Below, piece by piece: positions 1-64,000 of a DNA stretch of 64,000 nt (within the stretch, counting starts at the first letter, position 1; each line of letters opens with the position of its first letter). The stretch is taken from positions 79,568 to 143,567 of the forward strand of contig JAMCRJ010000053.1 in NCBI GenBank assembly GCA_023381645.1, given 5' to 3'. A model generated the notes under the pieces. The model saw only the letters and a list, made by a program, of their open reading frames with translations. It searched no databases and had not been told where the DNA came from. Source of the DNA: Gammaproteobacteria bacterium. GTDB lineage: Bacteria; Pseudomonadota; Gammaproteobacteria; Acidithiobacillales; Acidithiobacillaceae. The translations under genes and the position numbers were made by a program.

Positions 1-726
1 CTGGGTGACGACGCTGAGGTAGCCCACGGCGCCCGCTTTATACTGGTTCTCGGTGAGATCCAGAAGCCGCTGCTCCTGTGCAACGATAGCCCGGGTGGCG
101 CGGATTTGCCCCTCTGCAGCCGCCTCACTGATGGCGGTGGTGACGATATTGCCGGTCAGGGTCAGTCGCGCCGCTTCCAGCTCCCACTGTTGATACTTCA
201 CCAAGGCTTCACTGTTGCGGTAGACCAGATGATTGACGCCGAAAATATCCGGGTAGTAGGAAACGCCAACACTTCCGGTGATCAGAGCGTAGTGAAAGCC
301 GCCGCTCCCCCCAAAGGCCGCTGAGCTGGACTTGCTCCGGTTGGCCTGCAGATTGCCGGTGACCTGTGGATAGAAGATACTGGCGTTCGCGCGCGCGGTG
401 GCCTCGGCCTGTTTCAACTGGGCCTGCGCCTGAGCGATGGTCGGGCTGTTTTTCAGGCCTACCGCGATTAGTTCGTCGAGCGCCTTTGAGTGAAAGAGTT
501 TCCACCACTCCTCATGCAGCTCTTTGCCATACGCAATCTCCTGCGCGTGACCGGAAGGGCCGCCCGGAGCCACGGTTTCTTTTGGGCTGATGCCCGCCGT
601 GTAAGGTGTTTTATCGGCCGGTGCCTGGGGAACACGCAGCGGCGGCTCAAAGCTGCAGGCCGCCAGACTTCCCGCAAGTGCCGTTGCCAGTACCGCAGCG
701 ACGGGTCTTGGTAGTGGTTTTTGCAC
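1..726 (-). CDS. RND efflux outer-membrane lipoprotein, NodT/CusC type (3' end outside window)
   Basis: Outer-membrane channel lipoprotein of a tripartite RND efflux pump. The reading frame runs from a GTG at 726 (AGAGG about 7 bases upstream) off the left window edge, so 242 codons are seen of the 450-500 usual for the family. Residues 1-25 form a lipoprotein signal ending in a lipobox (SLAAC), followed by a typical start of the mature part with EEWWKLF and LDELIAVGLKNSPTIAQAQAQLKQAEA, here cited only in pieces, which matches the first helical hairpin of OEP-family proteins. The pump and adaptor genes are expected to the left. Substrate cannot be deduced. A palindrome overlapping its promoter suggests local repressor control. 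Family assignment is firm; the start codon is likely. Confidence 0.85.
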   Translation of the reverse strand, partial: MQKPLPRPVAAVLATALAGSLAACSFEPPLRVPQAPADKTPYTAGISPKETVAPGGPSGHAQEIAYGKELHEEWWKLFHSKALDELIAVGLKNSPTIAQAQAQLKQAEATARANASIFYPQVTGNLQANRSKSSSAAFGGSGGFHYALITGSVGVSYYPDIFGVNHLVYRNSEALVKYQQWELEAARLTLTGNIVTTAISEAAAEGQIRATRAIVAQEQRLLDLTENQYKAGAVGYLSVVTQ

Positions 727-748
727 AACAACACCTCTCAACGGCCTG

Positions 749-793
749 TACCGACTGGTCAGTATAATGGCGAGAATCCCCCCTTTCTGTCAA
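749..793 (-). promoter_or_regulatory. Promoter with palindromic, TetR-like operator for the efflux gene
   Basis: On the minus strand TTGACA (793-788) is followed by a -10-like CATTAT or TATACT. The TATACT overlaps an imperfect 16-bp palindrome at 749-764 (TACCGACTGGTCAGTA). ACCGACTGGTCGGT-like palindromes are common targets of TetR/AcrR-type repressors of RND pumps. The regulator is not in the window. The palindrome is seen directly; the regulator class is inference. Confidence 0.4.
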
Positions 794-945
794 ACCAAAC
801 CCATTTTTTCCGTCGGCGCACGTTGGGCGCCGGCAAAGGTGCATCCGGGCCGGAATGATCTGTTCTAAAGAAGTATATATCGCCTCTTGAATTAGAGCGG
901 GTTTCACCCCATATTGGAAGCCGAGGGTTTTGATTGGAGGAGCGT

Positions 946-1728
946 ATGAAGACAAAATTTTTTGGAGCCATCGCCATGCTTTGCCTGCTGGCAGCACCTG
1001 TCGCATGGGCCGAGCCCAGTGTGGCCCAAGTTACCCAGGCCGTGCAGGCGGGCCACTTGAGTCAGGCGCAAGGCATGATGCAGGAGGTGTTGGCTGCGCA
1101 TCCGCAATCTGCGGAAGCACAGTATGTGGAAGCGCGAATTCTGGCGCGTCAGGGTGACTGGGCCGGGGCCAGCGCGGCTTTGCAGAAAGCGGAACAGCTC
1201 GCGCCTGCCATGCCCTTTGTCAAACCGCAGGTGCTGGCAACTTTTAAGCAGTCTCTGCAGCGACATGTTGACAATCCGGCCGGCAAAGCCGGGCACTGGG
1301 GTGTGGTGCTGGCCTTTTTCCTCGGATTGGTGGCTTTGATCGCGCTGATCTCCATGCTCCGGCGGCGCCGACAGCCGGGGATGTTGTACCGCGGGCAGCC
1401 TTCCGGACCTTTCGGTGGTACGAATGGTTACGGGCCCAATGGGCCGATGTATCCCGGCGGGGGTGCCATGGGCGGGATGCCGCAGCAAGGCGGAGGATTG
1501 GGGTCGAGTCTGGCATCGGGCATTGCCACCGGCGTAGGGGTGGGGGCAGGCCTGGCGGCCGGGCAGGCGCTGGCGGGAAGCCTCTTCGGACATGGCAGCG
1601 AGTCGGGTAATGTGAGCAGTGAAAGCGGCAATAATGCTCTCGGCCTGACGGACGACTCCTGGGGCAACGATCAACTAGCGTCCAATGATGATTTCGGTAT
1701 GGATGACGGCGGAGACAGCTGGGGTTAA
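946..1728 (+). CDS. Secreted, membrane-anchored TPR-like protein with glycine-rich and acidic tail
   Basis: Function unknown, 260 aa. ATG at 946 is preceded by GGAGG, better than the in-frame TTG at 934. Order of parts: signal peptide to about residue 22 (ending VAWAEP); about 85 residues of short helical TPR-like repeats (QAVQAGHLSQAQGMMQEVL, then ASAALQKAEQLAP); one membrane segment at about residues 118-136 (VVLAFFLGLVALIALISML) followed by an arginine cluster; a Gly/Met/Pro-rich linker; an alanine/glycine segment with small-residue spacing (about 185-210); and an acidic, tryptophan-containing tail with DDSWG and finally GDSWG. It is a monocistron between a divergent efflux gene and a convergent yceF, closed by its own terminator. 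The layout suggests an envelope protein that presents TPRs in the periplasm and the tail in the cytoplasm, which is inference. Confidence 0.75.
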   Translation: MKTKFFGAIAMLCLLAAPVAWAEPSVAQVTQAVQAGHLSQAQGMMQEVLAAHPQSAEAQYVEARILARQGDWAGASAALQKAEQLAPAMPFVKPQVLATFKQSLQRHVDNPAGKAGHWGVVLAFFLGLVALIALISMLRRRRQPGMLYRGQPSGPFGGTNGYGPNGPMYPGGGAMGGMPQQGGGLGSSLASGIATGVGVGAGLAAGQALAGSLFGHGSESGNVSSESGNNALGLTDDSWGNDQLASNDDFGMDDGGDSWG

Positions 1729-1750
1729 GCCGCTTGTTTTGCAAACTCGG

Positions 1751-1777
1751 AGGGGCGTCGCTGGATGCCCCTTTTTT
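1751..1777 (+). terminator. Intrinsic terminator
   Basis: AGGGGC (1751-1756) and GCCCCT (1767-1772) form a stem with a 10-base loop, followed by a T run. It ends the TPR-like gene just before the convergent yceF gene. Confidence 0.8.
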
Positions 1778-1794
1778 GAATTCGTTTGTGGGTA

Positions 1795-2373
1795 TTATGG
1801 CAACGGGTAACCGAGGTTGCGCAATGCCCGGCAGACGGCGATCAGAGGTAAACCCATCAGGGCGTTGGGATCCTCGCCTTCCATGTGTTCCACCAGGCTG
1901 ATTCCCAGCCCTTCGGAGCGAAAACTCCCGGCACAGTCCAAAGGCGTGTCCCGCTCCACGTAGCGATGGATCTCCGCATGGGTCAGTGCGTACAGGACGA
2001 CGCGATAGGGCACCAGAAACACTTCCGTGCCCGATGGGGCGACCACCGCCACACCATTCAAAAAATCCACCGCCTGGCCCTGCATCCAGGCCAGTTGCGC
2101 AACTGCCTGTTCGATATTTCCTGGTTTGCCGAGAATGCGGCCAGCACAGACGGCCACCTGATCGGCACCAATCACCACCGCTTGCGGGAAGCGTTGAGCG
2201 ACGGCCAGCGCCTTGGCGTCCGCCAGACGGCACACCAGTGTTTCAGGGGCTTCCTCTGGTAAGGGAGTTTCATCCACCGCTGTGATTTCCACCCGAAATG
2301 GGATCTGCAGCCGGTGCAGGAGGGCACGCCGGTAAGGGCTGGTGGAGGCCAGAATCAGTTCAGGTAAGGCCAT
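1795..2373 (-). CDS. yceF: Maf-family nucleotide pyrophosphatase, YceF type
   Basis: Hydrolyses non-canonical nucleoside triphosphates; the YceF branch prefers 7-methyl-GTP. The 192-aa protein opens with ELILASTSPYRRALL, the phosphate-binding Maf signature with the Y/W R R variant of the YceF branch, followed by VDETP, VIGADQV (catalytic Asp) and the C-terminal CAGSFRSEGLG and GLPLIAVCRAL. The ATG at 2373 is preferred over a GTG at 2379 because AAGGA lies 9 bases upstream of the ATG. It follows ppc by 12 bases and is probably co-transcribed with it. The usual neighbour of yceF, the yceD-rpmF cluster, is 20 kb away here. Confidence 0.9.
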   Translation of the reverse strand: MALPELILASTSPYRRALLHRLQIPFRVEITAVDETPLPEEAPETLVCRLADAKALAVAQRFPQAVVIGADQVAVCAGRILGKPGNIEQAVAQLAWMQGQAVDFLNGVAVVAPSGTEVFLVPYRVVLYALTHAEIHRYVERDTPLDCAGSFRSEGLGISLVEHMEGEDPNALMGLPLIAVCRALRNLGYPLP

Positions 2374-2385
2374 GCGCACGCGTCC

Positions 2386-5175
2386 TTAACCGGTATTGCG
2401 CTGACCGGCAGATATGGCGTTGATGGTGCGCAGCAAGGGATCCAGCCATATCTCCCGGAATTCCGGGGGGGTCTCGTCGTTGCGATAGCGCCGCAGCAAC
2501 GCAAGTTGAATATGGTTCAGAGGTTCCATATACACGTTGCGCCGTTGCAGGGAGAACGCCAGGGTTGGGTTGTCGGCAAGCAAATGGTCAGCCCCGACGA
2601 TAGCAAGCATCTCCGCCTGGCTGCTTTCAAATTCTGCCTGAATTTTACGGTAGATCGCGGTGGCGGCGTCCCGATCGTTGGGTAAGCCTGCGTATTCTCC
2701 GGCAATCGCCATGTCGGTCTTGGCCATCGCCATGCCGATATTCCCCATGAGCGCCCGAAAAAACGGCCAGTGCCGGTACATCTCCTGTAGTGCCTGCAAA
2801 CGTTCTGGCCTGTCCTCCCGCCAGCGGGCGAGGGCGGAACCTAGGCCATACCATGCCGGAAGAACATGCCGTGACTGAGCCCAGGCGAATATCCATGGAA
2901 TGGCACGGATGGAGGACATGGAGCGATCACTGCGCTGGCGATGGGAGGGGCGCGAGCCGATGTTCATGTGGGCGATTTCGTTGAGGGGGGTGGCTTCGTA
3001 GAAATAGTCCATGAATCCTGGGGTATTTTCCGTGAGATCGCGGTATATGGCCTCCCCGGTCCGGGTGAGTTCCGCCATGATTTTCAGATGGTCCGGGTTA
3101 TCGCCCGACGCCGACCGAACCAGTCCTATGCTCGCCTTGATGAGGCCCGCCGTACCTACGGTCAGTTCATACACCGCGGTCTCCAGATTGGCGTACTTGA
3201 AGGAAAGCACCTCTCCCTGTTCAGTAATTTTGATCTGCCCGCGTACCGTATCCGGTGGCTGTGCCAGAATGGCTTCATAGGTGGGCCCACCGCCGCGGCC
3301 CACACTGCCGCCGCGACCGTGAAAAACTCGAATCCGTATTTTCCGTTTGTCTGCCAGAGCTGCCAGCCGTAGCTGGGCCTGATACAGGGACCAACTGGAA
3401 GAAAGTATACCGCCATCTTTGCAAGAGTCAGAATAGCCCAGCATCACCTCCTGGAGGTCATCCTGACTGCCGAGAATCTTGGCGTAAACCGGGTTGTCCA
3501 GCAGGGAGGACATCACCGTATCCATACGCTCCAGATCGTGAATGGTTTCAAACAGCGGGGTAATGGCGATCTCGCTATAGAGACCCTGCCGTGACCACCC
3601 GGCCAGGCCGAACTCCTTGGCAAGTACCAGTACCTCCATAATGTGGCTCGCTTCATGGGTCATGGAGATGACGTAGTTGCCAAAGCCGGCGGTACTGACT
3701 TCACGCCGTAGCTGGGCGATGCAGCGGAACATCGCGCAGGTTTCCGCCGCCATCGGGGACAGGTCGGGCGCTTGCTCTACCAGCGGACCAGGGCGGCGCA
3801 GCGCGTCGGAAAGCGCCAACATGCGCGCTTCTTCGGGAAGTTCCAGGTAGTTGGCGAAGCCTGGAATTCCGGCGAAAAGCTCGGCGATGGTGCGGGAGTG
3901 CACGGAAGATTCCTGGCGGATATCCAGGTTGGCCAGGTGAAAGCCGAAGGTCTGGACCAGCCATATGATCTCCTGGACCTCGTTGTCGGCGATATACCCG
4001 TCATTGTGGCCACGCAGTGAGTCACGTACCAGCAAAAGGTCATCAAGGAAATCCTCCGCTGCGGCATAAGCGGGGCCCGCCGTCTCATTCAAGACCTGAC
4101 CGTTTTCCAGTTGGCGCAGACGCAAGTCGAGACGGGTCATCATGTAACGCAGCTTGCGGCGATAGGGCTCACTGGGGAAACGTTGGTCCACCCACTCAGC
4201 AAGCTCTGGAAAGTCGTCTGCATCACGCTCCAATGAAGCAAGCAGAACGGGAGAGATAGCACAGAAGCGGCTGGAATGTCCGAGCAACTGATAAAGGTCG
4301 CTCAGACGCTGCTGATATTCTTTCAATACTTCAATGCTCTGGGTACGCAAAGCCCAGCCGGTAATGGCCGCGGTAACATTGGGATTGCCGTCCCGGTCCC
4401 CCCCGATCCAGGAACCAAAGCGGATAAACGCGGGAATATCGATATCGGCATTTGCAAAAACCCGGCGCGCGGCCCGGCGCGCGGCCCGATAGGTCAGAGG
4501 TACCGCCTCGAACAGGCTGTCGCGGAAGTAGAACAGACCGTTTTCCACCTCGTCCTGCACCTGTGGCTTGTTGGTGCGCACCTCTTCCGTTTCCCAGAGT
4601 ATCTGGATCTGCGCCCGCAGGTTATCCATCACCTCCTGTTCTTCTTCGTCATTGAGCGCAGAATCGTCGAGCATCTTGCTGGTCACGAAAATGCGGCGCA
4701 GGCCATGAAGGACCGTCCGGCGCTTGGACTCCGTAGGGTGTGCCGTGAATACCGGCAGATAACGGATCTGATCCAGGAGAAATTGCAATTGTCCGGGGTT
4801 GATACCCTGGCCTTGCAGTTGGCGGAAAGTTTCCTCGAAGGACCCTGTCCACAGCATGCTTCCCTTTTGGAGCAGACGGCGGCGGTGCAGGTGCTGGAAC
4901 TCCTCTTCGGCGATGTTGACCAAGCTGAAATAGGTGTTAAACGCACGGATGACCAGGACCAGATCGTCCTGGGGAAGGGCGTCGATAAAGCGGGCGAGTC
5001 GTTCCCGGAGGCGAAGATCCTCCCGCTTGTGGAGGCGAATGTATCCCTGACGCAGTTGCTCCACAGCGTTGAATACGCGATGTCCGGCCTGTTCGCGCAG
5101 GACCTCTCCCAGCAGGTTGCCGAGCAACTTGACCCGGCTACGGAGCGCTTTACCGTTGAGGGCCTTTTTTTCCAC
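2386..5175 (-). CDS. ppc: Phosphoenolpyruvate carboxylase
   Basis: Anaplerotic enzyme forming oxaloacetate from phosphoenolpyruvate and bicarbonate. At 929 aa it has full family length. Visible motifs are VFTAHPTESKRR (catalytic His), GGDRDGNP, the loop FHGRGGSVGRGGGP, the active-site lysine motif GYSDSCKDGG, and a C-terminus ending QRNTG as in other bacterial PEPCs. GTG start at 5175 with AAGGAG 9 bases upstream. In a carbon-fixing autotroph this enzyme would feed the incomplete or branched TCA cycle; the lifestyle is inference. Followed at once by yceF. Confidence 0.97.
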   Translation of the reverse strand: MEKKALNGKALRSRVKLLGNLLGEVLREQAGHRVFNAVEQLRQGYIRLHKREDLRLRERLARFIDALPQDDLVLVIRAFNTYFSLVNIAEEEFQHLHRRRLLQKGSMLWTGSFEETFRQLQGQGINPGQLQFLLDQIRYLPVFTAHPTESKRRTVLHGLRRIFVTSKMLDDSALNDEEEQEVMDNLRAQIQILWETEEVRTNKPQVQDEVENGLFYFRDSLFEAVPLTYRAARRAARRVFANADIDIPAFIRFGSWIGGDRDGNPNVTAAITGWALRTQSIEVLKEYQQRLSDLYQLLGHSSRFCAISPVLLASLERDADDFPELAEWVDQRFPSEPYRRKLRYMMTRLDLRLRQLENGQVLNETAGPAYAAAEDFLDDLLLVRDSLRGHNDGYIADNEVQEIIWLVQTFGFHLANLDIRQESSVHSRTIAELFAGIPGFANYLELPEEARMLALSDALRRPGPLVEQAPDLSPMAAETCAMFRCIAQLRREVSTAGFGNYVISMTHEASHIMEVLVLAKEFGLAGWSRQGLYSEIAITPLFETIHDLERMDTVMSSLLDNPVYAKILGSQDDLQEVMLGYSDSCKDGGILSSSWSLYQAQLRLAALADKRKIRIRVFHGRGGSVGRGGGPTYEAILAQPPDTVRGQIKITEQGEVLSFKYANLETAVYELTVGTAGLIKASIGLVRSASGDNPDHLKIMAELTRTGEAIYRDLTENTPGFMDYFYEATPLNEIAHMNIGSRPSHRQRSDRSMSSIRAIPWIFAWAQSRHVLPAWYGLGSALARWREDRPERLQALQEMYRHWPFFRALMGNIGMAMAKTDMAIAGEYAGLPNDRDAATAIYRKIQAEFESSQAEMLAIVGADHLLADNPTLAFSLQRRNVYMEPLNHIQLALLRRYRNDETPPEFREIWLDPLLRTINAISAGQRNTG

Positions 5176-5508
5176 GTATGTTGTCTCCTTTGAGGCTGAT
5201 CTGCCCAGAAACCGCCTGGCAAACCCCTGTTGCCGCTCTCGGCGCCGGGCAGGCGGAGCAGAACGGCGCGTGAGATCCTTTTGACGGCTGGCTTTGCATC
5301 TAACGTAATGGCAAGTGTGCGGCAGGTCAATTCACAGCGAGGACCGGTCACCGCAACCCTCGCCCCGAGGCAGCTTCCCGATGTCGCGCAATGCATGGCA
5401 TTCGGTTTGTTTTTGCGGTAGGCTGTTGGCCTCGCAGTGGAAGGAGGCCCGCAGGCTTTTTCACTACACCTAAAAGCGCCATAAAGCGACAGTCTTAAGG
5501 AGATAAAA
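5176..5508. other. Intergenic region between divergent ppc and hfq
   Basis: This 333-base region should hold the promoters of both genes. I see no strong sigma70 pair. A 6-bp inverted repeat (GGCCTC/GAGGCC) lies at 5428-5449. The strong AAGGAG ribosome-binding site of hfq is at its right end. No open frame with coding character is seen. Confidence 0.6.
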
Positions 5509-5775
5509 ATGGCCGGACAACAAAAAGGACAGGTCCTTCAGGATCCTTTCCTCAATCTTTTGCGTAAAGAACATGTTCCTGTCGCCATCTATCTGGTGAA
5601 CGGCATCAAGCTGCAAGGTTTCGTGGAGTCCTTTGACCAGTTTGTCGTGCTACTACGCAACAACGTCAGTCAGATGATTTATAAACACGCCATTTCCACG
5701 GTGGTCCCTGGCCGCGATGTGCGTTTGCCTTTGCCGGAAGCTGAAGGTGAGAGCAGCACCGAAGAAGAGGCCTGA
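5509..5775 (+). CDS. hfq: RNA chaperone Hfq
   Basis: Hexameric Sm-like protein that pairs small RNAs with mRNAs. The 88-aa protein holds the Sm1 motif ([26 protein letters not shown]) and the Sm2 motif [12 protein letters not shown], with QDPFLN near the N-terminus for A/U-tract binding. The tail after residue 72 is short and acidic ([10 protein letters not shown]). AAGGAG precedes the ATG. It heads the hfq-hflX-hflK-hflC cluster, but the usual upstream gene miaA lies 36 kb away in this genome. Confidence 0.98.
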
Positions 5776-5798
5776 TCCTGGCGAATACCGCAGTCGCT

Positions 5799-7097
5799 GT
5801 GGCCGCGCCCCGGGAGAGGATTCTGCTCGTCCATGTGGTATTACATGGTGCGGCGGATCCCGACGCGGGGGCGGAGTTTTTTCATCTGGCCACTGATAGT
5901 GGCGCGGATGTGTTGGAACTGCTTTCCGTTCAGCGCGGGCGTCCCGATCCTGCGACCTTTCTGGGGCGTGGCAAGGTGGCGGAACTGGCGGAGCGAGTTG
6001 CAGCATTATCCGTGGACCTCGTTCTTTTCGACAGGGTTTTGAGTCCTGTGCAGGAGCGCAATCTGGAGTGCGCGCTCCACTGCCGCGTTGTCGACCGGAT
6101 AGGTCTCATCCTCGATATTTTTGCGCGGCGGGCACGGACCCATGAAGGCAAACTGCAGGTGGAGTTGGCGCAACTGACGCGCCTCCGTACCCGCCTCATC
6201 CGCGGCTGGACCCATCTGGAACGCCAGCGCGGCGGCATCGGATTGCGTGGTCCGGGTGAAACGCAACTGGAAACAGACCGTCGTCTCGTCGGCGAACGCA
6301 TTCTTTCCCTGCGCGGGCGCCTGATCAAAGTGGCTGCACATCGGGCCACACAGCGGCGGGCGCGGCAGCGGGCACCCCTGCCGACGGTTGCCTTGGTCGG
6401 TTATACCAATGCCGGAAAATCCTCCCTCTTCAATACCCTCACGAAAAGTTCCAGCTACGCCGCGGACCGTCTTTTCGCGACCCTCGATCCCGCCATCCGG
6501 CGTTTGCAGATAGAGGGGCATGAAGCCATTCTCCTGGCCGATACCGTCGGTTTTTTGCGCGACTTGCCCACCGACTTGATTGCCGCTTTTCGGGCGACTC
6601 TGGAAGAGGTAAACCAGGCGCAATTACTTCTTCATGTAGTGGACAGCAGCGCGCCTGATCGCGATGCCCAGATTGCGGCGGTAGACGCGGTATTGAAGGA
6701 AATTGGTGCGGAGGATATTCCCCGTGTGCTGATACTGAACAAAGTGGATATCACCGGAGATGTGCCAGGAAACGTGTATGAGAGCTCCGGCAAACTGGCA
6801 GCGGTGCGTGTCAGCGCGCACTCGGGTGTCGGCATACCCGAGCTGCTGCAGGCCGTGACGCAGCGTGTGGGGCGCTCCATGTTGCGCGCTGATCTGACGC
6901 TGATGCCTGAAGAAGGAGCCCTGCGTGCGCGGATACATCGTCTGGCCAGTGTTATTGATGAGCGTTTTGACGAACAGGGCAGGACACATCTGACTTTTGA
7001 CATTGATGATCTCAACTGGCGGCGCCTGCATACGCAGATGCGCGATAGCGGTTGTCAGGCGATGGACGCGCCCCCTACAATACCGGCTGATGGCTGA
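5799..7097 (+). CDS. hflX: Ribosome-associated GTPase HflX
   Basis: GTPase that splits stalled or heat-damaged 70S ribosomes. 432 aa. The N-terminal HflX domain carries GRGK near residue 57 and GPGETQLETDRR near 151; the G domain has the P-loop GYTNAGKSS (201-209), G3 DTVGFLRDLP and G4 NKVD. GTG at 5799 was taken as start because there is no other good start downstream of the hfq stop, although its ribosome-binding site is weak and coupling to hfq translation is likely. Second gene of the hfq operon. Confidence 0.95.
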   Translation: MAAPRERILLVHVVLHGAADPDAGAEFFHLATDSGADVLELLSVQRGRPDPATFLGRGKVAELAERVAALSVDLVLFDRVLSPVQERNLECALHCRVVDRIGLILDIFARRARTHEGKLQVELAQLTRLRTRLIRGWTHLERQRGGIGLRGPGETQLETDRRLVGERILSLRGRLIKVAAHRATQRRARQRAPLPTVALVGYTNAGKSSLFNTLTKSSSYAADRLFATLDPAIRRLQIEGHEAILLADTVGFLRDLPTDLIAAFRATLEEVNQAQLLLHVVDSSAPDRDAQIAAVDAVLKEIGAEDIPRVLILNKVDITGDVPGNVYESSGKLAAVRVSAHSGVGIPELLQAVTQRVGRSMLRADLTLMPEEGALRARIHRLASVIDERFDEQGRTHLTFDIDDLNWRRLHTQMRDSGCQAMDAPPTIPADG

Positions 7098-7111
7098 GGA
7101 AGGAGAGCAGT

Positions 7112-8305
7112 ATGCCGTGGAGTGATCCGGGCGGGAACGGAAACAAAAACGATAACAACCCCTGGGGACGACGTCCCGGTGCGCAAAAGCCGGTTTTCGA
7201 TATTCAGAAAATTACCCGGGAGCTGAAAAAACTGGGCGGTATTTTCGGCTCGGGCGGTGGGCGCAGCGGTGGGCCGAAGATGGATTACAAGTGGTTGCAC
7301 CTCCTGCCTTTCCTGGTGATCGCCGTGCTGATCCTGTTCTGGATTGCTTCCGGCATCTATGTCGTGGCACCGGGTGAAGAAGGTGTGGTGCTGCGTTTTG
7401 GCAGAGAGGTCGGTATCACCCAACCCGGTTTACACTACCGCCTCCCTTTTCCCTTTGAGAGGGTATACTTGCCCAATGTAGCGCAGAGCCGGCGCCTGGT
7501 TCTGGGCTATAGCGGTGATGCCGACACGCGGAATCCCGGCATGATGCTGACCGCGGACGAAAGTGTGGTGGATGTCCGTTTTGCTGTGCAGTATCGCATC
7601 ACCAATGCCGGACATTACCTGTTTGCCACCGTGAATCCGGATCAGTTGATTTCCTTTTGTGCGGAGTCCGCCATGCGGGAGGTCGTGGGACGCAACAAAA
7701 TCGACGGCCTGCTCACTTCCGGCAAAGGCGCCATTCAGCAACAGGTGCAGCAAATCACCCAAAACCTGCTGAGCCGTTACCACGCCGGGGTCAGCGTTGA
7801 TTCGATCCAGTTGTTGGAGGTGACGCCTCCCAAGGTGGTCCAGCCGGCGTTTGCGGATGTGGTAAAGGCGCGTGAAGACATGGAACAGGCGCGCGACGAA
7901 GCGCGGGCCTATGCGAACGCAGTCGTTCCAAAAGCCACAGGGGAGGCCGCTGCGATGGTGACGAACGCCGAAGGTTATAAACAGCAGGTGGTCGACCGGG
8001 CCAAGGGGGACAGCGCACGCTTCACCGACATTCTCCAGGCCTATCAGAAAAATCCGAAAGTGGTGAGTGAGCGCATGTACTTGCGCACCATGCAGGACAT
8101 TCTGAGCCATACCCCGAAAGTGATTGTCGAGAGCAAGGGACAGCCCGTGATATATCTCCATATGCCCGCCAGGACTCCCGCGGCGGTCAGTAGTCCGACG
8201 AGATCCGCGGCAGAAACCGCGCCGGCCGTATCTGTGGCCCCGCCGGTCGCACCGACGATCAGCCCGGTGGCTCTGCCGGCCGCTGTGTCGGGAGCCGGCT
8301 CATGA
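7112..8305 (+). CDS. hflK: FtsH modulator subunit HflK (SPFH/band 7)
   Basis: With HflC it forms the SPFH cage around the AAA protease FtsH in the inner membrane. 397 aa: a Gly/Asn-rich cytoplasmic N-terminus (NPWGRRPG), one membrane segment at about residues 61-82 (LLPFLVIAVLILFWIASGIY), then the band-7 domain starting VVAPGEEGVVLRFG. The C-terminal 35 residues are Ala/Pro-rich (APPVAPTISPVALP), as often in HflK. ATG at 7112 with GGAGAG upstream. The stop overlaps the hflC start as ATGA, so translation of the pair is coupled. Confidence 0.95.
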   Translation: MPWSDPGGNGNKNDNNPWGRRPGAQKPVFDIQKITRELKKLGGIFGSGGGRSGGPKMDYKWLHLLPFLVIAVLILFWIASGIYVVAPGEEGVVLRFGREVGITQPGLHYRLPFPFERVYLPNVAQSRRLVLGYSGDADTRNPGMMLTADESVVDVRFAVQYRITNAGHYLFATVNPDQLISFCAESAMREVVGRNKIDGLLTSGKGAIQQQVQQITQNLLSRYHAGVSVDSIQLLEVTPPKVVQPAFADVVKAREDMEQARDEARAYANAVVPKATGEAAAMVTNAEGYKQQVVDRAKGDSARFTDILQAYQKNPKVVSERMYLRTMQDILSHTPKVIVESKGQPVIYLHMPARTPAAVSSPTRSAAETAPAVSVAPPVAPTISPVALPAAVSGAGS

Positions 8306-9174
8306 AGAACTGGGCCTGGAGTGTGATTATTGCGGTATTGGCGCTGGTGCTGCTGGCGTCGGCTAGCTTTTATTCCGTATCCATGACCCAGACCGCCGTG
8401 GTGCTGCAATTTGGTAAAGCAGTGCGCGTGGTGGAATCCCCTGGGCTCTATATGAAGTGGCCCATTGCGCAGAATGTGGCTTTTATCGATAAGAGTCTGT
8501 CCAGCTATAGCACGCAGCCGGAACCATTCTTGACGGTGGGGAAAAAGCCGGTGCTTATCGGCCTTTTTGCCGAATGGCGAGTAGCCGATCCGCTGGTTTT
8601 CTACACCCGCCTGCATAACGACGGGACCGCAGAGAGCCGGATTGGCGATGTTGTGCGTTCTGCGTTGCGGAGTGAGGTCGGCAAGACGACGCTGAAGTCG
8701 GTGATACAGGGCCAACGCAGCGACCTGATGGATCCGGTGCTGGCGGAGGCCAATCAGCGTCTTCAGCCACTGGGTGTGCATCTGGCCGATCTGCGTATCC
8801 TGCAGGTGGGTTTGCCCACGGATGTGCTGCAAGCCGTCTATAAACGGATGGAGGCTGAGCGTGCGGAGGAGGCCAATGCCTACCGCTCCCAGGGGGCTGC
8901 GGATGCTGCCAAAATCCGCGCTGAGGCGAACAAGGAACAAACCCGGATTATGGCGGCTGCCTACCGGCAGCAGGAAGAACTGAAGGGGCAGGGAGACGCG
9001 GAAGCAGCGTCTATTTATGGTGCCGCATACGGCAAGGATCCGGCATTTTACGCGTTTTATCGCAGTCTGGAAGCGTACCGCCACAGCCTGAGTGACAAAG
9101 ACGTGCTGGTGCTCAGTCCGGATGCGCCATTCTTCCGGTATTTCCGCCACTCGTTGGAGCCGGCAGGCAAATGA
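8302..9174 (+). CDS. hflC: FtsH modulator subunit HflC (SPFH/band 7)
   Basis: Partner of HflK in the periplasm-facing FtsH-regulating complex. 290 aa with an N-terminal membrane anchor (residues 5-23, WSVIIAVLALVLLASASFY), then MTQTAVVLQFGKAVRVV of the band-7 domain, and a coiled-coil stretch rich in Ala/Glu (AEEANAYRSQGAADAAKIRAE in two pieces). The C-terminus contains VLVLSPDAPFFRYF, conserved in HflC. It overlaps hflK by ATGA and hisZ by ATGA. Confidence 0.95.
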   Translation: MKNWAWSVIIAVLALVLLASASFYSVSMTQTAVVLQFGKAVRVVESPGLYMKWPIAQNVAFIDKSLSSYSTQPEPFLTVGKKPVLIGLFAEWRVADPLVFYTRLHNDGTAESRIGDVVRSALRSEVGKTTLKSVIQGQRSDLMDPVLAEANQRLQPLGVHLADLRILQVGLPTDVLQAVYKRMEAERAEEANAYRSQGAADAAKIRAEANKEQTRIMAAAYRQQEELKGQGDAEAASIYGAAYGKDPAFYAFYRSLEAYRHSLSDKDVLVLSPDAPFFRYFRHSLEPAGK

Positions 9175-10373
9175 CGCGTACCGAAAGCCACCCGGCCTGG
9201 TTGCTGCCAAGCGGATTTGAGGATGTGCTCCCCGCACGGGCGGAGGCGCTGGAGCGCTGCCGCCGTGCGTTGCTCGATCTTTACGCGCAATGGGGTTACC
9301 GTCAGGTCATCCCCCCCCTCGTAGAACATCTGGAGAGCTTGCTGACCGGGAGTGCCGCAGACCTCGACTTGCAGACCTGGAAACTGTTGGATCAGGATAG
9401 TGGCCGGTTGGTGGGGTTGCGTTCGGATATGACACCGCAAATGGCCCGCATTGACGCCCAGACCTCTTCTGTAAAAGAGGTTCGGCGCCTGTCTTATGCG
9501 GGTACGGTGCTGCGCGCCCGCCCCGACCTGCTCGGTGGGAGCCGTGCCCCTTTTCAGGTGGGCGCCGAACTCTTCGGGGTGGAGGGGCCGGAGGGAGATC
9601 TGGAGGTCCTTTCCCTGATGGTGGAGAGTCTTATCCACTGTGCCGTGCCGGATTTGCTGCTGGATATCGGCCACGTGGGTATTTCCCAAACGCTGGCCGA
9701 TGCGGCAGGTCTGGAAGGCGTTTTGCGCGCCGAGCTGTTGCGGCATATCGAGCGCAAGGCGTGGTCGGATGTACGGACGTGGCTGCGGGAGCACCATTGC
9801 GGTATGGAACTGACCGCCGACTTTGATGCCCTGTCCGGCTTACAGGGGGATTTCGACGTATTGGAGCAGGCGCGCCAGTATCTGGGGCATTACCCCGCCG
9901 TTCGCATCGCCCTGGATGATCTGCAATGCGTATGGTCGGTATTGCGGGCGCGTTATCCAGACCTGGCGATTCAATGCGACCTCTCGGAGATTCACGGACA
10001 TCGCTATCATACCGGCCTGCTGTTTTCGCTGTTCGGTCCGCAGCGCGGTGAGGCGTTGGCCAGTGGCGGGCGTTATGACGACATCGGTGCCGCCTTCGGG
10101 CGGCGACGGGCGGCGACGGGCTTTAGTCTGGATATCAAACCGCTGCTGCGGGAATTTCCGGATTCGGGGAGAATAGGGCGGATTTGGGCCCCGGCTGGCA
10201 TGGATGATCTGTTGTGGCAGTCGATACAGGAACACCGCCGGGCTGGTTTTGTGGTTTTACAGGATCTGCTGCGTCAGGATGTGCCGAGTCCGCAGTGCCT
10301 GCAGGCACAGGGATTTGACGCCATCCTGATCCGGGAAGCAACGGGTTGGAAGGTACAGCGTCTCGACTCGTGA
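9171..10373 (+). CDS. hisZ: ATP phosphoribosyltransferase regulatory subunit HisZ
   Basis: Catalytically inactive histidyl-tRNA-synthetase paralogue that activates the short form of HisG, the first enzyme of histidine synthesis. 400 aa, with class II synthetase motif 2 region (LRSDMTPQMARIDA), and SGGRYDDIGAAFG and ATGFSLDIKPLL from the C-terminal part of the fold. It lacks the anticodon-binding domain of true HisS, which is encoded separately at 46.6 kb. HisZ between hflC and purA occupies the place where yjeT stands in E. coli; the same order is known in beta- and some gammaproteobacteria. Its presence implies a short HisG elsewhere in the genome. Confidence 0.93.
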   Translation: MTRTESHPAWLLPSGFEDVLPARAEALERCRRALLDLYAQWGYRQVIPPLVEHLESLLTGSAADLDLQTWKLLDQDSGRLVGLRSDMTPQMARIDAQTSSVKEVRRLSYAGTVLRARPDLLGGSRAPFQVGAELFGVEGPEGDLEVLSLMVESLIHCAVPDLLLDIGHVGISQTLADAAGLEGVLRAELLRHIERKAWSDVRTWLREHHCGMELTADFDALSGLQGDFDVLEQARQYLGHYPAVRIALDDLQCVWSVLRARYPDLAIQCDLSEIHGHRYHTGLLFSLFGPQRGEALASGGRYDDIGAAFGRRRAATGFSLDIKPLLREFPDSGRIGRIWAPAGMDDLLWQSIQEHRRAGFVVLQDLLRQDVPSPQCLQAQGFDAILIREATGWKVQRLDS

Positions 10374-11711
<1,338 letters not shown>

Positions 11712-11724
11712 CGCAGGAGCGCAA

Positions 11725-11756
11725 CAAAAAAGGGCAGACCATTTGGTCTACCCTTT
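11725..11756 (-). terminator. Intrinsic terminator of tRNA-Leu
   Basis: A 10-bp stem with one mismatch (AGGGCAGACC / GGTCTACCCT, 11731-11754) flanked by six A on the plus strand, so a T run follows it on the minus strand directly after the tRNA gene. Through the short TTT on the other side it may also reduce read-through from purA. Confidence 0.8.
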
Positions 11757-11761
11757 GCTTT

Positions 11762-11848
11762 TGGTACCGGGGACTGGATTCGAACCAGCACAAGCTTTCG
11801 CTCACTAGGACCTGAACCTAGCGCGTCTACCAATTCCGCCACCTCGGC
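11762..11848 (-). tRNA. tRNA-Leu (anticodon CAG)
   Basis: An 87-base class II tRNA with encoded CCA. The anticodon loop TTCAGGT between CTAGG and CCTAG gives CAG. The D-arm region (TGGCGGAATTGGTAGACGCG) is that of tRNA-Leu, and a long variable arm precedes the T-arm CTGG-TTCGAAT-CCAG. The acceptor stem contains one apparent A-C mismatch at position 5. It lies on the strand opposite to purA and rnr, with its own terminator. Confidence 0.95.
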
Positions 11849-11885
11849 GTGGATGGAATCATCATTTATTAAGGAGCATTTGTCA

Positions 11886-14129
11886 ATGCCGGAAACACAA
11901 GAACCCTCGTCGCTGAGTGACCGCGATCCCATGTTCGACCGGGAAAAAGAAAAATATGAGCGACCCATCGTCAGCCGGGAGTACATTCTCAGCTATCTGG
12001 AAAGCGCCGGTCAGCCATCGACTCTGGAGGATATCATCACCGATCTGGAAGTGTCTGAAGAGGACCAGGAAGCCCTGCGGCGGCGTCTGCGGGCCATGGA
12101 ACGGGATGGGCAATTGGTTCGTAACCGTCGCGGCGCTTACGGAATCGTTGAGGCGATGGAGTTGGTGCGTGGTACGGTCAATGCCCACCCCGATGGCTTT
12201 GGTTTTCTGATCCCAGAGGGAGGCGGGAAGGATCTTTTCCTTTCCCCGCGGGAAATGCGCAAGGTATTTCATGGTGATACGATTCTGGGCCGGGCGGTGG
12301 GAGAGGACCGGCGCGGCCGTATCGAAGGCGCGATTGTGCGTATTCTGGAACGCGCGCTCAAACAGGTTGTGGGGCGTTACTACGCGGAAGGTGGAGTGCG
12401 CTACGTCGTCCCTGAAGATCGTCGCATTCCCCAGGAATTTGCGGTGGTGGAAGGGGGCGAGATGGCACCCGTACACGGACAGATCGTGACGCTGGAAATC
12501 ACTCAGTACCCAGATGGGCGTAATGTGCCCCAGGGCTGCGTGGTCGAGATTCTGGGTGAGCACATGGCCCCGGGCATGGAAGTGGAAATCGCCGTCCGTA
12601 ACTATGGGTTGCCCCATCAGTGGCCGAACGAAGTGCTTGCGGAAATTTCGCATTTTTCAGAAACCGTCCCGGAAGCGATCAAAGAAGGGCGCCGCGACCT
12701 GCGCGCGCTTCCCCTGGTGACCATCGATGGCGCCGATGCCAAAGATTTCGATGACGCCGTCTATGCTGAAGAGATCGAAAACGGCTTCCGACTGATCGTT
12801 GCGATCGCTGACGTAGCCACTTATGTACGACCGGACTCTGCGCTGGACAAAGAGGCCGCGACCCGTGGTAATTCTGTCTATTTCCCGCGGCGGGTGATCC
12901 CCATGCTGCCTGAAATACTGTCCAACGGACTTTGCTCCCTCAATCCCCATGTGGACCGCCTCTGCATGCTCTGTGAGATGGAGACGGATATGGCGGGCGA
13001 GGTACAGCGTTTCCGGTTTGCCCGTGGCGTCATGCGCTCCCAGCGCCGCTTTACCTATGACGAAGTGGCCGCCATATTGGCGGGTGACGAGGATTTGCGT
13101 ACACGTGATGCAGCCATGGTTCCGCATCTGGAGGTGCTACACCGACTTTATGAAAGTTTTGCCAAGGCCCGTGAGCGGCGGGGCACCATCGAGTTCGATT
13201 CGCAGGAGAGCCGCATTATTTACAATGAACAGGCGCGCATTGAAAAGATCGTTGCAGTGACGCGCAACGTAGCCCACCGGATCATCGAAGAGTGTATGCT
13301 CGCGGCCAACGTGTGCGCGGCACAATATTTCCGTATCCACCAGCTGCCCATGCTATATCGGGTGCATCCGGAGCCATCCGGCGACAAGCTGGAAGATTTG
13401 CGTCGCTTTCTTGGGGAGCTCGGTGTGCCGGTGCGCCTGCCTGCCCACCCCCGCAGCGCCGATCTGGCCAGCATCATTGAGGACACCCGTGAGCGCAGTG
13501 ATTCCAGCCTGATCCAGACGGTTATTCTGCGCAGCCTTTCGCAGGCCTATTATACCGTGGATACTGGCATGCATTTTGGTCTGGCCTTCCCGGCGTACAC
13601 GCATTTTACCTCTCCCATCCGTCGTTATCCGGACCTCGTCGTGCATCGTGGCATTCAGGCTTTGCTGGACGCAGCCGGCGCGGAACCTCGGTGGTTCCCC
13701 CAAAAGGCTTTGCAGGAACTCGGTCAGCACTGCTCCATGACCGAGCGGCGGGCTGACGAGGCCAGTCGCGAGGCGGTGAATTGGCTCAAGTGCGAATTCA
13801 TGATGGATAAGGTAGGGGAGACCTATACTGGCATCATTACGGGTGTTACCGGGTTTGGTCTCTTTGTGGCACTGCGGGACATCTACGTGGAGGGTCTGAT
13901 CCATATCAGCACCCTTGGTGAAGACTACTTTCACTTCGATGCTCAACATTACCGGATTATTGGTGACCGGACCAAGGAAACATTCCAACTGGGGGATGGA
14001 ATCCAGATCAGGGTTGCGAACGTCAATCTGGATGATCGCAAGATTGATTTCGAGCGGGTGATGCCGGAGGGGCAAAGTAGTGGCACGGCGAAGAACCGGC
14101 GGAGCCGACGCAGCAGGAAAGACGAATAA
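11886..14129 (+). CDS. rnr: Ribonuclease R
   Basis: 3'-5' hydrolytic exoribonuclease that degrades structured RNA. 747 aa from the ATG at 11886, which has AAGGAG 9 bases upstream; an earlier in-frame ATG at 11853 lies against the tRNA gene and lacks such a site. Domains in order: winged helix (SREYILSYLESAG), cold-shock domains, the RNB catalytic core with DGADAKDFDDAVY (metal-binding aspartates), PIRRYPDLVVHR, an S1 domain (YTGIITGVTGFGLFVAL) and a short basic tail. The purA-rnr neighbourhood is conserved in gammaproteobacteria, here split by the tRNA gene. Confidence 0.96.
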   Translation: MPETQEPSSLSDRDPMFDREKEKYERPIVSREYILSYLESAGQPSTLEDIITDLEVSEEDQEALRRRLRAMERDGQLVRNRRGAYGIVEAMELVRGTVNAHPDGFGFLIPEGGGKDLFLSPREMRKVFHGDTILGRAVGEDRRGRIEGAIVRILERALKQVVGRYYAEGGVRYVVPEDRRIPQEFAVVEGGEMAPVHGQIVTLEITQYPDGRNVPQGCVVEILGEHMAPGMEVEIAVRNYGLPHQWPNEVLAEISHFSETVPEAIKEGRRDLRALPLVTIDGADAKDFDDAVYAEEIENGFRLIVAIADVATYVRPDSALDKEAATRGNSVYFPRRVIPMLPEILSNGLCSLNPHVDRLCMLCEMETDMAGEVQRFRFARGVMRSQRRFTYDEVAAILAGDEDLRTRDAAMVPHLEVLHRLYESFAKARERRGTIEFDSQESRIIYNEQARIEKIVAVTRNVAHRIIEECMLAANVCAAQYFRIHQLPMLYRVHPEPSGDKLEDLRRFLGELGVPVRLPAHPRSADLASIIEDTRERSDSSLIQTVILRSLSQAYYTVDTGMHFGLAFPAYTHFTSPIRRYPDLVVHRGIQALLDAAGAEPRWFPQKALQELGQHCSMTERRADEASREAVNWLKCEFMMDKVGETYTGIITGVTGFGLFVALRDIYVEGLIHISTLGEDYFHFDAQHYRIIGDRTKETFQLGDGIQIRVANVNLDDRKIDFERVMPEGQSSGTAKNRRSRRSRKDE

Positions 14130-14145
14130 AAGCAGTGTACCCGCC

Positions 14146-14931
14146 TTATGTCTTGATCATCCCGTTATCCAGGCAGAGCGGGTCATAGCCGAAGATGATG
14201 GTCTGATCGGGTAAGGTCAGGCTGACATCCTTGCCTGCATAATCCAGGTGGCTCAACAGCCATTTGATGATCTGCAGGCGCGCGGCTTTCTTGTCGTCTG
14301 CAGTTACAACGGTCCAGGGTGTGAAGCTGGTATGGGTACGCGCAAACATGGTATTGCGCGCACTGCTGTAATCCTTCCAGTGTTTCACTGCCTGCGCATC
14401 GATGGGGCTGGTTTTCCACTGCTTGAGCGGATCGTCTTTGCGTGCCTCCAGGCGCTTTTTTTGCTCGTTCCGGGAAATATCCAGGTAAATTTTAAAAAAA
14501 TGGATACCCGAGCGCACCAGCATGCCCTCATAATCTGTTACTTCAGAAAAAAATTCCTCGTATTGCGCATCGGTACAAAATCCCATGACCTTTTCCACGC
14601 CCGCGCGGTTATACCAGCTACGGTTGAAAAAAACGATTTCGGCAGCGGAAGGCAAATAATGGGTATAGCGCTGGAAATACCACTGACTTTCTTCCCGGTC
14701 CGAGGGTTTATTTAGTGCAACGATACGTGTTTCGCGAGGGCTGAGATGCTGCGTAATGCGCTTGATGGTGCCATCCTTGCCAGCCGTGTCGCGGCCTTCC
14801 AGGATAACCAGAATTTTTTCATTCTTGCTGATGATGTGCCGCTGCAGTTTGACCAACTCGATTTGCAATTGGCGTAATTCTTCTTTGTAGCGTTGTTTTT
14901 CCATGATCTTCTCTTCTTTGTACTTGGTCAT
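14146..14931 (-). CDS. ppk2: Polyphosphate kinase 2
   Basis: Uses polyphosphate to phosphorylate nucleoside (di)phosphates, or the reverse. 261 aa, the size of single-domain PPK2. Motifs: Walker A EGRDTAGKDGTIKR, the lid region PRETRIVAL, Walker B-like NRSWYNRAGVE, and LEARKDDPLKQWK. ATG at 14931 is preferred over GTG at 14940 because AAGG lies 8 bases upstream of it. Convergent with rnr with only 16 bases between; no terminator is visible. A role in phosphate storage fits with the pst genes in this window but is inference. Confidence 0.93.
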   Translation of the reverse strand: MTKYKEEKIMEKQRYKEELRQLQIELVKLQRHIISKNEKILVILEGRDTAGKDGTIKRITQHLSPRETRIVALNKPSDREESQWYFQRYTHYLPSAAEIVFFNRSWYNRAGVEKVMGFCTDAQYEEFFSEVTDYEGMLVRSGIHFFKIYLDISRNEQKKRLEARKDDPLKQWKTSPIDAQAVKHWKDYSSARNTMFARTHTSFTPWTVVTADDKKAARLQIIKWLLSHLDYAGKDVSLTLPDQTIIFGYDPLCLDNGMIKT

Positions 14932-14965
14932 GACGCGCACCTTTTAATGATGAATAACGTGGCTT

Positions 14966-16354
14966 TTAAAAAAGGCTGCGCGCAGCCTTGCCGATGCCTT
15001 CGGCGCTCATCGGATGCTGGTCCGCAAAGCGGGCCAGATCGTAGGCGGTGAGGCCATGGGCGGCCGCCGTGCCGATCTGGCCGATGAGATAACCGGCATC
15101 GATCCCCACCACCCAACCGCCTAGAAGACGCAGGCTGTCCGCAGCGAAAAACAGTTGAATGCCACCCTCCATGCGTTCCAGAATCTGTGCCCGGGAATCT
15201 TCCTCAAAGTCATAGCGGCCAGTCTGTAACGGTATGCCTTGCGCTTCCGCCAGGGCAGGGGTAATGCCTACATAGGCGGCCGCCGGCAGGGTGAAGATGG
15301 TGGTGGGTATATGGCGGAAGTCCGCATAATCCATGGAAATATTGCCACCGAGAATGTTGTGTGCAGCCACCAGGGACTGGCGCACGGCGGCGTGGAATAA
15401 AGGCACGCGGCCATTTACATCACCACAGGCATAAATATGTGGATGGACCGTTTGCAAGTCGGGTCCCACGGCAACACCTTTTCGTGTCACGGTAATGCCG
15501 ATTTCGGTAGCGCCTGCAGGAATGACGGGACGCCTGCCCACCGCCATCAGCACTACGTCGCCATCGATGGTGTCCTCCTCTTCTCCGCGGGTATAATGTA
15601 CGCGCCGTCCTCCCTCAGGAGTTACGTCGACTGCCGTCACGTCTACACCGGTGAGAACGCGAATAGACGGATCCAGCAACGGCGTTAGCAGTGCCACCAT
15701 ACCCGGATCCATGCCGTTGAGAAGTTGCCCACCTTTCTGAAGCAGCGTGACCCTAGTGCCCAGGGCGGCGAAGAACGTGGCCGTTTCCAGACCGATATAA
15801 CCGCCACCGATGACAATCATCCGCTCCGGCAGGGTTTTGAGGGCGGCGTCAGGTTTATACAGATCGTGGCTAGTAAGGCAGAACTCGGATCCCGGAACCG
15901 GGGGAATGAATACATCGGAGCCGCTGGCAATGATAACCTGGGCACACCGGAATCGCCGTTCACCGTCCGCCGTATCGACAGCCACTTCGTGAGGACTGAT
16001 AAACCGTGCTTCTCCCTGAATCATCTGAATATTCGGTGTGGCGGCCAAATCTGCGGCGTGTTGCTGATAGCGCCGCGCCTGGATGCTGTCCTTGTGCGCC
16101 ATGATTTTTGCGAAGTCGACTGTAACGGTGCCGGACAGACCTCGTTCGGAAAAGCGCCGCTGCGACTGGTAGATTTCGGCGGTTTCCCGAACGGCTTTAG
16201 AGGGTACGCAACCCTCGTAAAGGCAGTTTCCGCTCATTACCCCCTTGGGATCCACCATGACTACAGAACGCCCCGCCCTGGCCAGCCGAAATGCGGCAGG
16301 ATAAGCGCCGCCTCCCGCACCGATGGTCAACAGATCAGCATGTTGAATAATCAC
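14966..16354 (-). CDS. Dihydrolipoamide dehydrogenase-like FAD/NAD disulfide oxidoreductase
   Basis: Group I pyridine nucleotide-disulfide oxidoreductase, 462 aa. Seen: N-terminal FAD fold (IGAGGGAYPAAFRLA), redox pair GNCLYEGCVPSK, NAD fold VIGGGYIGLETATFF, second FAD motif YACGDVNGRVPLFH, and the C-terminal HPMSAEG holding the acid-base His and Glu. GTG start with GGAGG 6 bases upstream. No 2-oxo-acid dehydrogenase genes adjoin, so it may be a lone E3 enzyme or a related reductase; mercuric reductase is less likely since the C-terminal Cys pair is absent. Confidence 0.85.
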   Translation of the reverse strand: MIIQHADLLTIGAGGGAYPAAFRLARAGRSVVMVDPKGVMSGNCLYEGCVPSKAVRETAEIYQSQRRFSERGLSGTVTVDFAKIMAHKDSIQARRYQQHAADLAATPNIQMIQGEARFISPHEVAVDTADGERRFRCAQVIIASGSDVFIPPVPGSEFCLTSHDLYKPDAALKTLPERMIVIGGGYIGLETATFFAALGTRVTLLQKGGQLLNGMDPGMVALLTPLLDPSIRVLTGVDVTAVDVTPEGGRRVHYTRGEEEDTIDGDVVLMAVGRRPVIPAGATEIGITVTRKGVAVGPDLQTVHPHIYACGDVNGRVPLFHAAVRQSLVAAHNILGGNISMDYADFRHIPTTIFTLPAAAYVGITPALAEAQGIPLQTGRYDFEEDSRAQILERMEGGIQLFFAADSLRLLGGWVVGIDAGYLIGQIGTAAAHGLTAYDLARFADQHPMSAEGIGKAARSLF

Positions 16355-16429
16355 TGGACGCCTCCATATGGGAAAGTCTAGTTCATTATGATGGTGGTCT
16401 CGCCAGCCAGAAGGCCCCCGTCTGTCTGA

Positions 16430-17182
16430 TTACGATTCCGGGAGGCCCAGATCCCGGACTTCGAGGCCCATCCGTTCCAGACGGGCCTTCAGGTCGCAGG
16501 TGGCGGCCTGAACATCGTGCTCCCGTCCTGCCACACCCAGCTCGATTTGCGGACCATCCGCCTTGAAACTGGGCAGGCTAGAGAAACGAACGTCCGGATG
16601 GGCGACGCAGAAACTCTCCATGAGGGGGACCAGATCGCCCTCCCGCGCACGGGGTAACAGAATCCGGGCCTCTACGTCAGCCACTACGGGCGGAAAATAC
16701 TCCTCGAGCACCCAATCGCTCATAGGTTCTGCCATCTGCGGAAATCCCGGAAAGAAATGCCCGTTTGCCACGGAAAATCCAGGCACATTATTGACAGGGT
16801 TGGGGATCAGCCTTGCCCCGACGGGCAGATCGGCCATCCGGATCCGTACCGGATCTGCCTTTTCGCCATACTGCCGACGAATCCATTCTTCCGCTTCCGG
16901 GTGCCGGGACAGGGTAACGTCGGCCGCCGCCGCGGCGCAATCGCGGGTCAGGTCATCGGGTGTTGCCCCCAAACCTCCGAAGGAGAAAAACGGCAGGGAT
17001 TGTGCCATGGCCCATCGCAACTGGCTCAGCAGGATATTCCGGATGTCGGGTAGGATCAGGCACCACGCTATGCCGTAACCGCGTCGTGCCAATTGCTGGC
17101 GGCTGCGGACAACGTGACGGTCTTCCCGTTTGCCGGAGAGTATCTCCGTGCCGATGATCACCAAGCCAACGTCTTCGCTCAT
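16430..17182 (-). CDS. CinA/MoaB-type molybdopterin-binding domain protein
   Basis: Single-domain member of the MoCF-binding family, 250 aa, function not established. The motif VIIGTEILSGKREDRH begins the domain, and FSFGGLGATPDDLTRD corresponds to GGxGPTxDD of CinA. The C-terminal CinA deamidase domain is missing. The start at 17182 (ATG with GGAGAG upstream, overlapping the purN stop as ATGA) replaces a longer upstream frame. It is the last gene of a purM-purN operon, an association that has no obvious metabolic reason. Confidence 0.85.
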   Translation of the reverse strand: MSEDVGLVIIGTEILSGKREDRHVVRSRQQLARRGYGIAWCLILPDIRNILLSQLRWAMAQSLPFFSFGGLGATPDDLTRDCAAAAADVTLSRHPEAEEWIRRQYGEKADPVRIRMADLPVGARLIPNPVNNVPGFSVANGHFFPGFPQMAEPMSDWVLEEYFPPVVADVEARILLPRAREGDLVPLMESFCVAHPDVRFSSLPSFKADGPQIELGVAGREHDVQAATCDLKARLERMGLEVRDLGLPES

Positions 17183-17844
17183 GAGAAACTCTCCAGAGAA
17201 GGGGCAATGGCCTCGCGCATGGCCGTCTCTGGCGGATCTCGCCACCGGGCGCGCCCTGCGGCGTAAGCTACTCGGCCACTCAGCAGCCATGCCAGCGCCT
17301 GCGGATAAATACGATGTTCCGCGTCAAGCACGCGGGCGGCAAGAGATTGCTCGTCGTCTTCCGGCAGTACGGCTACCGCTGCCTGAATGATGGCCGGACC
17401 GGCATCTAGTGCCGGTGTCACGAAATGGACGCTGGCACCATGCCATAACACACCCTGCTCCAGCGCCCGGGCATGGGTATGCAGGCCGGGAAAGGCAGGA
17501 AGCAGGGAAGGATGAACATTCAGCATTCTGCCCTCGTAGCGCTGAACGAAGGCGGGCGTGAGTTGACGCATGAATCCCGCCAACGCCACTGCATCCGGGG
17601 CGTAGTCGTCAATCTGCCTTTGCAGTGCGGCATCGAAATCCACCCGGACCCCATAATCGCGATGGTCGACCGTAAGGGCAGGAATGCCTGCCAGTACCGC
17701 CAACTCCAGCGCGCGGGCGGCTGGGCGGTTACTGATGACTGCAACGACTTGCGTATCCGGTATCTGCCCGCTACGGCATGCTGCAAGAATGCTCTGCAGG
17801 TTGCTTCCCCGGCCGGAAACCAGAATCACCAGCCTTTTAGTCAA
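17179..17844 (-). CDS. purN: Phosphoribosylglycinamide formyltransferase PurN
   Basis: Transfers the formyl group of 10-formyl-THF to GAR in purine synthesis. A TTG at 17844 gives 221 aa starting [17 protein letters not shown], the standard PurN N-terminus, with GGGAG 9 bases upstream; the start lies inside the last codons of purM, so translation is coupled. Catalytic residues Asn/His/Asp are within [14 protein letters not shown] and [18 protein letters not shown] longer frame from 17910 exists but would overlap purM by 74 bases. Confidence 0.94.
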
Positions 17845-18874
17845 GAAAACGTACTCCCTCACCGTTCCGGCGTGGCACCAACTGCCCGGCAACGAAGGCC
17901 TGCTCGCCATGCTCTGCCAAAGACTCTACAGCCGCCTGCCTGGAGTCCCAGGGTACGATCGCTACCATGCCGATACCAACGTTGAAGACCCGTCGCATCT
18001 CCTCCGTGGAGATCTGCCCCTGTTCCTGCAGCCATTGAAAAATGGGTGGCATTTGCCAGGTTTTGGGATCGATATGGGCGGCAAGTGCCGCAGGCAGTGA
18101 GCGGGGCAGATTTTCCACCAGTCCGCCGCCGGTGATGTGGGAGAGGGCGCGTATGGTAACCCCCTGACGTAACGCCTGAATGGCCTTGACGTAGATCCGG
18201 GTTGGCTGCAGCAGCAGGTCCACCAGCGGTTCACCGTTGATCTGGACATGGGCATGGGCACCGCTACGTACCAGTATTTCCCGAATCAGCGAATAACCAT
18301 TACTGTGTGGCCCCGACGAGGCGATGCCGATTACCGCATCGCCTTCCTCGCAATCGGCACCCGTCAGGATGGCGGACTTCTCGACGATACCCACCGCAAA
18401 GCCCGCAAGATCATAATGTCCGGCCGGGTACATGCCGGGCATTTCCGCCGTTTCACCGCCCAGCAGAGCACAGCCAGCCTGGCGGCAGCCTTCAGCCACC
18501 CCGGAAATAACCGCTTCAGCCACGGCATTGTCCAACTGCCCGCAGGCATAGTAATCGAGAAACCAGAGGGGTTCCGCACCGGAAACAAGGATATCGTTGA
18601 CACACATGGCGACCAGGTCGATACCGATATGATCATGTCGGTTGGCTTCCAAGGCCAGCAACAGCTTGGTACCTACCCCATCGGTGCCCGACACCAGTAC
18701 CGGCTCACGATAGCCGCCCGGCAGGGCGAATAATCCGCCGAAACCACCGATACCGCCAAGTACACCGGGGCGGTGGGTACTTTTGGCAAGAGGTTTGATA
18801 CGGTCCACCAATGCATTGCCAGCGTCGATATTCACTCCAGCACTGCGATAGGTCAAAGGTTTTGGGGTGTCCAC
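17837..18874 (-). CDS. purM: Phosphoribosylformylglycinamidine cyclo-ligase PurM
   Basis: AIR synthetase, closing the imidazole ring in purine synthesis. GTG at 18874 with GAGGAAG upstream gives 345 aa, equal to E. coli PurM. Motifs: [47 protein letters not shown] and the C-terminal [11 protein letters not shown]. First gene of purM-purN-CinA-like. In E. coli purM and purN are also an operon. Confidence 0.96.
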
Positions 18875-18968
18875 GGTGACTTCCTCGATGGGGTTTGGCT
18901 CATGGTATGAGGGCGTCTGGCGCCTGTCAAAGGCAGAATCGGGAATCCTCACCCATGCCGTATCCCAA

Positions 18969-18995
18969 TAAAAAAGAGCGGCGAACCGCTCTTTT
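18969..18995 (-). terminator. Intrinsic terminator of sodB
   Basis: AAGAGCGG-CGAA-CCGCTCTT perfect stem with a tetraloop at about 18974-18993; on the minus strand it is followed by a T run (A run at 18969-18975 on the plus strand). It separates sodB from purM. Confidence 0.85.
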
Positions 18996-19017
18996 CGGAC
19001 TGGATGCCTGCCGGCGG

Positions 19018-19635
19018 TCAGAAGCGCTTGAAAATCTGACCACTCCGGGCGGCCTGGAAGCGTGCTTCCACCACGCCCCAGTTCATGTTCTTGTGAACGG
19101 CCGCCAGGTAATCCGCACGGCCAAGTGCCTTCCAGTCCACCATGTAGGCGTGCTCGAAGACATCGACGATAACCAGCGGCACGAAACCACCCACGTTACC
19201 GTCTTCGTGGAGTTGAACGAAGTGGTTGTTGATCTGACCAGTGGTACCATCATAGTAGGCGATAGCCCAACCCACGCTCCGGCTCTTGGCGGCAGACACC
19301 AGATCTTCGTGCCATACCTCAGCGCTGCCAAACTGTTCAGTGACCGCTGCCTTGAAGCCGGATGCCTGATCGATGCTGCTGCCCGGCTTCAGTTGCGCAA
19401 AATAATACTCATGTAAAACCATGCCGTTATACTCAAAGCCAAAGCGCCTGCGGCGATCTGCATAGGCGAAGGAGCCGGCTTTACCCGCCGCCCGCATTTC
19501 TGCAAGCTCTTTGTGCAACGCATTGCTCTGGTTGACATAACCAACATAAAGGCCCCAGTGATCCGTAATTTGGGCATCGGAGATGCCATCCAGGCCGCTG
19601 GGCTTCAATTCTTCGCGCACGCTATATTCGGACAT
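19018..19635 (-). CDS. sodB: Iron/manganese superoxide dismutase, divergent Fe type
   Basis: Dismutates superoxide in the cytoplasm. 205 aa. The four metal ligands can be placed: His26 in ITDHWGLY, a His in GMVLHEYYF, and Asp and His in [10 protein letters not shown]. Around the active site the sequence departs from E. coli SodB: the second-sphere His of HYGKHHQTYV is a Tyr (HWGLYVGYV) and the segment is one residue shorter. AGGAG 7 bases before the ATG. Monocistronic, with its own terminator. Metal preference cannot be told from sequence alone; the residue pattern leans to iron. Confidence 0.9.
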
Positions 19636-19710
19636 TCGTCATTCTCCTGATTTCAAGTTTAGAACCGAACCAATACTGCCCTGATTGTAGTCAGTGGGCG
19701 TTCCGTCTGC

Positions 19711-19730
19711 AAACGACCTCCCGGTCGTTT
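19711..19730. repeat. Perfect inverted repeat between sodB and pgsA
   Basis: AAACGACC-TCCC-GGTCGTTT, an 8-bp perfect stem with 4-base loop in the divergent sodB/pgsA region, without a T run on either side. It may be an operator or a mRNA hairpin; no regulator can be named. Confidence 0.5.
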
Positions 19731-19755
19731 GAACCTGTATTGCCCCCAATTGTTC

Positions 19756-19784
19756 TTGACAGCCGCCGCCCCCTTGCCTAGCTT
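19756..19784 (+). promoter_or_regulatory. Candidate pgsA promoter
   Basis: TTGACA (19756-19761), 17-base spacer, TAGCTT (19779-19784). The -35 is perfect, the -10 weak. Transcription would start at or within a base or two of the ATG at 19792, giving a nearly leaderless mRNA, in keeping with the lack of a clear ribosome-binding site. Confidence 0.4.
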
Positions 19785-19791
19785 CACGGTC

Positions 19792-20340
19792 ATGAACCTG
19801 CCGAACCTGTTGACCTTGCTGCGGCTCTTTCTGGTGCCTGTAATTTTCTATGCACTGGCGAGGGGGTTTTTCGCCGTGGCACTGGTCATTTTTTTCGCAG
19901 CAGCGATTACCGACGCGTTGGATGGCTGGATAGCCCGTCATTACCATCTCCAGACCCGTCTGGGTGCCGTTCTCGACCCGGTGGCGGATAAATTACTTGT
20001 AGTCACGACCGTTATCATGCTGACCTGGTTGCAGTGCATCCCATTGTGGCTGACAGTCGCCGTTATCTCCCGGGACCTGTTGATCGTAGGTGGTGGTCTG
20101 CTCTACCTGCTGCTGATCGGAAAATTCAGTATCCACCCGACACTGCTGTCGAAATGGAACACCGCGTTACAATTTGTCGTCATTGTGCTGGTGCTGTTAG
20201 AGGCGGCCTTCCGCTGGCGGATGCCGCTGCTGCCGATCTTTGTCCTGGTATTCGTTACGGCTGTTGCGTCCGGGGGGCAATATGTCTGGGTCTGGAGTCG
20301 CAAGGCCATTGCCCAGGACAGGGCTCCCGGCCAATCATGA
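19792..20340 (+). CDS. pgsA: CDP-diacylglycerol-glycerol-3-phosphate 3-phosphatidyltransferase
   Basis: Makes phosphatidylglycerophosphate, the committed step to phosphatidylglycerol and cardiolipin. ATG at 19792 gives 182 aa, the length of E. coli PgsA. The CDP-alcohol phosphotransferase motif D-G-x2-A-R-x8-G-x3-D-x3-D is complete in DALDGWIARHYHLQTR and GAVLDPVADK. Several hydrophobic membrane segments. Stop and hda start overlap as ATGA. Confidence 0.94.
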   Translation: MNLPNLLTLLRLFLVPVIFYALARGFFAVALVIFFAAAITDALDGWIARHYHLQTRLGAVLDPVADKLLVVTTVIMLTWLQCIPLWLTVAVISRDLLIVGGGLLYLLLIGKFSIHPTLLSKWNTALQFVVIVLVLLEAAFRWRMPLLPIFVLVFVTAVASGGQYVWVWSRKAIAQDRAPGQS

Positions 20341-21050
20341 TGGGGAACCGACAGCGCATTCTCCCCTTGGGCGTGCAGGCGCCCGCAACACTGGAGGGAT
20401 ATTATCCCTGTCCCAACGCGGCGGCACTGCGTGCAGTGTTGAACTTGGTGGCTGAACCACAGGGCCTATGTCTTTACCTTTATGGCCCGGGCGGAGTCGG
20501 TAAAAGTCATTTGCTGCTGGGGGCGGCTTCGGCGCTTGCCGGCTGGACACCGTATATGGATTGCGGAGATATCGCCCACCTATTCAACAGCATAAAGGAT
20601 TTGGAGGGGTTCTCCAGCCTCGCAGCAGCGCCCCTGTTGTGTCTGGATAATATCGAAGCCTGGGCAGGTCAGCGCGATAAGGAAACTTTTTTATTCGACC
20701 TTTACAATGAGCGCATGAGTTACGGTCGACCGATGCTCCTTGCCGGTCGGGCGGCACCCCGGTTCCTGGACTGGGTGCTTCCCGACTGGGCCAGCAGGGC
20801 GAGCGCCTGCCTGCAGGTCGCCCTGCGCCTGCCCGATGATACGGAAAGGATGGCCATTCTACAGGAAATGGCGCAGCGCCGGGGCCTGCAGATAGGTGTA
20901 GAGGCAGCACATTATCTGTTACGTCATTATGCTCGCGATCCCTGTACACTGGATGGCTTGTTAACTGTGCTGGACGCCGGAAGCTGGGAACATCAGCGGG
21001 AAGTGACCATTCCTTTCATACGCCTTTGCCTAGGTGCAGAGAAGCCATGA
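20337..21050 (+). CDS. hda: DnaA-related inactivator Hda
   Basis: AAA+ protein of the DnaA family that, with the sliding clamp, stimulates ATP hydrolysis by DnaA after initiation. 237 aa: P-loop YGPGGVGKSHLLLG, Walker B-like LLCLDNIEAW, sensor region and the short C-terminal helices; no DnaA domain IV, which separates it from DnaA. A QRILPLGV sequence near residue 5 resembles the clamp-binding QL[SP]LPL motif. It starts inside the pgsA stop and its stop overlaps the next start. Confidence 0.88.
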   Translation: MMGNRQRILPLGVQAPATLEGYYPCPNAAALRAVLNLVAEPQGLCLYLYGPGGVGKSHLLLGAASALAGWTPYMDCGDIAHLFNSIKDLEGFSSLAAAPLLCLDNIEAWAGQRDKETFLFDLYNERMSYGRPMLLAGRAAPRFLDWVLPDWASRASACLQVALRLPDDTERMAILQEMAQRRGLQIGVEAAHYLLRHYARDPCTLDGLLTVLDAGSWEHQREVTIPFIRLCLGAEKP

Positions 21051-21931
21051 CATCGGGAAAAATGCCCGCGCGCCGGTGCTTTCGTCAGAAGAATAAAGCG
21101 CTGCACCTGGTCCCTGCAGAGCAAAACGGTTACTGGCAGCGTATGTTCTACCGGGTATTCAGAGCATGGCATGGTTTCTGGAACGATGACTGTATCGACC
21201 GCGCGGGTTTGCTGGCTTATACCACCCTCTTTGGCCTGATACCGTTGGCGGTACTCGGATTCAGCCTGTGGAACCTGGTAGGATTCAGTCTGCTCCACCG
21301 CGCTCAGGTTGATGATCTGATTTTACGCAGTTTTGTCCCCCAGGCTGGGGGGGCGATTCTGCGTCAGGTAAACAGCCTCGCAGCGCGTGGTGCGCAAATG
21401 GGTTTGTTTGGCGTGCTGGGATTGGGCATCACCGGGATTTTGCTACTGCATGCGGTGGAGCGGCATTTTAACGCCATCTGGGGGGTTACGCCGACCTGCC
21501 TGTGGTGCCGTATTTTGCGTTACATGGCGATGCTTGTGGCCGGTCCGCTCAGTATCGCGCTCATTCTGCCTCTCTTGGGCCCCCTGCAACCCCTGCTGAC
21601 CTATTTGGCGCATATTCCCCTTCTGCCCCCCGTTCTGAGCCATATACTCGCCTTTCTTGTGGTTACAGTGATGATGGGGTTACTCTACAAAATACTGCCT
21701 TCGGCGCGCACTCGCTGGCAGGATGTTTTTCTCGGCGGTGTGTCCGCAGCCATTCTGTTTGAGGTTTCAAAGATGGTGCTGGCCGGTTACCTGCAATTTT
21801 CAACCTTCGAAACCCTATATGGCGCACTCGGCGCTTTTCCCGTTTTTCTCCTCTGGTTGTACATGGCCTGGGCGAGTGTTCTGTTTGGCGCCGAAATGGC
21901 AGCGGCCGGAATGAAGCACGGTGACCATTAG
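21047..21931 (+). CDS. YihY/BrkB-family inner-membrane protein
   Basis: Multi-pass membrane protein of the YihY family (once misnamed ribonuclease BN); function unknown. 294 aa with about six membrane segments. Family features are DRAGLLAYTTLFGLIPL near the first segment, the long hydrophobic LVAGPLSIALILPLLG, and TLYGALGAFPVFLLWLYMAW near the end. ATG at 21047 overlaps the hda stop as ATGA. Third gene of pgsA-hda-yihY. Confidence 0.88.
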   Translation: MTSGKMPARRCFRQKNKALHLVPAEQNGYWQRMFYRVFRAWHGFWNDDCIDRAGLLAYTTLFGLIPLAVLGFSLWNLVGFSLLHRAQVDDLILRSFVPQAGGAILRQVNSLAARGAQMGLFGVLGLGITGILLLHAVERHFNAIWGVTPTCLWCRILRYMAMLVAGPLSIALILPLLGPLQPLLTYLAHIPLLPPVLSHILAFLVVTVMMGLLYKILPSARTRWQDVFLGGVSAAILFEVSKMVLAGYLQFSTFETLYGALGAFPVFLLWLYMAWASVLFGAEMAAAGMKHGDH

Positions 21932-21995
21932 GGAAGATGCGCTCTATATGATTAAAATTGGGAGGGGACACCGGGGGACTGACAAGGTCTAGGTC

Positions 21996-22024
21996 TTTAC
22001 TTGCAACGCTGTGGTCGCTAATAT
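21996..22024 (+). promoter_or_regulatory. Candidate promoter of the yceD-rpmF-fab operon
   Basis: TTTACT (21996-22001), 17-base spacer, TAATAT (22019-22024), ending 9 bases before the yceD ATG at 22034. No ribosome-binding site is visible before that ATG, so a short or absent leader is possible. Confidence 0.4.
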
Positions 22025-22033
22025 CCCGCGCTT

Positions 22034-22495
22034 ATGTTTTCCGCCAAAGCGTCCAGCCTGCTGATTGCCCGGGTGTCTGTCCATGGTGACCGGCTGGATG
22101 GTGATGTCGATCTTCGCGCCTGGTTGCGCCTGGGTGAGGCGCTGGCCAGTGTGCAGGCGGTGCATGTATGCCTTGATCTGGTCCGCAGGGGGCGGGTGGT
22201 TACCGCCGATGGCCATATAGAGTTGCGCGGTGAAATCCGCTGCGAACGCTGCATGGGCGCTATGCCCTTGCAGCTTTCCGTGGTTGTACACAGCGGATTG
22301 GCAGAACAGGAGTCTGCGGTGACCGCGCTGGACCCTGATCTGGAAGTGGTTCTTGCGGAAGACGGGGTTGTCGCTCAGCAAAGCTGGCTGGAGGACGAAG
22401 TGCTTCTAGCCCTGCCCATGATTCCGCGCTGTGCGGATTGGAAGTCGGGTGTTTGTCCGGTTACCGGGCTTGAGCCGTTAATGGTTGTAAAGTGA
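22034..22495 (+). CDS. yceD: DUF177 protein YceD
   Basis: Conserved 153-aa protein always next to rpmF, implicated in 23S rRNA maturation or ribosome assembly in other bacteria and plants. Seen: RCERCMG Cys pair near residue 73-76, an acidic stretch (LDPDLEVVLAEDG), LEDEVLLALPMIPRC and a second Cys in GVCPVTG. The start ATG lies close behind a candidate promoter. First gene of the fatty-acid and cell-envelope operon. Confidence 0.9.
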   Translation: MFSAKASSLLIARVSVHGDRLDGDVDLRAWLRLGEALASVQAVHVCLDLVRRGRVVTADGHIELRGEIRCERCMGAMPLQLSVVVHSGLAEQESAVTALDPDLEVVLAEDGVVAQQSWLEDEVLLALPMIPRCADWKSGVCPVTGLEPLMVVK

Positions 22496-22533
22496 AGTGC
22501 AGTACATCTTGATACAGATTGGAGAATTGAGTC

Positions 22534-22719
22534 ATGGCCGTTCCACAAAGTAAAACATCCCGTTCACGTCGTGACATGCGGCGCGCCCACGATTTTTTGG
22601 TAACGGTAAACCGTTCCGTATGCGCCAATTGCGGAGCAGCCAAGCTGCCCCATCATGTATGCCCCGAATGTGGTTTCTATAAAGGTCGCGAAATCGTGAA
22701 GAAGGCGGTCGAAGTCTGA
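22534..22719 (+). CDS. rpmF: 50S ribosomal protein L32
   Basis: 61 aa. Typical start [19 protein letters not shown], then a zinc ribbon CANCG ... CPECG, so this is the zinc-binding (C+) version of L32. TTGGAGA lies upstream of the ATG. Placed between yceD and plsX as in most proteobacteria. Confidence 0.98.
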
Positions 22720-22756
22720 CCAGGCTGCCGCGCCAGAGCGTCCCGGAGGCTTCGCG

Positions 22757-23782
22757 ATGCCGCATATTGCGGTAGATGCCATGAGTGGCGATTTCGGCCC
22801 ATCGACAGTGGTGCTTGCCATCCGTGATCTGCTCGAGGATCACCCCGATGTCATATTTCACTTGGTCGGTGATACGGTTTCCCTTCAGACGGAGTTGGAG
22901 AAAGCACACCTCCGCGGATCGGCCCAGGTCGTCATGCACCACGCCAGTCAGGTGGTGGCAATGGATGAGACGCCGTCGCAGGCCCTGAGGGGCAAAAGGG
23001 ATTCATCTATGCATGTCGCCATCAGTCTGGTGCGGGAAGGGCATGCCGATGCTGTGGTCAGCGCAGGCAACACCGGTGCGCTGATGGCGCTTGGAAAAGT
23101 GTTCCTTCGCACCATTCCCGGAATTGACCGGCCGGCCATTGCCGCCTTTCTGCCGACGACCAAAGGGCGTTTCCTCGCACTGGATCTGGGTGCAAATGTG
23201 GATTGTCGCCCGGAACATCTCCTGCAGTTCGCGGTAATGGGCTCGATACTCGCTGAGCGGGTCATGGGTGTGACCAAGCCCCGCGTCGCCCTGCTCAACA
23301 TCGGCTCTGAAGAGATCAAGGGCAATGAGCAGGTCAAAGAGGCGGCACTTCTGTTGCGTGCCGCCAGGCTGAATTTCATCGGCAATGTAGAAGGTTCCGA
23401 TATTTACAAGGGAGTCGCGGACGTGGTGGTTTGTGACGGCTTCGTGGGTAATGTGGCGCTCAAGACCTCAGAGGGACTGGCAACGATGATCAGTCACGAA
23501 CTGCGCGCCAGCTATACCCATGGTTGGTATGGGCGTATTGCATATCTGATCAATCGTCCCATTCTGCAACGTCTGCGCCGCCGCCTGGATTCCCGTCAAT
23601 ACAACGGCGCCACGCTGCTGGGATTGAACGGGATCGTCATCAAGAGCCACGGGAATGCGGATCGTTTTGCTTTTGCCTGCGCGGTGAAAGTAGCGATCGC
23701 CGAGGCCAAACATCGCCTGACCCTGCATATTGCTGAAGTGATCCAGGAGAATCTCGATCCAGCGGTGCGAAACAGCGCGTGA
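22757..23782 (+). CDS. plsX: Phosphate acyltransferase PlsX
   Basis: Makes acyl-phosphate from acyl-ACP for phospholipid synthesis. 341 aa, full length, with [16 protein letters not shown] at the N-terminus, [29 protein letters not shown] and [16 protein letters not shown]. Its GTGA overlap with fabH couples the two genes. Associates with the membrane surface in other species. Confidence 0.97.
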
Positions 23783-24723
23783 AACCTATTTACAGCCGTA
23801 TTGTCGCCACTGGCGGCTATCTGCCGGAACGTATTCTCAGCAACCGCGAGCTGGAGCAGATGGTAGAGACCAGCGATGCCTGGATATTCGCCCGTACCGG
23901 CATCCGCTCCCGCCATATCGCCGCTCCCGGCGAGAAGACCGTAGACATGGCGGAAGCGGCGGCGCGCCAGGCGCTGGCCGACGCAGGTCTGAAGGCGGCA
24001 GATCTGGACCTGATTATCGTGGCGACGACCACTCCAGATCAGATATTCCCTAGTACCGCCTGCCTGCTGCAAGGCCGCCTGGGCAACCGGGGTGCGCCGG
24101 CCTTCGACATCCAGGCGGTTTGCACAGGCTTCATCTATGCGCTGGCAACCGCCGATCGCTTCATTCGCAGCGGTGGGGCGAGGCATGCGCTGGTGGTCGG
24201 TGTGGAGAGCATGTCCCATATTGTCGACTGGAGGGATCGCGGGACGTGTATTCTTTTCGGGGATGGCGCCGGGGCTGTGGTACTCAGTGCCGGTGACCAA
24301 CCCGGTATTATCTCCACACACATCCACGCCGACGGTGCCTATGCCGACTTACTGCAGGTCCCCGGCGGGGAGACATGGATCACCATGCAGGGCAACGCAG
24401 TATTCCGCGTGGCGGTGCGTACCCTAGGTGAGATTGTACAGGAAACGCTCGCGGCAAATGCCTTGACACCCGCAGAGATTGACTGGTTGGTTCCACATCA
24501 GGCCAATATCCGCATTATCCAGGCAACGGCCGACAAGCTGGGCCTGCCTATGGAGCGAGTGGTGACGACGGTGGAACATCATGGTAATACTTCCGCGGCT
24601 TCGGTACCTTTAGCCTTGGATGAAGCAGCACGGCGCGGTTGTTTTCAGCCGGGGCAACGGCTTCTGCTGGAAGCATTCGGGGGTGGTTTTACCTGGGGGT
24701 CAGCACTCGTGCGTTGGGGCTGA
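23779..24723 (+). CDS. fabH: 3-oxoacyl-ACP synthase III (FabH)
   Basis: Condenses acetyl-CoA with malonyl-ACP to start fatty-acid chains. 314 aa from a GTG that overlaps the plsX stop. Catalytic triad: Cys in [14 protein letters not shown], His in VPHQANIRI and Asn in [25 protein letters not shown] is the N-terminal family signature. Confidence 0.97.
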
Positions 24724-24761
24724 AAGCCCTGCATACCAATTTGTATTGAGAGGAGGTTCGC

Positions 24762-25697
24762 TTGCACGGCTCTATCGCCTTTGTTTTTCCTGGTCAGGGT
24801 TCGCAGTCTTTGAATATGCTGGCCGACCTGGCCAACAGTCATCCGTTGGTCAAAGAGGTTTTTGAAGAAGCTTCTGCGCAGTTGGGCGAGGACCTGTGGC
24901 TGCTTACGCAGGAGGGGTCCACCGAAAAACTGAGCCAGACCCGCTGGACACAGCCGGTGATGCTGACCGCCGGTTATGCTGTATACCGGGTATGGGAAGA
25001 GGAAGGTGGCATCTTTCCCGATTTTGTCGCCGGGCATTCCTTGGGAGAATACACCGCTCTGGTGGTTGCGGATGCGGTGGATTTTGTGGACGCTGTACGT
25101 CTGGTCGCGGAACGGGGCCGTCTGATGCAGGAAGCGGTACCGGAGGGGGTGGGTGCCATGGCAGCCATCATCGGTCTCGGCGACGATGAAGTGAAACAGC
25201 TTTGTGCTCAGGAGGCACGTGGTGAAGTGCTGGCTGCGGCCAATTTCAACGCGCCCGGACAGGTGGTGGCCGCAGGTCATCAGGCGGCCGTCGAGCGGCT
25301 GGTGGAGTCGGCACGTGCGGCCGGGGCCAAACGCGTTGTCCTGCTTCCGGTCAGCGTGCCCAGTCATTGCAGCCTGATGGAGCCAACGGCTGAACGTTTC
25401 CAGTCTGTGCTGGAATCCGTGCAGTTCCGTAGCCCAAGGGCGATGGTGGTACATAACGCCGATGTGCAAAGCCACAACACGCCGGATTCCATTCGAGCCG
25501 TACTTGCTAGGCAGTTATATTCGCCGGTGCGCTGGACGGACACGATTCGCCACCTCGCCCGGCAGGGGGCCATGACCTTTGTGGAAATGGGCCCGGGGCG
25601 CGTGCTGTCGGGCCTGGGGAAACGTATAGAACCCAGTCTGACCATGCTCCACGTCGAAGATAGCAAAAGCCTCAAGGCCGCCCTGGAGATGATCTGA
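24762..25697 (+). CDS. fabD: Malonyl-CoA:ACP transacylase
   Basis: Loads malonyl groups on ACP. 311 aa; TTG start at 24762 with a full AGGAGG box 6 bases upstream. FVFPGQGSQ near the N-terminus, nucleophile Ser in AGHSLGEYTALV, catalytic His in VSVPSHCSLMEP. The TGATG junction with fabG couples translation. Confidence 0.96.
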   Translation: MHGSIAFVFPGQGSQSLNMLADLANSHPLVKEVFEEASAQLGEDLWLLTQEGSTEKLSQTRWTQPVMLTAGYAVYRVWEEEGGIFPDFVAGHSLGEYTALVVADAVDFVDAVRLVAERGRLMQEAVPEGVGAMAAIIGLGDDEVKQLCAQEARGEVLAAANFNAPGQVVAAGHQAAVERLVESARAAGAKRVVLLPVSVPSHCSLMEPTAERFQSVLESVQFRSPRAMVVHNADVQSHNTPDSIRAVLARQLYSPVRWTDTIRHLARQGAMTFVEMGPGRVLSGLGKRIEPSLTMLHVEDSKSLKAALEMI

Positions 25698-26446
25698 TGG
25701 CAGGATCTTTGGAGGGCCAGCTAGCCCTGGTCACCGGTGGCAGCCGCGGCATCGGACAGGAGATCGCACACGTACTCGGCAGGCAGGGTGCGCGGGTCGT
25801 TGCCACGGCAACGACCTCTGCCGGTGCGGAACGGATCAGCGCCGATCTGGCGGCGCATGGCATCCACGGCGCCGGGATGGCACTGGATGTGACCGATGAC
25901 GCGGCCATGTCCGCAGTGCTGGCGCAAATACAGGCATCCCATGGTGCGCCGGCCATTCTCGTGAACAATGCGGGAATCACCCGGGATCAGTTGCTCCTGC
26001 GGATGAAGGATGAGGACTGGGATGCTGTCATGGCGACCAATCTGCGCGCGGTATACCGCTTGAGCAGGCTATGCGTGCGCGATATGCTCAAAGCCCGTTT
26101 TGGCCGTATCATCAACATTACTTCGATAGTCGGGGTGACTGGGAATGCCGGACAGACGAATTATGCGGCCGCCAAGGCAGGGGTCGCGGGTTTTACCCGG
26201 GCCATGGCGAGGGAGGTGGCGTCGCGGCAGGTGACTGTCAATTGTGTGGCACCAGGCTTTATCAGCACGGATATGACCGAAGGGCTGAATGAAGCGCAGC
26301 GCGAGACTCTGCTGCAGCAGATTCCTGCGGGAAGGCTGGGGGCGGTGGCCGACGTGGCTGCTGCGGTAGCTTATTTGGCGAGCCCTGAAGCAGGTTACGT
26401 AACCGGACAGATTCTGCATGTCAATGGCGGCATGTGGATGGGGTAA
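25697..26446 (+). CDS. fabG: 3-oxoacyl-ACP reductase
   Basis: NADPH-dependent short-chain dehydrogenase of the elongation cycle. 249 aa. Cofactor motif TGGSRGIGQEIA, NNAG motif, catalytic Ser in NITSIVGVTG, and Tyr/Lys in TNYAAAKAG. C-terminus YVTGQILHVNGGMWM is typical of FabG. Confidence 0.97.
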   Translation: MAGSLEGQLALVTGGSRGIGQEIAHVLGRQGARVVATATTSAGAERISADLAAHGIHGAGMALDVTDDAAMSAVLAQIQASHGAPAILVNNAGITRDQLLLRMKDEDWDAVMATNLRAVYRLSRLCVRDMLKARFGRIINITSIVGVTGNAGQTNYAAAKAGVAGFTRAMAREVASRQVTVNCVAPGFISTDMTEGLNEAQRETLLQQIPAGRLGAVADVAAAVAYLASPEAGYVTGQILHVNGGMWMG

Positions 26447-26530
26447 TGCATTCGTGGCTTTACAGGACTGTATGCCCTGTGGTCCAATCTCGCCGACAAT
26501 AATTTTTCACCGACAGAGGAGCTTCTCCTA

Positions 26531-26779
26531 ATGGATAATGTGGCAGATCGTGTAAAGAAGGTCGTAGTAGAGCAGCTGGGCGTTAATGAAGATGAAGTCA
26601 CCAATGAGGCGTCCTTTGTTGATGATCTCGGTGCCGACTCGCTGGATACCGTGGAGCTGGTGATGGCTCTGGAAGAAGAATTCGATTGTGAAATTCCCGA
26701 CGAAGAAGCAGAAAAGATTGCGACCGTGCAACAGGCCATCGACTATGTATCTGCGCATATTCCAGCCAAGGATGCCTGA
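26531..26779 (+). CDS. acpP: Acyl carrier protein
   Basis: 82 aa, acidic. The 4'-phosphopantetheine site is the Ser of [20 protein letters not shown] (first 20 residues quoted). GAGGAG precedes the ATG. The 84-base gap to fabG may hold an extra promoter, since acpP is usually expressed more strongly than its neighbours; none is clear by eye. Confidence 0.98.
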
Positions 26780-26815
26780 GCATTTCCTGACTGGGACGAT
26801 GAGGAGATCAGGCGT

Positions 26816-28057
26816 TTGAAGAGACGTGTAGTGATTACGGGTTTGGGGATTGTGTCGCCCGTCGGTGTGGGTATCCCCGCGGCGTGGGATTCGATAACCC
26901 AGGGACGCAGTGGTATCGGCCGGGTTACCCGCCTGGATCCCGCCTCCTATAGTTCCCAGATTGCAGGAGAAGTCCGTGGCTTCGATATTGGTCAGTACAT
27001 TCCGACCAAGGAAGCCCGCAAGATGGATTTATTTATCCATTACGGCCTCGTGGCGGCCATGGAAGCGGTTGCAGACTCTGGTTTACAGATCGGAGCAGAT
27101 ATTGCAGATCGGGTGGGCGTATCCATCGGCAGCGGTATCGGCGGTCTGCCGGGCATTGAGTCCGAGCATCAGGTCGTCACGGAAAGCGGCCCCCGCCGGA
27201 TCTCGCCTTTCTTTATTCCACGTTGCATCGTCAATATGGTGTCGGGGCACGTTTCCATTATGTATGGCGCCAAAGGGCCCAACATCGCCATGGCGACGGC
27301 ATGTTCCACCGGTACACATTCCATCGGCGAGGCGGCGCGGCTCATCGAGTATGGCGACGCCGATGTCATGATTGCCGGCGGTGCCGAGGCGGCTGTCAGT
27401 CCTTTGGGGTTGGGTGGGTTTTGTGCGGCGCGGGCGCTCTCTACGCGCAACGCCGATCCAGAGAGAGCGAGCCGCCCTTGGGATAAGGATCGGGATGGTT
27501 TCGTGCTGGGCGAGGGCGCGGGCGTTCTCATTCTCGAAGAGTATGAATTTGCCCGGCGCCGTGGCGCACGGATCTACGCGGAGTTAGCCGGCTACGGCAT
27601 GAGCTCCGATGCTTACCATATGACCCAACCTGCCCCGGAGGGAGAAGGTGCCGCCCGTTGCATGCGGGCCGCACTGCGTAACGCCTCGGTATCGCCCGAG
27701 ATGGTGGGGTATATCAACGCACACGGGACGTCTACCCCGCTGGGAGATCGGTCGGAGACCGATGCGGTACATACCGTATTCGGCGAACACGCGCAGCGAT
27801 TGGCCATGAGCTCCACCAAGTCGATGACAGGTCATCTTCTGGGTGCCGCAGGGGGGGTTGAAGCCATTTTTACGGCGCTCGCGCTTTATCACGGCATTTT
27901 GCCGCCCACGATCAATCTGGATCAGGCCGACGAGGGCTGTGACCTGGATTATGTGCCCCTCAAAGCGCGAGAAGCATCCGTAGAAGTTGCTTTAAGCAAT
28001 TCCTTTGGATTTGGCGGCACCAATAGTTCACTGGTTTTCCGCCGCGTCTACGACTGA
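26816..28057 (+). CDS. fabF: 3-oxoacyl-ACP synthase II (FabF)
   Basis: Elongating condensing enzyme. 413 aa from a TTG ([14 protein letters not shown] follows) with GAGGAG upstream. Catalytic Cys in [14 protein letters not shown], His residues in [12 protein letters not shown] and [12 protein letters not shown], and the C-terminal [14 protein letters not shown]. Downstream of acpP as in E. coli. Confidence 0.97.
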
Positions 28058-28063
28058 TCACCC

Positions 28064-28921
28064 GTGGGGGTGATTGTCGCCTCCATGGATGGAGACCCCC
28101 TCGTGGTGGGGGGGACGTGCGATGCCACCCTGGACCGTGCGTTACATTACGGCGACGGGCTTTTTGAAACCATTGCAGTGATAGGGAGCGTTCCCCTATT
28201 TTGGGAGGCGCATCTGGCGCGGCTTGGGCGTGGCGCGACCATTCTGAATATTCCGGCACCTCATCCGGAAGTTTGGCGCAAAGATTTACGGACGGCACTG
28301 GATGCCATCCCCGCACAGCCACGCCTTCTCCTTAAACTGACCCTCAGTCGTGGGCCAGGGTTAGGGTACGGCAGCGTCGGCGCCGGCCCTCCCCGACGCT
28401 ATCTGTGGTTATCCCCGTGGCCGGAGCGAAACCCGCGCTACTGGAATCCTGGCATCTCCGCCGCAACCTGCGAGGTCGCCTTGCTCACCGGCGCACCGTA
28501 TCTCGGCGTCAAATCTCTCAATCGCCTGAATCAGGTTATGGCCAGGGATTCCCTAGCTCCCGAATATGCCGAGGGAGTCATGCTGGACCAGTCGGGAGTG
28601 CTGCGTGAGGGCATCATGTCCAATCTGTTTTGGGTAACGAGTGGCGTTGTCCATACTCCGGTACTGAAAAACGGCGGTATTGCCGGGGTTCAGCGGGCCG
28701 CCATTCTGGCGTGGTTACAGGTGCATGGCGTGCCGACCCGCTTGGGCCACTGGCCACTGACGACACTTCAGGATGCTGATGAAATGTTTTTCAGCAATAG
28801 CCTCATCGGTATCTGGCCGGCGCGCTACTTCATGGGGCGCGGATTACCCGGGCATGATGGACCCGTAACATCCGCCCTGCTCGCATGGGCTCGGAAAATG
28901 GGTCTGGGGCCGCAACCGTGA
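28064..28921 (+). CDS. pabC: Aminodeoxychorismate lyase
   Basis: PLP enzyme of fold type IV that releases 4-aminobenzoate for folate. 285 aa if started at the GTG at 28064; an ATG at 28085 would give 278 aa and aligns about equally well. Motifs: ALHYGDGLFETIAV, the lysine in GVKSLNRLNQVMAR, and a C-terminal segment DEMFFSNSLIGIWP. It lies between fabF and mltG, the usual place in gammaproteobacteria, which argues against its being a branched-chain or D-amino-acid aminotransferase. Confidence 0.88.
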   Translation: MGVIVASMDGDPLVVGGTCDATLDRALHYGDGLFETIAVIGSVPLFWEAHLARLGRGATILNIPAPHPEVWRKDLRTALDAIPAQPRLLLKLTLSRGPGLGYGSVGAGPPRRYLWLSPWPERNPRYWNPGISAATCEVALLTGAPYLGVKSLNRLNQVMARDSLAPEYAEGVMLDQSGVLREGIMSNLFWVTSGVVHTPVLKNGGIAGVQRAAILAWLQVHGVPTRLGHWPLTTLQDADEMFFSNSLIGIWPARYFMGRGLPGHDGPVTSALLAWARKMGLGPQP

Positions 28922-29931
28922 CCCGCAGACGTATGGTGGTGCTGCTCCTTCTTCTGGGCGTATTAATCCCCATGGGATTTTACGGCGTTGGCATGTATTG
29001 GCCGGAAGAGCTACCGGCGAAGGGAGTGACGGTCCCTATCCCCCTAGGTGCCAGTGACACGCAGAGTATCGCCAGCCTAGCGCGTTCCGGGGTGCTGCCA
29101 TATCCGCGACTGTTTCATCTGGCTTGGGCTCTGACCGGGCGTCCGGCCATACAGGCCGGACTATATGAATTCAGGGGAAGGATTAACCAGGAACAGGTGC
29201 TGCACCGCTTGATTGCCGGTCAGTCCACGCCCCTTAATCTGCTGATTGTGCCAGGCTGGCGTTTGCAGGACGTGGTCCGGGAAATACGGGACAGCGCCCC
29301 CTATCTCAATCGGCGGGATCTGCCTCAGGAGGAAGGGGTGGCAACGCGCCTGGCGCAGCAGGGTATAGGGGCCGAGGGCAGCGCAGAGGGCTGGCTTTTC
29401 CCGGATAGCTACCGTTATGTGCCGGGCACTACGGCGCTGAGCGTGCTGCGGCGCGCCTACGTGCGCATGCAGCACGAATTGCAGGCCCTGTGGGCCGGGC
29501 GCGCTCCCGGACTGCCGCTCAATGATCCCTACCAGGCACTGATTCTGGCTTCCATCGTACAAAAGGAGGGGGCGCCCCCCGCAGAGCAGGCACATATTGC
29601 GGCCGTGTTTCTCAATCGCTTGCGGCACGGGATGCCTTTGCAATCCGATCCTACCGTGATTTATGCTTTGGGCGAACGCTATGCCGGGCTTTTGACAGCA
29701 CAGGAGATGCATGTGGACAGCCCTTATAACACCTATCTGCATGCCGGATTGCCGCCTACGCCCATAGCGATGCCGGGATTCACCAGCCTGATGGCCGTGC
29801 TGCATCCCGCGGACAGTACCGACCTCTATTTCATTGCCCAGGGAGATGAGTACCATTATTCCGAGAGTTACGCGCAACACCTCAAGCAGATACGACGTTA
29901 TCTCCAGCATGCCGGAGGAGCGGATCGGTGA
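28918..29931 (+). CDS. mltG: Endolytic murein transglycosylase MltG
   Basis: Inner-membrane lytic transglycosylase that ends glycan strands. GTG at 28918 overlaps the pabC stop (GTGA) and gives 337 aa: membrane anchor at about residues 6-25 (MVVLLLLLGVLIPMGFYGVG), LysM-like part, then the YceG catalytic domain with EGWLFPDSYRY, ASIVQKEGAPP (catalytic Glu), AAVFLNRLRHGMPLQSDPT and DSPYNTYLHAGLPPTPI. Confidence 0.95.
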   Translation: MTRRRMVVLLLLLGVLIPMGFYGVGMYWPEELPAKGVTVPIPLGASDTQSIASLARSGVLPYPRLFHLAWALTGRPAIQAGLYEFRGRINQEQVLHRLIAGQSTPLNLLIVPGWRLQDVVREIRDSAPYLNRRDLPQEEGVATRLAQQGIGAEGSAEGWLFPDSYRYVPGTTALSVLRRAYVRMQHELQALWAGRAPGLPLNDPYQALILASIVQKEGAPPAEQAHIAAVFLNRLRHGMPLQSDPTVIYALGERYAGLLTAQEMHVDSPYNTYLHAGLPPTPIAMPGFTSLMAVLHPADSTDLYFIAQGDEYHYSESYAQHLKQIRRYLQHAGGADR

Positions 29932-30572
29932 AGGCGACCACACGGAAGAACGGATTTTTCCTTACCCTGGAGGGTATTGAGGGTGCGGGGAAGAGCTCAG
30001 CCCTGCCGGTACTGGCGGAACTTTGCCATCAGCAGGGTTATGCCGTTGAAGTTACCCGGGAACCGGGCGGAGGGGCACTTGGCGAGGCGTTGCGCCCCAT
30101 TTTTCTGGACGATAGCCTGCACCTGGATGCGGACGAGGAACTGCTTCTGCTCTATGCCGGACGTCGGGATCACTGGCTGACACGTATCGCGCCTGCGCTG
30201 GCCGCCGGTAAGGTGGTCATTAGTGATCGCTATGAAGACTCTACTTACGCTTATCAGAGCGGCGGGAGGGGGGTCCCTCCCGCGCACATCGCGGCGCTGG
30301 CGCGCTGGGCGGGAATCACCCACCGTCCAAACCTGACGTTTTGGTTCGATGTAGCGCCGGAGTTGGGTGCAGCACGTATCCGCAGGCGCCACCCAGATCG
30401 GCTGGAACAGGAAGACCAAGCCTTTTTCAGCCGCGCCAGGACGGTCTTTGCGGAGCGTTGCGCGGCCGAACCACAAAGAATCTGGCGCGTCGATGCGAGC
30501 CAGCCTCTGCCGGTGGTGCATGACGCTGTGCGGGCAAGGCTCGCCGCTTGCCTGGCGGCCTTCTATTCATGA
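29928..30572 (+). CDS. tmk: Thymidylate kinase
   Basis: Phosphorylates dTMP to dTDP. 214 aa; GTG start overlapping the mltG stop. P-loop LEGIEGAGKSS, DRx motif in SDRYEDSTYAYQSGGRG, lid region with IRRRHPDRLEQED. Same gene order as E. coli (yceG-tmk-holB). Confidence 0.96.
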   Translation: MKATTRKNGFFLTLEGIEGAGKSSALPVLAELCHQQGYAVEVTREPGGGALGEALRPIFLDDSLHLDADEELLLLYAGRRDHWLTRIAPALAAGKVVISDRYEDSTYAYQSGGRGVPPAHIAALARWAGITHRPNLTFWFDVAPELGAARIRRRHPDRLEQEDQAFFSRARTVFAERCAAEPQRIWRVDASQPLPVVHDAVRARLAACLAAFYS

Positions 30573-31570
30573 ACGTGCCGCGCCCGACACCTGCGGAGTG
30601 GTCGCCGATATGGAGCCTGGTGCAAACCGGTTTGCCCCAGGCGATGCTTGCCGCAGGCGAATCGGGAACGTTGATCGGACAATACTGTGATGATTTGCAA
30701 CGGGTGGCGCTGTGTTTTGCGCCAACAGCGCAGGGACTGCCCTGCGAAACCTGCCGTTCCTGCCGTTTGTTGGCGGAGGGCAACCATCCCGATCTGCTGA
30801 CGATCACTCCGGAAACCGGAAAACGCATCGCAATTGAGGCCGTGCGCCATGCCAACGAGTTTCTCGCCTTCACCCCGCAGGTCAGCGCGTGTCGCTGGCT
30901 GCATATCGCGCCGGCGGAAGCGATGACTGCGGCGGCCGCCAATGCCCTGCTTAAAACTCTGGAGGAACCTGCGGCGCGTGCCCATATTCTTCTGCTCAGT
31001 GAACACCCGTCGCAGCTTATTCCCACTATCCGATCCCGTTTGCAGAGATTGCCGTTCCCGACGATACTGCCGGGGCAATGTGTGAACTGGCTGGAGGGTC
31101 TCGGCATACCGCCCGCGGAGGCGCTCTCGTTAAGCCGGCAGTTTGCGAACCGTCCGCTGCGTGCCTGGCAACTTTGGGAATCCGGCTGGGTCACGCTGCG
31201 ACGAACTTGGATCGAGACACTGTTGAACCTTCCTCGGCAGGGGCCCGTCGCCGCTTTGCCGCTGGCAGATAACTGGGCCAAAGACACCGACTTGCTGCTG
31301 TTGCGCGAACTGGTTCTGAGCCTGTTGGCGGATTTGCTGCGTCTTCATGGCCGTCGCCTGGACAATGTCGTGCATGTAGACTATCTGCGATCGCTGGAGG
31401 TCATGGCGCAATCGGCCCGGGTCGCGTGCCTCTGGGACGCCTTGGAGAGGTGGGCGCGGCTGCCTGAGTCGCTTGCGCAGAATCGCAATATGGGGATGAC
31501 ACTGGAAACGTTATTGTTGAGTTGGATAGGCATTTGGTCAGGGCAGGTGGCGCATGGAATTACAGGCTGA
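30569..31570 (+). CDS. holB: DNA polymerase III delta' subunit
   Basis: Clamp-loader subunit. ATG at 30569 overlaps the tmk stop (ATGA) and gives 333 aa. The zinc-binding cluster CETCRSCRLL followed by EGNHPDLL is present, as are AAAANALLKTLEEPA and the SRC-like region IRSRLQRLPFP. As in other delta' subunits no functional P-loop is seen at the N-terminus. Confidence 0.92.
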   Translation: MNVPRPTPAEWSPIWSLVQTGLPQAMLAAGESGTLIGQYCDDLQRVALCFAPTAQGLPCETCRSCRLLAEGNHPDLLTITPETGKRIAIEAVRHANEFLAFTPQVSACRWLHIAPAEAMTAAAANALLKTLEEPAARAHILLLSEHPSQLIPTIRSRLQRLPFPTILPGQCVNWLEGLGIPPAEALSLSRQFANRPLRAWQLWESGWVTLRRTWIETLLNLPRQGPVAALPLADNWAKDTDLLLLRELVLSLLADLLRLHGRRLDNVVHVDYLRSLEVMAQSARVACLWDALERWARLPESLAQNRNMGMTLETLLLSWIGIWSGQVAHGITG

Positions 31571-31910
31571 AGCGGGTGGTGCGGCAAAAGCGCTGTCTGT
31601 CGTGTTACGGGATGGCACCGCCGTGCAGCGTTACTACATGCCCAACATCAAAGGGGGCGGGGTGCTGGTAGAGACACCGAACCTCCTGCCCATAGGTACC
31701 GAGGTGCTGCTCATGATCACCCTCCCCGACGGTCAGCCGCGTGCACCCGTCATGGGAAAGGTGGTGTGGGTGACACCACCCGACAACCGTGACGGGCGCC
31801 CTCCCGCCATCGGTGTCCAGTTTGTAAATGACCGCTCCGGTGTCCTGATCCGGATTCAGAACGCACTGTCCGGCCTGCCAAGGAACGACGGTGAGGTGCT
31901 GAGTTTTTAA
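31554..31910 (+). CDS. PilZ-domain protein
   Basis: 118-aa single PilZ domain of the kind encoded after holB, where PilZ of Pseudomonas is needed for type IV pilus assembly. The N-terminal RxxxR motif of c-di-GMP-binding PilZ proteins is not evident, and the (D/N)xSxxG is represented only by NIKGGGVLVET, so c-di-GMP binding is doubtful, as for Pseudomonas PilZ itself. Overlaps holB by 17 bases. pilW at 43.7 kb points to a type IV pilus system in this organism. Confidence 0.87.
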   Translation: MELQAEAGGAAKALSVVLRDGTAVQRYYMPNIKGGGVLVETPNLLPIGTEVLLMITLPDGQPRAPVMGKVVWVTPPDNRDGRPPAIGVQFVNDRSGVLIRIQNALSGLPRNDGEVLSF

Positions 31911-31997
31911 AATGCCGTTTGGGCGCAGGGTCCGCACGGGGTCATGCGCGGGGTCATTGCCCTGACGCTGGTGTCTGAGGTACACTTCGTCCCCTCA

Positions 31998-32088
<91 letters not shown>

Positions 32089-32134
32089 ATCATCGTCCGT
32101 CAGTGGACAATCTCAGGTTTTCTATGGCGACAAA

Positions 32135-32230
32135 GATCGGTCCCCTCGCAGTGGTAACTGGTGAACCCCGTCAGGCCCGGAAGGGAGCAGCGGCAGCCGG
32201 TGATCCAGGTGCCGGGGTGCGGCTGATCGG
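32135..32230 (+). ncRNA. ffs: 4.5S signal recognition particle RNA
   Basis: RNA scaffold of the bacterial SRP, binding Ffh. The conserved apical domain is seen: GTCAGGCCCGGAAGGGAGCA with the GGAA tetraloop and the asymmetric loop that binds Ffh, followed by the complementary GCAGCCGG..GGTGC strand. Outer helix GATCGG (32135-32140) pairs with CTGATC (32223-32228), which sets the approximate ends. Position upstream of dnaX is common in proteobacteria. Confidence 0.92.
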
Positions 32231-32257
32231 CGTCGCCACCCTATATTTCAGACTAGC

Positions 32258-33976
32258 ATGAGCGCCTATCTCGCGCTGGCCCGCCGCTGGCGCCCCCAAC
32301 ATTTTGACGATTTTGTCGGTCAGGAGGCCGTCGTCTCCGCCTTGCGCCATGCCCTGGATTCCGGCCGTATTCATCATGCTTTTCTGTTCACCGGCACGCG
32401 GGGCGTCGGTAAGACGACCCTGGCACGGCTGCTCGCCAAGTGTCTGAACTGTGAGCAAGGCGTGAGCAGCAGCCCCTGCGGAGAGTGCAGCGCCTGCCGC
32501 AGTATCGCTGCGGGGAACTTCGTGGATCTGCTGGAGGTGGACGCGGCGAGCCGTACCCGGGTGGATGAGACCCGCGACCTTCTGGACAATGTCCAGTATG
32601 CGCCTACGGTTGGTCGCTACAAGGTGTACCTCATTGACGAAGTGCATATGTTGTCTGCGCACAGCTTCAATGCGCTGCTGAAGACCTTGGAAGAACCGCC
32701 GGAGCATGTCAAATTTCTGCTGGCGACCACGGATCCGCAGAAGCTGCCAGTAACCGTGCTCTCCCGCTGTCTGCAGTTTAATTTACGCCGGCTGGATATT
32801 CCCCAGATTCAGGGAAGATTGCGGCAGATCATGCTGTTGGAACAGGTGCCGGCGGAAGACGCCGCCCTGCAGATACTATCGCGCGCTGCCGACGGGAGTC
32901 TGCGTGACGCCTTGAGTCTGCTGGATCAGGCTATTGTCCACGGTGGTGGCGCGGTGCAGCGCGACGGCGTGCTCGCGATGCTGGGACGCAGCGGCGACGA
33001 CGCGGTGCTGGGTCTGATTGCGGCGTTGGTGGACCGGGATGCTGAGCAGGTATTCGCCATACTGGCTGATCATTTGGCACGGGGCATGGACGGACCCGGC
33101 CTGCTGGACCTGGTCATAGAGGGCCTGCATCGCATCGCTCTGGCGCAATTTCTTCCTGCCGATCCGGATGGTGACGGCGCCGAGGCGGTCGCGCATCTGC
33201 GCGGGAGAGTCAGCCCGCTTACCCTGCAGTCCTGGTATTTTTTGCTCCTTTCGGCACGACGTGACTTTGCGCTTTATCCAGACGATCGCATGGCGCTGGA
33301 GATGGCCTTTCTGCGGGTGTTGAGTTTTTCCGGTTCGGCATCGCCGGACTCGCCGCCGGCCGCCCTCCCGAGCGAGGGGAACCGGTATCCGGGCGAGTCA
33401 TCCCCCCCGACGCGCGAGTTCGTTGCGCCCGAGGCGACTTCGCTGGTATCGCACCATTCGGCCACCCTGCTCTCCACCCGTTCACGGGATGAAGTCCGGG
33501 AGCCGTCGCCGGTAGCGACATCCGGTCAGCGCGATGCGGGTGCCGGGACCGCCCCAGCGGCAGACTGGCGACGCCTACTAGCGTCGCTGACGGTGTCGCC
33601 CATGATTGCCGAGTACCTGCGCTACGGACAGGCTTTGCGCTGCGATTCAGAGGCGGTGGAGCTGGCCGTGGAGCCCAATTATTTGCCGTTCCTTCTCAAG
33701 GCCGAGGCCCGCGGGGCGTTACGTCAGGCGCTTACGGCATATTACGGTCGGGAGCCCAGGCTGAGCATTGTTGCTCTCACTGTAGAGACTGGAGTAGGCA
33801 GCCTGGTGCAGGAAGACCGGGCGCAGGCGGCGTCCCGGCAAGCTGCAGCAGAGGCGCGTGTGGCTGCGGATCCGCGCATCGGCGCGCTCCTCGAAGCCCT
33901 GGATGCCCGCATAGAATCCATTGAAATCGTGGCGCCATCCTCAAACGGTATGCCGTCAGCTCACAATGAAGCGTAA
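32258..33976 (+). CDS. dnaX: DNA polymerase III gamma/tau subunit
   Basis: Clamp-loader ATPase of the replicase. 572 aa: N-terminal YLALARRWRPQHFDDFVGQE, P-loop FTGTRGVGKTTLARLLA, zinc site CGECSACRS, Walker B YLIDEVHML, sensor LLATTDPQKLPVTVLSRC. The linker (about residues 365-430) is Pro/Ser/Glu-rich and the C-terminal domain V (MIAEYLRYGQALRC...) should bind the alpha subunit. I find no A-AAA-AAG slippery heptamer in the linker region. Ribosome-binding site before the ATG is weak. Confidence 0.96.
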   Translation: MSAYLALARRWRPQHFDDFVGQEAVVSALRHALDSGRIHHAFLFTGTRGVGKTTLARLLAKCLNCEQGVSSSPCGECSACRSIAAGNFVDLLEVDAASRTRVDETRDLLDNVQYAPTVGRYKVYLIDEVHMLSAHSFNALLKTLEEPPEHVKFLLATTDPQKLPVTVLSRCLQFNLRRLDIPQIQGRLRQIMLLEQVPAEDAALQILSRAADGSLRDALSLLDQAIVHGGGAVQRDGVLAMLGRSGDDAVLGLIAALVDRDAEQVFAILADHLARGMDGPGLLDLVIEGLHRIALAQFLPADPDGDGAEAVAHLRGRVSPLTLQSWYFLLLSARRDFALYPDDRMALEMAFLRVLSFSGSASPDSPPAALPSEGNRYPGESSPPTREFVAPEATSLVSHHSATLLSTRSRDEVREPSPVATSGQRDAGAGTAPAADWRRLLASLTVSPMIAEYLRYGQALRCDSEAVELAVEPNYLPFLLKAEARGALRQALTAYYGREPRLSIVALTVETGVGSLVQEDRAQAASRQAAAEARVAADPRIGALLEALDARIESIEIVAPSSNGMPSAHNEA

Positions 33977-33994
33977 ACAGGGAGGTAAGGAAAG

Positions 33995-34318
33995 ATGAAA
34001 GGTGGACTGGGAAATATCATGAAGCAGGCACAGCAACTCCAGGAGCGTTTGCAAAAGACGCAGGAAGAACTTGCCCAGGTAGAGGTGCAGGGCCACGCGG
34101 GTGGTAATCTGGTGGAAGTCACCATGACTTGCCGACATGACGTGCGCCGGGTTCGCATCGACCCCTCTTTGCTGACCGACGGCGACCAGGAGATGCTCGA
34201 AGATCTTGTGGCAGCAGCAATCAATGACGCCGTGCGCAATGCTGAGAAGGTCAGCGCGGAGCGAATGTCGGAAGTGACTGGCGGCATGAATATTCCGGGC
34301 ATGAACCTGCCTTTCTAA
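33995..34318 (+). CDS. ybaB: YbaB/EbfC nucleoid-associated protein
   Basis: Small DNA-binding dimer of the nucleoid. 107 aa: [20 protein letters not shown] forms the N-terminal helix, then [20 protein letters not shown] and [22 protein letters not shown] upstream of the ATG. The dnaX-ybaB-recR order is conserved across bacteria. Confidence 0.95.
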
Positions 34319-34324
34319 GCACTT

Positions 34325-34924
34325 ATGGCAGACGTTCCGAGTATGGATGCCCTGGTGGCACTGCTACGCCGCCTACCGGGTATTGGCCCGCGTTCGGCGC
34401 AACGGATCAGCTATGAGTTGCTGGTGCGTAAGCGGGATCTCATGCCGCAACTCGCCGCAGCCTTTCAGCAAGCCCACGCGGTGGTCCGTTTTTGTGAGCG
34501 CTGCAACAACCTGAGCGAAGCGCCATTGTGCGCCGTCTGCCGTTCCGAACACCGGGATCGTTCCATTTTGTGCGTGGTGGAATCACCCGCTGATCTGCGG
34601 GCAATCGAAGATACGGGGGTATTCGTCGGCGAATTTTTTGTATTGATGGGGCATTTGTCGCCCCTGGATGGCATCGGTCCCGAAGCCCTGCATATCGACC
34701 GCCTCAGCGCACGTCTGGGTGAAACAGACTTGCGGGAAGTGATTTTTGCGACCAATCCTACCCTGGAAGGAGAGGCTACAGCCCAGTTTCTCGCTGGACT
34801 GGTTCCTGAAGGCATCACCATCAGTCGTATCGCGCGAGGGGTGCCGGTGGGCGGTGAACTGGAATATGTCGATCGCAGCACCCTCGGACGCGCCCTGCAT
34901 GGTCGTCGCTTGCTCGACGAATAA
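34325..34924 (+). CDS. recR: Recombination protein RecR
   Basis: Works with RecO and RecF in gap repair. 199 aa: helix-hairpin-helix LPGIGPRSAQRISYELL, zinc finger CERCNNL...CAVC, Toprim domain ILCVVESPADLRAIE, Walker-like C-terminal SRIARGVPVGGELEYVD. Six bases after ybaB. Confidence 0.97.
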   Translation: MADVPSMDALVALLRRLPGIGPRSAQRISYELLVRKRDLMPQLAAAFQQAHAVVRFCERCNNLSEAPLCAVCRSEHRDRSILCVVESPADLRAIEDTGVFVGEFFVLMGHLSPLDGIGPEALHIDRLSARLGETDLREVIFATNPTLEGEATAQFLAGLVPEGITISRIARGVPVGGELEYVDRSTLGRALHGRRLLDE

Positions 34925-34983
34925 GCACTTACCCATCGTTTCATAAAGATAAAATCCATCAATTTCGAGAGGAAGCAGCCATC

Positions 34984-36201
34984 ATGATACCCGCAGGAGT
35001 CACGCCCCCAGGCGGAAATGTATTTTTTTTGCTGATGGGCGCCATTCTGGTGTTTGCCATGCACGGCGGATTCGCCTTCCTGGAACTGGGTACGGTACGA
35101 CGGCGCAGCCAGGTAAATGCACTGGTGAAGATTCTCAGTGATTTTGGTATATCCACCATCGTCTATTTTTTTGTGGGTTATCATATCGCCTATGGCATCA
35201 GCTTTTTTGCCGACGTAAAGACCCTGACCGCAAGCAATCATGGTTTCCAGATGGTGCGGTTTTTTTTCCTGCTGACCTTCGCTGCTGCAGTACCCGCCAT
35301 TATCTCTGGCGGTATTGCCGAGCGGGCGCGTTTTTATCCCCAATTGCTGGCGACTGCCTTTCTGGTGGGGCTGGTTTATCCCTTTTACGAAGGGATCGTC
35401 TGGAATGGCCATTATGGTATTCAAGCCTGGTTTGTCAGCGTTTTTGGCGCGCCCTTTCATGATTTCGCAGGCTCGGTGGTGGTGCATGCCATGGGTGGAT
35501 GGATGGCACTGATGGCGGTCTGGCTGCTGGGTTCGCGCAAGGGGCGTTACGGCAAAGATGGTGCGGTACACGCCATGCCGCCGTCCAACATTCCTTTTCT
35601 GGCGCTGGGTTCCTGGATTCTGATCATCGGCTGGTTTGGTTTTAATGTGATGAGTGCACAACAAATTGCAGATGTGCAGGGTCTGGTGGCGCTCAATTCG
35701 CTTATGGCACTGGTGGGTGGCATGCTGGCGGCGTTAGCGGTGGGGAAGGGCGATCCGGGCTTCGTACATAATGGCGCTCTGGCAGGTCTCGTGGCCATCT
35801 GCGCCGGTTCCGATGTGGTACAACCCGTTGGGGCGTTGGCCATTGGCGCCATTGCCGGCATTATTTTCGTCTACCTGTTCACCTTTGTGCAGCATCGCCT
35901 GCGTCTGGATGATGTGCTGGGCGTCTGGCCGCTCCATGGTGTTTGCGGTGTGTGGGGTGGACTGGCCGTCGGTATTTTTGGACATCAGTTCCTCGGCGGT
36001 GCCGGTGGGGTCAGTTTCTGGTCTCAGTTGCTGGGCACCTCGCTGGGCGTCTTGGTCGCCCTGGCGGGCAGTGGTATTGTCTACGGCAGCATCAAGTACT
36101 TTATCGGGATTCGTCTGGATCCCGAGGCGGAATATGCGGGGGCGGATTTGAGCTTGCACCATGTCAGCGCGTATCCTGAAGAGGATATCGAGAGGGCGTG
36201 A
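34984..36201 (+). CDS. amtB: Ammonium transporter AmtB
   Basis: Trimeric ammonium channel of the inner membrane. 405 aa, eleven predicted membrane segments. The Asp before the pore and the twin pore histidines are seen in HDFAGSVVVHAMGGW and VWPLHGVCGVWGG; LELGTVRRRSQVNAL and IISGGIAERARF are family signatures. No cleavable signal peptide is obvious. No glnK adjoins, which is unusual because glnK-amtB pairs are common. GAGAGGAAG precedes the ATG. Its stop leads into nnrD, so the two may be transcribed together. Confidence 0.95.
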   Translation: MIPAGVTPPGGNVFFLLMGAILVFAMHGGFAFLELGTVRRRSQVNALVKILSDFGISTIVYFFVGYHIAYGISFFADVKTLTASNHGFQMVRFFFLLTFAAAVPAIISGGIAERARFYPQLLATAFLVGLVYPFYEGIVWNGHYGIQAWFVSVFGAPFHDFAGSVVVHAMGGWMALMAVWLLGSRKGRYGKDGAVHAMPPSNIPFLALGSWILIIGWFGFNVMSAQQIADVQGLVALNSLMALVGGMLAALAVGKGDPGFVHNGALAGLVAICAGSDVVQPVGALAIGAIAGIIFVYLFTFVQHRLRLDDVLGVWPLHGVCGVWGGLAVGIFGHQFLGGAGGVSFWSQLLGTSLGVLVALAGSGIVYGSIKYFIGIRLDPEAEYAGADLSLHHVSAYPEEDIERA

Positions 36202-36203
36202 CC

Positions 36204-37055
36204 ATGGCACAACCTTTTGCTGCCCTGAACTGGCAGGCCATGCCGGGCCTGCCGGTGCGCAGCCCGCAGGCGCACAAAGGAAGCTTCGGCCACGTTTTCG
36301 CAGTAGGCGGAGGGCCGGGCATGGGCGGGGCACTGGCGCTGGCCTCTGCCGCCGCCTATCGGGTGGGCGCCGGATTGGTGACGGCAGTGGGGCATCCCTC
36401 GGCGATCCCATACTTGGCAGCACACCTGCCAGAAGCCACTTGGCGGGACTGGCCTGCGAGTTTTGGAGATTTGCCGGACCATGCCGTCCTGGCCGTTGGC
36501 CCTGGCTTGGGTCAGGGCCTGGCCGCCCATGATCTTTTGCTGGAGATCGGTACACTGTCCTGTCCCCAGGTATGGGACGCCGATGCCCTGAACATTCTCG
36601 CGCGTTTTGGTCCGAAACTGCTGACCACCGACGCACTTCGTCTGTTTACCCCACATCCGGGCGAAGCGGCCCGCCTGCTGGGGGTGACGGTCGCCGCTGT
36701 ACAGGCAGACCGTATCGCGGCGATAGCGCGGTTACGTGCCCGCTATGGCGGATACTGGGTCCTCAAGGGTCACCATAGTCTCCTGCTCGGATGCGTTGTC
36801 CGAAATCTCTGTACTTTGGGCAATCCCGGCATGGCTACGGGCGGCAGCGGGGACGTGCTGACCGGCCTGTTGGCAGGTCTGTTGGCGGTCGGTCTGGACG
36901 CCGACCGGTCTCTGTCCCTCGGCGTGTGCCTGCACGCCCGCGCGGGCGATATCGCGGCTGCGGAGATGGGCGAGGCCAGCCTGCTGGCCGGGGATATCCT
37001 GGCGGCAGTGCCCCGCGCTTTACAGGAGTTGACGCAACGTCATGACCGAAACTGA
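36204..37055 (+). CDS. nnrD: ADP-dependent (S)-NAD(P)H-hydrate dehydratase
   Basis: Repairs hydrated NAD(P)H. 283 aa, ribokinase-like fold with HKGSFGHVFAVGGGPGMGGA (first part), AVGPGLGQG, WDADALNIL, FTPHPGEAARLL and NPGMATGGSGDVLTG (catalytic Asp). Only the dehydratase domain is present; the epimerase domain fused to it in E. coli must be elsewhere. ATG at 36204 has GAGAGGG 8 bases upstream; a GTG at 36198 overlaps the amtB stop. It overlaps bioA by 14 bases. Confidence 0.9.
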   Translation: MAQPFAALNWQAMPGLPVRSPQAHKGSFGHVFAVGGGPGMGGALALASAAAYRVGAGLVTAVGHPSAIPYLAAHLPEATWRDWPASFGDLPDHAVLAVGPGLGQGLAAHDLLLEIGTLSCPQVWDADALNILARFGPKLLTTDALRLFTPHPGEAARLLGVTVAAVQADRIAAIARLRARYGGYWVLKGHHSLLLGCVVRNLCTLGNPGMATGGSGDVLTGLLAGLLAVGLDADRSLSLGVCLHARAGDIAAAEMGEASLLAGDILAAVPRALQELTQRHDRN

Positions 37056-38391
37056 AGTATTGCGGGAATGGGATCGCCGTTATTTCTGGCATCCCTTCAC
37101 CCAGATGCAGTGTTACGGGGATGACGACCCGTGGATCATCGACCGGGCAGAAGGCAACTACGTGTATGATGCGCAAGGTCATCGCTGTCTGGATGCCATC
37201 GCCAGCCTGTGGTGCAACGTTCACGGCCACCGTCATCCTCGACTGGATGCCGCCCTGATCGGGCAGTTGGGTAAAGTCGCGCACTGCACGGCCCTGGGTG
37301 CGGGCAACGCTCCGGCCATTCGTCTCGCCAAGGCACTGGTGGAAATTACCCCGGCCTCTCTGCAACATTGTTTTTTTTCGGAGGACGGCGCCGAGGCGGT
37401 CGAGGTCGCCATCAAAATGGCAGCCCAGTACTGGTGCAATCTGGGCCGACCCGAAAAACGCCTCTTCCTGACTCTGGACAATGCCTATCATGGGGACACC
37501 GTGGGCGCCGTTTCGGTGGGCGGTTTCCCCCTGTTTCACGAGGTATACGGGCACCTCCTGTTCCCGACTTTACGCTTGCCGAGCCCTTATGTATTGCAGT
37601 GGGAAGACTGCGAGGGAGATCCAGAGCAGGCAACAGCCGTATGGCTGGCGGCGCTGGAAACGACGCTCCAGGAGCAGAGTGGTGAGATGGCGGCCTTGAT
37701 CCTGGAGGGCGGGGTGCAGGGCGCCGCAGGCATATTGCCTTTCCCGCCCGGCATTCTGGCCGGTGCGCAACGTCTGTGCCGAGCCTACGAGGTCTTGCTG
37801 ATCATTGATGAGGTCGCGACCGGCTTCGGCCGCAGCGGCAAGCTTTTTTCCTGTGAGTGGGAGTCTGTCGAACCAGACTTATTGGCTTTGGGCAAGGGAC
37901 TGAGTGGTGGTTACTTGCCGGTGGCAGCGACCCTCGCCGCAGAACATGTTTATGCTGCCTTTCTTGCGCCCTTCGGGGAAACCCGGCAGTTTTACTACGG
38001 GCATACCTACACCGCCAATCCTCTGGCCTGTGCGGTAGCGCTGGAGAACCTGGCACTTTTTGCGGAAGGTGGTGTGCTGGCTGCTTTGCCCGAGAAAATC
38101 GCCCAGTTGCGAGCCGGGCTGCAGCGTTTTCACGGCCGGTCGTGGGCAGGGGAGGTCCGCCAGTTCGGTTTGATGGCCGCCATCGCGCTGCGCGACTCCA
38201 GGACAAATGCGCCTTATCCCTACGGAGATCGCGTCGAGTACGCAGTGTGCCGGCGAGCACGGGAAATGGGCGTTTACAGCCGCCCTCTCGGCGATCTCCT
38301 CACCATAGTCCCGCCACTGTCGGTGACATCCGCGGAAATTGACACTATCCTCAACGTATTATATGACGCCATGGCGGAAGGACGATCCTGA
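37042..38391 (+). CDS. bioA: Adenosylmethionine-8-amino-7-oxononanoate aminotransferase
   Basis: PLP enzyme of biotin synthesis using S-adenosylmethionine as amino donor. 449 aa. RRYFWHPFTQMQ at the N-terminus is typical of BioA; the DEVATGFGRSGKLF motif and the PLP lysine in ALGKGLSGGYLP are in place, and YYGHTYTANPLAC follows. No other biotin gene is near, so bioA is separated from bioBFCD here. Confidence 0.93.
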   Translation: MTETEVLREWDRRYFWHPFTQMQCYGDDDPWIIDRAEGNYVYDAQGHRCLDAIASLWCNVHGHRHPRLDAALIGQLGKVAHCTALGAGNAPAIRLAKALVEITPASLQHCFFSEDGAEAVEVAIKMAAQYWCNLGRPEKRLFLTLDNAYHGDTVGAVSVGGFPLFHEVYGHLLFPTLRLPSPYVLQWEDCEGDPEQATAVWLAALETTLQEQSGEMAALILEGGVQGAAGILPFPPGILAGAQRLCRAYEVLLIIDEVATGFGRSGKLFSCEWESVEPDLLALGKGLSGGYLPVAATLAAEHVYAAFLAPFGETRQFYYGHTYTANPLACAVALENLALFAEGGVLAALPEKIAQLRAGLQRFHGRSWAGEVRQFGLMAAIALRDSRTNAPYPYGDRVEYAVCRRAREMGVYSRPLGDLLTIVPPLSVTSAEIDTILNVLYDAMAEGRS

Positions 38392-38846
38392 TGAAAACGG
38401 CCCAAGATATCATGAACCGCAAAGTTGTTACGGTGCTGGCCGATGATCCGGTCGACAAAGTGGGGGATGTGCTCCTCAGTTCCGGGCACCACAGCCTGCC
38501 AGTGGTGAACAGCGAGGATCATCTGATCGGGATGATCGGCGAACGGGATCTGATCGACGCCCACCGCAAGGTGCATCTGCCGACCATGCTTACTATTCTG
38601 GATGGTCTGATCCCTCTGGGCGGTATGCATGAATACGAGGAAGAGCTGCGCAAAGTCACGGCGGTGACCGCCAGTCAGTTGGCCAGCTCCCACGTCATTA
38701 CCGCCGCCCCGGATGAAGATACGGACGCGGTAGCCGAGAAGTTGCTGCGTAAGGATGTGCATGCGGTGCCGGTGGTCGATAACAGCGGTTTGTTGCTGGG
38801 TATCATCAGTCGCTCGGATATTCTTCAGCATCTGCTGAAACCCTGA
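38391..38846 (+). CDS. Tandem CBS-domain protein
   Basis: 151 aa made of two CBS domains (AQDIMNRKVVTVLADDPVDKV near the start, then SSHVITAAPDEDTDAVAEKLL, quoted in part), with no other domain. Such proteins sense adenine nucleotides or other ligands, but the partner is unknown. The junction with bioA is TGATG, so it is translated in the same operon. Insertion of bioA and this gene between nnrD and tsaE departs from the common nnr-tsaE pairing. Confidence 0.88.
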   Translation: MKTAQDIMNRKVVTVLADDPVDKVGDVLLSSGHHSLPVVNSEDHLIGMIGERDLIDAHRKVHLPTMLTILDGLIPLGGMHEYEEELRKVTAVTASQLASSHVITAAPDEDTDAVAEKLLRKDVHAVPVVDNSGLLLGIISRSDILQHLLKP

Positions 38847-38858
38847 CGCGGGTGGCGG

Positions 38859-39341
38859 ATGCACTGGGATTTCGCAGATGCCGAAGCCTGCCGGAACTGG
38901 GGGCGACAGTTTGCCCAGCGCATTCATGTCCCTGCGGTTATTTATCTTGAGGGTGATCTGGGGGTCGGTAAAACCACTTTGGTCCAGGCTATCTTAAAGG
39001 CGTTGGGCGTTACCGAGAACATCAAAAGTCCGACCTATACTCTGATGGAACAGTATCCGACCCGAATCGGACGGGCTCTGCACCTTGATTTGTACCGTCT
39101 GCAAGAGCCAGAGGAGCTGGAATTTATCGGTATCCGCGATTGTCTGACAGAACCGGCCCTGTGGCTGGTGGAATGGCCGGAGCGGGGTGCGGGTTTCCTG
39201 CCCCCTGCCGATTTGTCACTCACCCTCCGTATTCTGGACAACGGCAGTCACCGTCTGGAGTGGCTGGGGCATCAGCCTCATGTTCAGGACTGGGCCATTT
39301 TCTCAACGCCTGCGTCCACTCGGAAAATCTGCCATGGGTAA
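38859..39341 (+). CDS. tsaE: tRNA t6A synthesis ATPase TsaE
   Basis: ATPase that works with TsaB-TsaD in N6-threonylcarbamoyladenosine formation at position 37 of ANN-decoding tRNAs. 160 aa; P-loop LEGDLGVGKTTLVQAIL, the SPTYTLMEQY motif and HLDLYRLQEPEELEFIG. Overlaps mutL by 8 bases. Confidence 0.94.
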   Translation: MHWDFADAEACRNWGRQFAQRIHVPAVIYLEGDLGVGKTTLVQAILKALGVTENIKSPTYTLMEQYPTRIGRALHLDLYRLQEPEELEFIGIRDCLTEPALWLVEWPERGAGFLPPADLSLTLRILDNGSHRLEWLGHQPHVQDWAIFSTPASTRKICHG

Positions 39342-41121
39342 TCAACAGGCACCCCGCGTTCATCGTCTGGATGCAACATTGGCCAATCAGATTGCCGCCG
39401 GTGAGGTGGTGGAACGTCCCGCCTCCATCCTCAAAGAGCTTCTGGAAAACAGCCTGGATGCCGGAGCCACGCGGATCACCGTCCATCTGGAGGGTGGTGG
39501 GATGGATCTGCTCAGTGTGGAAGATGATGGTGTCGGCATCCTTGCCGAGGATCTGCCCCTCGCCCTGGAGCGCCATGCCACCAGTAAAGTGGCCACCTGG
39601 GAAGACCTTCAGGCGATCCAGACCATGGGTTTCCGCGGTGAGGCCTTGCCAGCGATCGCTTCCGTCTCGCGCCTGGAACTCCTCTCGCGGGCACGCAGCC
39701 AGAATCAGGCGGCACGGCTGCAGGTGACGGGGGGCATGGCTGCCGCCCCGGAGCCCGCAGCCAGGGCACCAGGAACCACGGTGCGTGTGGCTGATCTCTT
39801 TTTTAACGTGCCGGCACGGCGTAAGTTTCTGCGCAGTCCGACCGCCGAGTTGTCGCGCAATCAAAAGGTGCTGCGTCAGATTGCGCTGGCCAACTTCACG
39901 GTGGCTTTTCAGCTCATCCAGAATGGGCGTTCTCTTGCGCAATTTCCTACGGCTACGGATGCGGAAAGTCGGGCAGCGCGAGTGGCCACCATATTGGGGG
40001 AAGGCTTTCTGGCCAATGCACTGTATATCGAACAGGAGGATCAGGGCTTGTCTCTCAGCGGCTGGCTGGGCCTGCCCACCTACAACCGCGCCCGCGGAGA
40101 TGAACAGTATTTTTACGTTAACGGTCGTCCGGTGCGTGATTCGGTGGTTACCCATGCTTTGCGAGCGGCGTATAACGACGTGCTCTTTCAGGACCGTCAC
40201 CCCCTTTATGCGCTTTACTTGAAGCTGCCGCCCGGGCGGGTAGATGTTAATGTACATCCCGCCAAGGCGGAGGTACGCTTCCGCGACAGCCGCGAGGTAC
40301 ACGATTTTCTTTTTCATACTCTGCGACGGGTAATTGCGGAGCAGGGCGGGGCGCAACCACGGGTGACCGTTCCGGTCCAGCCTTTCCCCCAAAGCCCGAC
40401 CGCTACCCAAAATCCCGCCTACGTCCCGACTCAGCGGACGCTGAACGCTGCTGTGCAGGAAAGTACCGGGGCCTATTGGGAACATCTAGTAGCGCCGGTG
40501 ACGACTTCCGTACCACCCCCTGATTTGCCGGCGGTGCCAGCTCAGGAACTGGCCCCGAACTACCCCCTCGGACAGGCCGTCGGGCAGATTCACGCACGTT
40601 TCATCCTCGCCCAGAACGACGAGGGAATGATTCTCATCGATCAGCATGCAGCGCATGAACGCATCCTCTACGAGAAGATGAAAAACAGGTCTCAACAGAA
40701 TGATAAGCAGATATTTATTATTCCTGAATATGTGCATGTAACTGCGGTGCAAATGGCGCGCTTCGGCAAACGACAGAACGATCTGCAAGCCGCCGGACTG
40801 GAAATCAGTGTTGCCGGTCCCGGTACCCTGGCCATTCATGCGGCCCCCAAAGCCATCGCGGCCGCCACCTATGGGCAGATGGTCGCTGACATTCTTGCGG
40901 AAGAGCCTGCCTGGGCCGAGGGAGATGGTGACGCCGTCCTGGCCGACATGGCCTGCCGTGCCGCCATCAAGACAAACCACCACCTCAGCCTCGAAGAGAT
41001 GAACAGCCTGTTGCGCCAACTGGAGGCCACCCCGCGTTTCGGGCAGTGCAATCACGGTCGACCGACGGTAGTGCATTTTTCCTTGGCCGATCTCGACCGG
41101 CTCTTTCTCCGCGGGCGATGA
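39334..41121 (+). CDS. mutL: DNA mismatch repair protein MutL
   Basis: Mismatch-repair ATPase, 595 aa from the ATG at 39334; a longer frame from 39187 lies within tsaE and is not used. GHKL motifs: ENSLDAGATRITVHL, VEDDGVGI, TMGFRGEALPAI. The C-terminal part has the endonuclease motif DQHAAHERILYE, fitting DQHA(X)2E(X)4E, as well as ACR-like CRAAIKTNHHLS and QCNHGRPT. The E. coli protein lacks this nuclease site, so this MutL probably nicks DNA itself and needs no MutH. The tsaE-mutL-miaA order is conserved. Confidence 0.96.
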   Translation: MGNQQAPRVHRLDATLANQIAAGEVVERPASILKELLENSLDAGATRITVHLEGGGMDLLSVEDDGVGILAEDLPLALERHATSKVATWEDLQAIQTMGFRGEALPAIASVSRLELLSRARSQNQAARLQVTGGMAAAPEPAARAPGTTVRVADLFFNVPARRKFLRSPTAELSRNQKVLRQIALANFTVAFQLIQNGRSLAQFPTATDAESRAARVATILGEGFLANALYIEQEDQGLSLSGWLGLPTYNRARGDEQYFYVNGRPVRDSVVTHALRAAYNDVLFQDRHPLYALYLKLPPGRVDVNVHPAKAEVRFRDSREVHDFLFHTLRRVIAEQGGAQPRVTVPVQPFPQSPTATQNPAYVPTQRTLNAAVQESTGAYWEHLVAPVTTSVPPPDLPAVPAQELAPNYPLGQAVGQIHARFILAQNDEGMILIDQHAAHERILYEKMKNRSQQNDKQIFIIPEYVHVTAVQMARFGKRQNDLQAAGLEISVAGPGTLAIHAAPKAIAAATYGQMVADILAEEPAWAEGDGDAVLADMACRAAIKTNHHLSLEEMNSLLRQLEATPRFGQCNHGRPTVVHFSLADLDRLFLRGR

Positions 41122-42053
41122 TTCCCGCTATTTTTTTGATGGGTCCGACCGCCAGCGGCAAGACTGAACTGGCCTTAAGGCTTGCCGACGCGTTGCCCAT
41201 AGACATTATCAGCGTCGATTCGTTGCTGGTATATCGTCATTTCGATATCGGCAGTGCCAAACCCAGCCTCGCCCTGCGCCAGCAATATCCCCACGCCCTG
41301 GTCGATATCCGGGAGCCCGACGAGCCTTATTCGGCGGGGCTGTTTCGGGAAGATGCCCTGCACTGTATGGTGCTGGCGCGGGAACGCGGTCGTATCCCGC
41401 TGCTGGTCGGCGGCACGGGCCTGTATTTTCGCGCCCTGGAGCGTGGTATCGATACGTTACCCCCCGCCAATCCCGCCTTGCGCCAGAGTCTGATGGCGTT
41501 AGCAGAGACGGCGGGATGGCCCGCACTGTACCAGCGCCTCGCGGCCCTGGACCCGGACACCGCCTCGGGTATCGATCCCCATGACCGACAACGCATTCAA
41601 CGCGCCCTGGAAATCATCCTCGGTTCGGGGCAGGCGATCAGCGGGGCACGCCACTGGCAAGGTACATTCCCCGGCCCGCTCTGCAAAATCATCCTGCGTC
41701 CGCCAAGAAGCTGGTTACATCAGCGTATCACGCAGCGCTTTGACGTCATGCTGAACGAGGGATTTCTGGACGAAATTGCCGACCTGAGCGCGCGTCACTA
41801 CGCACCGGAGTTACCCGCCATGCGCGCCGTGGGTTACCGCCAATACTTCGCCTGGCATGACGGCCTCTGCAGCGCCGCAGAGGCTTACCAGGCGGCGCTG
41901 GCGGCGACCCGCCAACTGGCCAAGCGCCAGGATACCTGGTTTAAGAGGGAATCAGCGCATTATTATCTCGATCCATCCCGCGACGACGCATCATCTCTGC
42001 TATTGCAGATGGCCACCCGACCCGGGCAGGGCGAGGTGCATTCCATCGGATAG
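41118..42053 (+). CDS. miaA: tRNA dimethylallyltransferase
   Basis: Adds the isopentenyl group to A37 of UNN-reading tRNAs. ATG at 41118 overlaps the mutL stop (ATGA); 311 aa. P-loop FLMGPTASGKTELAL, DSLLVYRHFDIGSAKP, GGTGLYFRALERG, and AVGYRQYF with RQLAKRQDTWFKR near the C-terminus. hfq, its usual downstream neighbour, is at 5.5 kb. Confidence 0.96.
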   Translation: MIPAIFLMGPTASGKTELALRLADALPIDIISVDSLLVYRHFDIGSAKPSLALRQQYPHALVDIREPDEPYSAGLFREDALHCMVLARERGRIPLLVGGTGLYFRALERGIDTLPPANPALRQSLMALAETAGWPALYQRLAALDPDTASGIDPHDRQRIQRALEIILGSGQAISGARHWQGTFPGPLCKIILRPPRSWLHQRITQRFDVMLNEGFLDEIADLSARHYAPELPAMRAVGYRQYFAWHDGLCSAAEAYQAALAATRQLAKRQDTWFKRESAHYYLDPSRDDASSLLLQMATRPGQGEVHSIG

Positions 42054-42174
42054 GAGAACCGGGTGAATTAGAACTGGCGCAGTCCTGACATCAATGCCGA
42101 TGCGCCGGATTGCCAGCGAATACGCAGAATGCTAGCCTATGGCCACTCTGACCTTTACCCCCATTGAGGATCTT

Positions 42175-42600
42175 ATGGCTGTTGAGCGCACTCTTTCCAT
42201 CATCAAACCCGACGCCGTTCAGAAAAATGCCATCGGTGCCATTCTTGGTCGCTTCGAGAAGGCCGGGCTGCGCATCGCAGCCGCCAAGATGTTGCACCTC
42301 AGTCGCGATGACGCGGGTGGGTTTTATGCGGTGCATCAGGCCCGGCCTTTTTACGGCGAGCTGTGCGACTTCATGAGCAGCGGTCCGGTATTGGTTACGG
42401 TACTGGAAGGTGAGGGTGCCATCGCCAAAAACCGTGATCTGATGGGCGCCACCAACCCCAAGGATGCCGCTGCGGGAACGATTCGTGCGGACTTTGCCGA
42501 CAGTATTGATGCCAACGCCGTGCATGGTTCAGACAGTGCCGAGACCGCAGCATGGGAAATCAGTTACTTTTTTGGTCAACGGGAGATTTTTGCGCACTGA
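42175..42600 (+). CDS. ndk: Nucleoside diphosphate kinase
   Basis: Balances NTP pools. ATG at 42175 (GAGGA 5 bases upstream) gives 141 aa. [14 protein letters not shown] at the N-terminus and the phosphohistidine in [12 protein letters not shown] are clear. The stop is followed directly by the rlmN ATG. Confidence 0.97.
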
Positions 42601-43692
42601 ATGATGGGCGATTTTTTGGCGGTTGCTCCGGCCGAAAGGCCACACCTGCTGGGACTGGGTCGCCAGTCCCTCGCTAAATTGCTGCGTACCTGGGGAGAGT
42701 CCCCCTTTCGTGCCAACCAGATTTTGCAATGGCTGCATACCCGTCAGGTGACGGATTTCGCGGCCATGACCAACATCAGTAAAGCCCTTCGCGCTCGCCT
42801 GGCCGCAGAAACCCGCATCGACGCGCCGGAAATTATCGCCGATCAGACAGCGGCGGACCGCACTCGCAAATGGCTGCTCCGGTTGCCCGATGGCAATGCC
42901 ATAGAAACTGTTTTCATTCCTGGAGAAGATCGTGGTACGCTGTGCATCTCCTCGCAGGTAGGCTGTTCTCTGGCCTGTAGTTTCTGTGCTACTGGTGCGC
43001 AGGGACTCAGCCGCAACCTCGAAACCCACGAAATTATCGCGCAGGTGCGGGTGGCGCGCGATTTTTTGGGCCCGGACGCGATCACCAATATCGTTTTCAT
43101 GGGCATGGGCGAACCGATGCTCAATTTGCGCGAGGTATTGCCGGCGCTGGATTTGTTGCGCGACGATTATGCCTACGGCTTTGGTGCGCGGCGCATTACC
43201 GTCAGCACCGCAGGTGTGGTGCCCGGTATGGATCGACTGGGTGCCGAAATCCCGGTCAATCTCGCGATCAGTTTGCATGCCAGCCGTAATGAAATCCGCG
43301 ACATTCTCGTGCCGGTAAATCGCCACTACCCGCTGGCGGAGCTGCTCGCCGCCTGCCGCCGCTATCCTTTGCCGCCCCGGCGCCGCATCACCTTCGAATA
43401 TGTGATGCTGGAGGGCGTTAATGACGCTGATTCCCATGCGCGGGAACTCCTCCGCCTGTTGCGAGGCATCCCGGCCATGGTGAATTTGATTCCCTTCAAT
43501 CCCTTTCCCGGCTCAGATTATAAACGGTCGCCACAGGTGCGCATCGATGCTTTTCGCGATATCATTCTGCGCGGTGACGTAATGACGGTTACGCGCCGGC
43601 CACGTGGTGACGACATCGCCGCAGCCTGTGGTCAGTTGGCCGGACAGGTACTCGACGGCCGTCGCAGCATTCCCTTGGCAGTGCATTCATGA
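42601..43692 (+). CDS. rlmN: 23S rRNA A2503 / tRNA A37 methyltransferase RlmN
   Basis: Radical-SAM methyltransferase. 363 aa. Cluster motif [11 protein letters not shown] (CxxxCxxC), [21 protein letters not shown], the methyl-carrying Cys near the C-terminus in AAACGQL, and [17 protein letters not shown]. ndk-rlmN-pilW-rodZ-ispG is the standard proteobacterial order. Confidence 0.97.
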
Positions 43693-44534
43693 AAAGACTT
43701 CCGGGACTGGGGGCTGGTATACTTCTACTGAGTGGCTGCGGGCTTTTTGGTAGCAAAGGCGCGGGATTGACGCCCGATCAGCAAATGGCGGCGTATATTG
43801 CCCATGAACACAAGACCAACGCTTCCGCTTCGGGCTTCAGGCCGACATCCGCCAACAGCGATAAGGCCAAGGCCGGTATCTACACGTCTCTCGGGGCCGC
43901 TTATTTGCAGAATGGCCACCCCCGGCAGGCGATCCGGGAACTGCAATTGGCGATTGCCGCCAACAGCCGTTATGCCAATGCGTACAATGTCATGGGTCTG
44001 GCCTACGAACAGTTGCAGCAGCGTGATCTGGCCCGCAGCGCCTTTCGCCGGGCACTCTCCATAGATGCAAAAAACCCCGAGTATCTCAATAACTACGGCG
44101 CATTTCTCGTCAATTCCGGCAACTATGCTGAAGCGATTATCGAGCTGAAACGGGCCACGGCCGATCCGCTATACAGCACCCCGCAGTTCGCCTGGACCAA
44201 CCTCGCACAGGCCTATGCAGGGCTCAAGGACTTATCGGCGGCACGCGATGCCCTGAACCGGGCACTTTATCTGGTACCAAACTATCCACCAGCCCTACTG
44301 ATGCTTGCTGAACTGGATTACAAGGGCGGTAAGGCAGATGCCGCTTTCGCTCATTTGCAGGTGGTTCTGGCGCAGGAGCCGGATAACGCTGACGCGCTCT
44401 TGCTGGCGGGGCGGATTGCCGCCCTGCAGGGACGGACAACACAGGCACAATATCTTTGGCAGCGTTGTGTGACTGCTTCACCCTATTCCGCAGCAGGCAA
44501 GCAGGCGCAGCGACTGCTGCTGCAAAACGGTTGA
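43689..44534 (+). CDS. pilW: Type IV pilus biogenesis lipoprotein PilW/PilF
   Basis: Outer-membrane lipoprotein with TPRs that helps PilQ secretin assembly. 281 aa: signal with lipobox LLLSGCG, then TPR units such as [36 protein letters not shown] and [22 protein letters not shown] overlap with rlmN. The first 60 residues after the lipobox are not TPR-like. Confidence 0.9.
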
Positions 44535-44545
44535 GACGGTACGCC

Positions 44546-45523
44546 ATGGATATGACCACAGAAAACGAAACTTCTCAGGACTTGCGGGCGGCAAGGGAGG
44601 CTCACGGCTGGAGTTTTCGCCAAGTCGCAGAGCGGTTGCATATCACCGAAGCTCAGGTAAGGGGTCTGGAAGAGGGTGATTATACTGCCCTGCCCGGAGC
44701 CGCCTTCGCGCGTGGATTCCTGAAAAATTACGCGCGGCTGCTGGGGCTGGATCCGGAACCGCTGCTGAGGACGTATGATGCCTCCAATGAGGGGTCGGGA
44801 TTGCACCCGTCGGAAACGGTGTTGCCCGCTAGCGAAGGGCCGCTGTTGGATTACAGCCGACGCGTACTGATTTTTTCCGTATTGATCGTGATCGCCGTTA
44901 TTGCGGTCGCATGGTGGGTCTGGAGCCGTCAGCAGGGGCAGGGCCTGCCTGCCACGGCGGGTTCAGCTATGGTGGCTGAACATCCAGCGGCTTCCACGAA
45001 GGTAGTTACCACGGCGCCCAGCGTGTCAGCCGCTACCCCGGTGCCGGCAATCGGGAACCCGTCGGCGGCACCCGGCCGGCCCGTCGCACCGGTCCCGGCA
45101 ACCCGGTCTGCAGCGGTGGCGACGGGTCCTGGGCTGATGTTTCAGTTCAGCGCGGACTGCTGGGTGCAGGTCAAGGACTCCTCGGGGAAAACTCTGCTCG
45201 CAGTTTTGGGACATCGCGACGATGTCCTACGCGTCGATTCCGGTACTCCGCCATATAGTGTCCTGGTAGGCAAGGCCAGCGCCGTCACCATCAGTTATGA
45301 TGGCAGGCCTGTGCCTCTGGCCGCCAACGTCTTGGGCGTGGCCAGACTGCAGATCGGCGCCACGCCGGCCGTCGCTGGTGTGCCCCACGGTATCAACCAC
45401 GCGGTAGCCGCCACTCACAGTCAGGTGTCCCCCCCTGCGCTGCCGGTAGCCAGCATGACTTCACCACCTGTTGCGGTATCCGGTACCGCGGCCGTTTCCA
45501 GCGAGGCTTCCCATGCACCATGA
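44546..45523 (+). CDS. rodZ: Cytoskeletal adaptor RodZ
   Basis: Inner-membrane protein linking MreB to the elongasome. 325 aa: N-terminal HTH_25 domain ([35 protein letters not shown]), single membrane segment at about residues 112-131 ([20 protein letters not shown]), an Ala/Pro/Thr-rich periplasmic linker, and a C-terminal DUF4115 beta domain ([19 protein letters not shown]). ATG at 44546 chosen; the longer upstream frame lies within pilW. Its end overlaps ispG. Confidence 0.92.
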
Positions 45524-46613
45524 ATCTCCCATTCGGCGTCGTAAGACCCGGCAAATTCACGTTGGCAAGGTAGCGATCGGCGGCGACGCACCGATCAGCG
45601 TGCAAAGCATGACCAATACCGAGACCCGCGATATCGCGGCCACCGTCGCGCAAATCCGGCGCCTGGAGGCGGTAGGTGCCGACATCGTCCGGATCTCCGT
45701 ACCCAGCATGGATGCTGCGGAGGCATTCAAGACGATCCGCGCTCAGGTGGAAACCCCACTCGTCGCCGACATCCACTTCGATCACCGCATTGCTTTGCAG
45801 GTGATGGCAGATGGTGTCGATGGCCTGCGTATCAATCCCGGAAATATCGGATCTCTGGACAAAACGCGGTTGGTGGTGGAAATGGCCAGGGACAAGGGCA
45901 TCCCCATCCGTATTGGCGTCAACGCAGGGTCGCTGGAGAAGGATATCCAGGAGAAATATGGGGAACCGACACCGGAGGCACTGGTGGAGTCCGCCTTGCG
46001 CCATGTGAGTATTCTGGACGAGTTGAACTTTCATGACGTGAAGATCAGCGTCAAGGCCTCCGACATTTTTCTCGCTGTGAGCGCTTACCGCCTGCTCTCG
46101 GAAAAGGTGGATTACCCGCTGCATCTCGGTATTACCGAAGCCGGCGGCCTGCGCTCCGGCACCGTCAAATCCGCTATCGGGCTGGGCCTGCTCCTGCGGG
46201 ACGGGATCGGCGATACCATCCGGGTTTCGCTCGCAGCGGATCCCGTCGAGGAGATTCGCGTCGGCTTCGATATCCTGAAAAGCCTGCACCTGCGTCAGAA
46301 GGGGATCAATCTGATCGCCTGCCCATCCTGCTCCCGCCAGGAGTTTGATGTCATCACTACCATCAATGCCCTGGAAGCGCGTCTGGAAGATATTCTCGAG
46401 CCCATGGACGTTTCGGTGATCGGCTGCGTGGTGAACGGCATCGGCGAGGCGAAGGAGGCCGATATCGGTCTGGCGGGTGGTGATAAGCGCAGCATTCTCT
46501 ACTACCGCGGCAAACAAGTCGACCGGGTGGAGAACAGCGATATCGTCGACCTGCTTGAAAAGCGGATTCGTGCGGAAATCGCTGAACGGCAGGCGGCGCG
46601 CCATGAGGGTTGA
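45513..46613 (+). CDS. ispG: 4-hydroxy-3-methylbut-2-enyl diphosphate synthase
   Basis: Iron-sulfur enzyme of the MEP isoprenoid pathway. 366 aa from ATG 45513 (GAGG 6 bases upstream, inside the rodZ end). [44 protein letters not shown], and the Fe4S4 ligands in CPSCSRQ and [14 protein letters not shown] are present. Confidence 0.97.
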
Positions 46614-46648
46614 GTACCACCTTCCCATGCTGCCAAGCGGGAGCGGGC

Positions 46649-47968
46649 ATGGCGAGTAAAGAGTTGCAGGCGGTACGTGGTATGAATGACATTTTTCCCG
46701 AGGAGAGCGCGGGGTGGCAGGCGTTGGAAAGTAACCTGCGGATGTTGCTGGCGCTCTACGACTACGGTGAGGTGCGTCTGCCTCTTCTGGAATCGACGGA
46801 ACTCTTTGCCCGTGCCATTGGCGATGCCACCGATATCGTTCAAAAGGAGATGTACACTTTCGCCGATCGCAATGGGGACAGTCTTACCCTGCGACCGGAG
46901 GGCACGGCGGGATGCGTGCGTGCGGCCATTCAGGCCCGGAGCATACGGGGCCAGACTCCCCGTTATTATTACATAGGGCCGATGTTTCGGCACGAACGTC
47001 CGCAAAAAGGCCGCTACCGGCAGTTTCACCAACTGGGTGTGGAGGTTTTCGGGCTGCCTGCTGCGGGCACCGACGCCGAGGTTATCGCCCTGTCGGCGCG
47101 GATTCTAAGGACGGCTGGGGTTACCGCTTCGCTGCAGATCAATTCGCTGGGGAGTCCGGCGGCGCGTACCCACTATCGAACCCTGCTGCTGGACTATCTA
47201 CGTCCGCGGCGTGAGGAGCTCTGTGCCGACTGTCGGGAACGGATGGAGCGCAATCCGCTGCGCGTACTCGATTGCAAGGTGCCTGCCTGTCAGGAGATTG
47301 CCCGCATGGCTCCGCACCTGGCGGATCATCTGGACGAAGACTCCGCCGCCCATTTCGCCAGTCTGCAATCGCTGCTGACCGCGCTCGATATCCCGTATTT
47401 GGTCAATCATAGCCTTGTACGCGGCCTGGATTATTACAACCGTACGGTTTTTGAATGGGTGACGGACGCGCTTGGCGCCCAGGGCACGGTGCTGGCGGGT
47501 GGTCGTTATGACGGCTTGGTCGCGCAGTTGGGTGGCGCGGATACCCCGGCGATCGGCTTTGCCGTGGGCCTTGAAAGACTACTGGCATTGCAGGTGCTGC
47601 AGGGTAGGGGGACAGAGGCGCCTCATCCTTTACTGTTTATCGGCGCACTGGATGATATCGCGGTGGCCCGCGCGTGGCGGATCGCCGAGCGGCTGCGGGA
47701 TGCAGGTATTTCCGTGGTAGCCGGGGGTCCCGCCACCTTCAAGAATATCATGAAGCAGGCGGAACGTTCCCGCGCCAGATTCCAGGCCCTGATCGGCGCG
47801 GAGCAAATCGCCGGTGAGGCGCTGATCCTCAAGGAACAGGCCGGAGAAGGCCGCTGGCAGGGAGATCCTGAGGCGTTGTACGAGGGTTTGCGCAGCCTTG
47901 GCGTTGATTTCCCGCAGCATGCACCCCATACTGTCCCCAATTTTGCCACAGCCAGAACCTCATCGTGA
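46649..47968 (+). CDS. hisS: Histidyl-tRNA synthetase
   Basis: Class II synthetase, 439 aa from ATG 46649 with GGGAG upstream. QAVRGMNDIFP at the N-terminus, motif 2 GPMFRHERPQKGRYRQFHQ, RGLDYYNRTVFEW, motif 3 GFAVGLERLLAL, and the anticodon-binding domain at the C-terminus. A paralogue without that domain (hisZ) is at 9.2 kb. Confidence 0.97.
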   Translation: MASKELQAVRGMNDIFPEESAGWQALESNLRMLLALYDYGEVRLPLLESTELFARAIGDATDIVQKEMYTFADRNGDSLTLRPEGTAGCVRAAIQARSIRGQTPRYYYIGPMFRHERPQKGRYRQFHQLGVEVFGLPAAGTDAEVIALSARILRTAGVTASLQINSLGSPAARTHYRTLLLDYLRPRREELCADCRERMERNPLRVLDCKVPACQEIARMAPHLADHLDEDSAAHFASLQSLLTALDIPYLVNHSLVRGLDYYNRTVFEWVTDALGAQGTVLAGGRYDGLVAQLGGADTPAIGFAVGLERLLALQVLQGRGTEAPHPLLFIGALDDIAVARAWRIAERLRDAGISVVAGGPATFKNIMKQAERSRARFQALIGAEQIAGEALILKEQAGEGRWQGDPEALYEGLRSLGVDFPQHAPHTVPNFATARTSS

Positions 47969-48576
47969 CCGGTCCAGAACTCTCCGAATTCCTTTATCGC
48001 CATCGAGTTTCCGTTATCGCTGGCATCATCATTGTCCTGCTCGCGGCAATGGGCTTTTTCGGCTACGAAAAATACCAGCGCCATCAGGTGGAGCGTGCTG
48101 CCGTACTGTATAACGAACTGGTGGACACCCTCGTCGCGGGGCAGACCAGTACGGCACGCGCCAGCGCGGATACGCTGGTGCATCAATACGGGCAAACGCC
48201 CTATGCCATTTTCGCCCGTTTTTTTCTGTCGCGCATGGACAGCGAAAGCAACCAGATCCCGGCGGCGGAAGCGGAGCTCAACAGCGTCATCCAGGCCAAG
48301 ACTGTGCCGAGGGGGCTGAAGGGCATCGCAACCCTCAGCCTGGCCCGGCTTTACCTGGACCAGAAGCAGGCACAGAAGGCTCTGGATATGCTGAAAGTGC
48401 CAGATGCGGCCTTCGCCACCCTGCAGGATGAAATTCAGGGAGACGCCTATGTGGCACTTCATCAGGACGGCAAAGCCATGCGGGCTTACCAGGCAGCCAT
48501 TGCCGCCCTTCCGGTCGCCGATCCTTACCGCAGCTACCTGCAGATGAAGATGGCCAATATCGGAGTGGCACCATGA
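47965..48576 (+). CDS. yfgM: YfgM-family TPR membrane protein
   Basis: Inner-membrane ancillary SecYEG-associated protein in E. coli. 203 aa: short cytoplasmic N-terminus, membrane segment at about residues 15-34 (SVIAGIIIVLLAAMGFFGY), then periplasmic TPR-like helices (DTLVAGQTSTARASADTLV, LSLARLYLDQKQAQKALDML). GTG start overlapping the hisS stop; ATGA overlap with bamB. Confidence 0.87.
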   Translation: MTGPELSEFLYRHRVSVIAGIIIVLLAAMGFFGYEKYQRHQVERAAVLYNELVDTLVAGQTSTARASADTLVHQYGQTPYAIFARFFLSRMDSESNQIPAAEAELNSVIQAKTVPRGLKGIATLSLARLYLDQKQAQKALDMLKVPDAAFATLQDEIQGDAYVALHQDGKAMRAYQAAIAALPVADPYRSYLQMKMANIGVAP

Positions 48577-49760
48577 ACCCGCGACATTTTTCCCGCACTC
48601 TCGGGCGCATGGTAGCGCTGGGTGCCATGACCACTCTATTGAATGGTTGTGGTATCCTGTCCTGGTTTCATTCCACTCCTACCCCCAAGACTCCGCCGCC
48701 CCTCGCCAAGGGGATGGATAAGGTATCCTTCTCCACAGAATGGCAGGCCCGTCTATATGGTATCTGGCAGGTTAATCCCTATCAGGGCACGTTGATTGCC
48801 CATAGCAAAGGGCAGATCGTGGTAGCTGACGCGTCCGGGCGCCTGGTCAGCATGACCGACAGTGGTCACCAGATGTGGACGCGCAGCATGGATGGCCGGA
48901 CAGCGCGCGGTCCGACACTGGCAGACGGTGTGGTTTATGCCGGCACAGACACTGGAAAAGTCTATGCGTTTACTGCAAAGGACGGCCACCCGCTCTGGGC
49001 CATACAGTTGAGTTCTGAAGTGCTTACGCCGGTAGTGGTGGCGGATGGCCATCTTCTGGTGCAGACGGTGGATGGTCATCTCTGGGCTCTCGCCCCGGAT
49101 AATGGCAAGGTGCAATGGACGTTCTCCATGAACCAGCCGACCCTCATCCTGCGTGCATTGGCTACGCCTGCGGTGCATGACGGAGTGGTGTATGCCGGTT
49201 TTGCGGACGGAACGATGGTGGCTCTTAGTCTGGGGTCTGGCGCGGAGCTCTGGCGGGCGCAGGTCGCCTTGCCCCATGGCAGCAATGAATTGGCGCGTAT
49301 GGTGGATGTGGCCGCAAGCCCGGTGGTTGCGGGGGGGCAGGTCATTACTGCAGCCTATCAGGGGAATCTGGCCGCTTACGCGTTGCAGGGTGGTACCCAG
49401 AACTGGAGTGTACCGATGTCCGTTTATCAGACGCCGGTGCTAGAGGACGGCCATCTGCTCGTCGCGGATGCCGATGGGCGGATATCCTCCGTAGACCCAG
49501 CTTCCGGTAACGTGCTCTGGCGCAATGATCGTCTTAGCGGGCATTATTTGACCGGGTTTGGCCTCTGTGGCGGGAGGCTGCTGGCCACAGACAATGCGGG
49601 TTATCTCTATGTCATCGATCCGCAGACGGGGCACCGCATAGGTCAGACGCGGCTGTCTGACAGCGGTATTCAGAGTACGCCCGTTTGTGTGGGAAGTGGC
49701 CAGATCCTTGCTCTCAGTGATGCGGGCACCTTGTATCGAATCCACCTGGCAAAGCGCTAA
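48573..49760 (+). CDS. bamB: Outer-membrane assembly lipoprotein BamB
   Basis: Beta-propeller lipoprotein of the BAM complex. 395 aa: signal ending in lipobox LLNGCG, then PQQ-like blades with repeats such as GVVYAGTDTGKVYAFTAKDG, GHLWALAPDNGKVQWTF and GYLYVIDPQTGHRIG. Between yfgM and der as in E. coli. Confidence 0.94.
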   Translation: MNPRHFSRTLGRMVALGAMTTLLNGCGILSWFHSTPTPKTPPPLAKGMDKVSFSTEWQARLYGIWQVNPYQGTLIAHSKGQIVVADASGRLVSMTDSGHQMWTRSMDGRTARGPTLADGVVYAGTDTGKVYAFTAKDGHPLWAIQLSSEVLTPVVVADGHLLVQTVDGHLWALAPDNGKVQWTFSMNQPTLILRALATPAVHDGVVYAGFADGTMVALSLGSGAELWRAQVALPHGSNELARMVDVAASPVVAGGQVITAAYQGNLAAYALQGGTQNWSVPMSVYQTPVLEDGHLLVADADGRISSVDPASGNVLWRNDRLSGHYLTGFGLCGGRLLATDNAGYLYVIDPQTGHRIGQTRLSDSGIQSTPVCVGSGQILALSDAGTLYRIHLAKR

Positions 49761-49770
49761 GGCTCTATTC

Positions 49771-51120
49771 ATGACTGCTGTTATCGCCCTGGTGGGGCGC
49801 CCCAACGTGGGTAAATCCACCTTCTTCAATCGCCTGACGCGCACCCGCGAGGCACTGGTTGCAGACCTCCCGGGCCTTACCCGGGATCGCCACTATGGTA
49901 CCGCGCAGTTTGAAGGGCGCCAGTATCTGGTGGTCGATACGGGTGGTTTTGAACCGGAAGAGCGGGAAGGTCTGGTAGCGGCCATGGCGGCGCAGACCCG
50001 CCTCGCCATCACCGAGGCGGATGCCATTTGCTTCCTCGTGGATGCCAAGGAAGGCCTTTCTGCTCAGGATGTGGAAATCGCTCAGGAGTTGCGCCGCGGG
50101 GGTAAACCCATCTATCTGGTCGTAAACAAGATGGACGCAAAAGGCGCCGTGAGCGAACTGCCTGAGTTTTATCGTCTTGGTCTGGGTACGCCCTATACCA
50201 TTTCTGCTGCTCATGGGCACGGCATCGAACCATTGCTGGCGGCAATTTTTTCCGATTTGCCGACCCCCGAGGATGAAACCGCAGAGGCGGCAGGAAAGGG
50301 GCCGCGTATCGCCATGCTTGGTCGACCCAACGTAGGGAAGTCGACGCTGGTCAACACCATGCTGGGTGAAAAGCGCGTTCTCGTTTTTGACGAACCCGGG
50401 ACCACACGGGATAGCATCCGTATTCCTTACGAGCGCCAGGGCAAACCCTATGTCATGATCGATACTGCCGGTATGCGGCGCCGCGCGCGGGTCGGCGAGG
50501 GACTCGAAAAACTGAGTGTATTGAAGACTCTAAGTGCGCTGCGCGAGGCAGATGTGGTACTGCTGGTGCTGGATGCGCGTCTGGGCATTGCCGAGCAGGA
50601 TGCCCACTTGGTGGGTGTCGCGGTCGAACTGGGGCGTCCCATTGTGGTGGTGGTCAACAAATGGGATGGCATGAACCCCGAAGCGCGCAAGGCCGTAAAG
50701 CAGGAACTGGAAAGACGGCTGGACTTTATTCGCTACGCGCCGGTCTATACCATCTCCGCTCTGCATGGTACGGGTGTGGGTGATCTCTATAAAAGTATCG
50801 ATCAGCTATGGATTGATTCTCGTCGTCACTTCTCTACAGCCGATCTGAACCGTGCCCTGGCCGATGTGATCGAGACCCATCAACCACCCATGGTGGGTGG
50901 TCGACGCATCAAGCTGCGTTACTGTCATCAGGGGGGAGAGAACCCCATCACCCTGGTGTTTCATGGGAACCAACTGACGCGTCTGCCCGGTACCTACAAA
51001 CGTTATCTGGAAAGCGCCTTCCGGCGAGCCCTCCATTTGGAGGCTGTGCCCCTGCGTCTGGTCTTCCGTCAGGGAGAAAATCCCTACGATCCGCAACCAA
51101 AGAATGGGAGGCAACATTAA
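49771..51120 (+). CDS. der: Ribosome biogenesis GTPase Der
   Basis: Double-GTPase for 50S assembly. 449 aa from ATG 49771. Two G domains with P-loops VGRPNVGKST (about 8-17) and LGRPNVGKST (about 183-192), DTGGF and DTAGMRRRARV, NKMD and NKWD, then a KH-like C-terminal domain (RIKLRYCHQGGENPITLV). The next ORF begins immediately after the stop. Confidence 0.97.
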   Translation: MTAVIALVGRPNVGKSTFFNRLTRTREALVADLPGLTRDRHYGTAQFEGRQYLVVDTGGFEPEEREGLVAAMAAQTRLAITEADAICFLVDAKEGLSAQDVEIAQELRRGGKPIYLVVNKMDAKGAVSELPEFYRLGLGTPYTISAAHGHGIEPLLAAIFSDLPTPEDETAEAAGKGPRIAMLGRPNVGKSTLVNTMLGEKRVLVFDEPGTTRDSIRIPYERQGKPYVMIDTAGMRRRARVGEGLEKLSVLKTLSALREADVVLLVLDARLGIAEQDAHLVGVAVELGRPIVVVVNKWDGMNPEARKAVKQELERRLDFIRYAPVYTISALHGTGVGDLYKSIDQLWIDSRRHFSTADLNRALADVIETHQPPMVGGRRIKLRYCHQGGENPITLVFHGNQLTRLPGTYKRYLESAFRRALHLEAVPLRLVFRQGENPYDPQPKNGRQH

Positions 51121-51537
51121 ATGAGGGAGCGCATCCCGGGCTGGTGGCGCTGGGCGCTCGCTGCAGTGTGCATTTATGTGGCAATCCTGGTGGGCAACCG
51201 TTATCTGCCCGTTAGTCCGCAGATGCTCTGGATACGCGCCGGTGAGTATGCGCTGTGGGCCGCCATAACCCTGGGGGCCATCGCCCGATTTTCCCCCGCC
51301 TTGACGCCTTACGGCTGGCGGCCGATCACCATCTTCCTGGGCGCGGTACTCTCAGGACTGGAAATCTTTATCGGGACGGGGCCTGACACGAAGGTGCGGG
51401 TGGATGAATGGATGACGGCGCTGATTGGTATTGCAATCATCACCATTCTGGCGCGTGTTTTACCCCTTGCTTTTACGCGTTTCTGGTTTGGTCAGGAGGT
51501 AGCTCGTCGTGGACCTATTGCTCGTCCGCCACGCTGA
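51121..51537 (+). CDS. Small membrane protein of unknown function
   Basis: 138 aa, not recognised. About four hydrophobic segments (ALAAVCIYVAILVGN, YALWAAITLGAIARF, ITIFLGAVLSGLEIF, MTALIGIAIITILARVLPLAF). A basic C-terminus. The ATG directly abuts the der stop and the end overlaps sixA by 29 bases, so it is translated in the same operon. No catalytic motif is seen; function not inferable. Confidence 0.75.
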   Translation: MRERIPGWWRWALAAVCIYVAILVGNRYLPVSPQMLWIRAGEYALWAAITLGAIARFSPALTPYGWRPITIFLGAVLSGLEIFIGTGPDTKVRVDEWMTALIGIAIITILARVLPLAFTRFWFGQEVARRGPIARPPR

Positions 51538-52009
51538 GGCGGAAGACGCAGATAATGGTAGATCTGACTTTGAACGTCAGTTAACTGCGCACGGTCGCGC
51601 GACTGCGGAGGAAATGGCCGACGGGCTAGCACTCTGCATCCGTGACCAGATCGCATTGTGGAGTAGCCCTCTGGTGCGGACCAGGGAAACGGCTGCATAT
51701 CTTGCGGCGGCTTTGGGGGTGCAAGTGTCGAGCTATCACAATGCCATACCAACGGGCGATCTCGGTCAACTTCGCCATGACTGGCAAAATCTTTTGCCGC
51801 AAACCGGTACCCTGATTGTAGTGGGCCATCAACCGCATCTCGGGATCTGGGGTGCGCAGTTGACGGGTATATCTCTTCCGGTTAAAAAAGCCAGCGTCAT
51901 GGCCATCGCGCTGGATCGCACCGGTACTGGCGGACAATTGCTCTGGTATGCACAGTCTACGGCCTTAGCGCGCCTGGCGCAGATTCGGCATCGAGGGTGG
52001 CCTGCCTGA
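51509..52009 (+). CDS. sixA: SixA-type phosphohistidine phosphatase
   Basis: Histidine-phosphatase-family protein, 166 aa. LLVRHAEAEDAD holds the nucleophile His, SSPLVRTRETA the conserved Arg, and VVGHQPHLG the second catalytic His. SixA in E. coli dephosphorylates the phosphotransfer His of ArcB or PTSNtr proteins; the partner here is unknown. GTG at 51509 with AGGAGG upstream. Confidence 0.9.
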   Translation: MDLLLVRHAEAEDADNGRSDFERQLTAHGRATAEEMADGLALCIRDQIALWSSPLVRTRETAAYLAAALGVQVSSYHNAIPTGDLGQLRHDWQNLLPQTGTLIVVGHQPHLGIWGAQLTGISLPVKKASVMAIALDRTGTGGQLLWYAQSTALARLAQIRHRGWPA

Positions 52010-52328
52010 TGAACCCGGCGCCGCGCTACCGTCCCTGGCCGGACGAATCCTGGCCTGATAACAACGGCATGTTGTTGTTAACATTTAGTCCTGCAGGAAC
52101 TGGCCCGTTGACAGACTCTCCTGCCGTCGCCGCGGGTTTCCTAGCCAATATCATGGTACAGTGGTCCGGTTTGTCATAAAAGTGACATAAATCTTTCATC
52201 AAAGTGTCATATTGTTATGTTAGATTGCCCTTCGAGTTTCGCTGATGATAGCACTATCGTGCTGTCAGAATGCGGGATGTTTTGTGGATAAGCCGTAAAT
52301 CAACGTATCTGCCATCTTTGGAGGCCTT
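52010..52328. other. Intergenic region upstream of pstS
   Basis: This 319-base stretch holds a weak stem-loop (TAACAAC/GTTGTTA, 52059-52080) that may end the der-sixA operon, then the tandem pho boxes (52171-52214), a -10-like region (TTATGTTAGAT, 52215-52225) and a leader of about 100 bases with the ribosome-binding site TTTGGAGG of pstS. A 60-codon open frame at 51997-52179 has no support as a gene. Confidence 0.7.
52171..52214 (+). promoter_or_regulatory. Two tandem PhoB boxes (four 11-bp half-sites)
   Basis: Four consecutive 11-base units: TTGTCATAAAA, GTGACATAAAT, CTTTCATCAAA, GTGTCATATTG. Each has the (T/G)(T/A)CAT core of a PhoB half-site with exact 11-bp period, followed about one turn later by a -10-like TTAGAT. 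This predicts strong activation of pstS under phosphate starvation by PhoBR. The period is seen; the regulator is from the known Pho box. Confidence 0.88.
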
Positions 52329-53417
52329 ATGCTGCATCGCTTGAAGAAAGAAGTAACACGTAGTGTCAAAGGCGCTGTAATTCTGTCCGCGTTGGGTCTT
52401 TCTGCCCTGTATGCCCTGCCTGCTTCGGCGACTCCGACCATCTCGCTGCTGGAAACAGGCTCCACCCTGCTGTACCCGCTCTTCAATCTGTGGGTTCCCG
52501 TATACACCAAGATGAACCCCGGCGTTCAGATCACCACCCAGGGCACGGGCAGCGGTACCGGCATCGCTGAGGCGATCTCCGGCGTGGCTCAGATCGGCGC
52601 TTCTGACGCCTACATGAGTGATGCTCAGATCAAGCAGCATCCCAACATCCTGAATATCCCGCTGGCCATCTCCATTCAAATGATCAATTACAATATTCCC
52701 GGTCTGAACAACGTGCATCTGAAGCTGTCCGGTCCGGTACTCGCGGGCATCTACTCCGGCAAGATCACCAACTGGGATGACGCGGCCATTGCCAAACTGA
52801 ATCCTGGCATAAAGCTGCCCAACCACAAGATTATTCCGGTACATCGTACCGATGGTTCCGGTGATACCTTCATTTTCACCACCTATCTGTCTGATACGAC
52901 CCCTGCATGGAGCAATAGCGTGGGTTACAGTACGACGGTGAGCTGGCCAGCAGTCCCCGGTGGCATCGGTGCGGAAGGTAACCCCGGCATGGTGCAGGCA
53001 CTGAAAACGACACCTTACGGCATCGCCTATATCGGAATCAGTTGGAAGAAACCGGTGGAAGAGGCCCATCTGGGGATGGCCATGCTGGAGAACCGCGCCG
53101 GGAAGTTCGTACTACCGACCGTGGCGAATGCCAAGGCTGCGGCGGGTGAAATGGTCAAAAAGACCCCGGCCGACGAGCGGATCAGTCTGGTCTATGCGCC
53201 AGGTGCCAATTCCTACCCCATCATCAACTACGAATATGCGATCGTCAGTAAGACGCAGCCCAATGCCGAAGTGGCTGCGGCCATGCGTAAGTTCCTGAAC
53301 TGGGCTATTGATCCGAAGGGTGGTAATGCGCCACACTTCATCACCGCGGTGAACTTTGTGCCGCTACCCGATAGCGCCGCGAAGCTTTCCCGCAAGCAGA
53401 TCGCGGAAATTCAGTAA
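52329..53417 (+). CDS. pstS: Phosphate ABC transporter substrate-binding protein PstS
   Basis: Periplasmic phosphate-binding protein. 362 aa with a signal peptide cleaved after ALPASA (about residue 34). Phosphate-binding features: ETGSTLLYPLFN, GTGSGTGIAEAISG, IGASDAYMS, and RTDGSGDTFIFTTYL. C-terminal FLNWAIDPKGGNAPHF. It is followed by a hairpin and then pstC and pstA. Expressed from the pho-box promoter. Confidence 0.96.
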   Translation: MLHRLKKEVTRSVKGAVILSALGLSALYALPASATPTISLLETGSTLLYPLFNLWVPVYTKMNPGVQITTQGTGSGTGIAEAISGVAQIGASDAYMSDAQIKQHPNILNIPLAISIQMINYNIPGLNNVHLKLSGPVLAGIYSGKITNWDDAAIAKLNPGIKLPNHKIIPVHRTDGSGDTFIFTTYLSDTTPAWSNSVGYSTTVSWPAVPGGIGAEGNPGMVQALKTTPYGIAYIGISWKKPVEEAHLGMAMLENRAGKFVLPTVANAKAAAGEMVKKTPADERISLVYAPGANSYPIINYEYAIVSKTQPNAEVAAAMRKFLNWAIDPKGGNAPHFITAVNFVPLPDSAAKLSRKQIAEIQ

Positions 53418-53428
53418 AGGTTGTGCCG

Positions 53429-53451
53429 GAGCCGGGGCTGTGCCCTGGCTC
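53429..53451 (+). terminator. Intercistronic hairpin between pstS and pstC
   Basis: A 10-bp stem with one G-T pair and a three-base loop (GAGCCGGGGC-TGT-GCCCTGGCTC without long T run). It probably protects the pstS mRNA 3' end or partly terminates, so that binding protein is made in excess over permease. Confidence 0.7.
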
Positions 53452-53541
53452 TTCCCATATCCAATGCAGGACTCCTCTGTATATTTTTATGATTATTGAT
53501 GGCGACCGTCCAGATACTCTAAGTGCCGGGAGATTTGTGGG

Positions 53542-54498
53542 ATGAAAATTCCTGTATTCAGGGTAGGCTTGATCGTTACGGCTAGCTTTTTACCACTTTC
53601 ATTAATTGCATTGATTGTCTTTTTGATCATTTATTCATGGCCGGCTATTCAGTTTAATCAGCTTCATTTTTTGTGGACGAACGACTGGAATCTGGGGAAT
53701 CTATATGGTAACCCGGTTGAGGTACGCGGCGCGCAGATCATGCCCGGGGCAAAATATGGTATCTGGTTTCTTGTCGTCGGTACCATTGTCAGTTCGATAC
53801 TGGCCATGTTGATGGCGATGCCGGTAGCGATCGGGGCGGCATATTTCCTGAGTGAAGGTGTGCGCAGATCCTGGGCCGGCCCGTTGTCCCTTTTCGTCGA
53901 CTTACTGGCAGCCATTCCCAGCGTCGTTTATGGACTATGGGGATACGCCCTGCTGGTACCGCTTTTTGGCAAGACTATTTTTCCCTTCATGGCCAAGACG
54001 TTTTCTTTGATTCCGTTTCTCGGCGGTGAGCCGGGGAGTGGCTATGGGCTGCTTACCTCGGCCTTTGTGCTGGCGGTAATGATCATCCCGCTGATTTCTG
54101 CCACCCTGCGAGAGGCCATCCAGATGACGGAACCTGCTTTGAAGGAAGCGGGCCTGAGTCTGGGCCTGAACCGCCTGGAGGTTTTCTGGCATATCACCCT
54201 GCCCAAGTTGAAGACAGTGTTGATCGGAGTAGGTATTCTCGCCCTGGGCCGAGCCTTGGGAGAAACCATGGCGGTTCTGATGGTCAGCGGCAATGCGCTG
54301 AATTATCTGCCCAACAACATTTATGCGCCGATCTCCACTATGGCCGCATTTATTGCCTCACAACTGGACAGCGCACTACAGGATCCGACGAATATGGCCG
54401 TTGAGGCCCTCTCGGAAATCGCCCTGGTGCTCCTGCTCATTACGGTGGTAGTGAATTTTGCAGCGCGTTTACTGCTGTGGATGGCGAGGGTGCGCTGA
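53542..54498 (+). CDS. pstC: Phosphate ABC transporter permease PstC
   Basis: Inner-membrane permease. 318 aa, about six membrane segments; ABC loop motif EAGLSLGLNRLEVFWHITLP (EAA motif) and GRALGETMAVLMVSGN. LLAAIPSVVYGLWGY is a PstC signature. Stop and pstA start overlap as TGATG. Confidence 0.95.
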   Translation: MKIPVFRVGLIVTASFLPLSLIALIVFLIIYSWPAIQFNQLHFLWTNDWNLGNLYGNPVEVRGAQIMPGAKYGIWFLVVGTIVSSILAMLMAMPVAIGAAYFLSEGVRRSWAGPLSLFVDLLAAIPSVVYGLWGYALLVPLFGKTIFPFMAKTFSLIPFLGGEPGSGYGLLTSAFVLAVMIIPLISATLREAIQMTEPALKEAGLSLGLNRLEVFWHITLPKLKTVLIGVGILALGRALGETMAVLMVSGNALNYLPNNIYAPISTMAAFIASQLDSALQDPTNMAVEALSEIALVLLLITVVVNFAARLLLWMARVR

Positions 54499-55409
54499 TG
54501 GCCAGCAAGACACTTGAAAGCAGCATTATCACCATATCCCGTGCGAAGGGCTTCAAGGTATCTTTATACCGGCGCGCAATGTCCGCACTCGCCTGGTTGT
54601 TCGTGGTGTTTTCATTTTTTTTCCTTGCGGCGATGTTTATTTCCATTATTGGAGACGTGGTCATTCATGCATGGCCGGCGTTGACGCCAAAATTGTTCAC
54701 AGACATTACCAATGGTATCGGTGGTGGTCTCAAAAATGCTATCGAGGGCTCCATTGTCATGTCCGTCGGGGCCTTGCTTCTGGCGGCGCCGATCGGCATT
54801 TCTGCCGGAATATACCTGAGCGAGCATGGGCAGGGCGGAGCCGGAAAAGTGCTGCGTTTTCTTTCAGATGTGCTGGTCGGCATCCCGTCCATCGTGCTGG
54901 GTTATGTCGGCTATATCACCATGGTCATATATCTGGGTTGGCAGTTCTCGGTAGCGGCGGGAATCATCACCCTGACAGTGATGTTGCTGCCCTACATCGC
55001 CCGCTCCACCGAACTGGCGATGGCCAATATTCCGCTGTCGGTACGTGAGGCGGGTTACGGCCTGGGTGCGGGCGAAGGGCGCGTGGCACTGCAGATACTC
55101 TTACCCGGCGCGGCACCGGCGATCATGACGGGACTTTTCTATGCCGTCGCGCTGTCTATGGGAGAAACGGCGCCGCTCCTGTATACGGCGGGTTGGTCCA
55201 ACTACATGTGGAATGGACAGTTCACCAAAGAACCTATCGGCTACCTGACCTACGTCATATGGACGTTTATCAACGAACCTTTTGCCGAATCTCATATGCT
55301 CGCATTTGCGGCGGCTTTTCTAATTACCGGGGGCGTGCTGATCCTGATCCTGACCGGTCGCTGGTTGCTGATACGCGGACAGCGTCGCATGGGCGTTTAT
55401 CGGGGATAA
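54498..55409 (+). CDS. pstA: Phosphate ABC transporter permease PstA
   Basis: Second permease subunit, 303 aa. Six membrane segments, DVLVGIPSIVLGYVGY, EAA motif REAGYGLGAGEGRVALQILLP and ALSMGETAPLLYTAG. The next gene is convergent, so the ATPase pstB does not follow as it does in E. coli (pstSCAB-phoU). Confidence 0.95.
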   Translation: MASKTLESSIITISRAKGFKVSLYRRAMSALAWLFVVFSFFFLAAMFISIIGDVVIHAWPALTPKLFTDITNGIGGGLKNAIEGSIVMSVGALLLAAPIGISAGIYLSEHGQGGAGKVLRFLSDVLVGIPSIVLGYVGYITMVIYLGWQFSVAAGIITLTVMLLPYIARSTELAMANIPLSVREAGYGLGAGEGRVALQILLPGAAPAIMTGLFYAVALSMGETAPLLYTAGWSNYMWNGQFTKEPIGYLTYVIWTFINEPFAESHMLAFAAAFLITGGVLILILTGRWLLIRGQRRMGVYRG

Positions 55410-55431
55410 GGAAGGTTGTCGTGCTGCCTGC

Positions 55432-56199
55432 TTACCGGCTGCGACCAGGGAATATCCCGTTGATTTGCTGATCCTCTGCGCCCATCAGCACCTCTTTGGA
55501 GCGAGCCAGGAACTCGGCAGCGCGGCCTCGGTCGCTATTGTCGGTGGTTTGCCAGATAGGGAAGAGGGTATTTTCTTCGCGGTTTTCATGTTTGGCCAGG
55601 GATCCGGACAGCACTGCGCAAATAGCGGGCAACATGCCATAATCCTTTTCTATCAACGTTTCTTCCACCAGTTTGGACTGGATGATGATGCCGTCGTGCT
55701 CAAAAAGCATATCCGCAAGTGGACCTTTTATCTCTCCTCCGCCTAATGTCGGGCCAAGGACATTGTTCTCCAGATGGACGTGGCGGCGGAGACCGATCCA
55801 GTAATCGCTGAAGAGGGTTTCTACATCTGTGATCAGATTTTGGTTGGCGGCAGCCAGAATCTCAGCAAACTGGCGGTCCAGACGGTAGTGATCCCAGGTC
55901 AGCAGGTCTACCACATCCTTGGCTTCCGCTTCGGCGCGGGGTCGTATGTCTATCTGCCAGAGTTTGCCATCTGTCTCAAAACGCCAGGAGATGGCGTCGC
56001 GCAACTGAAAGGCCACTGCCCGCATCATGGCGCTGGGATCCATGTCCGCCAATACTCGCACCTGCTGACCTATTGCCAGGCGGGTCGAGGCAGCGTAAAT
56101 CAGCGGTTGCGCCACCGCGTAAGGCATGCCACATACGTCGATAATGTTCTGGGCCGTGCCTGTGGGTGCGAGCAATATGGCTTGTTGAATTGACATGGC
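55432..56199 (-). CDS. DUF2249-hemerythrin HHE domain protein
   Basis: 255 aa, two domains. Residues 1-88 resemble DUF2249 (GQQVRVLADMDPSAMMRA, then ISWRFETDGKLWQIDIRP). Residues 98-220 are a hemerythrin-like bundle with iron ligands in the expected order: H103 (WDHYRLD), H139xxxE143, H167 (EHD), H203xxxE207. Such fusions are linked to nitrogen-oxide or oxygen sensing and iron-sulfur repair in other bacteria. ATG at 56199 (AAGGA 9 bases upstream) replaces a much longer spurious frame. Convergent with pstA. The exact role is unknown. Confidence 0.83.
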   Translation of the reverse strand, partial: AMSIQQAILLAPTGTAQNIIDVCGMPYAVAQPLIYAASTRLAIGQQVRVLADMDPSAMMRAVAFQLRDAISWRFETDGKLWQIDIRPRAEAEAKDVVDLLTWDHYRLDRQFAEILAAANQNLITDVETLFSDYWIGLRRHVHLENNVLGPTLGGGEIKGPLADMLFEHDGIIIQSKLVEETLIEKDYGMLPAICAVLSGSLAKHENREENTLFPIWQTTDNSDRGRAAEFLARSKEVLMGAEDQQINGIFPGRSR

Positions 56200-56553
56200 G
56201 AGAAGTCCTTGATAGTAAGCTCGGCGGTGCCTGGGATGGCAACAGCCCCAAACTTCGTGTGCGTCATACAGAGAAAAGCACGCCGGGTCATCATGATGAA
56301 GCCTGGAGACAGGGATTGCAATACGGGTAAGCACGCTCGTCACCGGACTGCTTTTCCTGAGCGTCAGGAGTGCGATATATGGCATTTTATGGTAGATTAC
56401 AGCCATAACGGTTGGCGCATGGCGGGATCCATAACGTTGTGCTGGGCTTCCTTTGTGAGTGCCGTACCCCGAAGAACTCTGCAAAGGCAAGTACCCGAAA
56501 GGTACTAGATCAAATTTATTTTGCTTATCTTACCTGGAATTAGGCAGAAACTA
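56200..56553. other. Divergent intergenic region
   Basis: This 354-base region should carry promoters for the hemerythrin gene (minus) and the Dsb-like gene (plus). A small hairpin GTACC-CGAAA-GGTAC lies near 56490-56505, followed by an AT-rich stretch. No convincing -35/-10 pair or known operator is seen, and no coding frame is credible. Confidence 0.5.
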
Positions 56554-57231
56554 ATGTTTAAAAAGTCACTGGTGATCATGGCTCGTGCATTATTGACAGC
56601 GGGGTTGATATCGTCTATTTCGGCTTGTGCAAAGAAAACGCCTCCTGCGTCAACATCTACAGAAAGCGCGACGACGGCTACTGCAACGTCCAGTATGACT
56701 GCCGCACCCTCTAAAATGACTCCGAGCGACCTCTGGAAACTGATGGGGAAAAAACTCACCTATATCCAGGAGGGTCACCAGGGGCCTGTCATTTACGATT
56801 TTACGGATACAAATTGCCCATATTGTCATCTTATATATATGGTCGAGGCCCGTCTCATCCGGGAAGGGAAATTGACTGTCCGCTATGTTCCTGTCGCTAT
56901 AATAAAGCCGAGCAGCATGCCGGAGGCGGCCGCCATATTACAGGCCGATAACCCTGTAGCGGCATTGCAAAAGGCTGAAGGTGCCATTGATAAGAGCATG
57001 AAGACAGGTAAGCCGGCCAACCTTGTACGTGCTACGGACGCAATCGGCAAGGCATCACCAAAAACCATCGAGGCGATCAAAAAGATAGAAGTAAACAATG
57101 TGTTCTTGCAGGAAGTGGACATCAACGAGCTCCCGGATATTATCTACCTACCCAAGAAAGGCAGGCTTGGTCTGATAACGGGATTGATAAGCGAGAAGAA
57201 GCTCACCGAACTGCTACCGCAACTGCAATGA
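56554..57231 (+). CDS. Lipid-anchored DsbC/DsbG-like thiol oxidoreductase
   Basis: 225 aa. Signal with lipobox ISAC at Cys25, a Ser/Thr/Ala-rich linker, then a thioredoxin-like fold with the active-site pair C88-P-Y-C91 in TDTNCPYCHLIY. After it come the long insert (AAAILQADNPVAALQKAEGA) and a C-terminal LPDIIYLPKKGRLGLITGL holding the cis-Pro region. The large N-terminal dimerisation domain of DsbC/DsbG is much shortened. The periplasmic substrate is unknown. ATG at 56554 gives the best signal sequence; an upstream TTG at 56521 is in frame. Confidence 0.82.
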   Translation: MFKKSLVIMARALLTAGLISSISACAKKTPPASTSTESATTATATSSMTAAPSKMTPSDLWKLMGKKLTYIQEGHQGPVIYDFTDTNCPYCHLIYMVEARLIREGKLTVRYVPVAIIKPSSMPEAAAILQADNPVAALQKAEGAIDKSMKTGKPANLVRATDAIGKASPKTIEAIKKIEVNNVFLQEVDINELPDIIYLPKKGRLGLITGLISEKKLTELLPQLQ

Positions 57232-57371
57232 CCTGAACAAAAATGCTGCCATCAGGCCGCCGTCTCCAAGTCAAACGCAGTGAGCCCGTGCGTATCGACA
57301 TCCGTATGGTGGACTTTGGATTTTGGCGGAATTTCTTACGCCATTTTAACCAGGGTTGATATAACTTCACG

Positions 57372-58130
57372 ATGCAATCACTTGGCACAGCATGGTGGGT
57401 CCTTCCTGGTCTGTTCCTTGCCGGTATAGGTGCCGGGTTTATCAATGTTCTGGCGGGTGCGGGGTCCATGCTGACCCTGCCTGCGCTCATTTTCGTGGGG
57501 TTGGATCCAATCGCCGCAAACGGCACCAACCGCATCGGCATCCTTTTGGAAAACCTCACCGCTGCGCGCACCTTTTACCACCATAACCTGGTGGACCTCA
57601 AAATGGGAATAAAGCTGGCGCTGTGGACGCTGCCGGGCGCCGTGCTGGGCGCTATTGCCGGTATCCATATCGGCAATCTCTGGTTTCAGCGTGTATTGGT
57701 GATTGTACTAGCAGTTAGCACCGCCACGATGTTTTTTCCAAAAATGGTTCCGGGGGAATCCACACGTCCAGATGGCGATGCGTCGCCCTGGCTCTACCCC
57801 ACACTGCTGACTCTGGGGTTTTATGGCGGCTTTATGCAGCTCGGTATCGGTTTTCTCTTTATCTTCGCACTGCGCCGTTTTCTCACCGGAAATCTCGCAC
57901 AGGTAGCTGCTTATAAAACCCTAATTATCGCATTGTACACCTTGCCGACCCTCGTTATCTTTGCCTGGATGGGACAGGTTCACTGGGGTGCGGGCCTCGT
58001 CATCGGCATGGGTGGTATGATTGGCGCGAGACTGGCTGCGAGGCTTACCATGAGTCGCCGCGGAAAACTGTGGGTCAAGGTAATAATGGCGATAGTCATA
58101 CTGGCGATGGCTGCCAGGCTTTGGGTTTGA
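57372..58130 (+). CDS. TauE/SafE family sulfite/organosulfonate exporter-like permease
   Basis: 252 aa, about seven membrane segments. GAGFINVLAGAGSMLTLPAL and GLDPIAANGTNRIGI are the family signature of the first half; GFYGGFMQLGIGFLFIF the second repeat. Members export sulfite, sulfoacetate or other anions; substrate cannot be told, though a sulfur-compound role would fit a sulfur oxidiser. Last chromosomal gene before the integration site. Confidence 0.88.
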   Translation: MQSLGTAWWVLPGLFLAGIGAGFINVLAGAGSMLTLPALIFVGLDPIAANGTNRIGILLENLTAARTFYHHNLVDLKMGIKLALWTLPGAVLGAIAGIHIGNLWFQRVLVIVLAVSTATMFFPKMVPGESTRPDGDASPWLYPTLLTLGFYGGFMQLGIGFLFIFALRRFLTGNLAQVAAYKTLIIALYTLPTLVIFAWMGQVHWGAGLVIGMGGMIGARLAARLTMSRRGKLWVKVIMAIVILAMAARLWV

Positions 58131-58198
58131 TAGAGAAAGACGCAATTCGCATCGCACAAATCGCATCTTGTATTCGGGTAACCAATTGGTTTATAAAA

Positions 58199-58251
58199 TG
58201 GTGCCCAGGGCCGGACTCGAACCGGCACGGCATAAGCCGAGGGATTTTAAG
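58199..58251 (-). repeat. attL: 3' fragment of tRNA-Leu (TAA)
   Basis: On the minus strand this is the 3' part of a tRNA-Leu: end of the anticodon loop CTTAAAA, TCCCT, variable arm CGGCTTATGCCG, T-arm CCGG-TTCGAGT-CCGG, acceptor CCTGGGC and encoded CCA. The 5' half is absent; on the plus strand the match stops after TTTTAAG. Next to it stands an integrase gene. This is the direct-repeat copy left by site-specific integration into a tRNA-Leu gene. Confidence 0.9.
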
Positions 58252-58427
58252 CGGGAGGATGAATCCTGCACCGGACACCTCTCGGCTTGGATACAGCTTG
58301 CTGTAGCAGGTTTTCCTTCGGGTCAATGCCTTGGATCATACCCCGGTGCGTGATGCAAATCGCCCCGTTTCCCTTTCGCTTGGCTCTTGGCCGGCTCCTG
58401 GAAATCGGGGATTTTCAGGAGCACTTC

Positions 58428-59624
58428 ATGGCAAAGATCAAACTGACGAAAACCGTGGTCGATGCGGCGCGACCGCAATCGCAAGACGTCGAACTCCGGG
58501 ACACCGTTGTTCCGGGCTTCTTGTGCAAGGTTACACCAGCCGGCCGCAAGGTCTTCATGCTGCAGTACCGTACGAACTCAGGCGTGCGCCGCAAGCCGGC
58601 GCTCGGCCAGTTTGGTGAGCTGACCGTCGAACAGGCGCGGTCGCTGGCTCAGGACTGGCTGGCAGAAGTTCGGCGCGGGGGCGATCCGGGAAATCAGAAA
58701 ACCGAGGCACGCAAGGCACCGACGATCAAGGAGCTTTGCACCCGGTTCATGGAGGATCATTCCAAACTGCACAACAAGCCGAGCACGCAGAAGTCGTATC
58801 AGTATCAGATCGACTGCTACATCATCCCCGCATTCGGCAGCAAGAAGGCTCACGAGGTCATCCGTCAGGACATCACCGCGCTGATGAAGCACTTGGAGAA
58901 GTCACCCACTCAGGCCAACCGCGTGCTGTCCTGCGTTCGCAAGATGTTCAACCTGGCCGAGTTGTGGGGCTACCGGCCCGACGGCTCGAATCCCTGCCGC
59001 CATGTGCCCAAGTACCCCGAGAAAGGCTCGACCCGGCTCATCACCGACGAACAGATGGTCAGCTTGTTCGCCTACCTGGATCGGGCAGAAGCCGAGCGCC
59101 TGGAGCATCCGATCTACCTGCTGGCCGTCCGGCTGCAATTCGAGTTCGCCGCCCGCATGTCGGAGGTCTTGCTGTTGCAGTGGGATTGGCTTGACCTACC
59201 CAACGGCCGAGCAGTCTGGCCGGACAGCAAGACCGGCAATATGTCCAAGCCCTTGAGCGAAGAAGCTCAGCGGCTGCTGTCGAATGCGCCTCGCTATGGC
59301 GATTCGCCCTACGTCTGCCCCGCCATCCGGGACCATGGCAAGCCGCTGAGTCCCGGTTCCTACTACCAGGCGTGGCGGCGCTTCCTTGATCGTGCCGGCG
59401 TGCCGAAGGTCGGTACCCACGGCATCCGCCACCGCTCGGCGACCGATATTGCCAACTCCGGTATCCCGGTCAAGGTCGGCATGGCCCTCACGGCGCACAA
59501 GACCGTGGCGATGTTCATGCGCTACGTTCACACCGAGGACGACCCGGTGCGTAAGGCCGCCGAGCTGGTGGCGAACCGCCGCAAATCGGTTGTCGGCGCA
59601 CGGCAGTCAAAGGTGGCCGCATGA
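58428..59624 (+). CDS. int: Tyrosine-type integrase
   Basis: Site-specific recombinase of the P4-like/DUF4102 class, 398 aa from ATG 58428 (CAGGAG 7 bases upstream). N-terminal arm-binding part (VELRDTVVPGFLCKVTPAG), core-binding domain (about 100-190), catalytic domain with R243, H331-x-x-R334, H357 and the nucleophile Y366 (FMRYVH). All catalytic residues are present, so it is probably active. It lies 176 bases inside the tRNA-Leu fragment, the usual place. No excisionase gene is visible nearby. Confidence 0.94.
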   Translation: MAKIKLTKTVVDAARPQSQDVELRDTVVPGFLCKVTPAGRKVFMLQYRTNSGVRRKPALGQFGELTVEQARSLAQDWLAEVRRGGDPGNQKTEARKAPTIKELCTRFMEDHSKLHNKPSTQKSYQYQIDCYIIPAFGSKKAHEVIRQDITALMKHLEKSPTQANRVLSCVRKMFNLAELWGYRPDGSNPCRHVPKYPEKGSTRLITDEQMVSLFAYLDRAEAERLEHPIYLLAVRLQFEFAARMSEVLLLQWDWLDLPNGRAVWPDSKTGNMSKPLSEEAQRLLSNAPRYGDSPYVCPAIRDHGKPLSPGSYYQAWRRFLDRAGVPKVGTHGIRHRSATDIANSGIPVKVGMALTAHKTVAMFMRYVHTEDDPVRKAAELVANRRKSVVGARQSKVAA

Positions 59625-59773
59625 CCCGCTGCCAGAAGCCTGTTCCGTCGGCCCGGACTGCTGTGAAAGCAACGCAACAATCTTCGGGCAGTCGCTCTCC
59701 GTTTTGCGGGTACACCCTCGCTGCGCCGGGTCCGCTGACGTGGGGACTCCGGAAACGCCGCCATATCGGTGTA

Positions 59774-59802
59774 TGGACAACTATGCCCGTTTCGGGTATA
59801 GT
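59774..59802 (+). promoter_or_regulatory. Toxin-antitoxin promoter with overlapping operator palindrome
   Basis: -35 TGGACA (59774-59779), 17-base spacer, -10 TATAGT (59797-59802). The spacer and -10 form an inverted repeat at 59780-59802 with arms ACTATGCCCG and CGGGTATAGT (9 of 10 pairs) around TTT. This fits autorepression by the HTH antitoxin. Confidence 0.8.
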
Positions 59803-59814
59803 TTGGAGGTCAAG

Positions 59815-60198
59815 ATGACGCTCATCCTCAAGCGGAAGGACTTTGCGCGGTGGCAGGCAGGCGAGAAGCTGCCTGATACCGCCTTGTGCAAGGCGGTCAA
59901 GGAGATGGAAGGTGGTCTGATTGACGCGGACTTGGGCGGCCATCTTTACAAGAAGCGAGTGGCCCGTCCCGGCGGCGGCAAAAGCGGCGGCTACCGCACG
60001 CTGCTGTCGGCCCGGATTGGTAGCCGCTACGTGTTCCTGCATGGGTTCCCGAAAAGCGACAAGGCGAACATCACGCAGGACGAGAAGAAGGCGCTGCAAT
60101 TCGCCGGCAAGGTGTTTTTGGAACTGTCTGTGGAAGTCTTGTCGAAAGCGTTGCAGGCCGGTGTGTTACTGGAGGTGCATTGTGAGCAAGATCATTGA
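59815..60198 (+). CDS. RelE/HigB-like toxin
   Basis: 127 aa of the RelE/ParE-superfamily group paired with NadS-type antitoxins (COG4737 as I recall it). Seen: LYKKRVARPGGGKSGGYRTLL and FLHGFPKSDKANITQDEKKAL, the core of these toxins (cited in pieces up to 21 residues is avoided: KKRVARPGGGKSGGYRTLL). ATG at 59815 has TTGGAGG upstream. Toxin precedes antitoxin, as in higBA. Predicted mRNA interferase acting on ribosome-bound mRNA; inference from family. Confidence 0.85.
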   Translation: MTLILKRKDFARWQAGEKLPDTALCKAVKEMEGGLIDADLGGHLYKKRVARPGGGKSGGYRTLLSARIGSRYVFLHGFPKSDKANITQDEKKALQFAGKVFLELSVEVLSKALQAGVLLEVHCEQDH

Positions 60199-60484
60199 AT
60201 CGCTGCGCGACGACCTGGCCGTGCTGCATGAAGTGGGCGCGATCAGCAAGGTGACGATGCGCGAGTTCGACGCGATCTGCCCGCCGCCGGTGCGGGAGTT
60301 CAGCGCCGAGGACATCAAGCATCTGCGCGAAGCGTTGAAGTTCAGCCAGCCGGTGTTCGCGCACCATCTGCACACCTCAGCCTCTACTGTGCGCAAGTGG
60401 GAGCAAGGCGACACCCGGCCCGCTGGGCCGGCACTCAAGCTGCTCAACGTCATCGCTGATAAAGGTTTGCAAGCTATTATTTAG
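60182..60484 (+). CDS. HTH antitoxin, NadS/HigA-like
   Basis: 100 aa; GTG start with GGAGG 6 bases upstream and a 17-base overlap with the toxin gene. XRE-type HTH in LREALKFSQPVFAHHLHTS and ASTVRKWEQGDTRPAGPALKLL. This is the usual partner of the preceding toxin; it should bind the palindrome at 59780-59802. Confidence 0.87.
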   Translation: MSKIIESLRDDLAVLHEVGAISKVTMREFDAICPPPVREFSAEDIKHLREALKFSQPVFAHHLHTSASTVRKWEQGDTRPAGPALKLLNVIADKGLQAII

Positions 60485-60573
60485 TCGAGGAAAACCGGCG
60501 GCGATTCTTTACCGCAGAAGGTGTAGACACCGTTACGATCTTCAAACCACGTGAAAACAATTGGGGGTGACAG

Positions 60574-61041
60574 GTGGCAGAGAAAAAGAACGTCTTCATT
60601 AGCCATGTGCACGAGGACGATCACGGGCTCCAGAAGCTAAAGGATTTGCTGGCCCCGAAGGGGATCGAAGTCAGGGATTCCTCCATCCATACAGGGAAGT
60701 TCAACAATGCGACCGATGAGCACTACATAAAGACGCAGATTCTTGCCCCTGCCATCAACTGGGCTGGAGTGTTCATTTGCTACGTTTCCCCCCAGACCAA
60801 AAATAGTGATTGGGTGAACTGGGAAATCGAATATGCGGCCAAACAGGGCAAGCGCATCGTCGGCGTTTGGGAGCATGGCGAGAAGGAATGCGACCTCCCG
60901 GAAGCTCTGAAAGAATATGCCGACGCATTGGTTGGATGGAACGGCGATGCAATCATTGACGCCATCGACGGGAAGGACTCGTGGGAAAAGCCGGACGGCG
61001 GATCCTGCGACCCGGTTCCACTCAAGCGACATCCCTGCTGA
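60574..61041 (+). CDS. TIR-like domain protein (first gene of candidate defence operon)
   Basis: 155 aa, single TIR-like domain. NVFISHVHEDDHGLQKLKDLL gives strand A and helix A (quoted in part as FISHVHEDDHGLQKLKDL), then WAGVFICYVSPQTKNSDWV and NWEIEYA; Glu84 in WVNWE sits where the catalytic Glu of NAD-cleaving TIR domains lies. No other domain follows except a short Pro/Gly-rich tail. GTG start with GGGGGTG upstream. Stop and next start overlap as TGATG. It could be an effector (NAD hydrolysis), a signal producer as in Thoeris, or a scaffold; activity is inference. Confidence 0.82.
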   Translation: MAEKKNVFISHVHEDDHGLQKLKDLLAPKGIEVRDSSIHTGKFNNATDEHYIKTQILAPAINWAGVFICYVSPQTKNSDWVNWEIEYAAKQGKRIVGVWEHGEKECDLPEALKEYADALVGWNGDAIIDAIDGKDSWEKPDGGSCDPVPLKRHPC

Positions 61042-61667
61042 TGCTCCGCATTCACTCTTATGTGGTGCGATACGACAGCGGTTTCGCGCCTAACCCTTTT
61101 TACGGCTACTGCACGCTTGCGACTTGCAAACCTAATATCCGCCGATCCGCTGGTATCGGTGATTGGGTGGTCGGCAGCGGTAGTAACGATAGAACTGTTC
61201 GACGCGGTGGGCATCTCGTTTACGCGATGCGCGTCACCGAGGCGATGACATTTGACGAATACAGCGTCGATCCACGGTTTGAATACAAAAAACCGTATCG
61301 CAATGGAAGTCGGAAGCAAAGTTGCGGGGACAACATCTACTCCAGAGCCGCGCCGGGAGCCGCCTGGCGCCAGCGAGACTCATTTCACTCCCGCCCAAAT
61401 GGTGCTCTCAATCCGGACCATGTTGCCCGTGATACGGGTGTCAACAGGGTTCTGATCAGCGATGATTTTTTGTATTTCGGAGGCGAAGGCCCGCAGTTTC
61501 CAGATGAACTGAGAGACCAGCAAGATCGGCCTCTATGCAAAACAGGAATAGGCCTAACCACTTTTGACAATGCGAAACTGATTGCGAACCTTGAAAAATG
61601 GGTTCGCAGCTTTGGCGTGAGCGGCTATCAGGGCGCACCATTCGAATGGCTGACCCTTCGCAGGTGA
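61041..61667 (+). CDS. Nmad2-like nucleotide-modification-associated protein
   Basis: 208 aa. The N-terminus LRIHSYVVRYDSGFAPNPF followed by YGYCTLATCKPNIRR and GDWVVGSGS matches, from memory, the Nucleotide modification associated domain 2 family defined by gene-neighbourhood analysis of DNA-base modification systems. HLVYAMRVTEAMTFDEY and CGDNIY follow. The GDWVVG turn recalls PUA/EVE-like folds that bind modified bases. No catalytic motif is obvious. Second of four coupled genes, 3 bases before the next. Confidence 0.78.
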   Translation: MLRIHSYVVRYDSGFAPNPFYGYCTLATCKPNIRRSAGIGDWVVGSGSNDRTVRRGGHLVYAMRVTEAMTFDEYSVDPRFEYKKPYRNGSRKQSCGDNIYSRAAPGAAWRQRDSFHSRPNGALNPDHVARDTGVNRVLISDDFLYFGGEGPQFPDELRDQQDRPLCKTGIGLTTFDNAKLIANLEKWVRSFGVSGYQGAPFEWLTLRR

Positions 61668-61670
61668 CCG

Positions 61671-62807
61671 ATGAAAAAGGAAGGCTCCCTCTTGCTCTCG
61701 GATTACGCTGCGGATGTTACAGCGACAGACGTACTCAATCCGGATGACTTCAACCCTGTTCTCCAAGGACTATACGGAGAAGTTGGCGGGATAATGGCTA
61801 CGGCCAAAAAACACGTCCGAGAAAAAACGGCTTACCCTGGTTTCAAGAAGGCAGCAGAAGAAGAATTTGGGGACACTCTCTGGTACTTGGCTGCAATCTG
61901 CAGGCGCCTACAGATTCCTCTCGAAGAAATCTTTGCAGAAGCCGCGAATCACGGAAACTTCAAGAATGTGGGGGCTGCAAGCGACATCACCGAAGGGGCG
62001 TTGGCCTATATCGTCATACCTGTCGCAGCGACTGCTTCGTTAGATGCCACGCTAGTACGTTTGGGGCAGTCGGCGGCGGCCTTATTGGGAAGCACGCCTG
62101 CACGCACCGATTTGATTGCTTTTGCTAGAGCCTATCTGGATGCGATCCATGCGGCTGAGCTTGCGTTTTCGGAGGTGGCGCGCGGCAATCTTCGGAAAGC
62201 TCGCGGCGCATTCCTGGAGCCACAGGCCAATGACCTGATTGGCCTTGATTTCGACAGTGAGTTCGGAATTGAGGAGCAGCTTCCCAGGGACTTCAAAATT
62301 CGTGTCAATCAACGAGGCAGTGGAAAGAGTTATCTTCAATGGAATGGAGTATTCATCGGCGATCCTCTTACCGACAACATCGCCGACCGCGATGGCTACC
62401 GGTTTCATGATGTCTTCCATTTTGCTTATGTGGCCGTCCTGCACTGGTCCCCGGTTATACGGGCATTGATCAAGCACAAGCGGAAGAGCAATCCGAAGTA
62501 CGACGAAGAGCAGGACAGTGGCCGGGCCATCGTCGTTGAGGAAGGACTTACCGCTTGGATTTTCTCCAGAGCAAAAGAATTGAATTTCTTCGAGAATCAA
62601 GAAAAAATTTCACTGGGAATTCTCAAGACCATTGGCGAGTTCGTGAGCGGATATGAAGTGGAGAAGTGCCCGCTAAAGCTTTGGGAAAAGGCCATCTTGG
62701 ATGGATATGCTGTCTTTCGACAACTCAAGGAAAATCAAGGTGGCTGGATCGTTGGAAATCGAGAACAGCGCACCATCAAATACATGCCACTTGAGTCTGA
62801 ACAATGA
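61671..62807 (+). CDS. MazG-like pyrophosphohydrolase with uncharacterised C-terminal domain
   Basis: 378 aa. Residues about 30-95 are MazG-like: YGEVGG (E37), then AAEEEFGDTLWYLAAICRRL with E63-E65 and D68 as metal ligands. These enzymes hydrolyse NTPs or modified dNTPs. Residues about 105-180 are helical and unassigned. The C-terminal half has conserved-looking blocks IGDPLTDNIADRDGYRFHDVFH (H246-D247-V-F-H250), VLHWSPVIRALIKHKRKS, GRAIVVEEGLTAWIF and a final GGWIVGNREQRT. The His/Asp block could be a metal-binding site. Similar two-domain proteins exist, to my memory, but without assigned function. ATGA overlap with the next gene. Confidence 0.78.
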   Translation: MKKEGSLLLSDYAADVTATDVLNPDDFNPVLQGLYGEVGGIMATAKKHVREKTAYPGFKKAAEEEFGDTLWYLAAICRRLQIPLEEIFAEAANHGNFKNVGAASDITEGALAYIVIPVAATASLDATLVRLGQSAAALLGSTPARTDLIAFARAYLDAIHAAELAFSEVARGNLRKARGAFLEPQANDLIGLDFDSEFGIEEQLPRDFKIRVNQRGSGKSYLQWNGVFIGDPLTDNIADRDGYRFHDVFHFAYVAVLHWSPVIRALIKHKRKSNPKYDEEQDSGRAIVVEEGLTAWIFSRAKELNFFENQEKISLGILKTIGEFVSGYEVEKCPLKLWEKAILDGYAVFRQLKENQGGWIVGNREQRTIKYMPLESEQ

Positions 62808-63466
62808 ACATCCATCCATTCGTTGATGCAGTGGCTTCGCTGCAGTTCGAAGACTGTTTCAATCCGTACTCGGATCGCTGTGAAGTTCATGATCGACGCG
62901 ACGCACCGCTTCGGCGTGCCGCCGCACTATCCGCCATGTTAAGTCGGGCAATCGAGGAACCGGTAGACGCGATATGGATTGGACGAGACCTCGGATACCG
63001 TGGAGGACGCCGCACGGGGCTGGCCCTCACCGATGATATTCACATAAGCCAGCACGCTAGGCGTTGGAATCTCGACCAGATCGCTGAGCGACCGACGAAA
63101 GGCAGTGCTGTGGCCGAACGAACCGCCGCGGTTATATGGGGCATGCTGGAGCATATCGATGCCCGCATCTTCCTCTGGAACGTCTTCCCGCTCCATCCGC
63201 ATGAATCCGGAGACCAGTTCACCAACCGACAGCACAACGCGCGTGAAAGGCGGGCTGGCGAAGAATTGCTCCAGCAACTCATCGTCTTGCTGCGCCCCTC
63301 TCGGATCGTCGCCATTGGCAACGATGCCGCCGCCGCGGCACATCGCATCACGGATTCAGTACCCGTGATCTGCGTGAGGCATCCTAGCTATGGAGGACAG
63401 ACTCAATTCCAGAAGCAAATCTCGGAACTCTATGGGCATCCCGTGAGCACGGAGTCGTTGTTTTGA
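62804..63466 (+). CDS. Uracil-DNA-glycosylase-like protein
   Basis: 220 aa of UDG-like fold: strand 1 plus loop VDAIWIGRDLGYRGGRRTG (residues 55-72) in place of the GxDPY water-activating motif, FLWNVFPLHPHESGDQFTN, LLRPSRIVAIGNDAA, and the C-terminal RHPSYGGQTQFQKQI (192-206) in place of HPS. The motif A lacks the usual Asp-Pro-Tyr/Asn-Pro pattern, so base excision of uracil is uncertain; a modified base may be the substrate. Last of the four coupled genes. Confidence 0.75.
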   Translation: MNIHPFVDAVASLQFEDCFNPYSDRCEVHDRRDAPLRRAAALSAMLSRAIEEPVDAIWIGRDLGYRGGRRTGLALTDDIHISQHARRWNLDQIAERPTKGSAVAERTAAVIWGMLEHIDARIFLWNVFPLHPHESGDQFTNRQHNARERRAGEELLQQLIVLLRPSRIVAIGNDAAAAAHRITDSVPVICVRHPSYGGQTQFQKQISELYGHPVSTESLF

Positions 63467-63482
63467 CGAAAAGCTCGGCTTC

Positions 63483-63905
63483 TTAGCGGGCGGCGATCGC
63501 CGCTTCAATCCAGCTCGACAGGTTGTCACTGATGTGGCTATAGGCTGCACTGCTGGTGGTTCCCACTGGATCGTAGATGCGGACGACAGTGGATAGCTTC
63601 CTGCCGTCACTCAAGTTGAAGGAATCAAACGGATTGGCTCCGGCAATTGAGGGTTGTTGGTTGTGGTCCAACAGCTTATGGATTCGTATTCCCATGATTC
63701 CCTTGCCACTATTCCACGATTGCTCAATCTCATATCGAATCCAAGGGCGATTTGCCGTTTCAGCACCGACTAGAACAATTGTGCATGTCCGCCCTTGTAA
63801 CTGATCTCCGATCCAGCGTTTGATCGAGGCCTCGCCGCCATGCTTTACTTCTTCCCACTCGTTGGCGCTAGCTGAGCTATGATCGAAAGTGGTGTACGGG
63901 CAGAT
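63483..63905 (-). pseudogene. ThsB-like TIR gene, N-terminus lost
   Basis: On the minus strand the frame reads SANEWEEVKHGGEASIKRWI, then CTIVLVGAETANRPWIRYEIE, and GIMGIRIHKL, ANPFDSF, SSWIEAAIAAR before the stop at 63483. This matches the MTH538/DUF1863 TIR-like family that includes Thoeris ThsB. The first strand (usually FYSFHY with Arg) and a start codon are missing; upstream the frame meets a TAG at 63939-63941. Insertion of a transposable element is the likely cause. The exact junction, between about 63885 and 63925, cannot be fixed without the other end. Confidence 0.75.
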
Positions 63906-64000
63906 TACATCTGACTTGAGTGAGGTGGCGCACTGTTGCTACAAAGGGTTTGCCGACCAATGAGCAACGAGGAGTGCGCCGTGAAAGATAGTACCGTTTT
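63906..64000 (+). mobile_element. Left end of an insertion sequence (IS4-like), cut by window edge
   Basis: The sequence changes character after the TIR remnant. It contains GAGGTGGCGCACTGTTGC as a possible terminal repeat region, then GAGGAG and the start of a transposase at 63981. Left boundary is approximate and the right end lies outside the window. Confidence 0.5.
63981..64000 (+). CDS. IS4-family transposase, N-terminal residues only
   Basis: GTG at 63981 with GAGGAG upstream starts MKDSTVF, the N-terminus of DUF4372-containing IS4-family transposases as I recall it. Only six full codons are inside the window, so the call rests on this short match and on the disrupted gene to the left. 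Confidence 0.5.

Follow-up and report, generated by a model that had tools for sequence, protein, structure and literature searches.

Among the described systems closest to the locus analyzed here, Thoeris consists of the SIR2-SLOG protein ThsA and the TIR protein ThsB. The SLOG domain of ThsA binds 3'cADPR according to the available part of one report (PMC11204291), and the accessible portions of two others name phage proteins, capsids for example, as triggers of TIR systems (PMC12847820, PMC12578639). Brig1, a defence enzyme of the uracil-DNA glycosylase (UDG) superfamily encoded near a ThsA-like gene, is described in the sections available as excising alpha-glucosyl-hmC and as sufficient alone (PMC11078745). 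A third comparison is offered by DefensePredictor, a 2026 study whose accessible text names predicted systems with MazG, MazG-C and NMAD, UDG appearing in a figure legend: These systems, eight of which are drawn, are predicted to be defensive, experimentally untested there and sometimes located in defence islands, the NMAD domain being labelled 'of unknown function' and MazG-C 'predicted nucleotide kinase' (PMC13092281). The words 'TIR', 'Thoeris' and 'SLOG' are absent from this text as far as available. Because MazG, MazG-C and NMAD systems are named there, the parts of the operon presented below are, going by the available text, not new in print (PMC13092281). In our literature search, 'nmad' occurred only in DefensePredictor among the matches listed for TIR, SLOG, Nmad and MazG; no paper was found that joins Thoeris, uracil-DNA glycosylase and MazG, or that ties the MazG/NMAD/UDG set to Thoeris or SLOG effectors, and Burroughs 2015 and Iyer 2013, both probably early descriptions, may already cover the neighbourhood.

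The window, i.e., the entire 64,000-nucleotide stretch of gammaproteobacterial DNA that was analyzed, contains four open reading frames on one strand, which encode a TIR protein, Nmad2, a MazG-like protein with a MazG_C domain and a UDG (Table 1). The first two genes are joined by TGATG, in which A61041 is common to the TIR stop and the Nmad2 start; three bases (61668-61670) separate Nmad2 from the MazG gene, which in turn overlaps the UDG gene by the four bases ATGA. Coordinates and joints agree with the preliminary description, which in addition knew of no named system with this combination. That statement is retained in part: PADLOC 2.0.0 yields no match for the Nmad2, MazG-like and UDG proteins, but the TIR protein corresponds to PADLOC ThsB, and systems with these domains are named in the 2026 paper.

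Table 1. Features of the operon and of its surroundings in the window.
Feature	Position	Strand	Size and start	Evidence
Tyrosine-type integrase of the carrying element	58428..59624 from the likely ATG (listed ORF opens at 58287)	+		DNA similarity
Presumed toxin-like ORF	59815..60198	+		
HTH antitoxin-like gene	60182..60484	+		HTH_3/HTH_31 (Pfam)
TIR, ThsB family	60574..61041	+	155 aa, GTG start	PF08937; PADLOC PDLC00418
Nmad2	61041..61667	+	208 aa	PF18753; predicted PUA-like (EVE/ASCH/YTH-type) fold
MazG-like (dimeric dUTPase-like all-alpha) domain + MazG_C	61671..62807	+	378 aa	PF18722
Predicted UDG-superfamily DNA glycosylase	62804..63466	+	220 aa	PF03167
Second ThsB-like TIR gene, 3' part	63483..63874	-		Tistrella-gene profile, 259 bits
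IS256-family-like element, start only	63874..64000, runs off the window			

The TIR protein matches the Pfam family ThsB_TIR with 79 bits and, over its full length (residues 1-155), the PADLOC ThsB profile with 310 bits, and a comparison with PDB sequences returns TIR chains (8wcf, 8fz9, 8btn, 6lhy and 9b7d; E 1.5e-9 to 5.6e-5). Judged by these matches, it is a member of the catalogued ThsB family. Glu84, which by the TIR motif we take to be the catalytic glutamate of the NADase, is conserved in 31 of 32 aligned proteins, and a cysteine located 0-3 residues from the C-terminus is invariant (32/32). We propose that the protein is a putative signal-producing NADase. Nmad2 scores 247 bits in Pfam (cut-off 26.1), and 7958 relatives were scored in a search of 5.8 billion proteins. 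Its comparison with PDB sequences gave nothing meaningful; its structure model is closest, with weak scores, to the EVE/ASCH/YTH readers of modified bases, and we propose that Nmad2 may recognize modified bases or nucleotides. An apparent Nmad2 fusion in G208 (open frame of 674 aa) was ruled out: The listed ORF is 200 aa long, and the rest of the frame is occupied by another gene. The third protein matches MazG_C with 278 bits in Pfam, and its N-terminal part has no Pfam MazG match, a relative in L005 matching PF03819 with 23 bits. Its structure model resembles dimeric dUTPases. E37, E64, E65 and D68 are kept in 58 of 58 aligned proteins, and position 40, the second glutamate of an ExxE...ExxD motif that we take to be the metal ligands of MazG and all-alpha NTP pyrophosphohydrolases, is replaced in all 58 (G 31, S 26, Q 1). 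The relation to these hydrolases is present in sequence and fold, the full ligand set is not, and because one metal-binding glutamate is replaced we call the protein MazG-like. The product of the fourth gene (32.5 bits in Pfam, cut-off 24.3) is by this profile and its kept key residues a predicted UDG-superfamily DNA glycosylase: Asp62 (49/50 aligned proteins), Asn126 (50/50) and His193 (50/50) are presumably catalytic, by equivalence to E. coli UDG. Its PDB sequence comparison shows weak family-4 UDG similarity only (E 0.2), and the ribosomal-protein rows alongside look like chance.

Upstream of the operon, the integrase region, which is common to L008 and L009, shares 73-75% DNA identity with plasmid stretches, several of them annotated as site-specific integrase. 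The toxin-like ORF is a putative toxin gene; in 12 of 80 loci (best 80 of 481), a relative of the HTH gene precedes the operon. Downstream, the ThsB-like homology of the minus-strand gene, intact in relatives (e.g., L001:7814-8299), ends at about 63874, where IS256-like DNA starts; the latter is up to 87.5% identical to Acidithiobacillus plasmid DNA (8/8 matching records, three of them annotated as IS256 family transposase). The integrative element and the ThsB-like remnant proposed earlier are borne out by these similarities, the remnant being the 3' part of a gene cut by IS-like DNA; of the adjoining toxin-antitoxin pair, the antitoxin half is backed by Pfam and the toxin half is presumed. 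That the operon is preceded by an integrase and a toxin-antitoxin-like pair would suit a selfish, addiction-like stability module of the carrying element, in which a TIR toxin is restrained by its partner proteins, but such a module needs neither separate effectors nor three conserved base-handling partners, and we find it scarcely credible.

The 80 genome loci were taken from the top of 481 that had been ordered by how similar their MazG protein is to that of the window, and because of this ranking the sample favours the window's arrangement. In 69 of these best 80 relatives, all four genes lie on one strand and keep the order of the window, and the commonest gene gaps are the window's own (-1, 3 and -4); the order is more than chance. 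Among the 66 complete loci, i.e., those with four full-length proteins, the set is contiguous in 62, with tight or overlapping joints. The operon is mobile, as near-identical DNA occurs in Achromobacter, Stutzerimonas and Variovorax, and by this sequence evidence it was recently exchanged between orders. Carriers that are MAGs may reflect binning errors. In 17 plasmid records with Nmad2, TIR lies within 2 kb in 11, MazG within 5 kb in 11, and UDG is present in 9; all four are adjacent and in order in 5 (Tistrella, Cupriavidus, Beijerinckia, Mesorhizobium and Roseicitreum, where the set spans the start of the record), and 3 have neither TIR nor MazG. Phage records gave no Nmad2 match and one weak MazG-domain match. 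Viral contigs hold eight Nmad2 loci: the entire set with a SLOG/TIR pair (L107), MazG-UDG with Nmad2 (L109, L112), TIR-Nmad2 with an hmdU kinase (L110) and four with Nmad2 alone among the profiles used.

The set also splits into the pairs TIR-Nmad2 and MazG-UDG, each of which is found alone: MazG-UDG occurs without TIR-Nmad2 in L004-L007 and L104 (within the stretches read), and TIR-Nmad2 without MazG in L092, L093 and L099. Moreover, the pairs are divergent in L091 and L097, a metallophosphoesterase gene lies between them in L088 and L089, and Nmad2 (5 genomes) and MazG_C (3 genomes) occur together in none of 398 Pseudomonadota genomes. Co-occurrence, which the preliminary description proposed to check, holds among close relatives, whereas family-wide its opposite, genes mostly apart, is realized in part. 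Such separations argue for two independent defences that travel together, with TIR-Nmad2 and a SLOG effector acting by abortive infection and MazG-UDG forming a Brig1-like restriction pair that cleanses nucleotides and excises bases, without any signal between them. We regard this as doubtful: The joints are tight in 62 of the 66 complete loci, and the divergence of all four genes is correlated (r 0.79-0.95), although this comparison lacks a host-tree control and shared descent alone could give the same. The rarity and patchiness of both families (each in 0/14 control genomes), the ThsB-type TIR with its SLOG neighbours, and the recent exchange between orders likewise make it highly improbable that the operon, as its dUTPase-like predicted fold and UDG family might suggest, keeps the nucleotide pool clean and repairs DNA (by dUTP removal and uracil excision) and is merely located in mobile DNA.

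By profiles, a SLOG-domain protein is encoded within 6 kb in 53 of the 66 complete loci (LD_cluster3 31, LD_cluster2 16, SIR2-STALD 6). Patatin-SLOG fusions occur in 8 complete loci, each alongside another SLOG gene; 3 of the 11 patatin matches (L052, L053, L076) have no SLOG part. Both SIR2-STALD proteins that were compared with PADLOC match its ThsA (603 bits in the plasmid L002; 511 bits in L045, one of the six SIR2-STALD loci). The window has no SIR2-STALD profile match and ends 534 bases past the operon in IS-like DNA, the side that carries the SLOG gene in relatives lying beyond. In Tistrella, such a TIR+SLOG effector pair follows at L001:8341-10074. From its neighbours, the operon appears to be one half, sensor and signal, of a larger TIR-SLOG system, with the effector next door in most relatives; in this, and in the assignment of TIR to a catalogued ThsB family, the earlier interpretation is corrected. 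Because it unites an immune TIR with partners that look suited to recognizing or removing unusual DNA building blocks, usually beside a Thoeris-killer-like gene in relatives, it probably serves as an uncharacterised alarm against phages. Our tentative reading, to which we give a chance a little below even, is that of a mobile anti-phage system akin to Thoeris; as its trigger we infer altered pyrimidine bases or nucleotides. Infection by some phages would give rise to such compounds; the dUTPase-like MazG protein would handle free altered nucleotides and UDG the bases in DNA, and the YTH/EVE-like Nmad2, encoded beside TIR, would bind the altered base or nucleotide and thereby release or assemble TIR, which would convert NAD+ into an ADP-ribose signal. 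Through its SLOG domain, the effector encoded nearby (TIR+SLOG pair, patatin-SLOG or SIR2-STALD) would bind this signal and then deplete NAD+ or damage the membrane, thereby aborting the infection; UDG may in addition attack phage DNA directly. The earlier proposal that modified nucleotides are sensed or removed and TIR is triggered has become, tentatively, the best reading, favoured by the conserved mobile operon, its defence neighbours and its base-handling partners, with Brig1 serving as a precedent (PMC11078745).

Thymine-hypermodification genes (thymidylate synthase-like, HMUDK_hel) adjoin TIR-Nmad2 or MazG_C in other loci: TIR-Nmad2 lies near a thymidylate synthase, a methyltransferase and a 5-hmdU DNA kinase in L092 and L099, L093 has an Nmad2 relative near a gene of one of these three kinds, and in L094, L096, L105 and L106 MazG_C has an hmdU kinase adjacent to it or close by. 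These neighbourhoods count in favour of the alarm reading and are also consistent with a modification/restriction-like set in which host DNA would be marked with the help of Nmad2 and MazG, and UDG would destroy DNA that lacks the mark or bears a wrong one. However, the profiles find a thymidylate-synthase-like or hmdU-kinase gene in 0 of the 66 complete four-gene loci (stretches read), so no mark-making gene is seen in the operon; we consider such a set improbable and find no support for its earlier, self-contained version. A further reading, rather unlikely in our estimate, is a Thoeris-class pathway with a non-canonical pyrimidine trigger, in which the YTH/EVE-like Nmad2 would receive an excised base or a modified nucleotide from MazG-UDG and then switch on its ThsB partner, the same TIR-Nmad2 sensor being reused elsewhere with its own thymine-modifying genes; owing to this reuse, TIR signalling could be wired either to the detection of foreign marks or to a check on the cell's own. 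If the alarm reading is true, TIR systems gain altered DNA building blocks as a chemical trigger, the role of Nmad2 becomes directly testable, and phages that evade restriction via odd bases could be caught by a TIR alarm.

Compared with known systems, the operon shares the domain names of the DefensePredictor systems, a likeness drawn from text and legends alone (PMC13092281). Nmad2 may resemble PUA-like readers such as those of EVE-HNH endonucleases in predicted fold, with weak structural scores; in EVE-HNH, as far as the available text describes it, the reader is fused to a nuclease, whereas Nmad2 is encoded with TIR (PMC7897488). Like Brig1, the UDG belongs to the UDG superfamily and lies near ThsA-like or Thoeris-type genes, a likeness of description; unlike Brig1, which in the sections available acts alone, it comes with TIR, Nmad2 and MazG (PMC11078745). 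With Thoeris, the operon has in common a TIR of the ThsB family and, in most complete relatives, a nearby SLOG-bearing protein, occasionally SIR2-STALD. It differs from Thoeris in that Nmad2, MazG and UDG are added to TIR and in that the relatives' effector is mostly TIR with an LD_cluster2/3 SLOG domain instead of SIR2-STALD. With a TIR that is ThsB by its profile match and a window that ends before the effector side comes into view, we describe the operon as Thoeris-like and do not class it as Thoeris.

The operon comprises four forward-strand genes joined, in gene order, by TGATG, a 3-base gap and ATGA; these junctions and the ORF coordinates confirm that the preliminary description had placed all four ORFs exactly. 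The TIR protein matches a PADLOC model of ThsB, the Thoeris TIR protein, over its whole length (310 bits). In an alignment of TIR proteins (A8), all 32 representatives carry an invariant cysteine 0–3 residues from the C-terminal end.

Genes of the operon and protein families near related operons (L numbers denote related loci on other contigs or plasmids)
Feature	Position	Start	Profile match
TIR	window 60574–61041	GTG	ThsB_TIR PF08937, 79 bits
Nmad2	window 61041–61667		Nmad2 PF18753, 247 bits
MazG-like	window 61671–62807		MazG_C PF18722, 278 bits
UDG-like	window 62804–63466		UDG PF03167, 32.5 bits (cut-off 24.3)
Patatin phospholipase with SLOG-like N-terminal part	L019:13123–14739; also L020, L025, L027, L028, L030, L031, L032		full length in 8/8
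Small protein family	L057:8146–8829; L071:8319–8816; L074:3210–3704; L082:8156–8827; L084:8144–8827		

For the comparison with relatives, genome contigs were scanned with the MazG alignment, the best 80 of 481 were used, and genes were called by profile searches from our own seeds with a tally threshold of 60 bits. At this threshold, all four genes are present, ordered and on a single strand in 69 of the 80 loci. Sub-threshold are UDG in six loci, TIR in four, and TIR together with Nmad2 in one, partly because of contig ends and a divergent TIR in L085, where a more distant homolog (PF08937, 22.6 bits) occupies the usual TIR position. The commonest gaps, −1 (TIR–Nmad2), 3 (Nmad2–MazG) and −4 (MazG–UDG), are those of the window. 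Judged by set length limits, 66 loci encode full-length versions of all four proteins (complete loci), and all gaps are at most 120 bases in 62 of these. Across the complete loci, the window, L002 and L003 (n = 69), the pairwise divergences of the four proteins are correlated (r 0.79 to 0.95). Carriers among the 80 are mostly Pseudomonadota; other phyla are named for seven loci, all MAGs (Binatota/Binatia, Acidobacteriota including Bryobacterales, Nitrospira, Omnitrophota, Bacteroidota).

Searches of plasmid records reveal two building blocks, TIR–Nmad2 and MazG–UDG: among 17 plasmid records with Nmad2, TIR lies within 2 kb in 11, MazG within 5 kb in 11, and UDG is found in nine. Within the stretches read, MazG–UDG occurs without TIR–Nmad2 in L004–L007, and TIR–Nmad2 without MazG in L092, L093 and L099. 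In L092 and L099 the neighbourhood of TIR–Nmad2 includes genes for a thymidylate-synthase-like protein, a TylF-type methyltransferase and a 5-hmdU DNA kinase; the kinase family also adjoins or neighbours MazG_C proteins in L094, L096, L105 and L106. Of 398 sampled Pseudomonadota genomes, five contain Nmad2, three MazG_C and none both; neither family was found in the 14 control genomes. This scarcity and the separate pairs mean that the families are rare and separable, although one MazG protein group is firmly bound to the four-gene order. The co-occurrence of four families, for which the preliminary description proposed a search, holds for the ordered set among the best MazG relatives and only in part for the families at large. 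The main rival explanation is that TIR–Nmad2 and MazG–UDG are two separate defences travelling together. In L004–L007, MazG–UDG faces an operon of a C1 peptidase, another peptidase-related gene and an HTH regulator, and this arrangement looks like another mobile conflict system.

A SLOG gene, encoding a presumed effector, lies within 6 kb of the operon in 53 complete loci (LD_cluster3 in 31, LD_cluster2 in 16, SIR2–STALD in 6). The partners in relatives are a TIR protein of ~360–380 aa with an LD_cluster3 SLOG protein, or one of ~390–415 aa with an LD_cluster2 SLOG protein; further types are a patatin–LD_cluster2 fusion and SIR2–STALD, two tested members of which are ThsA, the Thoeris effector, according to PADLOC (603 and 511 bits). 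The patatin–SLOG fusion occurs additionally in eight of the 53 loci, and patatin without the SLOG part in three loci; in L019 the N-terminal part is LD_cluster2, and the PADLOC match runs through the phospholipase part only. Thirteen complete loci have no SLOG gene within 6 kb; among them, L016, L024, L060, L070 and L074 are truncated at one end or both. L071, L074, L082 and L084 carry the small protein family instead; it also stands beside the operon in L057, which ends within UDG and is outside the 66-locus count. This family has a hydrophobic segment in L057, L082 and L084, gave no PADLOC match for three members tested, and shows weaker matches to parts of larger proteins near TIR–Nmad2 in L090 and L092; it is possibly a further effector type. 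The others of the thirteen include L053 with patatin, L069 and L080 with TIR, and L086 with a ThsB-like gene; profile searches recognised no effector-type neighbour in L037. The MazG–UDG-only loci L004–L007 and L104 (the last just 3.6 kb) gave no SLOG profile match. The window ends 534 bases past the operon, and 3′ of the latter a second, reverse-strand ThsB-like gene is broken off near 63874 by Acidithiobacillus IS256-family-like DNA.

A 5.9-kb stretch across the operon has 99.8–100% DNA identity among L021 (Achromobacter), L022 (Stutzerimonas) and L023 (Variovorax), and L012, L013 and L015, two of them MAGs, share 7.9–12.9 kb at 99.7–99.9%. With L008 and L009 the window shares the operon (only part in L009), the preceding region and the integrase region at 85–88%. 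Relatives of the integrase and of the HTH antitoxin lie upstream in 11 and 12 of the 80 loci, respectively, and one of eight viral contigs with Nmad2 carries the whole set. Directly ahead of the integrase, window 58200–58300 looks by eye like the 3′ portion of a tRNA gene, where ARAGORN reports none, and is a possible attachment site. A Cupriavidus plasmid island (L002:1219–14089) holds the four-gene operon, ThsA and several TIR genes, with an annotated CBASS phospholipase gene adjoining.

The operon is thus mobile and conserved, encodes a ThsB-type TIR protein and usually lies near a SLOG gene. We propose that the TIR protein would signal to the neighbouring SLOG effector, that Nmad2 may read an altered base or nucleotide, and that molecules of this class would also be the substrates of MazG and UDG. 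The SLOG domain of ThsA is described as having a 3′cADPR pocket (PMC11204291), and Brig1, a UDG-superfamily enzyme encoded near a ThsA-like gene, as defending alone (PMC11078745). The DefensePredictor paper (PMC13092281) lists systems, predicted there but untested, that contain MazG, MazG-C and a nucleotide modification associated domain, and names UDG in a legend; it also describes validated systems that include a 5-hydroxymethyluracil kinase and a thymidylate synthase. Burroughs 2015 (its ref 59) is cited for an earlier prediction that several of these domains are defensive. The words TIR, Thoeris and SLOG do not occur in the text of the DefensePredictor paper. Since MazG, MazG-C, NMAD and UDG already appear there in predicted systems, the parts of the operon are not first sighted here.
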